In this document: one piece after another, positions 1 to 7,901 of the stretch | How the letters are laid out: each line of letters starts with the position of its first letter | Position numbering within the stretch: the first letter of the stretch is position 1 | Assembly (NCBI GenBank): GCA_003973585.1 | Contig: QNYN01000145.1 | Span: forward strand, 1-7,901 | Length of the DNA: 7,901 bases | Direction: 5' to 3' | Source of the DNA: Fusobacteriota bacterium | GTDB lineage: Bacteria; Fusobacteriota; Fusobacteriia; Fusobacteriales; Fusobacteriaceae | The notes under the pieces: model-generated | What the model was told of the DNA's origin: nothing | Database searches by the model: none | What the model saw: the letters and a program-made list of their open reading frames with translations, nothing else | Translations under genes and position numbers: made by a program

Positions 1-690
1 AAAGATTTTAAAAAAGTTTATTCTAATAATAGTATCAATAGAAAAATAATTTCTCTTAGGGGATTTTTTAAGTTTTTTTATAAAAAAGGTGTGATAGATA
101 CTATGCCTTTAGAAAATATAAAAAGTTTACCGCCAGAAAAAAAGAAATTAGAAGTTTTGACTTTTGAAGAAATAGAAAAATTAAGAAGTGTAATTGGAGA
201 TACACCAAAAGAATATAGGGATAAATTAATATTAGATATCCTTTATGAAACGGGATTACTTATTTCAGAAGTTTTAGAAATAAGATGTGAGGATCTTTCT
301 AATAATAATTATAAAACATTGACTCAAATTAAAGGAACTAAAATAAATTTAATTACTTTAGATGATGATTTAAGTTCTCGTCTAAGAATATTTGTAGAAG
401 AAAAAAGAGATGAGTTACGAAATAAAAATAGTAAGGTATTTTCTAGTATTTCTAGACAAAATTTTCGTGCTAGATTAATAAAATATGGAAAGATGGCAAA
501 TATAGAAAAAGAAATTTATACCCATATGATTAGAAATACAGTATTAAAAAATATATTAGATAAACAAGGTGCCCATATAGTAAAAGAAAGAATGGGATAT
601 TCTACAATTAAAAATACTAGCCTTTATTCAGGGAGAAATACCCAAAAAATAAAAGAGAAATATATGGAAATTGGAATTGGAGAAGAGTAA
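1..690 (+). CDS. XerC/XerD-like tyrosine recombinase, 5' end outside window, degenerate active site
   Basis: The frame is open from base 1, so the gene begins upstream. The GTG at 91 is only an internal codon, because the codons before it encode the end of a SAM-like core-binding domain (NRKIISLRGFFKFFYKKG). Family members catalyse site-specific strand exchange through a Tyr nucleophile with an R-K-H-R-H/W pentad. Numbering from GTG 91, I see the hairpin Lys (K81), H145 and R148 in THMIR, and the Tyr nucleophile Y179 in SLYSG. The first Arg, normally in TGLRISE, is Leu (L57, CTT). The His normally in LGHS is Tyr (Y170, TAT). Each could arise by one base change. The frame is intact to a normal TAA, so this looks like a conserved non-canonical or inactive recombinase rather than a decaying pseudogene. 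It lies 31 bp before era and is probably co-transcribed with it. Family assignment is firm; activity is doubtful. Confidence 0.85.
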   Translation, partial: KDFKKVYSNNSINRKIISLRGFFKFFYKKGVIDTMPLENIKSLPPEKKKLEVLTFEEIEKLRSVIGDTPKEYRDKLILDILYETGLLISEVLEIRCEDLSNNNYKTLTQIKGTKINLITLDDDLSSRLRIFVEEKRDELRNKNSKVFSSISRQNFRARLIKYGKMANIEKEIYTHMIRNTVLKNILDKQGAHIVKERMGYSTIKNTSLYSGRNTQKIKEKYMEIGIGEE

Positions 691-721
691 AAAATATAAA
701 ATTATATAAGGAGCAAAAATA

Positions 722-1618
722 ATGAAATCAGGATTTATAGCAGTAGTAGGAAGACCAAATGTAGGAAAATCTACACTTATGAATAAAATAGTAAATGAAA
801 AAGTAGCAATTGTATCGAATAAAGCAGGGACAACAAGGGATTCTATAAAGGGAATATTGACTATTCAAGATTGTCAATATGTATTTATTGATACTCCTGG
901 GATACACAAACCAAAACATCTTTTAGGGGAACATATGACAAATACAGCCATAGCAGCTTTAAGGGAAGTAGAAGCTGTAATGATGGTTTTAGATGGAACT
1001 CAAGAGATTAGTACAGGGGATCAATTTGTTTTTGATAAAATAATGAAAGCACCAAATACTCCAAGGATTGCAGTTATAAATAAGATAGATCTTATGAAAG
1101 ATGAAGAGATTGAAGAGAAAAAAGAAGAAATTAAAGCAAAATTAGGAACTTTTAATGAAATTATTACTATGTCAGCTGAATATGCTATTGGTATCCCTAA
1201 ATTATTAAAGGCTTTAGAGCCATATTTAGAAGAAGGAGTTATGTATTATCCAGAGGATATGTATACAGACATGCCTATTTATAAAATGATTATAGAAATA
1301 GTTCGTGAAAAAATATTAAACAAAACTCGTGATGAAATCCCTCATTCTATTGCCGTTGAAATAATTAATGTTACTAGAAGAGAAAATGGTAAAGATTGTT
1401 ATGATATAAATATCTATGTTGAAAGAGATTCACAAAAAGGTATCGTTATTGGAAAAAGAGGAGCTCTTCTAAAAGCAGTAGGAACAGAAGCTAGAAAAGA
1501 TATTGAAACTCTTTTAGGGAAAAAGATTTATTTGAATTTATGGGTAAAAGTAAAAGATAAATGGAGAAAAAAGAAGCCATTTTTAAAAGAATTAGGATAT
1601 AATTTAGACGAAATATAA
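722..1618 (+). CDS. era: GTPase Era, 16S rRNA-binding ribosome assembly factor
   Basis: Era is an essential GTPase that binds the 3' end of 16S rRNA and assists 30S subunit maturation, acting in the cytoplasm at the inner membrane face. All G motifs are present: G1 GRPNVGKS (10-17), G2 GTTRD (36-40), G3 DTPG (57-60), G4 NKID (120-123) and a G5-like SAE. The C-terminal half is a type-2 KH RNA-binding domain with the GxxG loop as GKRG (244-247) followed by GTEARKDIE, the Era signature. The length of 298 aa is normal. The ATG follows AAGGAG (708-713) with an 8-nt spacer. It sits between a recombinase-like gene and a HAD phosphatase with short gaps. Nothing appears damaged. Confidence 0.97.
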   Translation: MKSGFIAVVGRPNVGKSTLMNKIVNEKVAIVSNKAGTTRDSIKGILTIQDCQYVFIDTPGIHKPKHLLGEHMTNTAIAALREVEAVMMVLDGTQEISTGDQFVFDKIMKAPNTPRIAVINKIDLMKDEEIEEKKEEIKAKLGTFNEIITMSAEYAIGIPKLLKALEPYLEEGVMYYPEDMYTDMPIYKMIIEIVREKILNKTRDEIPHSIAVEIINVTRRENGKDCYDINIYVERDSQKGIVIGKRGALLKAVGTEARKDIETLLGKKIYLNLWVKVKDKWRKKKPFLKELGYNLDEI

Positions 1619-1650
1619 AAGTTAAAATTATAGAAAAAAGGGAGATTAAG

Positions 1651-2433
1651 ATGATAAAAGCAGTTATGCTAGATTTAGATGGAACGCTACTTACTGATGA
1701 TCATATTATTAGTGACACCAATAAAGAAGTATTGAAAAAGTTAATAGAAAAAGGAGTTAAAGTATATTTAGTTACAGGGAGAAGTTTTGATGCTATGAAA
1801 CAATATCATCAAGAGCTAGGGCTAGATACTCCTGCTATCTGCTATAATGGTGCTAAAATAGTTTATCCTAATGGTGAATTTAATGAATATCCTATTAGAG
1901 ATAATGAGCTAAAAACCCTTATTGATATTGCTCACGAAACAGAAACACACTTAAATATTTATCAACATGAAGTTTGGTATTGTGAAAATACAGAAAATGA
2001 AGAAACAAAAACATATATACATATTTCAGGATTAACTCCTACTCAAATAAATTTTAATGATTTGAAAGAATTATTTTCTACTAAAATTTTATATATAGCT
2101 GATCATGAAAAATTATTAGAAGTTGAAAGGGAGATAAAAAGCAGATTAGGAAATAAAGTTTTTACTACATTTTCAAAACCTTTTTTCTTAGAAGTCTTGT
2201 ATGGTGATGTAAATAAAGGATCTACCATGGAAAAAATAATGAAAAAAGAAGGAATAGATTTAGCAGATGTAATAGCCTTTGGTGATGGATTAAATGATTT
2301 GGAGATGCTACAAATGGCAGGGATAGGAGTAGCTATGGAAAAATCATTTCCTGAATTATTAAAAGTAGCAGATGAAGTAACAGGTTCTAATAATGAATCT
2401 GGAGTAGGAGAGTTTTTAAAAAGGTATTTATAA
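1651..2433 (+). CDS. Cof-type HAD-IIB family phosphatase
   Basis: This is a haloacid dehalogenase superfamily hydrolase of the Cof/IIB type, which as a family dephosphorylates sugar phosphates, flavin or nucleotide cofactors and similar small molecules. The specific substrate cannot be read from sequence. Motif I is DLDGTLL, with nucleophile D8 and acid/base D10. Motif II Thr is T42 in VTGRS. Motif III Lys is K189 in VNKGS, and motif IV is GDGLNDLEML (211-220) for Mg2+ binding. The region between motifs II and III is long enough for a C2 cap, as in Cof, YwpJ and YkrA relatives. The length of 260 aa is typical. A GGGAG-type ribosome binding site lies just upstream, 32 bp after era, so co-transcription is likely. 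It is the last gene before a 350-bp gap with its own promoter. Confidence 0.93.
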   Translation: MIKAVMLDLDGTLLTDDHIISDTNKEVLKKLIEKGVKVYLVTGRSFDAMKQYHQELGLDTPAICYNGAKIVYPNGEFNEYPIRDNELKTLIDIAHETETHLNIYQHEVWYCENTENEETKTYIHISGLTPTQINFNDLKELFSTKILYIADHEKLLEVEREIKSRLGNKVFTTFSKPFFLEVLYGDVNKGSTMEKIMKKEGIDLADVIAFGDGLNDLEMLQMAGIGVAMEKSFPELLKVADEVTGSNNESGVGEFLKRYL

Positions 2434-2501
2434 AATATTCTTTTTCTCAGGTTTTAAAATTAAAAAATACTAAAAACTCCTAAAGTTTTCAAAAAAATTA
2501 T

Positions 2502-2530
2502 TTTACAGTAAAAAAAATATATGCTATAAT
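2502..2530 (+). promoter_or_regulatory. Sigma-70-type promoter of the methionine operon
   Basis: The -35 box TTTACA (2502-2507) and -10 box TATAAT (2525-2530) are separated by exactly 17 bp. A TG one base upstream of the -10 box (TGCTATAAT) makes it an extended -10. The expected transcription start is near 2537, giving a leader of about 230-250 nt before hom. In an AT-rich genome chance matches are common. This one is nearly consensus, correctly spaced, and lies just upstream of a leader ORF and attenuator, so it is well supported. Confidence 0.85.
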
Positions 2531-2586
2531 GTTTAAAAATAAAAACAATAGTAATAAATAAAAAAATAAAAAGTGAGCTGATCGAT

Positions 2587-2640
2587 ATGAAAAACTTAGA
2601 AATCAGACAATTAAATATGACAATGATGATGATGCTTTGA
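2587..2640 (+). CDS. Methionine-rich leader peptide of the hom-metY-metF-metA-lysC operon
   Basis: A 17-codon ORF encodes MKNLEIRQLNMTMMMML and ends in TGA. It starts about 50 nt after the predicted transcription start. An AAGTGAG sequence at 2571-2577 offers a moderate ribosome binding site with a 9-nt spacer. Five of its last seven codons are ATG: codon 11, then codons 13-16 in a row. Methionine is the end product of the downstream operon. Leader peptides rich in the regulated amino acid, followed by competing hairpins and a terminator, are the hallmark of trp-, his- and ilv-type attenuation. The peptide itself probably has no function; its translation would measure charged Met-tRNA. The sequence is directly visible; its role is inferred. 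Confidence 0.82.
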   Translation: MKNLEIRQLNMTMMMML

Positions 2641-2643
2641 TTA

Positions 2644-2683
2644 GAGTTTGGAACTTAAATTTTTTAGATTTAAGAACAAACTC
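2644..2683 (+). promoter_or_regulatory. Attenuator hairpin 1:2 (predicted read-through state)
   Basis: GAGTTTG (2644-2650) pairs with CAAACTC (2677-2683), and CTTAAAT (2654-2660) pairs with ATTTAAG (2668-2674). The two helices are separated by a small GAA/AA internal loop and capped by a 7-nt loop. Segment 1 begins only 3 nt after the leader-peptide stop codon. A ribosome at the stop would mask it, whereas one stalled on the upstream Met codons could leave it free. The hairpin competes for segment 2 with hairpin 2:3. Pairing was done by eye. Confidence 0.65.
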
Positions 2684-2710
2684 GTTTTGTAATAATTTAC
2701 GAGTTTGTTC
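2674..2710 (+). promoter_or_regulatory. Attenuator hairpin 2:3 (anti-antiterminator)
   Basis: GAACAAACTCGT (2674-2685) and ACGAGTTTGTTC (2699-2710) form a perfect 12-bp inverted repeat with a 13-nt loop. No U-tract follows, so it is not itself a terminator. It uses the same segment 2 as hairpin 1:2 and the same segment 3 as the antiterminator, so it can coexist with the terminator but not with either alternative. The perfect helix is seen directly; its place in the switch is inferred. Confidence 0.72.
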
Positions 2711-2744
2711 ACAAGCATCTTAACAGAAAGCCTGTGGAAAACTC
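2701..2744 (+). promoter_or_regulatory. Candidate antiterminator 3:4
   Basis: GAGTTT (2701-2706) pairs with AAACTC (2739-2744). After one bulged G (2707), TTCACA (2708-2713) pairs with TGTGGA (2733-2738) using one G-U pair. After an A-C mismatch, GC (2715-2716) pairs with GC (2730-2731). That is about 14 pairs around a 13-nt loop. It consumes almost the whole 5' arm and loop of the terminator, so the two cannot coexist. It is less perfect than hairpin 2:3 and was found by hand, so it needs thermodynamic folding. Confidence 0.55.
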
Positions 2745-2764
2745 CACAGGCTTTTATTTTTTTT
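2727..2764 (+). terminator. Intrinsic terminator of the met leader (attenuator)
   Basis: A 12-bp stem, AAAGCCTGTGGA (2727-2738) with TCCACAGGCTTT (2743-2754), closes a 4-nt AAAC loop. It is followed by a T-rich tract broken by a single A, to 2764. It is GC-rich for this genome and is a textbook Rho-independent terminator. It lies between the promoter and hom, ending about 20 bp before the hom start. It would stop the operon unless disrupted, which points to regulated premature termination. Confidence 0.93.
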
Positions 2765-2783
2765 AAATATTTGGAGGTAAAAA

Positions 2784-3743
2784 ATGAAAATTGGAATTAT
2801 TGGAATTGGTACTGTAGGGAGAGAAGTTCTTAATATTATTTCTTCTCAAAGGGAAAAAATTGAAAACTTTTTAGGAGATGAAATAGAAATTATAAAAATT
2901 TGTAATAGAACTCCTAGGGAAGAATATAAAAATTATTCATTTACTTCAGACTACAGAGAAGTTTTAAATGATAATTCTATAGATACTGTAATTGAATTAA
3001 TGGGAGGAATAGAAATTCCTTTAGAGATTGCTAGAGAAACTTTAAAAGCTAAAAAGAATTTAATTACAGCTAATAAAGAACTTTTAGCTATTCATGGAAA
3101 AGAGTTATTTGAATTAGCTAAGGAAAAAGAAGTGAAAATATTTTTTGAAGCAGCTGTAGGAGGAGGAATTCCAGTATTAACTCCACTAAAAGAATCACTT
3201 TTCCCAAATAATTTTAAAAAAATAAGAGGGATACTAAATGGAACTGCTAATTATATATTAACTCAAATGAGTGAAGGTGCTAGTTATGAAAGTGCTTTAG
3301 AAGATGCAACTAAAAAAGGATATGCAGAAGCTGATCCAACATATGATGTAGAAGGTATTGATACTGCTCATAAAATTAGTTTACTTAGCTATTTAGCATG
3401 GGGAGATTTAGTAGAATTTGATAAAATAAAGACAGAAGGAATAACAAAGTTATCGCTAGAAGATATAGAGAATGCAAAGAAAAATAATAAAAGATATAGA
3501 TTATTAGGAGAAGCAGTTATAGATGAAAAAACAAAAAAAGTAACTTTATCTGTTTCACCAAAGTTAGTAGAAAAAGGAGAAATCTTCTATGAAGTTAATG
3601 GTGTATATAATGCTGTTGAAATAGAAGGAAGTTATACAGGAAAGACAATATTTTATGGTGAAGGAGCAGGGGGATCTGCTACAGCAAATGCTGTAATTTC
3701 AGATATTTATAAAATAGCAAATAGTAGAAGTTGGCAAAGATAG
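2784..3743 (+). CDS. hom: Homoserine dehydrogenase, short form lacking the C-terminal ACT domain
   Basis: It catalyses NAD(P)H-dependent reduction of aspartate semialdehyde to homoserine, the branch-point step towards methionine and threonine. The Rossmann motif GIGTVG occupies 7-12. TANKELLA (N97, K98), AAVGGGIP (123-130), NGTANYIL (from 152) and the catalytic signature EADPTYDVEGIDTAHK (E182-K197) are all present; the final Lys and the acidic residues bind substrate. It ends at 319 aa, right after the GEGAGGSATANAVISD segment that closes the catalytic fold. Many bacterial homologues run to about 400-430 aa with an ACT domain for threonine inhibition, which is absent here. The stop is followed by a clean ribosome binding site for the next gene, so this looks like a natural short form. 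GGAGG (2773-2777) sets the start. It is the first gene after the attenuator. Confidence 0.95.
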   Translation: MKIGIIGIGTVGREVLNIISSQREKIENFLGDEIEIIKICNRTPREEYKNYSFTSDYREVLNDNSIDTVIELMGGIEIPLEIARETLKAKKNLITANKELLAIHGKELFELAKEKEVKIFFEAAVGGGIPVLTPLKESLFPNNFKKIRGILNGTANYILTQMSEGASYESALEDATKKGYAEADPTYDVEGIDTAHKISLLSYLAWGDLVEFDKIKTEGITKLSLEDIENAKKNNKRYRLLGEAVIDEKTKKVTLSVSPKLVEKGEIFYEVNGVYNAVEIEGSYTGKTIFYGEGAGGSATANAVISDIYKIANSRSWQR

Positions 3744-3788
3744 ATTAAATATCTTAAAGAAATAAAAAAATTTAAGGAGGCCAAAATT

Positions 3789-5060
3789 ATGGCATATAAA
3801 TTTGAAACATTGCAACTACATGCAGGACAAGTAAAAGACACTTTAACAGGAGCTAGAGCAGTACCTATTTATCAAACAGCATCATATACTTTTAAAGATA
3901 CAGATCATGGAGCTAGATTATTTAATTTAGAGGAAGAGGGAAATATCTATACAAGGATAGGAAATCCTACAACTGAAGTATTAGAAAAAAGAGTAGCAGC
4001 ATTAGAAGGTGGAGTAGGAGGATTAGCAGTAGCATCAGGATCAGCAGCTATAACTTATGCTTTACTTACCATAGCAAAAGTAGGAGATGAAATAGTTTCA
4101 GCAAAGGGAATATATGGTGGAAGCTATAATTTCTTATCTAATACAATAGAAGATTTTGGAATAAAAACTAGATTTTTTGATACTAATAATCTAGAAACAT
4201 TAGAAAAAGCCATAACTCCTAAAACAAAAGTTATCTTTATAGAAACATTAGAAAATCCAACAGGACAAATTGTAGATTTAGATAAAATATCAGAGATAGC
4301 TAAAAAATATAAATTGCCTTTAGTAGTTGATAATACATTTGGGACACCATATTTAATAAGACCTATTGAACATGGAGCAAATATAGTAGTTCATTCAGCA
4401 ACAAAATTCTTAGGAGGTCACGGAACAACAATAGCTGGTGTTATTGTAGATGCTGGAAATTTTGACTGGAAAGATGAAAAATTTGAATCATTTAATATTC
4501 CAGATCCTGGATATCATGACTTAGTTTATTCTGATTTAGGAGAACAAGCATTTATAGTAAAAGCTAGAGTTCGTTTATTAAGGGATACAGGAGCAGCACT
4601 TTCACCCTTTAATGCTTTTTTAATCTTACAAGGGATAGAAACGCTTTCTCTTAGAGTAGAAAGACATGTGGAAAATTCAAGAAAGGTTGCTGAATATTTA
4701 AGTAACCATCCAGAAGTAGAGTGGTTAACACACCCAGAATTTACTACAGAAGAACAAAAAGAATTGGCAAAAAAATATTATAAAAAAGGTGTAGGATCTA
4801 TATTTACTATTGGATTACACGGTGGTAAAGAAAGAGCAAAAAGATTTATAGAAAGTTTAGAAATATTTTCTCATTTAGCAAATGTAGCTGATGCCAAATC
4901 ATTAATTATTCATCCTGCTACTACAACACATGGTCAATTAAGTGATGAACAATTAGAAGCAACAGGAATAAAACCTAATATGATAAGAATTTCAATAGGG
5001 TTAGAAAATATAGATGATCTTATAGGAGATCTAGAAAATGCAATAAAAAAATCTAAATAA
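3789..5060 (+). CDS. metY: O-acetylhomoserine sulfhydrylase (aminocarboxypropyltransferase)
   Basis: This PLP enzyme of the Cys/Met metabolism gamma-family combines O-acetylhomoserine with sulfide to give homocysteine and acetate, assimilating sulfur directly. The PLP lysine is K206 in HSATKFLGGHG, and the Asp that contacts the pyridine nitrogen is D181 in VVDNTFGTP. YTRIGNPT and ASGSAAI supply phosphate-binding elements. The opening ETLQLHAGQ and the 423-aa length with an extended insertion (GYHDLVYSDLGEQAF) are typical of O-acetylhomoserine sulfhydrylases rather than of the shorter cystathionine synthases and lyases. It starts 8 nt after AAGGAGG (3774-3780), 45 bp after hom. The acetyl-type MetA in the same operon would supply its substrate. 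Confidence 0.95.
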   Translation: MAYKFETLQLHAGQVKDTLTGARAVPIYQTASYTFKDTDHGARLFNLEEEGNIYTRIGNPTTEVLEKRVAALEGGVGGLAVASGSAAITYALLTIAKVGDEIVSAKGIYGGSYNFLSNTIEDFGIKTRFFDTNNLETLEKAITPKTKVIFIETLENPTGQIVDLDKISEIAKKYKLPLVVDNTFGTPYLIRPIEHGANIVVHSATKFLGGHGTTIAGVIVDAGNFDWKDEKFESFNIPDPGYHDLVYSDLGEQAFIVKARVRLLRDTGAALSPFNAFLILQGIETLSLRVERHVENSRKVAEYLSNHPEVEWLTHPEFTTEEQKELAKKYYKKGVGSIFTIGLHGGKERAKRFIESLEIFSHLANVADAKSLIIHPATTTHGQLSDEQLEATGIKPNMIRISIGLENIDDLIGDLENAIKKSK

Positions 5061-5070
5061 AAATCTAAAT
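5047..5070 (+). repeat. 12-bp perfect tandem duplication across the metY stop codon
   Basis: AAAAATCTAAAT occurs twice back to back (5047-5058 and 5059-5070). The metY TAA spans the unit boundary (5058-5060), so the second copy is untranslated and lies just before the metF ribosome binding site. It is probably a replication-slippage product in low-complexity sequence and has no evident function. Confidence 0.7.
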
Positions 5071-5088
5071 ATAATAAGGAGTTAAATT

Positions 5089-5964
5089 ATGAAAATAAAA
5101 GATTTGTTTAAAAAGAAAAAAACATTAATATCATTTGAGATATTTCCACCAAATAAAAAATTCCCAGTGGAAAAAATATATAAAGTTATCGATGAATTAG
5201 CAGATTTAAAACCTGATTATATAAGTGTTACATATGGAGCAGGTGGAACTACTCAAGGTAGAACAGTAGAGATAACAAAGAGAATAAAAAATGTAAACAA
5301 TATAGAAACAATGGCTCATCTAACTTGTATAGGAGCAACTAAAGAATCTATAGATGAAACTTTAGCACAATTAAAAAATAATGGTGTAGAAAATATTTTA
5401 GCACTTAGAGGAGATATACCTAGAGATCAAAAACATGATTCATATTTTAGTTATGCTAGTGACTTAGTAAAACATATAAAACAAAGTGATGATTTTTCTG
5501 TAGCAGGAGCTTTTTATCCAGAAGTTCATTTTGAAAATAATGATTTATTAGATCTTTTTAATTTAAAAACAAAGGTAGAAGCAGGAACAGACTTTTTAGT
5601 TTCACAACTATTTTTTGATAATGAAGATTTTTATGCATTTAGAGAAAAAACTAAAAAAATAAATATTAATGTTCCTTTAGTAGCAGGAATATTACCTGTA
5701 ACAAATTATAAGCAAATTCAAAAGATAAAGGAACTTTGTAATGCAAGAATTCCTAGAAAATTTCAAGTTATCTTAGAAAAATTTAAAGATAATCCAAAGG
5801 CTTTAGAAGAAGCAGGAATAGCCTTTGCTACCGAACAAATTATAGATTTAATTGCTTCTGGAGTAGAAGGAATTCATATTTATACAATGAATAAATCAGA
5901 TGTAACTAGAAAAATATTAGAGAATATAAAACACATTCGTGAAAGTATCGAGGAGGTAGAGTAA
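5089..5964 (+). CDS. metF: Methylenetetrahydrofolate reductase
   Basis: This FAD-dependent TIM-barrel enzyme reduces 5,10-methylene-THF to 5-methyl-THF, the methyl donor for the last step of methionine synthesis. Family motifs appear in order: SFEIFPP with the catalytic Glu E17, SVTYGAGGTTQ (46-56), HLTC (77-80), LALRGD with D109, FYPEVH (142-147), SQLFFDN with Q173, and PLVAGILPV. The length of 291 aa matches bacterial MetF. AAGGAG (5076-5081) lies 7 nt before the ATG. The last codons contain GAGGAGG, which appears to be the ribosome binding site for metA, so the two genes are probably translationally coupled. Methionine synthase itself is not in the window. Confidence 0.96.
   Translation: MKIKDLFKKKKTLISFEIFPPNKKFPVEKIYKVIDELADLKPDYISVTYGAGGTTQGRTVEITKRIKNVNNIETMAHLTCIGATKESIDETLAQLKNNGVENILALRGDIPRDQKHDSYFSYASDLVKHIKQSDDFSVAGAFYPEVHFENNDLLDLFNLKTKVEAGTDFLVSQLFFDNEDFYAFREKTKKININVPLVAGILPVTNYKQIQKIKELCNARIPRKFQVILEKFKDNPKALEEAGIAFATEQIIDLIASGVEGIHIYTMNKSDVTRKILENIKHIRESIEEVE
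5950..5956 (+). promoter_or_regulatory. Ribosome binding site for metA inside the metF 3' end
   Basis: GAGGAGG is the strongest Shine-Dalgarno match between metF and the metA core. It lies 9 nt before the ATA codon at 5966, an ideal spacing, and ends 5 nt before the metF stop codon. It has no other in-frame ATG, GTG or TTG to serve, so it decides in favour of the unusual ATA start. Confidence 0.75.
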
Positions 5965-5965
5965 A

Positions 5966-6802
5966 ATATCTATTCTATGTAATAATAATTTAAGAGGTAT
6001 AGAAGAGTCTAAAAAAACTGGTATTATTTTTGAAAATAATACCAGTTCTGAAAAAAGTATAAAAATAGGAATAATAAATTTAATGCCTTTAAAAGAAGAA
6101 ACAGAAACTCAATATTTTAATCTCTTAGGTAGGTACAATAAAATTATTGAAATAGAATTTTTATATCCAGATACTCATATTTCGAAAAATACATCCATGG
6201 AATATTTGAAAAAAAATTATATACCATTAAGTAAATTAGAAGAAAGAAATTATAAAGGGTTAATTATAACAGGAGCTCCTGTAGAAACTCTAGAATTTGA
6301 AGAAGTTAATTATTGGGAAAATTTAAAAACAGCATTTGATTTAGATATTCCTAGTGTGTTTATTTGTTGGGCTAGTCAAGGTGCTTTATATCACCATTAT
6401 AAAATTTTAAAATACCCATCAAAAGAGAAGATATTTGGGATCTTTAATCATAGTGTTACTAAAAATCCTTTGATTCCTTTGGAAAATTTTGATGCACCAC
6501 ATTCTAGACACACATACAATAAAAAAGAAGATTTATTAAAAGCAGATCTTTTAATAATAGGAGAAAATGAAAAGGCAGGAGTATATATGTCTGCTACAAA
6601 AGACCTAAGAAATATATATATAGCAGGACATGGAGAATATAGTATCGATACTTTAGATAAAGAATATAAAAGAGATCTACAAAATATTCCTGAAAATTAT
6701 TATAAAAACGATGATCCCACTAAAGAAATATTATTTACTTGGGATAAACATAGGGAAATTCTATATAAAAATTGGATTGAGATAATAGAAAAAGAAATTT
6801 AA
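5966..6802 (+). CDS. metA: Homoserine O-acetyltransferase, MetA family, probable ATA start
   Basis: It transfers an acyl group from CoA to homoserine, committing it to methionine. Numbered from ATA 5966 (278 aa), the nucleophile is C134 in ICWASQ. The partners are H222 and E224 in GHGEY, with K43 in NLMPLK. E107 in GAPVE is the position where Glu marks acetyl-CoA users and Gly succinyl-CoA users, so acetylation is predicted, matching metY. The first ATG (6083) would start inside NLMP and delete the first core strand. From ATA, the N-terminus SILCNNNLRG aligns without gaps to the usual MetA opening (PINIPTHLPA in Bacillus, from memory). No ATG, GTG or TTG lies between the upstream in-frame stop (5957) and 6083. 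A base-call error (ATG read as ATA) is possible. Function is firm; the start codon is less so. Confidence 0.9.
   Translation: MSILCNNNLRGIEESKKTGIIFENNTSSEKSIKIGIINLMPLKEETETQYFNLLGRYNKIIEIEFLYPDTHISKNTSMEYLKKNYIPLSKLEERNYKGLIITGAPVETLEFEEVNYWENLKTAFDLDIPSVFICWASQGALYHHYKILKYPSKEKIFGIFNHSVTKNPLIPLENFDAPHSRHTYNKKEDLLKADLLIIGENEKAGVYMSATKDLRNIYIAGHGEYSIDTLDKEYKRDLQNIPENYYKNDDPTKEILFTWDKHREILYKNWIEIIEKEI
6016..6047. repeat. 15-bp perfect inverted repeat near the metA 5' end
   Basis: AACTGGTATTATTTT (6016-6030) is the exact reverse complement of AAAATAATACCAGTT (6033-6047), with only TG between. On the + strand no T-tract follows. On the - strand the hairpin is followed by a run of seven T, so it resembles an intrinsic terminator for antisense transcription. 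If metA starts at 5966, the repeat lies within codons 17-28 and encodes part of KTGIIFENNTS. It may modulate metA translation or block antisense transcripts. Confidence 0.8.
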
Positions 6803-6822
6803 AACTAACGGAGGTAGAGAAA

Positions 6823-7901
6823 GTGGGAATTATTGTTCAAAAATTTGGAGGGACCTCTGTAAAAAATACAGAACGAATATTAGAAGTTGCTAGAAAAGTT
6901 ATAGAAAGAAAAAAAGCAGGTGATGAAATAGTAGTAGTTTTATCAGCTCAAGGTGGATATACAGATATTCTTTTAGAGAAAGCACATAAAGTTTCAAGTC
7001 ATCCTAAAAAAAGAGAATTAGATGTACTTTTATCAACTGGAGAACAAATTTCTATAGCTCTTTTAGCTATGGCAATAGAAAATTTAGGAGAAAAAGCTAT
7101 TTCATTTACTGCATCACAATTAGAAATAAAAACTTGTAGTAATCATAATTGTGCTCAAATTATAGATATAAATAAAGAAAAATTAAAAACTGCATTAGAT
7201 GATGGATATATAGTAATAGTAGCAGGATTCCAAGGAATAGACTCTAATGGAAATATAACAACTTTAGGTAGAGGTGGATCTGATACTACAGCTGTAGCTT
7301 TAGGAGTAACTTTAGATGCAGAGGAAGTAGAAATTTATACAGATGTTGATGGTGTCTATTCAGCAGATCCTAGGATAGTTAGAGATGCAAAAAAAATAAA
7401 GACAATTGCTTATAATGAAATGATTGAAATGGCTGGAAATGGAGCTAAAGTTTTACATACTAGAAGTGTAGAATTAGCTTGTAAATACAACATAAAAATA
7501 CATTTAAGATCCTCATATACATGGGAGGAAGGAAGTATTATCAAAGGAGAAGATAAGATGGAAAAACAAGTAATTAGAGGAATTACCCACAGTAAAAATT
7601 TATCTAAAATAACTTTAAGAGATACTCCACATAAATTAGCAGATGTTATTAGTACATTAGCTAATAGAGGATTAAATATAGATATTATCACTCATGATTT
7701 TGATCCTGAAAGGGGAGCTACAATATCTTGTGTTTTAAAACAAGATATATTAGATAGATATGATGATACTCTTAATATCTTTACCCTTACTGCTCCTACA
7801 GGTATCGGAAAAACTCTGACATCGTTAGAGTTAGCTTTGAAAATCCAAGAGAAGAGACAGCTGAGTAAAATTGTGTATATCTTGCCATTTACCTCTATCA
7901 T
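6823..7901 (+). CDS. lysC: Aspartate kinase, interrupted in its ACT domain and fused in frame to a Cas3 fragment
   Basis: Aspartate kinase phosphorylates aspartate, the first step towards Lys, Met and Thr. The GTG start follows GGAGG (6810-6814) with an 8-nt spacer and begins VQKFGGTS (5-12). Other motifs are STGEQIS (71-77), GRGGSDTTA (149-157) and TDVDGVYSADPR (173-184). HTRSVELACKYNIKIHLRSS closes the kinase domain, and an ACT domain begins near VIRGITHSKN (250). Lysine-type homologues have about 400 aa and two ACT domains. Here the similarity stops near residue 307-308 (ISCVLKQD, about 7746), partway through the first ACT. The same frame continues as Cas3-like sequence to the window end. 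There is no sign of a fused ThrA-type dehydrogenase domain, which fits the separate hom gene. The kinase part is certain; the native C-terminus is missing here. Confidence 0.93.
   Translation, partial: MGIIVQKFGGTSVKNTERILEVARKVIERKKAGDEIVVVLSAQGGYTDILLEKAHKVSSHPKKRELDVLLSTGEQISIALLAMAIENLGEKAISFTASQLEIKTCSNHNCAQIIDINKEKLKTALDDGYIVIVAGFQGIDSNGNITTLGRGGSDTTAVALGVTLDAEEVEIYTDVDGVYSADPRIVRDAKKIKTIAYNEMIEMAGNGAKVLHTRSVELACKYNIKIHLRSSYTWEEGSIIKGEDKMEKQVIRGITHSKNLSKITLRDTPHKLADVISTLANRGLNIDIITHDFDPERGATISCVLKQDILDRYDDTLNIFTLTAPTGIGKTLTSLELALKIQEKRQLSKIVYILPFTSI
7747..7901 (+). CDS. cas3: Fragment of a CRISPR-associated helicase Cas3, Walker A region, incomplete at both ends
   Basis: In the frame of lysC, the sequence after about 7746 reads DRYDDTLNIFTLTAPTG, then IGKT, a run of ALKIQEKRQLSK, and IVYILPFTSI at the window edge. 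APTGIGKT is the Walker A motif of a superfamily 2 helicase. IFTLTAPTGIGKTLTS followed about 20 residues later by YILPFTSI is characteristic of Cas3, the nuclease-helicase that degrades DNA in type I CRISPR-Cas. The N-terminal HD nuclease domain expected upstream is absent and replaced by aspartate kinase. G-ending codons rare upstream appear here (CTG, TCG, TTG, AAG, CAG), and a hand count gives about 42 G or C in the last 110 bases, higher than the neighbouring genes. Another SF2 helicase is possible but less likely. Confidence 0.75.
   Translation, partial: MLDRYDDTLNIFTLTAPTGIGKTLTSLELALKIQEKRQLSKIVYILPFTSI

Follow-up and report, generated by a model that had tools for sequence, protein, structure and literature searches.

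A predicted methionine-codon leader-peptide attenuator ahead of a methionine operon in a Psychrilyobacter-like fusobacterium, with related leaders across Fusobacteriota

The trp, his, thr and leu attenuators of Escherichia coli have in common a leader peptide with cognate codons, alternative hairpins, and a terminator ahead of a biosynthetic operon. Methionine control is usually exerted through MetJ, SAM riboswitches, or T-boxes. In the accessible text of the papers compared here, leader peptides are described in Proteobacteria, Actinobacteria, and bacilli. The candidate uORFC-8-2, ahead of cysS in Rhodobacterales, and other uORF candidates of the same paper (PMC8632094) resemble the leader described here in that cognate-codon attenuation is predicted ahead of an aminoacyl-tRNA synthetase or biosynthetic gene, but uORFC-8-2 belongs to another bacterial group and another amino acid; that paper covers Fusobacteria among its phyla, and the word "methionine" is absent from its main text, although a related motif may stand in its supplements. 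The His leader peptide of hisZ/hisS copies in bacilli, which takes the place of a T-box (PMC2965389), is also a codon-run leader outside Proteobacteria and Actinobacteria, but it differs in host group (bacilli) and amino acid (His), and the string "fusobacteri" does not occur in the main text of that paper. The fthC motif (PMC11109978) is similar in having a uORF proposed to sense methionine supply, but the proposal involves the initiator tRNA in Streptococcus, and the accessible text shows no run of Met codons; the same paper lists a trpB motif of Firmicutes and Fusobacteria as a riboswitch candidate for which an attenuator is possible too. The accessible text of PMC1262725 reports that Met operons in Actinobacteria lack conserved upstream RNA structures, and that of PMC4833913 cites a 2010 survey of attenuators by Lopatovskaya and others. 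Judged by title and the start of the abstract, no paper on a Met leader peptide or on Fusobacteriota attenuators appeared among the matches listed, subscription papers being outside the scope of the search.

The window analyzed here, that is, the whole stretch of 7,901 nucleotides, comes, judging from its sequence, from a Psychrilyobacter-like fusobacterium, and its Hom protein is 79% identical to that of P. atlanticus. Identical Hom proteins also gave the identity of genome G056 (P. atlanticus) and of G009, one of the Cetobacterium-type genomes (Cetobacterium sp.). The leader region sits between a HAD-hydrolase gene and hom, and the features are as follows.

1651-2433, HAD-hydrolase gene
2502..2530, plus strand, promoter TTTACA-17-TATAAT with an extended -10 (TG before the -10), 11 of 12 consensus bases
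2571..2583, plus strand, weak ribosome-binding region AAGTGAGCTGATC of the leader ORF
2587..2640, plus strand, leader peptide ORF MKNLEIRQLNMTMMMML, 17 codons, stop at 2638-2640
2631..2639, plus strand, segment 0, GATGCTTTG, end of the Met run, pairs with X (hand pairing and a group-level swap test)
2644..2650, plus strand, segment 1, GAGTTTG, pairs with 2677-2683 (hairpin 1:2)
2654..2674, plus strand, hairpin A (2654-2661 with 2667-2674), nested in 1:2
2675..2684, plus strand, segment 2, AACAAACTCG, pairs with 2700-2709 (hairpin 2:3)
2700..2709, plus strand, segment 3, CGAGTTTGTT, alternative partners segment 2 or segment 4
2712..2719, plus strand, segment X, CAAGCATC, pairs with segment 0 (hand pairing)
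2727..2763, plus strand, intrinsic terminator, 11-bp stem 2727-2737/2744-2754 and U-tract
2734..2744, plus strand, segment 4, top of the terminator 5' arm and loop, antiterminator with segment 3
2784..3743, plus strand, hom, homoserine dehydrogenase, 319 residues, NF004976 over cut-off
3789..5060, plus strand, metY, O-acetylhomoserine sulfhydrylase, TIGR01326 over cut-off
5089..5964, plus strand, metF, methylenetetrahydrofolate reductase, TIGR00676 over cut-off
5966..6802, plus strand, metA, homoserine acyltransferase, best families MetA models, all below their cut-offs
6823..7773, plus strand, aspartate kinase (lysC), model over its cut-off in the profile search as for hom, metY and metF; likeness to relatives ends at about 7773, with helicase-like sequence beyond

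Two peculiarities of the operon deserve mention. There is no ATG, GTG, or TTG upstream of 6083 in metA, and its probable start is the ATA at 5966, found 8-9 bases downstream of AGGAGG/GGGAGG (start region 5951-5968). G056, G061, and five Cetobacterium-type genomes share this ATA after AGGAGG/GGGAGG with the window; in G057, the codon at precisely this position is ATG (comparison loci L259, L260, L263, L267, L268, L269, and L271). An AUA start codon conserved on metA seems likely; G056 and G061 offer, as an alternative start, a TTG eight codons downstream. At the other end, within 7773-7901, the frame of the aspartate kinase enters helicase-like sequence (Pfam ResIII), and its likeness to the G056 and G061 kinases ends at residue 311-317, perhaps because the contig end is chimeric.

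An earlier note on this DNA had proposed a promoter, a 17-codon Met-rich ORF, three overlapping hairpins, and an intrinsic terminator just ahead of hom. The promoter, the ORF, and the terminator are all in place. Since the promoter scan of 2300-2900 gave two promoter-like sites against a mean of 3.4 in shuffles, the case for the promoter rests on the quality of its match and on its recurrence, as TTTACA-17/18-TA...T, in the five relatives checked. The terminator scan found one terminator-like site against 0.1 expected in shuffles. Met codons occupy 2617-2619 and 2623-2634 of the leader ORF (MTMMMM, ahead of the hom-met operon), and none of 500 dinucleotide shuffles of 2434-2783 had a short ORF with at least five Met in six residues. 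Hom-type leaders have a weak ribosome-binding site; AAGTGAGCTGATT stands upstream of the leader in G056, G061, and G057. The three hairpins are present as well, but that part of the note was incomplete, having overlooked hairpin A and the 0:X pairing; the Met regulon and the phylum-wide family described below also go beyond it.

We propose, with a probability of roughly 0.87, that this leader is a ribosome-mediated transcription attenuator that would sense the supply of charged elongator tRNA-Met ahead of a Met operon. It combines a short ORF with a weak ribosome-binding site upstream of the operon, a conserved run of codons for the product amino acid, mutually exclusive hairpins with an antiterminator (with some group exceptions), an intrinsic terminator before the first gene and, by computation only, a fold that shifts with ribosome position as predicted before the terminator closes. 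With plentiful Met, the ribosome would reach the stop at 2638-2640 and mask segments 0 and 1; 2:3 would then form, tying up segment 3, so that the terminator folds and transcription ends. With scarce Met, the ribosome would stall on the Met run (2617-2634), covering segment 0 and leaving segment 1 free; 1:2 would form, segment 3 would pair with segment 4 ahead of synthesis of the terminator 3' arm, and transcription would continue into hom-metY-metF-metA-lysC. If no ribosome is present, 0:X may close over the region and keep 3:4 off. In contrast to the E. coli attenuators, the window leader would sense Met, the top of its terminator together with the loop serves as segment 4, it has the extra 0:X pairing, and one scaffold serves several amino acids in Fusobacteriota. 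Since the stall site lies upstream of segment 1, a stall would free both 1:2 and 3:4, unlike in the E. coli type. The mechanism, being ribosome-mediated attenuation, is ordinary in principle; as far as our searches reach, the novelty appears to lie in the amino acid sensed, in the bacterial group concerned, and in a scaffold that is shared among leaders and whose codons can be exchanged.

Relatives were sought through hom. A query of genome contigs with the single Hom protein found no relative, an alignment query with hom returned distant phyla and one Psychrilyobacter contig, and two distant hom genes on viral contigs were left unused. Among 98 Fusobacteriota genomes, 60 had a hom relative at E<=0.001. 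Up to 450 bases 5' of 48 hom loci (L081-L128; the hom of L081 is truncated, and L090 has only 202 bases upstream) were screened for a short ORF in which four or more residues in a stretch of seven were Met, Thr, or Cys, and besides the window only G056 and G061 were positive, with the ORF MVNSRIGQLNMLMMMLW at the same distance from hom as in the window. A pattern search of the phylum and the loci fetched extended this set. Leader, hairpins, and terminator stand before the hom operons of the window, G056, and G061 and before metY-metF in G057, and the module also precedes metN in G056, G057, G059, and G001, a metN fragment in G058, and metG in G056 and G061. A first covariance model added the metN leader of G061 and the metY leader of G059. 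For the metN representative, MetN was the best family in the profile search, below the curated cut-off. Pattern matches within coding genes or without a leader, as seen for L151 and L152, were dropped. The leaders of Psychrilyobacter type are built of QLN, a Met run, and then L or LW. The conservation on which the earlier note had made its claim depend is thus found, the Met-rich ORF and hairpins being kept before hom (in two genomes), metY, metN, and metG. Since the same module precedes these genes, the window leader belongs to a putative Met regulon, which on this sequence comparison spans synthesis, uptake, and tRNA charging.

Covariation was assessed in 11 aligned Met-leader members, all close relatives. 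The OFF structure (hairpin A, 2:3, and terminator) was formed in 100% of the cells and the ON structure (1:2, A, and 3:4) in 97.9%. Hairpin A was paired in all 11 sequences, but with seven of its eight pairs invariant this conservation alone tells little. Double changes were found in 2:3 at columns 77:111 (GC 7, AU 4) and 80:108 (GC 6, GU 4, AU 1) and in 3:4 at column 108:150 (CG 6, UA 5, one UA row lying inside the metN group); none was found in 1:2 among the 11 members. The change in 3:4 is arguably the most telling of these, although it may reflect reversion or exchange between copies, since hom-type leaders have the U-A pair too. Segment 3 and the terminator loop read GUCUGCC and GGUAGAC in metN/metG leaders, GAGUUU and AAACUC in hom-type leaders, and GUUUGCC and GGCAAAC in the metN leader of G059. 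In these sequences, the loop tracks segment 3, as a putative antiterminator requires; one mismatch interrupts the hom-type 3:4 (at 110:148, 4 of 11 rows are unpaired). Of 500 shuffles, 3 matched the covariation score for ON and 0 that for OFF; with the ON structure slid by three columns, the score was still 0.111 against 0.137 in place. Two other measures did not exceed the shuffles: pairs changed on both sides (as high in 424/500 for ON and 221/500 for OFF) and further pair types (500/500 and 473/500).

Weak matches of the first model included leaders of the same build with other codons. A second model, made from 32 of 38 sources (omitting the near copies L207, L211, L166, L169, L171, and L220), gave 87 matches at E<=0.01 in 42 of the 98 Fusobacteriota genomes, 31 of them its own members. 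As a negative control, the same model was applied to 40 genomes from other phyla (40 of 79 available loci) and yielded no match at E<=0.01, an empty answer that by itself proves nothing. Two matches proved to be known leaders read on the opposite strand (L143 plus, L144 plus). Family counts rest on 76 of the 87 matches, and a leader ORF with a codon run or cluster lies at the model start in 74 of them (43 of 45 when own members are excluded); the two others are a bare terminator (L176, in G098) and a masked leader (L255). The 74 leaders comprise 33 with Met or Met/Cys codons, 16 with His, 11 with Tyr, 10 with Asn, 2 with Pro, and 1 each with Thr/Ile and aromatic codons. In most of them, whether Met, His, Asn, Tyr, Pro, or others, the codons fit the downstream gene.

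Met leaders occur in 19 of the 98 genomes among the matches examined. The downstream gene is visible for 31 of the 33: metN in 15 (one a fragment), metY in 7, metG and hom in 2 each, and aspartate kinase, metE, metA, a family-5 solute-binding protein, and a sulfite-reductase-like gene in one each, the leader of the last having Met and Cys codons. His leaders precede hisZ in 4 cases (the HisZ representative fell below the NCBIfam cut-off in the profile search) and a family-3 binding protein in 12. All 10 Asn leaders precede asnA and all 11 Tyr leaders an AGCS symporter; the Pro leaders, L242 (G055:C4) and L248 (G010:C4), are short clusters (NNSPIMP and RQPIPPR) instead of runs and precede a PutP-like symporter, by eye; the aromatic leader precedes DAHP synthase, and the Thr/Ile leader asd. 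Downstream genes were assigned by profile searches for 12 representatives and otherwise by eye from N-termini (including PutP and the metA of L254), and the leader codons suggest which substrates the Tyr-leader symporters and the His-leader binding proteins would take. The Asn codon runs, from ten Fusobacteriota genomes, reach 12 in a row (L174, L223-L226, L241, L246, L247, L249, and L253). At L236 (G045:C2, 396-934), a tandem glycine riboswitch lies between the Thr/Ile leader (MFRLTITTTIIIM) and asd.

We aligned 68 of the 77 sites (76 matches and the window), leaving out L176, L220, L240, L242, L244, L248, L250, L254, and L255. The 0:X pairing joins GAUG(C)UUUGG to CCAAACAUC in metN leaders, GAUGCUU(U)G to CAAGCAUC in hom leaders, and CUUUGGGAG to CUCCCGAAG in Cetobacterium-type leaders; in His-transporter leaders, the His codons themselves are segment 0. 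When partners were exchanged among nine analyst-defined groups (62 of 68 rows distinct, two groups with a single sequence), all four pairings became weaker on average. Values as low as the native one were reached in 9 of 20000 permutations for 0:X, 8 for 1:2, and none for 2:3 or 3:4, and the native partners beat the swapped mean in 6, 9, 8, and 8 of the 9 groups, respectively. The exceptions were the Tyr, Thr/Ile, and aromatic groups for 0:X, the Thr/Ile group for 2:3, and the His-transporter group for 3:4, and in the window's own group the margin for 1:2 is small (-9.6 against -9.4 swapped). This final test used wider windows than the first run and a group-level permutation; with the narrow windows, 2:3 failed in the Cetobacterium group and 3:4 in the Tyr and His-transporter groups. 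The success of 2:3 is favored by an alignment fitted to the OFF structure, of which 0:X, 1:2, and 3:4 are not part. TTTTG directly follows segment 2 (window 2685-2689) in 50 of the 68 leaders, in every group except His-transporter (0/8); it could act as a pausing signal or belong to the loop.

The effect of the ribosome was modeled by ending each leader where the terminator 3' arm begins and keeping the bases under the ribosome unpaired during folding. At 37 C, with 64 distinct leaders of the 68, the best of several stall positions ("best stall") raised 3:4 above the stop state by more than one pair in 59 of the 64 at this end point and in 58 when three more bases were included. The earlier note's direction of switching is reproduced by this folding for the window, where the ribosome at the stop favors 2:3 (n23 10.3, n34 0.6) and the best Met stall 3:4 (n23 4.7, n34 5.4), with a smaller shift for the mean over stalls (n23 6.8, n34 3.3). 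A previous run with 11 Met leaders at 25 C (the 37 C run used a slightly shorter 5' end) gave the same behavior of the window at the stop and in the stall on the second Met of the run. Two leaders departed from this at 25 C: in the metN leader of G056 there is hardly any switching (n34 does not exceed 1.3, whatever the stall), and in the metY leader of G005 a ribosome at the stop does not prevent 3:4 until the RNA is four bases longer. When the complete terminator 3' arm has been transcribed, the terminator prevails whatever the state of the ribosome in all 11 leaders (25 C), so any switch must be kinetic, operating during transcription, as known attenuators do.

The ribosome-free state is a sharp question because Met starvation should limit initiation too. 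The window RNA then folds into 1:2 and 3:4 at 25 C and into 2:3 at 37 C (n23 8.8, n34 0.5). In the folding without a ribosome, 0:X closes and 3:4 is held off in metN leaders, in most metG leaders, and in one of two set-ups for the window; the idea that absence of the ribosome always means read-through was not upheld, since members and set-ups differ.

Nascent-peptide arrest in response to a ligand is known from TnaC-like systems, and the conserved QLNMMMML could stall the ribosome on Met or SAM and not on uncharged tRNA. All 13 Psychrilyobacter-type leaders retain QLN (preceded by R in 9 of them) and all 17 Cetobacterium-type leaders retain KTTMMNMM, as might be expected of such an arrest peptide; however, the stretch is nearly invariant in DNA too, as RNA constraints would give, the peptides of other members are unrelated and share only the gene-fitting codon run (His, Asn, or Tyr), and, in the geometry of the window, a ribosome arrested when ligand abounds would regulate a biosynthetic operon in the wrong direction. 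We therefore consider this explanation unlikely.

Still less probable is control of the operon by a SAM-I riboswitch or a tRNA-binding T-box leader, with the Met-rich ORF incidental. Both types of element are usual controls of Met genes, and both occur in the phylum: SAM-I riboswitches are found in 83 of the 98 genomes, and T-box matches at E<=0.001 in 20, with one each in G056, G057, G058, G059, and G061, all carriers of Met leaders. However, the T-box score exceeds its cut-off in only 2 of the 98 (a strict cut-off, passed by 2 of 14 control genomes in which 5 give a signal), the covariance models of SAM-I (RF00162) and T-box (RF00230) have no match in the window, and no Rfam family reaches its gathering score there. 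Moreover, the Rfam matches at 12 loci of relatives are confined to tRNAs and a glycine riboswitch that lie outside the leaders, and the Met codons of the ORF are kept before several different Met transcription units. The SAM-I riboswitches of G056, G061, G057, G059, and G001 (one each; L197, L198, L194, L196, and L195) stand before the same ECF transporter S-component-like gene (Pfam check for the G056 copy) and not before metK; in five other genomes, a metK-like gene follows the copy in four (by eye), and the contig ends in one.

There is equally little to recommend reading the hairpins as an ordinary terminator of the HAD-hydrolase gene, with hom under its own promoter: the terminator between the two genes is strong, but a recognizable promoter lies upstream of the leader, the scan of the window found none between terminator and hom, and a module with the same hairpins recurs before metN, metG, and metY.

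Attenuation by a ribosome that reads Met codons thus remains the preferred reading, and the related leaders suggest that attenuation is a modular device in Fusobacteriota, reading Asn, Tyr, and Pro among others. It seems to us somewhat probable that one ancestral Fusobacteriota scaffold (codon run, segments 0-1-A-2-3-X-4, and terminator) was copied before many amino-acid genes and its codons exchanged (Met, Met/Cys, His, Asn, Tyr, Pro, Thr/Ile, and aromatic). The 68 aligned natural variants are material for testing the role of each pairing. If the ancestral scaffold is true, the 0:X pairing would be a built-in test of codon occupancy, and the family would be a phylum-level counterpart of the T-box system.
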